DNA of 14,630 bases from Christensenella sp. UBA7707. GTDB lineage: Bacteria > Bacillota > Clostridia > Christensenellales > CAG-138. Under the pieces are notes generated by a model, which ran no database searches, was not told the origin of the DNA, and worked only from the letters and a program-made list of their open reading frames with translations. The stretch is from the NCBI GenBank assembly GCA_002482435.1, contig DLFZ01000004.1:1100-15729 (forward strand), in the 5' to 3' direction. The first letter of the stretch is position 1. Each line of letters starts with the position of its first letter. A program made the translations under genes and the position numbers. Of the stretch, positions 1 to 14,630 are shown piece by piece.

Positions 1-483
1 TGGCAAGCCAACGTAGAACTCAACTACGGGGATGAGACAAACAGCAAGGTGTTCACAATGCCCGGCACGAACGTAGTATTTACCGGCACTTGGACAAAAG
101 ATGCCGTGCCCGAACCTACACCCCCGCCCCAACCCACGGCTCTTCTTATAACGTATTCGTATGTCGACTCCGTGCCTGCGGGTGCGCCTGCTGTTCCCGC
201 GCTCAATGCTTATTATGCGGGCACCGTCGTTAAAGTAGCCGAAATGCCTAAGCTCGAAGGCTATGTGTTCAGCGGTTGGAGCACCACGGACGTTACGGTA
301 ACAAACGGCGCGTTCACGTTGATCACCAACGTGCGCTTTACCGGAAGCTGGATGGCTGTGGACATGACCAGCCAAGTTCCGCGTACCGGCGACGCTCCTG
401 CGCTGCTTTTTGGCGCAGCGCTGATGCTTGCGGGCACCGCGGGCGTATGCTTGCCGCTCGTGCTCAGAAAACGTGAGAAATAA
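1..483 (+). CDS. C-terminal part of a sortase-anchored, InlB B-repeat-like surface protein (5' truncated by window)
   Basis: The frame is open from base 1, so this is only the last 160 codons of a larger cell-surface protein. It shows at least two units resembling InlB B / Listeria-Bacteroides repeats: an end of one unit (FTMPGTNVVFTGTW, about bases 52-96), a Pro-rich spacer (PEPTPPPQP), then a full unit running YSYVDSVPAG ... GYVFSGWS ... NVRFTGSW. The tail is a cell-wall sorting signal: VPRTG at 376-390 (an LPXTG variant with V for L), Asp, a hydrophobic segment of about 23 residues (ALLFGAALMLAGTAGVCLPL), then the charged end RKREK. This architecture is known for sortase substrates displayed on peptidoglycan in Gram-positives. 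The N-terminal part, which would carry the signal peptide and any adhesin domain, is outside the window, so ligand and role cannot be told. The gene ends at TAA followed by a hairpin terminator. Confidence 0.85.
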   Translation, partial: WQANVELNYGDETNSKVFTMPGTNVVFTGTWTKDAVPEPTPPPQPTALLITYSYVDSVPAGAPAVPALNAYYAGTVVKVAEMPKLEGYVFSGWSTTDVTVTNGAFTLITNVRFTGSWMAVDMTSQVPRTGDAPALLFGAALMLAGTAGVCLPLVLRKREK

Positions 484-499
484 TACGGCAGCAAAAAAG

Positions 500-534
500 A
501 GGCGCTTTCCGAAAGGGAAGCGCCTTTGTGTGTT
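500..534. terminator. Bidirectional intrinsic terminator between surface protein and ABC-F gene
   Basis: An 11-bp stem (500-510 with 515-525, one G-U pair) closes on a GAAA loop. On the plus strand it is followed by TTTGTGTGTT. On the minus strand the stem is followed after one C by six T's (from AAAAAA at 493-498), so it is the stronger stop for minus-strand transcripts. It sits 17 bases after the surface-protein stop codon. Confidence 0.85.
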
Positions 535-634
535 AAAAAGTGCTTTGCCACTGTTTGAGTTTTCACGTTGTGCATTAAATGCAAAGCATTTCCGTGTGGG
601 CAAAGCGTGCAAAGTACGAAAGCTTTCGGCATTC

Positions 635-674
635 ATCCGCTTCGGCCTACATGCCGCCGAAACCGGATTTTTTT
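635..674 (+). terminator. Intrinsic terminator, plus strand
   Basis: ATCCG (635-639) pairs with CGGAT (664-668) and TTCGGC (641-646) with GCCGAA (656-661), separated by a 1/2-nt internal loop. The stem runs straight into a seven-T tract (668-674). It would stop readthrough from the surface-protein gene before the ABC-F coding region, or end a small plus-strand RNA. Confidence 0.6.
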
Positions 675-709
675 CAAGGAATGTGCCCCTTGACAATCCC
701 GCGGCTATA

Positions 710-735
710 AGACGCTTTCCAAACCGAAAGCGCCT
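710..735 (-). terminator. Hairpin after ABC-F stop, terminator-like without a T tract
   Basis: Ten base pairs, including one G-U (plus-strand arms 710-719 and 726-735), close a 6-nt loop directly after the ABC-F stop codon. The arms CGCTTTCC and GAAAGCGCCT strongly resemble those of the terminator at 500-525, but no T run follows on the minus strand. It is probably a transcript-end stabilising hairpin or a decayed terminator copy. Confidence 0.4.
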
Positions 736-739
736 CGTT

Positions 740-2200
740 TTACATTTCAAGCCGCTTGGTGGCCACGTTTTCCACAAAAGCGGCGTCATGCTCCACAAAA
801 AGCATGGCGGGTTTGCAGTCGAGCAGCAGCTCTTCAATTTGGATGCGCGAAAGTACGTCCACGTAGTTGAGCGGTTCGTCCCAAACGTAAACATGCGCCT
901 GCTCGCACAGGCTTTTTGCAATAAGCACCTTTTTTTTCTGCCCCGCGCTGAAATCCCGCATGTCCTTTTCAAACTGCTCGCGCGAAAAGTCAAGCTTGCG
1001 CAAGATTGCTTTGAAAAGGCTCTCGTCAATGCGGCTGTTTCGGGCAAACTCTTTTAGGCCTCCGTTTAAAAAGCCGGTGTCCTGCGGCACGTAGGAAACA
1101 ATCAGACCGCTGCCCACGCGAAGCGTGCCTGTATAGGGGAGCGGTTCACCCAGAATGAGTTTTAGGAGGCTGCTCTTGCCGCAGCCGTTTTTTCCGCACA
1201 GCGCAAGCCGTTCGCCGCGGGAAAGGGTAAAGCCCACGTTTTCAAACACTTTTTTTTCGCCGTAGGAAAGCGAAAGTTCCGCCGCGCTAAGAAGCGTTTC
1301 TTTAAAGTAAGGAACGGGCTTTACTGCAAGGCTGTCGGCGCGTTCAATGTCTTTTAAAAGCTTCGCCTTTTCTTTTGCCGCACGTTCCATACGCGACTCA
1401 GTCGCCTTGGCACGCTGCATCATCTTTGCGGCCTTATGGCCCACATAGCCGCTGTCGGCGGCGCTTTTTTTGCCGCGCTCCACTGCGTCCGACCATTGCG
1501 CTGTACGCTGTGCGGCCTCGTTTAGCCGTGTAATATCCTTTTTCAGCGTTTCGTTCTGCGAGAGCTCAAAACTGTCGCGCAGCGCTTTGTTGTGCTGCCA
1601 CGAGGAAAAGTTGCCTTTTTGCACCTCAATGGTCGCCTTGTTGATACTCAAGGTGTGGTCGATGCATCCGTCCAAAAAGTTTCTGTCGTGCGACACGAGC
1701 AAAAAGCCTCTTTTCGTGTTGAGGTAGGCGGATAAAAGTTCGCGTCCGCGAAGGTCAAGGTGGTTTGTTGGCTCGTCGATGAGCAAAAAGCTGTTTTCGC
1801 GCTGGAAAAGCGCAGCGAGCAGCGCTTTTGTACGCTCACCGGGGCTCAACGTTTCAAATGGGCGGCGCAACATCTCAGCGTCGATCTCCAACAGCGAAAA
1901 CTCGCACTCAATGCGCCACAGCAAAAGCTCGGGGCTGATTTCAACAAGCACGTCGAGGGTTTTGCGGCAGGGATATTGTACTTCAAAGGGAAAATAAGAA
2001 AACTCGATGGGCGCGTTGATCTGCCCTCGATATTCATACATCCCTTGCAAAAGCCTCAAAAACGTTGTCTTTCCGCGCCCATTGCGCCCGATGAAGCCGA
2101 GCTTCCAATCGGTGTCGAACCGGAAAGACGCATCTTCAAAAATATTATCAAAGCTACCATCGTAGGCAAAGGTCAAATGGTTGACAGAAATCAGCGACAT
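740..2200 (-). CDS. ABC-F ribosomal protection protein, Lsa-type
   Basis: 486 residues, soluble, with no membrane segment. It has two ATPase domains. NBD1 has Walker A GRNGRGKTT (38-46), signature LSPGE (118-122), Walker B LLIDEP (139-144) and SHD switch (170-172). A roughly 100-residue charged helical linker follows. NBD2 has GKNGCGKSS (336-344), FSAGQ (417-421), WDEP (440-443) and EHD (470-472). The sequence FAYDGSFDNIFED...TDWKLGFIGRNGRGKTT and the end YVWDEPLNYVDV...KPAMLFVEHDA closely match what I recall of the Lsa group. That group displaces lincosamides, streptogramin A and pleuromutilins from the ribosomal exit/P-site region. The start is set by AAAGGAG (2208-2214) seven bases before ATG at 2200. 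The frame stays open upstream to an ATG at 2338, but that ATG has no Shine-Dalgarno. The gene has its own promoter and an attenuator-type leader. The precise drug spectrum is inference. Confidence 0.9.
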   Translation of the reverse strand: MSLISVNHLTFAYDGSFDNIFEDASFRFDTDWKLGFIGRNGRGKTTFLRLLQGMYEYRGQINAPIEFSYFPFEVQYPCRKTLDVLVEISPELLLWRIECEFSLLEIDAEMLRRPFETLSPGERTKALLAALFQRENSFLLIDEPTNHLDLRGRELLSAYLNTKRGFLLVSHDRNFLDGCIDHTLSINKATIEVQKGNFSSWQHNKALRDSFELSQNETLKKDITRLNEAAQRTAQWSDAVERGKKSAADSGYVGHKAAKMMQRAKATESRMERAAKEKAKLLKDIERADSLAVKPVPYFKETLLSAAELSLSYGEKKVFENVGFTLSRGERLALCGKNGCGKSSLLKLILGEPLPYTGTLRVGSGLIVSYVPQDTGFLNGGLKEFARNSRIDESLFKAILRKLDFSREQFEKDMRDFSAGQKKKVLIAKSLCEQAHVYVWDEPLNYVDVLSRIQIEELLLDCKPAMLFVEHDAAFVENVATKRLEM

Positions 2201-2215
2201 TTGGGTGCTCCTTTC

Positions 2216-2249
2216 AAAAACAAACGCCGCGGGAAACTGTCCCGCGGCG
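2216..2249 (-). terminator. Leader terminator (attenuator) of the ABC-F gene
   Basis: A perfect 10-bp stem, CGCCGCGGGA/TCCCGCGGCG (plus coordinates 2240-2249 and 2225-2234), has a 5-nt loop and is followed on the minus strand by TTTGTTTTT. It ends one base before the GAAAGGAG of the ABC-F gene, so transcription must read through it to express the gene. Confidence 0.85.
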
Positions 2250-2345
2250 TACGGCCGTTGCAATTTTCCGTAATCGGACGGAGTCGGTAAAACAAACACG
2301 CTTGCGCGGTTTGCCTTGAAAGATGCCGTCCGGATCATTTTGTTT

Positions 2346-2363
2346 TTAGAAAAGCAGGAACAT
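2346..2363 (-). CDS. Leader peptide MFLLF upstream of ABC-F gene
   Basis: A five-codon ORF, ATG TTC CTG CTT TTC TAA, has a strong Shine-Dalgarno AAGGAG six bases before its ATG. It lies about 27 bases downstream of the predicted transcription start and ends 7 bases before another in-frame ATG (2338) of the ABC-F frame. Its good ribosome binding site, tiny hydrophobic/aromatic product and place ahead of a terminator suggest a drug-sensing stalling peptide. Peptide function is inference. Confidence 0.7.
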   Translation of the reverse strand: MFLLF

Positions 2364-2396
2364 CGCTTTCTCCTTGTTTGGTTGTATTCTGCAATT

Positions 2397-2425
2397 AAGA
2401 TAGCGGCTTACGGACGAATTGTCAA
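2397..2425 (-). promoter_or_regulatory. Promoter of the ABC-F leader
   Basis: On the minus strand, TTGACA (2420-2425) is followed by a 17-base spacer and TATCTT (2397-2402). This is a near-consensus sigma-A promoter with a predicted start near 2390, just before the leader-peptide Shine-Dalgarno. Confidence 0.85.
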
Positions 2426-2564
2426 GCATTATGCATAAAATACTGCTTAAACATGGAAAAAAGAGAAGGAAAGCGCAATACAAATTGCATAAACAGACAA
2501 AAATACCATTGCAATTTCGTAACCGATTTTTAAAAACCATAGAGATATATTATAGTTCCTGCTC

Positions 2565-2594
2565 TTGCGAAGCTCGCTTAAGGTATTGTATAAT
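2565..2594 (+). promoter_or_regulatory. Promoter of the diguanylate cyclase gene
   Basis: A perfect TATAAT (2589-2594) lies 18 bases after TTGCGA (2565-2570, four of six matches). The predicted start is near 2601, giving a leader of about 40 bases before the GTG at 2642. A small inverted repeat, GCGA-agc-TCGC, lies within the -35/spacer area. The flanking DNA (about 2430-2600) is AT-rich and otherwise empty. Confidence 0.65.
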
Positions 2595-2641
2595 TTTAAA
2601 AACTGCCTGAATATAACAAAAATCGGGAAGGAGATGTTGGC

Positions 2642-4540
2642 GTGTCAGAAAAGCAAAAGCTTGCGCTTGTTTTGAATACGCTTGCCATTGCCCTCGTATT
2701 TTTGTTCGTTTTTTTGGCTGTAAGGGATTTTCTGAATCAAACCAAATCTGGCGTGGAGGAAAACTTCACCAATCAGATGCAGCTCATTGCGGACGACCGC
2801 GTGGAAGATATGTTTTCTAAGGTGGTTTCGATTGAAACGGACGCCTTTGTGTCGGCCGACTCGCTTTCCCGCTACGGCGGGCTCCAGAGTGAGGCTGCCA
2901 AGGAGTGCTTTCGCTGGCTTTCCAAGCGGGGAACCTTTGACCAAATTGGCGTTGCGTACCTCGACGGCAGCGTTGCGGCCGCTTATGGCGGTAGGGGCGA
3001 CGTAAGCGGCGAGGGCTGGTTTGCGGATGCAGCCACGGGAAAACGCGGTATTTATGCGGTAGACGAAGGCGGGTGGGCGTATCTTACCATATATGCGCCC
3101 GTATACCACGAAGGGCGCATAGAGGGCATTTTCTTCGGTCGTTATAACGCGGCGCGTATGGACGAGGGTACAGTTGAAAAGCTGAACGGTGAAGCGGTGC
3201 TTTCCTTCCTTGTACGGAAGGATGGCTCTTTTATTTATAGCCCGGTGGCGCAGACCCTGTTTTCCCTCAGCAGCACCATGACAGCCGGTGGTTTTTGGAC
3301 AGAGCTTGAAAGCGTGGAGTTTTTGGACAGCAGCTCCCTTGCTTCCGTAAAAAGCGGCATGGAGAGGGAAAGAAGCGGCAACTTCTGCGTCCGTACGCAA
3401 TTGGAGAGCGCGTATGTTTATTACGCGCCCTTGGGCGTAAATGACTGGTATCTTGTTTTAACGGTAGATCATTCTGCGCTTACCACGCAAAACGCCAAGC
3501 AGAGCCGCACCGCTGTTGAGCTTCTTGCAAAGGTTCTGTTTGCGCTTTTGGTGGCAACGCTTATCGTGCTGTTCTATTCCTGGGCGAGCAAACAGGAGGC
3601 GCTTAACTCCGCAAACCGCATCAACGCTATGACAAACTCCATCCCTTGCGGGGTACAGCAGTTCGAGCCGCTTGGCAACATGGCGTTTCGCTATGTGAGC
3701 GACGGGTTTTTCCAAATGTCCGGCTATTCGGAAGAGGAGCTTCGCACGGTGTTCGGCAACAGCTTTCTCGCCGTTATTCACCCCGAGGATCGGGATCAAA
3801 CCGAAGCGCTTATCCGCGGCAACTTGGACACGGAAAACCCGCTTGAACTCAAATACCGCATTATCACCAAAGACGGCCGCGTGGTATGGATGCTTAACCG
3901 CGCAACGCTCTGTGCTGACGAGGCGGGCGGTGCTTACTACCAGTGCGTTTGCGTGGATATTACGCGGCTGAAGCAGCTTGAACAAAGCCTTGCTTCCAAA
4001 GCGCAGCTTGACCAGCTCACCGGCCTTTACAACCGCGAGGCCGCGCGTATGCTCATCCGCGAGTTTTTCGGCGATGCCTCCAGCCGTTACGGAAACCACG
4101 CGTTTTTCATGATGGATATGGACGGCTTCAAAAAACACAACGATACGTATGGCCATGTGGAGGGCGATAGGCTTTTGTGTCGCGTCGCGGGCATTCTCCG
4201 TTCTACCTTCCGCGGTACGGACGTTATCTGCCGCCTTGCGGGCGACGAATTTGTGGTGTTCATGAAGAGTGCTGAATCGCGTGAGGTAATTGTTGAAAAG
4301 GCGCAAAACGTATGCAGGCGCGTAGAAGAGCTGAAAAATGCCGACGATCAGTTTTCTCCATCCATCAGCATCAGCATCGGCATTTCGCTTGCTCCGCAGG
4401 ATGGCAACAACTTTGAGGAGCTTTATAAAAAGGCGGATGAAGCCCTTTATGCTGCAAAGAGAAGCGGCAAAAACCGCCATGTCTTCTACGACGCAATGCC
4501 CGCGTTTTCCGAACAGAATTTCTTTGACGACGAAGAATAG
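2642..4540 (+). CDS. Membrane diguanylate cyclase (dCache-PAS-GGDEF)
   Basis: 632 residues; predicted to make cyclic di-GMP from two GTP at the inner face of the membrane in response to an extracellular signal. In order: TM helix (about 8-27); an extracytoplasmic sensor of about 260 residues typical of dCache domains (for example GEGWFADAATGKRGIYAVDEG...YLTIYAPVY); a second TM helix (about 292-315); a PAS domain (about 325-445, with the characteristic GYSEEEL and HPEDRD); and a GGDEF domain (about 453-615) opening with DQLTGLYNR. The active loop reads AGDEF (533-537) instead of GGDEF, a substitution found in working cyclases. The product-inhibition I-site RxxD is present as RGTD (524-527), five residues upstream. 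No EAL domain is attached. GTG is the start because GGAAGGAG ends 8 bases before it; the ATG at 2634 is in another frame. It ends at a terminator shared with the convergent gene. Confidence 0.92.
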   Translation: MSEKQKLALVLNTLAIALVFLFVFLAVRDFLNQTKSGVEENFTNQMQLIADDRVEDMFSKVVSIETDAFVSADSLSRYGGLQSEAAKECFRWLSKRGTFDQIGVAYLDGSVAAAYGGRGDVSGEGWFADAATGKRGIYAVDEGGWAYLTIYAPVYHEGRIEGIFFGRYNAARMDEGTVEKLNGEAVLSFLVRKDGSFIYSPVAQTLFSLSSTMTAGGFWTELESVEFLDSSSLASVKSGMERERSGNFCVRTQLESAYVYYAPLGVNDWYLVLTVDHSALTTQNAKQSRTAVELLAKVLFALLVATLIVLFYSWASKQEALNSANRINAMTNSIPCGVQQFEPLGNMAFRYVSDGFFQMSGYSEEELRTVFGNSFLAVIHPEDRDQTEALIRGNLDTENPLELKYRIITKDGRVVWMLNRATLCADEAGGAYYQCVCVDITRLKQLEQSLASKAQLDQLTGLYNREAARMLIREFFGDASSRYGNHAFFMMDMDGFKKHNDTYGHVEGDRLLCRVAGILRSTFRGTDVICRLAGDEFVVFMKSAESREVIVEKAQNVCRRVEELKNADDQFSPSISISIGISLAPQDGNNFEELYKKADEALYAAKRSGKNRHVFYDAMPAFSEQNFFDDEE

Positions 4541-4600
4541 AGGGCATAAAGAAAGCGCGTTTTGAGCGCTGCCGTTTTGCGCAAAAGAATAGGGGCCTAT

Positions 4601-4644
4601 AAAAATGGGCTGTATTGCTTTGTGCAATACAGCCTGTAGTTTTT
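4601..4644. terminator. Bidirectional terminator between convergent genes
   Basis: A perfect 11-bp stem, GGCTGTATTGC (4608-4618) with GCAATACAGCC (4624-4634), has a TTTGT loop. On the plus strand T5 follows (4640-4644), ending the cyclase transcript. On the minus strand CATTTTTAT follows (from 4600-4607), ending the TIM-barrel gene transcript. Confidence 0.9.
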
Positions 4645-4679
4645 GAAAGGCTCCAAAAAACGTTTTAGAATCCTGCCGG

Positions 4680-5387
4680 TTACGGCTGCTGTTCGACGTT
4701 CGACTTATATGGTTCGCCGTTTCGGTAATCGTCCATGATGCGGCTTAAGATTTCGGCGGTTGTGGGCGGCGTCCATGTGATGGCGTTTGCGCCCGCCTCT
4801 ATGGTTGCGCGGATGGTTTGCTCGCTTGGCCCGCCGGTAGCGATGATGGCCGTATGCGGGAAGCGCCTGCGAATGAAAGCAACGAGCTCGGGTGTTTTCG
4901 CCGCAGCGGATACGTTGAATATTTTTGCACCCGATTCGATGCGTGCTTCAATGTCGTCGTCCTCGGAAACCACTGTGACCACCACGGGAATATCGATGCG
5001 TCGGTTGAGCTCGCGCAAAGTTTCGTTGCTTGTGGGCGCGTTTACCACAACGCCCATCGCGCCCTGAAACTCCGCGTGGAGCGCAAGGTCCACCACGCGC
5101 ATACCCTGCGTGAGCCCGCCTCCCACGCCCGCGAACACGGGGCACTCGGCGGCCTGCATGATGGCCTGGGTAATCATCGGCTGCGGGGTAAAGGGGTAAA
5201 CGGCAATCACCGCGTCGGCGTTGCAATTTCTGATGATGGCAACGTCCGTGGTGAACACCAGTGATTTGATGCGCTTACCGAAAATGCGTATACCGGAGCA
5301 TTCGCGGATGCAGCCCGGCACGTTGAGCATCACCTTGCGCAGGTGGCCCTGAAATTCCGGTATTTCGCGGTGACCCGCCTCGTTCAT
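4680..5387 (-). CDS. Conserved TIM-barrel protein of unknown function
   Basis: 235 residues, soluble. The alternating beta/alpha pattern and several glycine-rich strand ends suggest a (beta/alpha)8 barrel with a phosphate-binding type C-terminal half: FAGVGGGLTQG (about 85-95), GAMGVVVNAPTSNE (about 109-122), IPVVVTVVSEDDDIEARIESGAKIFNVS, then IIATGGPSEQTI and EAGANAITWTPP. This resembles NanE, ThiG or indole-glycerol-phosphate-type barrels in outline. I also recognise it as a Clostridia family commonly labelled only 'hydrolase'. I cannot name the substrate. Residues RIFGKRIKSLVFTTDVAIIRNCNADAV form the first strands. The start is supported by AAAGGAGG (5395-5402), seven bases before the ATG. 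It stands alone, converging with the diguanylate cyclase, and its divergent neighbour is an MGMT-like gene, so the context does not reveal the pathway. No convincing promoter was found upstream. Confidence 0.75.
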   Translation of the reverse strand: MNEAGHREIPEFQGHLRKVMLNVPGCIRECSGIRIFGKRIKSLVFTTDVAIIRNCNADAVIAVYPFTPQPMITQAIMQAAECPVFAGVGGGLTQGMRVVDLALHAEFQGAMGVVVNAPTSNETLRELNRRIDIPVVVTVVSEDDDIEARIESGAKIFNVSAAAKTPELVAFIRRRFPHTAIIATGGPSEQTIRATIEAGANAITWTPPTTAEILSRIMDDYRNGEPYKSNVEQQP

Positions 5388-5618
5388 GCGCAGCCCTCCT
5401 TTGTGTTGTTGCTCCTATTTTAAGGGAAAAACTCCCGAAAACCCAGCCATATTTTGTGAAAATACCGTTAATTTGTTCCCCAAAAACCGCGTGTTTTCGC
5501 AACAAGGCGAAAATCCGTACCCAAGAAGCGTGCGGAGGGGTTGTCGCGCGCTTTTCTGTGTCGCCGTGCTAGCAAGTCGCCTCTTGCGCCTGTTGATTGA
5601 AAAGCGCAGAATAGAAGC

Positions 5619-5939
5619 ATGAAAAATGAACCAAATCTTTTTTGCGAAAGCGTGTATGAATTGGTTGCGCGCATCCCCAAAGGCAAGGTGATGACCTACG
5701 GGCAGATTGCGCTTGTTTTGGGCCGTCCGCGCGCCGCGCGCATTGTGGGCGGAGCCATGAGCCGCGCTCCCGAAGGGCGAAACCTTCCGTGCCACCGGGT
5801 ACTCAACCGCCTCGGTGAGCTTTCGCCGTCCGAGGTATTCGGCGAGGGTGTACAGCACCAACGGCTCAGCGACGAAGGTGTGTACTTTTTAGAAGGCGGA
5901 CGGGTGGATCTTTCGCGTTGCCTTTGGAACGGAGAATAG
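5619..5939 (+). CDS. MGMT/ATL-family DNA alkylation-repair protein with intact PCHRV
   Basis: 106 residues, a single C-terminal-type O6-alkylguanine-DNA alkyltransferase domain without the N-terminal Ada/Ogt half. Motifs: VYELVARIPKGKVMTYGQIA (helix-turn-helix entry), RAARIVGGAMSRAPEG (arginine-finger region) and LPCHRVLNRLGELS with the reactive-cysteine position at Cys58. The length and the C-terminal part (QRLSDEGVYFLEGGRVDLSRCLW) match alkyltransferase-like proteins such as E. coli YbaZ, which have Trp in place of this Cys. Here the Cys is kept, so true methyl transfer to the protein is possible. Alternatively it may mainly flag lesions for nucleotide excision repair, as ATLs do. The start at 5619 has only a weak ribosome binding site. 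The gap before it (5388-5618) holds no clear promoter, only a 7-bp hairpin at 5494-5513. Confidence 0.85.
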   Translation: MKNEPNLFCESVYELVARIPKGKVMTYGQIALVLGRPRAARIVGGAMSRAPEGRNLPCHRVLNRLGELSPSEVFGEGVQHQRLSDEGVYFLEGGRVDLSRCLWNGE

Positions 5940-6052
5940 TGTTCTTTCAAAGAGCGGCACGCGACAGCGAAAAAACGCTTTGACTTAGAAAAGCATCGGC
6001 AGAGCCGGTGTCGGATATGATTTTTAAAGCAAGATTTTCGGGGGGGACAACA

Positions 6053-8224
6053 ATGGCTTTGCATGCAAACGGCAGGGCGTGCTGGAACTGCGGGCATGAA
6101 AACCCTTTGGGGCAGAATGTCTGCCTGCATTGTGGAAGGGAACTTTTTGCGGAGGACGCACCGGTTCACCAGCTTACGCCGGGCACCATTCTCGCGGGCA
6201 AGTACCTTACGGTAAAAACGCTCGGCGAAGGCGGCTTTGGCATTACCTATCTTGGGTACAATCTGCAGCTTGATATCAAGGTTGCCATCAAGGAATACTT
6301 TCCCGAGGGCCTTGCCGCGCGTGATCACACGCATTCCGAGCAGGTGAGCGTTTACGGCGGCGAAAGGGATACGCTTTTTCAGGATGGCGCTCAAAAATTT
6401 ATGCAGGAAGCACGAAGCCTTGCGCGCTTCAGCTCGCTTCCGGGCATTGTTTCCGTAAACGATTTTTTTCATGAAAATGGCACGGCTTATATTGTAATGA
6501 AATACCTTGAGGGCGTTACCCTCAAGGAGTATGTTGAAAAGCGCGGCGGCAAAATTCCGGCAAGCGAAGCGCTTTCTTTGGTACGCCCGGTGGTGGAGTC
6601 CCTTACGCGCGTACATGACGCGGGCATCATACACCGCGACATCAGCCCCGACAACGTCATGATCACCGACGGCGGCGCATACCTCATCGACTTCGGCGCG
6701 GCGCGAAGCTTTGCTTCCGCGCACAGTATGTCGGTTCTTTTAAAATTCGGCTACGCGCCGGAAGAACAATATCGGAGCAAGGGCGAGCAGGGGCCTTGGA
6801 CAGACGTGTATTCCCTTTGCGCTACGCTCTATTGGTGCATCACCGGACACAAACCTCCTGAGGCGCTGGAGCGCCTTGAAGAGGATACCATTTCGCTTCC
6901 CTCTGTACTTGGTGCGACCATTGCACCGGGTGTAGAGCAAGCACTGATGAAGGGTCTAGAGGTTTACCGCAAAAACCGCATCCAGTCGATGCAGGAGCTT
7001 GCAACCTATCTGTACGCGACGGAGAACAACCAAGCGAAAAAAACCGCGGAACCCCGAAATAAGAACGAGACAAAACAAAACGCAGCGAATGCTGCAAAAT
7101 CGCGGCAAAGGCTCCCCGTATGGTTGCCCATCGCGGGCGGAACGGCGCTTGTGGCTGTGCTTTTGTTGGTTTTCCTGCTGGGTGGCAAAAAGGGCTCGCT
7201 ACCCGCCGCACAAACCGAACCGACAGCAAGCGTATCCGCACCTGTTGAGGAGGCAACTCCTATACCCTCCCAAGCGGCGCGTACGCCCGCTGCACAAACG
7301 CCCGCACCCACGGAGGCGCCCGAAAAAACTTATACCCTAGCTGAGGTTGCGCAGGCGAACCGCTTTACGGTTGCATGCGGCAACCGCCATGTGGCCTACA
7401 TCAAGCCAAATGGCACGCTCGGCAGCGCGGGCAGCGACATTTACGGCCAGCGAAGCGGTGCGGATGGGACGAAAAATGTCATCCAGCTGGCGGCGGGTTA
7501 TGCGCACACCGCAATGCTTTTTGACGACGGTACCGTTTCGGCAACGCCGATCAAAAACCCCTCCGGCGAAGAACCCTACGAATATGGTCAGTCCGATGTA
7601 AGCGGTTGGAACCATGTCGTGCAGATCGAAGCGGGCTGGGTGCATACGGTTGGCCTTCTTTCCGACGGCACCGTTGTTGCCACGGGCGACAACGCGCATG
7701 GCCAATGTGACGTTGACACATGGCGAAACGTGCAGGAGGTTGCCGCGGGCGCGTGGAACACCGCCGCCCTCACAACCGACGGACGCGTGCTTGTGGCGGG
7801 TGACAATGAGTATGGCCAATGCGACATTTCGTGGGAAAACGAAAACATTGTGCAAATTGCGGTAGGGCGGCAGTTTGTGGTAGGGCTTCGCGCGGATGGC
7901 ACCGTGATTGCCGCGGGGCGGAACCTCCAAAACCAGCTAGCGGTTTCAGGCTGGAACAACATCGTTGCAATCGCCACGGGCGACTACCACACCATTGGCC
8001 TCAAAAAGGATGGTACGGTAATTACCACCTCGTTTACGGGGAAAAACGCCTATGGGCAGGATCTTACGGGTGACTGGACGGATGTGATCGCCGTTTACGG
8101 CGGCGCGCGTACCACCGTAGGGCTTTGTTTGGACGGCACGCTCCTTGTTGCGGGTCTTGTAGATGAGGATACCTATATGCAAACCGGGAGCATGGCAGAG
8201 AAGGCCGCGATCTTTTTGCCGTAA
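6053..8224 (+). CDS. Zinc-ribbon Ser/Thr protein kinase with TM segment and RCC1-like repeat domain
   Basis: 723 residues. In order: a four-cysteine zinc ribbon (CWNC...CLHC, Cys10/13/24/27); a Hanks-type kinase domain (about 43-330) with glycine loop GEGGFG, VAIKEYFP (Lys80), catalytic HRDISPDN (Asp196), IDFG (Asp213) and APEEQY; an Ala/Lys-rich juxtamembrane stretch; one TM helix (about 356-378); a Pro/Ala/Thr linker; then six to seven RCC1-like repeats (about 435-718) of the form 'GxxHTxGLxxDGTVxAxGxNxxGQ', likely a beta-propeller outside the cell. Active-site residues look complete. A plausible role is a receptor kinase sensing a wall or small ligand; target and signal are unknown. I chose ATG 6053 because a run of seven G's ends 6 bases before it. 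GTG 6008 and ATG 6017 lack a ribosome binding site, and a possible -10 (TATGAT, 6016-6021) lies over them. No partner phosphatase is nearby. Confidence 0.9.
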   Translation: MALHANGRACWNCGHENPLGQNVCLHCGRELFAEDAPVHQLTPGTILAGKYLTVKTLGEGGFGITYLGYNLQLDIKVAIKEYFPEGLAARDHTHSEQVSVYGGERDTLFQDGAQKFMQEARSLARFSSLPGIVSVNDFFHENGTAYIVMKYLEGVTLKEYVEKRGGKIPASEALSLVRPVVESLTRVHDAGIIHRDISPDNVMITDGGAYLIDFGAARSFASAHSMSVLLKFGYAPEEQYRSKGEQGPWTDVYSLCATLYWCITGHKPPEALERLEEDTISLPSVLGATIAPGVEQALMKGLEVYRKNRIQSMQELATYLYATENNQAKKTAEPRNKNETKQNAANAAKSRQRLPVWLPIAGGTALVAVLLLVFLLGGKKGSLPAAQTEPTASVSAPVEEATPIPSQAARTPAAQTPAPTEAPEKTYTLAEVAQANRFTVACGNRHVAYIKPNGTLGSAGSDIYGQRSGADGTKNVIQLAAGYAHTAMLFDDGTVSATPIKNPSGEEPYEYGQSDVSGWNHVVQIEAGWVHTVGLLSDGTVVATGDNAHGQCDVDTWRNVQEVAAGAWNTAALTTDGRVLVAGDNEYGQCDISWENENIVQIAVGRQFVVGLRADGTVIAAGRNLQNQLAVSGWNNIVAIATGDYHTIGLKKDGTVITTSFTGKNAYGQDLTGDWTDVIAVYGGARTTVGLCLDGTLLVAGLVDEDTYMQTGSMAEKAAIFLP

Positions 8225-8241
8225 ATTGTGCGAGAAACAAG

Positions 8242-8280
8242 GCCCCTTCGGTGCGCTTGCTGCATCCGAAGGGGCTTTTT
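8242..8280. terminator. Terminator between kinase and enolase genes
   Basis: A perfect 10-bp stem, GCCCCTTCGG (8242-8251) with CCGAAGGGGC (8266-8275), spans a 14-nt loop and is followed by T5 on the plus strand. On the minus strand it is followed by CTTGTTTCTC, so it may also serve the convergent enolase gene, less efficiently. Confidence 0.88.
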
Positions 8281-8351
8281 CAACATTCAGTTTTCGTCAA
8301 ACGTTTCTCGCAACAAAAGTGCCGGAAACGCCGTCATGCTGGCGCGCTCTA

Positions 8352-9659
<1,308 letters not shown>

Positions 9660-9678
9660 TTACCAGCTCGTTACTTTG

Positions 9679-9706
9679 AGGATAGCAAACTTTCTGCCTT
9701 TGTCAA
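9679..9706 (-). promoter_or_regulatory. Promoter of eno
   Basis: On the minus strand, perfect TTGACA (9701-9706), a 16-base spacer and TATCCT (9679-9684). The predicted start is near 9672, leaving a leader of about 40 bases. This is consistent with strong expression of a glycolytic gene. Confidence 0.85.
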
Positions 9707-9744
9707 CCGCGCAGAAACGGGAAAACGAGGATGTTTCAAATAGT

Positions 9745-9773
9745 TTGCGTTTTTGATGCAGAAAATATAAAAT
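9745..9773 (+). promoter_or_regulatory. Promoter of msrAB
   Basis: TTGCGT (9745-9750), a 17-base spacer and TAAAAT (9768-9773). The predicted start is near 9780. It lies back to back with the eno promoter, about 40 bases apart. An upstream in-frame ATG at 9772 overlaps the -10 and therefore cannot be the translation start. Confidence 0.65.
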
Positions 9774-9784
9774 GAATAGCAAAT

Positions 9785-9818
9785 CCGCGCCGTTTCGTGC
9801 GCGGGGAGCTTGTTTTTT
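9785..9818 (+). other. GC-rich hairpin and T6 tract in msrAB leader
   Basis: CCGCGCCG (9785-9792) pairs with CG-t-GCGCGG (9796-9804, one bulge). Eight bases later come six T's (9813-9818). CTTG (9809-9812) can also pair with CAAG (9819-9822), which overlaps the Shine-Dalgarno. The T run is too far from the stem for a standard terminator, so this may be a weak attenuator, a translation-modulating hairpin or chance. Confidence 0.35.
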
Positions 9819-9831
9819 CAAGGAGGTCTTT

Positions 9832-10839
9832 ATGGCGCATACATCCTTAAGCCTTCCGAAAAACCCGAACAAGGGCGTGGATTATACCAACGCCCAAACG
9901 CGCGTCATTTATCTGGCGGGCGGCTGCTTTTGGGGTGTGGAGGCCTATTTTTCACACGTATACGGTGTAAAAAGCACTGCGACCGGTTATGCCAACGGCA
10001 AAACCGAAAACCCCGGTTATTACGACATCAAGGAAACCGGCCACGCCGAAACCGTGCGCGTGGAATACGATCCCGAGCGCGTTACGCTTGAAAGCCTGTT
10101 GAAACGCTTTTTTACGATCATCGACTCCACGCTTTTGAACCGGCAAGGTGGCGATGTCGGCACGCAATACCGCACGGGCATCTATTATGAAAATGAGAGC
10201 GACCTACCCGCAATCAAGGTGGCTGTGGCACAGGAACAGGCACTTAAAAACCAGCCTGTTGTTACCGAGGTGCAAATGCTTCATGGTTTTTATTCCGCGG
10301 AGGACTATCACCAGGCCTACCTTGAAAAGAACCCTACAGGCTACTGCCATGTGAATTTCAGCTCGCTTTACGATCAGCCTCAGCTTCAAAAAAAGGAATA
10401 TGAAAAGCCCTCGAAAGAGGAGCTGAAAAAGAAGCTTACCCCCATGCAGTACCGCGTGACCCAATTTGGGGATACGGAGCCGCCGTTTCGCAACGAATAT
10501 TACGATGAATTTGCCGACGGCATCTATGTGGACATCGTTACGGGCGAGCCGCTGTTTTTGTCGAGCGACAAGTTTGAGTCGAGCTGCGGCTGGCCGAGTT
10601 TTTCAAAACCCGTCGAGGAGCAGCGCGTTAAGGAAAACGAGGATTTCTCGTTTGGACGCATCCGCACGGAGGTAAAAAGCGCCTCAGGCGGTTCGCACCT
10701 CGGGCATGTGTTTGACGATGGCCCCGCGGCGATGGGAGGCCTTCGCTACTGCATCAACAGCGCAGCGGTGCGCTTTGTGCCGCTTGATAAAATGGAAGAT
10801 GAGGGCTACGGCGCATATATCCCGCGCCTCAAAAAATAG
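9832..10839 (+). CDS. msrAB: Fused peptide methionine sulfoxide reductase MsrA-MsrB
   Basis: 335 residues, two catalytic domains in one cytoplasmic chain (no signal peptide). Together they reduce both the S and R forms of methionine sulfoxide in oxidised proteins, using thioredoxin. The MsrA part (about 20-180) has GGCFWG with nucleophile Cys32, and GYCHVNF near its end with Cys172, the likely recycling cysteine. The MsrB part (about 205-330) has SSCGWPSF (Cys252, likely resolving), [21 protein letters not shown] and GLRYCINS with catalytic Cys307. The two CxxC pairs that bind zinc in many MsrB proteins are absent. AAGGAGG (9820-9826) five bases before ATG 9832 fixes the start. The frame is open 20 codons upstream, but that ATG lies inside the -10 box. 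No strong terminator follows directly. Confidence 0.96.
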
Positions 10840-10868
10840 GAAAAATTGACTAAAACCGTTTGCTCCGC

Positions 10869-10897
10869 TTGATGCATCGCGCGGGCAATGGTACAAT
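10869..10897 (+). promoter_or_regulatory. Promoter of the structured RNA upstream of rsgA
   Basis: TTGATG (10869-10874), a 17-base spacer and TACAAT (10892-10897), preceded by an extended -10 TG (10889-10890). The predicted start is around 10902-10904. It lies 30 bases after the msrAB stop codon. Confidence 0.75.
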
Positions 10898-10902
10898 CTT
10901 TG

Positions 10903-11096
10903 CGGAACAATGGAACTTATACGCAACTTGCCGCCTGTAAGAAGGGCGGCAATCGGAAAGGGGATATGTTTGATGTCGGTAGAATTGAGGTCGGAGGCAG
11001 GCTAAAAGCATAGAGGGCGGCACGCGAAGTGCGTGGCGCATCACAACCTTTCGTGGTACTTAAAAATAGGGACGCGGCAGGCCGCGTCCCTTTGTG
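10903..11096 (+). ncRNA. Unassigned structured RNA of about 190 nt (independent ncRNA or rsgA leader)
   Basis: A promoter upstream and an intrinsic terminator at the end delimit an RNA with no ORF of note. A consistent fold can be drawn by hand. Hairpin TTGCCGCC/GGCGGCAA is at 10928-10935 and 10945-10952 (9-nt loop). A long-range stem pairs CGGAAAGG (10954-10961) with CCTTTCG (11047-11053), continued inward by TTGATG (10970-10975) with CATCACA (11039-11045). An internal hairpin CACGC/GCGTG lies at 11021-11035. Then comes the terminator. AGGGCGGCA occurs twice (10943-10951, 11014-11022), and both copies can pair with the same TGCCGCCT, so two folds compete. TTGATGTCGG (10970-10979) is nearly repeated at 10985-10994. 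I tested it by eye against 6S, T-box, SRP and the common riboswitches and found no fit. Confidence 0.55.
11069..11096 (+). terminator. Intrinsic terminator ending the structured RNA, upstream of rsgA
   Basis: A perfect 9-bp stem, GGGACGCGG (11069-11077) with CCGCGTCCC (11082-11090), closes a 4-nt loop and is followed by TTTGTGTT. It sits about 68 bases before the rsgA start, so it either ends an independent RNA or conditionally blocks rsgA. Confidence 0.8.
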
Positions 11097-11163
11097 TTGC
11101 ACGGATTTATAGAAACAGCCTGCTGAGAGGAACAACATCGTTTTATGAAATAAGGAGAGTAAT

Positions 11164-12249
11164 ATGCCCGATATGAAGGATTGGGGTTATACCGTCGCGT
11201 TGGCCGGAACAAATGCGCAACAAGGGGAACTTATGATTGCCCGCATCCTAAGCGCGCACCGCGAGCAGTTTGAAGTGGTTTGTGAAATGGGTTTTCTAAA
11301 GGCGCGCGCAAAAACAGGCGAGTACTTTCGCTTGGAGGAAAGCACCGAATTTCCGGCCGTCGGCGATTTTGTGCTCATCAAATACAACCCGTTAGGCGAT
11401 AGCCTCATCATGCGCACGTTGCCGCGAAAAAGCGTGTTTTCAAGAAGCGATCTTGGAGGGCGCAAAGCGGGGCATGGGCGCGTGAGCGTGGAACAGGTAA
11501 TCGCCGCCAACTTTGACTATGTGTGCATTGTGATGTCGCTCAACCAAAACTACAACGCTCGGCGGCTCGAGCGTTACGCCGCGCTCGCTTGGGCGAGCGG
11601 TGCGAAGCCGCTTGTGGTGCTCACCAAGGCGGACCTTACAGAGGAGCGCGCACATTATCTTTCGGACGCCATGCGCATTGCGCCGGGCGCGGAGGTGTTT
11701 GCCTTGAGCGCCATGACAGGCGAGGGAATGGAGGAGTTCCGGTCGTTTTTTAAACAGGGCGAAACACTGGTGTTCTTAGGTTCCTCGGGCGTGGGCAAGT
11801 CGAGCCTTGTCAATGCCCTCATGGGTGAGGAGGCGCTTAAGGTTGGTGCGGTGCGCGAGGACGACGCGCGCGGCAGGCATACAACCACCCACCGCGAACT
11901 TTTGATGCTGCCGTCGGGCGCCATGGTCATTGACACGCCGGGGATGCGCGAGCTTGGTATTTTGGGTGCAGACGAAGGATTGAGCACAGCGTTCTCGGAC
12001 GTGGAGGAACTTGCGAGGCGCTGCCGCTTCTCGGATTGCACGCATAGAGCTGAACCGGGGTGCGCCGTACAGGCGGCTCTGAAGGCGGGGAAGCTCGACC
12101 GCGCGCGCTACGAGAGCTTTCGCGCGCTCGAACGGGAAAACGGAGCGGCCTTGCGCCGCGCCAAAGAGATAAAGCTTCGCGAGAAAAGCGGCACGAAACA
12201 ACAAAGCCGTCCTCGCGACAAATCCTACAAGCATGCTACAGGGGATTGA
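11164..12249 (+). CDS. rsgA: Ribosome small-subunit maturation GTPase RsgA
   Basis: 361 residues, cytoplasmic. A circularly permuted GTPase that acts in late 30S subunit maturation and is known to be stimulated by the ribosome. Layout: N-terminal OB-fold (about 20-110, PAVGDFVLIKYN); GTPase motifs in permuted order G4 TKAD (154-157), G5 SAMTG (182-186), G1 GSSGVGKSS (206-214), G2 HTTTHR (239-244), G3 DTPG (257-260); then the C-terminal zinc site Cys287-Cys292-His294-Cys300. The basic tail (residues 331-357) is rich in Lys/Arg, fitting rRNA contact. The chain is somewhat longer than typical RsgA (about 290-350) because of N- and C-terminal extensions. The start is set by AAGGAG (11152-11157), six bases before the ATG. 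I find no clear promoter between the upstream terminator and this start, which supports the upstream RNA being its leader. Confidence 0.96.
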   Translation: MPDMKDWGYTVALAGTNAQQGELMIARILSAHREQFEVVCEMGFLKARAKTGEYFRLEESTEFPAVGDFVLIKYNPLGDSLIMRTLPRKSVFSRSDLGGRKAGHGRVSVEQVIAANFDYVCIVMSLNQNYNARRLERYAALAWASGAKPLVVLTKADLTEERAHYLSDAMRIAPGAEVFALSAMTGEGMEEFRSFFKQGETLVFLGSSGVGKSSLVNALMGEEALKVGAVREDDARGRHTTTHRELLMLPSGAMVIDTPGMRELGILGADEGLSTAFSDVEELARRCRFSDCTHRAEPGCAVQAALKAGKLDRARYESFRALERENGAALRRAKEIKLREKSGTKQQSRPRDKSYKHATGD

Positions 12250-12324
12250 TTTGCCTTTATGGTACGATTGCTGGATGGCAAACTGTAAAAAAATGAAAAT
12301 GACGCAAAGGGATCAAGCAATAAG

Positions 12325-12358
12325 AAAAGCTGCGCCGCATTGTGCGGCGCAGCTTTTT
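12325..12358 (+). terminator. Intrinsic terminator after rsgA
   Basis: A perfect 12-bp stem, AGCTGCGCCGCA (12328-12339) with TGCGGCGCAGCT (12343-12354), closes a 3-nt loop. It is extended by A-T pairs and followed by T5 (12354-12358). It is symmetrical enough (AAAA before the stem) to work on the other strand too. Confidence 0.92.
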
Positions 12359-12418
12359 GACACACGAAATTAAGAACGTATAAATGCAGCATAAATAACC
12401 TGTATAAAGGGAATCGAG

Positions 12419-12456
12419 ACGCCTTAGGAAAACCGCGGGCTGCGCCGCGCAGGCGT
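12419..12456. other. Two-tier hairpin upstream of the kimA promoter
   Basis: ACGCCT (12419-12424) pairs with AGGCGT (12451-12456), and inside it CGCGG (12434-12438) pairs with CCGCG (12445-12449). There is no T tract on either side. It lies in the gap between the rsgA terminator and the kimA promoter (12359-12480), which otherwise shows nothing recognisable. Confidence 0.4.
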
Positions 12457-12480
12457 GTGAAGAAAACGTTAAGATTTTGC

Positions 12481-12509
12481 TTGACAAGATGCGGTTTGGT
12501 ACATATTAT
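12481..12509 (+). promoter_or_regulatory. Promoter of kimA
   Basis: Perfect TTGACA (12481-12486), a 17-base spacer and TATTAT (12504-12509). The predicted start near 12516 leaves a leader of about 116 bases. This rules out the upstream in-frame TTG at 12512 as a start codon. Confidence 0.9.
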
Positions 12510-12515
12510 ATTTGT

Positions 12516-12631
12516 CGTGTCCATCAATTGCGGAGTACAAGCGTAAAAAATGCTCAATCCGCGTTGTGGGCACAAAGTTTTTTCCGCTTTTTAAAGCGGT
12601 ATTGAAATGGAAGGTTACACGGAAGGTTATT
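12516..12631 (+). promoter_or_regulatory. 5' leader of kimA
   Basis: A leader of about 116 nt with modest structure: GCGGA (12530-12534) with TCCGC (12558-12562), and hairpin CCGCTT/AAGCGG (12584-12599, 4-nt loop) preceded by a T6 run. It is too short for, and lacks the motifs I know of, a ydaO-type c-di-AMP riboswitch, and there is no terminator between promoter and gene. It ends in GGAAGG five bases before the ATG. Confidence 0.4.
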
Positions 12632-14518
12632 ATGGGTATAAAACAGTTCCTTTTGGGGAGGCCTTTGAGAAACAACGAGCTTTCTCACGAGAAGCTTTCC
12701 ACGTTTTGGGGTGTGCCCATCATGGCGAGCGATGCGGTATCCTCCGTCGCGTATGCGATCGAGGAAATTTTGCTCGTTTTGGTGCCGATGCTTGGCATTG
12801 CCTCCATCCCGTATTTGGGCATGATTGCCATTCCCATTTTGGTGCTGCTGCTGGTGCTGGTGTTTTCGTATTCCCAAATCATCGACGAGTACCCCAACGG
12901 CGGCGGCGCGTACATCGTGTCTGCAGAGAACTTGGGCAAAAAGACCTCGCTCGTAGCGGCATCCGCGTTGATCATCGATTATGTGCTTACCGTGGCGGTA
13001 AGCCTTTCGTCGGCGACCTCCGCGCTCGTTGCGGCGTTTCCGGCGCTTGAGGGAAGCCGCGTGGTGATTGCGCTTATCGGGCTTTCGTTGATCACGCTGA
13101 TGAACCTTAGAGGCGTCAACGAATCCTCCAAGGTGTTCGGCGTGCCAACCTACGGCTTTATCGTCATAATGTTTTTGCTCATCGTGACAGGGCTTGTGGA
13201 GTATGCCACGGGCAACCTCGCGCCCATCAAATATGTTGCCGGTGCCCCTGTGGAAACCGACGCGCTTTTGACGATCGCGCCTATTTTCCTGCTTCTTAAG
13301 GCGTTTGCTTCCGGCTGTTCCGCGCTCACGGGCGTGGAGGCTGTCAGCAACGCCGTGCCGTCGTTCCGTGAGCCGTCTAAGCGCAACGCCAAGCGTGTGC
13401 TTTACATCCTCGCGGGCATCATCATTTTCATCTTTGGCGGCTCGGTGATTCTTGCCATGGCGCTCAAGGTCATGCCGCTTACAGGACACACCGTAATCGC
13501 GCAGATGGGCGAGGCGGTGTTTGGAAAAGGCACGCTGTTTTACGTTTTGCAATTTGCCACATCGCTCATTTTGCTGCTCGCCGCCAACACGGCGTACAGC
13601 GGGCTTCCCACGCTTCTTTCCATTCTCGCGGCAGACGGGTATCTGCCGCGCCAGTTCGGACAGAGGGGTTTTAAACTTGCGTTTTCCAACGGCATTATGT
13701 TCATCTTCTTTGCCGCGGGCATTTTGATTGCGCTGTTCCACGCGAACACGCACCATCTCATTCCGCTTTACTCGGTGGGCGTGTTCATTTCGTTTACGCT
13801 CTCTCAAGGCGGCATGGTGATACGCTGGTTTAAAACGCGTCAAAAGGGTTGGAAGGGGCACGCGTTTGTGAACGGCTTCGGTGCTTTCATGACCGCCGTC
13901 GGCGCGGTCATCGTGCTTGTAGCCAAGTTCAAGGACGGCGCGTGGATGCTTGCCGTGGCGATCCCGCTCATAAGCCTTATCATGGGGAACATCCGCAAAC
14001 ACTATGAATTCATCGGTGAACAGCTCAAGGTGGATGATTTTAAGGATCACTACTATAAAAGCACAAGCTCCGACAAAAACCTTTGCATCGTGCTGGCAAG
14101 CGCCATGACGCGCTCGGTGCTCAAAACCCTCAACTACGCAAACGCGCTTTCCTCCAACGTTATCGCGCTGCACATCTCCACCGATGCGGAACGCACGGCT
14201 GCGCTTAAGCGCAAATGGGAGGAATTTGAGATTGACGTGCCGCTTGAGGTTGTCGAAGCGCCTTACCGCGACATCGTGACCCCCATCAACGACTACATCA
14301 GTCAAAAAGAAGCGCTTGTAAAACCGGGCGAAAATGTATCGGTCATTATGGTCAAGTTCGTGGAAAGAAGCTGGTACGATAACCTTCTTCACAACCAAAC
14401 CACCTATTTTATCGAGCGTAGGCTCAGAAAGCACAAAAACGTGGTGACGATCATCGTGCCGTACATTTATTTTTCCCAAAACCACAATGTGAAGTGCGGG
14501 CCGGGCAGCGCCAAATAA
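12632..14518 (+). CDS. kimA: KimA-family potassium uptake permease
   Basis: 628 residues. Matches the Bacillus KimA (YdaO) group of APC-superfamily K+/H+ symporters along its whole length: N-terminal IKQFLLGRPL; ASDAVSSVAY with Asp34 and Tyr41, equal to B. subtilis Asp36/Tyr43 of the K+ site; YPNGGGAYIVSAENLG; IIDYVLTVAVS with Asp116, Tyr117, Thr120 (B. subtilis 117/118/121); LLKAFASGCSALTGVEAVSNAVP; and HLIPLYSVGVFISFTLSQGGM. About 12 membrane helices fill residues 30-465, and a cytoplasmic regulatory domain of about 160 residues follows. In Bacillus this transporter is inhibited by c-di-AMP. Conservation of that control here is inference. The start is ATG 12632 after GGAAGG (5-base spacer). 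The TTG at 12512 that opens the same frame lies at the transcription start. Transcribed alone from a consensus promoter and closed by a strong terminator. Confidence 0.9.
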   Translation: MGIKQFLLGRPLRNNELSHEKLSTFWGVPIMASDAVSSVAYAIEEILLVLVPMLGIASIPYLGMIAIPILVLLLVLVFSYSQIIDEYPNGGGAYIVSAENLGKKTSLVAASALIIDYVLTVAVSLSSATSALVAAFPALEGSRVVIALIGLSLITLMNLRGVNESSKVFGVPTYGFIVIMFLLIVTGLVEYATGNLAPIKYVAGAPVETDALLTIAPIFLLLKAFASGCSALTGVEAVSNAVPSFREPSKRNAKRVLYILAGIIIFIFGGSVILAMALKVMPLTGHTVIAQMGEAVFGKGTLFYVLQFATSLILLLAANTAYSGLPTLLSILAADGYLPRQFGQRGFKLAFSNGIMFIFFAAGILIALFHANTHHLIPLYSVGVFISFTLSQGGMVIRWFKTRQKGWKGHAFVNGFGAFMTAVGAVIVLVAKFKDGAWMLAVAIPLISLIMGNIRKHYEFIGEQLKVDDFKDHYYKSTSSDKNLCIVLASAMTRSVLKTLNYANALSSNVIALHISTDAERTAALKRKWEEFEIDVPLEVVEAPYRDIVTPINDYISQKEALVKPGENVSVIMVKFVERSWYDNLLHNQTTYFIERRLRKHKNVVTIIVPYIYFSQNHNVKCGPGSAK

Positions 14519-14536
14519 AAACGACAAAAACCACTT

Positions 14537-14573
14537 CGGGCCGCTTTGGAAACGCCAAAGCGGCCCGTTTCTT
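14537..14573 (+). terminator. Intrinsic terminator after kimA
   Basis: A perfect 13-bp stem, CGGGCCGCTTTGG (14537-14549) with CCAAAGCGGCCCG (14555-14567), closes a 5-nt loop and is followed by TTTCTTG. Confidence 0.9.
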
Positions 14574-14584
14574 GCGCAGTGTGT

Positions 14585-14610
14585 CAGAATGTCTGCAAGC
14601 ATCCATTCTG
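14585..14610 (+). promoter_or_regulatory. Inverted repeat, candidate operator at right-edge promoter
   Basis: CAGAATG (14585-14591) and CATTCTG (14604-14610) form a perfect 7-bp inverted repeat with a 12-base spacer. Half-site centres are 19 bases apart, about two helical turns. It covers the -35 region of the adjoining promoter, as expected for a dimeric repressor or activator site. Confidence 0.5.
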
Positions 14611-14622
14611 CTATGGTATAAT
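14593..14622 (+). promoter_or_regulatory. Extended -10 promoter reading out of the window
   Basis: Perfect TATAAT (14617-14622) with an extended -10 TG (14614-14615, TGGTATAAT) and a poor -35 (CTGCAA at 14593-14598, 18-base spacer). The gene it drives lies beyond the right edge. Confidence 0.7.
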
Positions 14623-14630
14623 GTCCGCAA

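Follow-up and report, generated by a model that had tools for sequence, protein, structure and literature searches.

Both transcription and translation attenuation have been proposed for the leader of Bacillus subtilis vmlR, which carries the upstream open reading frame (uORF) MIN and follows an anti-antiterminator/antiterminator/terminator logic (PMC9226507). In Clostridioides difficile cplR, translational attenuation by itself holds the gene off when no drug is present (PMC10201436).

We analyzed a stretch of 14,630 nucleotides from Christensenella sp. UBA7707, hereafter the window, in which the short uORF MFLLF and an intrinsic terminator precede an Lsa-like ABC-F gene. The source genome is a 2.07-Mb draft in 252 contigs, 68% complete. 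We think that this is probably a drug-sensing leader of a known general kind, with a wiring apparently unlike that of its relatives. Among the systems compared with it, msrD has the leader peptide MYLIFM, and ermC encodes a methyltransferase and uses a pairing scheme that differs from that of the window.

The vmlR leader and the window share a short uORF, an intrinsic terminator, a structure that hides the Shine-Dalgarno sequence (SD; in the window this structure is predicted) and an ARE ABC-F gene; however, the anti-antiterminator/antiterminator pair of vmlR also frees the SD, whereas in the window we found no such pair and the uORF itself is the predicted partner of the SD (PMC9226507). The cplR leader (uORF MR[I/M]) also has a terminator, and a ribosome on its uORF sets free the SD of its ABC-F gene, much as the model suggests for the window; the cplR SD lies inside the terminator stem, whereas that of the window (2214-2208) lies outside the stem (2250-2224) and has the uORF as predicted partner (PMC10201436). 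LsaA, the nearest named ABC-F family, is likewise preceded by a predicted uORF; compared by peptide alone, its uORF4u consensus MAGN differs from MFLLF (PMC10201436). A short hydrophobic leader peptide, an ABC-F gene and a terminator are common to msrD and the window, but the stalled msrD ribosome itself obstructs the terminator, which in the window is ~95 nt away (PMC10314930). In ermC-type translational attenuation, a ribosome that stalls on the leader makes the SD of the resistance gene accessible, as may also happen in the window (PMC10219788).

Parts of the leader and the ABC-F gene

The leader and the ABC-F gene lie on the minus strand. The parts were read directly and their positions then set by script:

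2425-2397, minus strand: promoter, TTGACA 2425-2420 and TATCTT 2402-2397, spacer 17 nt, 10/12 consensus matches
2374-2370, minus strand: SD AGGAG of the uORF, 6 nt upstream of its ATG, read from the sequence
2363-2346, minus strand: uORF MFLLF (ATG TTC CTG CTT TTC TAA), read from the sequence; predicted partner, the SD and start of the ABC-F gene
2347-2339, minus strand: A-rich flank AAAAACAAA, whose reverse complement is exactly the U-tract 2224-2216
2332-2326, minus strand: 5′ arm CGGACGG of stem P1 (7 bp), from the fold
2317-2289, minus strand: inner hairpin with a GCAA tetraloop, enclosed by P1, from the fold
2281-2275, minus strand: 3′ arm CCGTCCG of P1, from the fold
2269-2261, minus strand: GGAAAATTG, within a block conserved in the sister leader; weak candidate pairing with the terminator loop and 3′ arm
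2250-2224, minus strand: intrinsic terminator hairpin, 11 pairs (9 G-C) and a loop of 5 in the scan, 10 pairs in the fold
2224-2216, minus strand: U-tract TTTGTTTTT, interrupted by G, placed by scan and script
2214-2208, minus strand: SD AAAGGAG of the ABC-F gene, read from the sequence; ATG at 2200
2200-740, minus strand: Lsa-like ABC-F ribosome-protection protein, 486 aa, from profile models and a structure match

An earlier note on this DNA had described a consensus promoter, a five-codon leader ORF with an SD, a 7-bp stem around a GNRA-capped hairpin and a 10-bp GC terminator with a T tract before the SD of the gene, and all four were recovered here. The leader folds with z = -4.43, and 1/200 shuffles folded equally well. 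Simple scans of 2000-2700 on both strands returned three promoter-like sites (1.1 expected) and two terminator-like sites (0.9 expected); taken alone, these scans are weak evidence for the leader parts. Searches with Rfam gave no more than sub-threshold matches in the window, and among ten relatives (sister included) the sole match at gathering score was a tRNA elsewhere in L063, outside the leaders.

Upstream of the uORF, its frame continues without a stop across the promoter (2540-2346, minus strand, 62 codons; 94 codons in the sister). We rejected the idea that MFLLF ends a longer protein: the upstream frames of the two species are dissimilar save for their last residues, and the promoter lies inside. 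An in-frame extension of the ABC-F ORF from the ATG at 2338 was also rejected, as that ATG has no SD and is missing in the sister.

The ABC-F protein passed the general ribosomal-protection model NF000355 (451 bits, cut-off 380) and, at 690.9 bits over the full length, did not reach the cut-off of the Lsa family (NCBIfam NF000167, 750 bits). Among solved structures, Lsa(A) comes closest (7nhk, 432.9 bits; the next scores 184.4), and the alignment with it has a gap of nine residues in the linker region.

Leaders of related genes

Homologous loci were taken from a species genome collection (the best 80 of 153) and from genomes of the same family (24/103 matched, its own included, E up to 1e-100). 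Seven of 111 loci were without a match and were dropped, leaving 104; removal of L109 and L110, which lack the gene start, left 102 upstream regions for leader extraction. With identical upstreams counted once, 95 distinct leaders reached a length of 300 nt or more, those of the window and the sister among them. L111 (short upstream, in-frame stop) was left out of the Ser-Cys counts and the tree; this locus, from genome G015, is a more distant homologue of the same family whose matched stretch is interrupted by a single in-frame TAG.

An SD-preceded short uORF ending in Ser-Cys, such as MRNFSC, MDISC, MIILSC or MINFSCK, was present in 45/95 leaders, against 0.3 expected from shuffled leaders. 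All Ser-Cys leaders with a taxonomic label belong to the Bacillota. Eight further leaders from the order (L112-L119) contained the Ser-Cys uORF in five cases, the end of L119 resembling L058 and possibly being the same sequence. Nineteen of the 95 had uORFs of two to four codons instead (MIR, MRN, MRI and others), many of them in the family of the window, and 29 were left unclassed. The Ser-Cys end is absent from MFLLF in the window and from MFLLS in the sister. In a protein tree of 95 rows, built by a quick method and poorly resolved in its deep order, window and sister share a long branch as one clade (support 100), and leaders with the Ser-Cys label group together more than under shuffling (17 changes versus 31.7). 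Recurrence in relatives had been set beforehand as a check, and the uORF-plus-terminator layout did turn up again, both with the Ser-Cys uORFs and with the MFLLS of the sister.

Two smaller groups were also noticed. In L094, L095, L097, L101, L102 and L104, a long hairpin contains the uORF MIR (MYR in L102) on its 5′ side, and its 3′ arm, GGGTTC, continues directly into TTTTTT(T). The uORF thus belongs to the terminator-like stem, and a ribosome there should break the stem directly. L091, L093 and L099 have very short leaders in which the uORF (MRK, MRI or MRL) lies ~110 nt upstream of the gene and is contained in a single hairpin that ends beside the SD of the gene.

For structure tests we selected 38 relatives with a [Ser/Ala]-Cys uORF by pattern and a terminator of at least 7 pairs in the last 130 nt; this set is not strictly a subset of the 45 Ser-Cys leaders, whose pattern additionally requires an SD. 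Folds of 25 Ser-Cys leaders, inspected by eye, place the uORF in most cases within a long hairpin, its end TTTCTTGC paired with a GCAAGAAA segment; this segment and the sequence downstream from it could also pair with the terminator loop and arms. Duplexes between the uORF and downstream sequence went beyond shuffles in most of the relatives (32/38 with at most 2/200). For leader-to-terminator duplexes, at most 2/200 shuffles did as well in 14/38 relatives and at most 10/200 in 23/38; against the 5′ half and loop of the terminator alone, the corresponding counts were 0/38 and 1/38.

When a 30-nt ribosome footprint was placed on the uORF start, loss of the terminator became cheaper by a median of 9.45 kcal/mol, and by at least 5 in 31/38 relatives. 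The footprint on the last uORF codon gave a median of 7.9 and 30/38. The mean shift of shuffled leaders was -0.18, and 29/38 relatives beat all 40 of their shuffles. Leaders also fitted their own terminator better than those of others (0/5000 permutations, relatedness uncontrolled). The cost of opening the SD dropped by at least 2 in two of the 38 for a start-codon stall and in none for a last-codon stall. In the model, then, the Ser-Cys relatives seem to follow a vmlR-like anti-antiterminator/antiterminator/terminator logic. We rejected the idea that the Ser-Cys codons are a general anti-SD because they are mostly TCT TGC and because SD pairing in the relatives is ordinary (at most 2/200 shuffles in 0/38, at most 10/200 in 7/38).

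One sister leader shares the MFLL peptide

The window has one close relative, L089 (its upstream is identical to that of L009), with 80% protein identity; the next ones stand at 63%. Promoter, uORF, P1 and terminator all recur in this sister. Its promoter, read from the alignment, is TTGACA-17-TATGGT at the aligned place. Its uORF is MFLLS, and uORF plus flank differ from those of the window by one base, the A-rich flank itself being identical. Much of the leader has diverged between the two species, with the uORF block nearly identical. P1 and the inner hairpin are kept as structures, with a changed inner sequence and a P1 of 6 bp in the sister. The letters of the terminator and its loop are nearly identical, the 10-bp stem and CAGTTT being retained.

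Besides the sister (L009), there was no MFLL leader among the best 80 of the 153 loci. The same held among the matches listed for the family genomes, where the 59 genomes outside that listing may include members of the genus without a match, and among the matches in the order (17/396 genomes, E up to 1e-190). A search of 391 class genomes with the uORF pattern, the sister not being shown among them, returned the window and one site with two mismatches in G541, which looks like chance because a reversed control pattern likewise matched once. As far as the sequences go, MFLLF/MFLLS is a lineage-specific peptide on a common layout, one that presumably replaced a Ser-Cys peptide.

The terminator of the window shows no uORF control in the model

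The footprint test gave a different picture in the two species with an MFLL leader. A stall on the uORF shifted the terminator by -1.3 kcal/mol in the window and 0.1 in the sister, and 22/40 and 16/40 shuffles, respectively, gave equally large shifts. We placed 30-nt footprints at every fifth nucleotide between the uORF and the terminator, and under every one of them the terminator kept an advantage of at least 9.6 kcal/mol in the window and at least 6.9 in the sister. Duplex searches against the terminator for an antiterminator, and at the uORF for an anti-antiterminator, found nothing beyond shuffles in either species. P1 as an anti-antiterminator was rejected by footprint folding, and GGAAAATTG, a candidate for weak pairing with the terminator, was not supported as an antiterminator. 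We thus found in the window no mutually exclusive antiterminator that a ribosome on the uORF would free.

The earlier note had proposed that a ribosome on MFLLF would disturb the arm 2326-2332 and make the terminator fail. With this arm alone blocked, the terminator of the window was still 11.6 kcal/mol better. The proposed step is unsupported in the model because no footprint tried makes the terminator lose. The note's probably drug-sensing leader for an Lsa-like ABC-F gene is supported in kind, and its layout recurs; relief of the terminator as its mechanism is not supported.

The uORF region is predicted to lock the SD of the ABC-F gene

In the model, the uORF and its A-rich flank pair with the U-tract, the SD and the start of the ABC-F gene. 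With a footprint on the uORF start, the SD of the window takes 3.0 instead of 8.2 kcal/mol to open, a drop of 5.2 that was reached by 0/200 shuffled leaders. In the sister the drop was 6.5 (for a 13-nt SD stretch) and was reached by 1/200. We then scanned the footprint along the leader every 10 nt, as far as +95 for the window and +85 for the sister. The SD was most open when the leading edge lay 15-35 nt past the first base of the uORF (cost 2.5-3.1 in the window, 0.1-0.8 in the sister), was half-way at +45 (5.3 and 4.0) and cost 6.3-8.4 elsewhere. Among the footprint places tried, the modelled scan shows the uORF to be the one that matters. The drop held at 25 °C and for 24/24 choices of leader length at the 5′ and 3′ sides, 12 in each species; over these choices it was never below 3.0 with the footprint on the start codon or below 2.6 with the footprint on the last codon.

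The duplex between the uORF with its flank and the SD region was reached by 3/200 shuffles in the window and 7/200 in the sister, and most of the U-tract is paired with the flank at a probability near 1 in both. The mean unpaired fraction of the SD was 0.30 in the free window leader and 0.39 and 0.36 in the stalled ones; in the sister it went from 0.26 to 0.41 and 0.84. The fraction hardly rises in the window because the SD finds other partners: it is mostly paired elsewhere when the ribosome is stalled, and still costs ~3 kcal/mol to open.

The helix is partly an A-tract against a U-tract. As a bare duplex with these tracts included, it is modestly unusual (window 35 and 37/1000 shuffles, sister 22 and 53/1000). 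The 18-nt uORF of the window alone pairs with the SD in an ordinary way (281-304/1000 with the uORF shuffled, 93-176 with the SD side shuffled); the sister uORF gave 44-132 and 82-98 of 1000, respectively. The best 18-nt partner of the SD is the uORF in the sister leader and the P1 region in the window leader (-11.8, ahead of the uORF at -9.6).

Interpretation

Taken together, the results in silico are that a uORF ribosome lowers the cost of opening the SD beyond shuffles, hardly moves the unpaired fraction in the window and leaves the terminator unchanged. The reading that we favour, with a probability of about 0.5, is a ribosome-sensing leader in which the uORF region would lock the SD at the level of translation, with the terminator as an additional, independent brake. 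Its parts are present in the sequence; the dependence of the SD cost on the uORF and the independence of the terminator are modelled. This structural evidence is thermodynamic modelling only, with no kinetics, in the two species with an MFLL leader.

Without drug, most transcripts would stop at the terminator (2250-2224). RNA that reads through would be locked by pairing of ~2374-2339, the uORF and its flank, with 2224 to ~2186, which comprises the U-tract, the SD and the start, and the long-range helix would hinder translation of the ABC-F gene. A drug would stall a ribosome on MFLLF, most likely at or near the start codon, and related uORFs point to a pleuromutilin, a lincosamide or a streptogramin A. 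Start-codon stalling by such drugs has been seen by toeprinting on two Streptomyces ABC-F uORFs (PMC12421871). The stalled ribosome would cover the uORF and bar the long-range helix, and the SD would become cheaper to open. We infer that MFLLF is translated, that drugs countered by the ABC-F protein stall it and that transcription terminates prematurely. The terminator would be a second brake, apparently not switched by the uORF; if no ribosome relieves it, a terminator this strong would limit induction. This lineage seems to have exchanged the uORF-controlled antiterminator modelled for many relatives for such an arrangement.

Classical transcription attenuation, in which a ribosome stalled on MFLLF would free an antiterminator that the folding model misses, appears unlikely to us, though it deserves the most careful hearing. 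The layout is like that of relatives with a predicted switch, most of which beat all 40 of their shuffles and whose leaders fit their own terminators, and in both species a conserved GGNAAATTGY is a possible partner for the loop and 3′ arm of the terminator, which are conserved as well. However, the shifts on a uORF stall are matched by many shuffles in the window and the sister, the terminator stays well ahead under all footprints, and neither species has an unusual antiterminator or anti-antiterminator duplex; in the own-terminator ranking the two, which were left out of the permutation test, come 8th and 12th of 40. A composite terminator is improbable: here the flank would be a remote A-tract, reaching over P1 to pair with the U-tract and aid release, and a ribosome on the last codons would cover the flank, weaken termination and open the SD too. 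That the flank is the exact reverse complement of the U-tract, is identical in both species and pairs with most of the tract at near certainty in the model speaks for it, yet A-rich and U-rich tracts readily pair by chance, and a start-codon stall leaves most of the flank uncovered.

It would be a considerable surprise if the terminator merely insulated the gene or lowered constitutive expression and MFLLF were an incidental short ORF. Such a view would account for a peptide found in two species only and for a model without a transcription switch. It sits badly with a Ser-Cys uORF upstream of the terminator region in nearly half of the homologous leaders, with a uORF block nearly identical in two species whose leaders otherwise differ, with the good SD of the uORF and with a ribosome-dependent opening of the gene's SD beyond shuffles in both species. 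Returning to the translational lock, we consider it possible, if on the doubtful side, that the lineage lost the antiterminator together with the Ser-Cys codons, and that the uORF RNA came to be sensor peptide, SD blocker and perhaps, as a remote A-tract, terminator helper.

If the lock is real, the same resistance gene has kept a drug-sensing uORF while its RNA switch moved from transcription to translation. The Ser-Cys leaders appear to form an attenuator class that is widespread among Lsa-like genes, and the literature searched yielded no mention of it. A published uORF4u run on LsaA relatives gave the consensus MAGN, unlike Ser-Cys (PMC10201436). In a search outside supplements and subscription papers, MRNFSC, MRNISC, MRNLSC, MINFSC, MFLLF and MFLLS were not found tied to ABC-F genes, the matching papers being on other subjects by title; among the matches listed for MDISC, the word was used in other senses. 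The nearly fixed TCT TGC codons make it possible to test directly whether selection acts on the peptide or on the RNA.

Other features of the window

Two further reading frames on the plus strand were noted. The frame at 49-483 holds the end of a repeat-like protein, where VPRTGD, followed by a hydrophobic stretch and RKREK, resembles an LPXTG-type sorting signal. A 738-aa ORF at 6008-8224, read by eye, presumably encodes a protein kinase domain followed by RCC1-like repeats.
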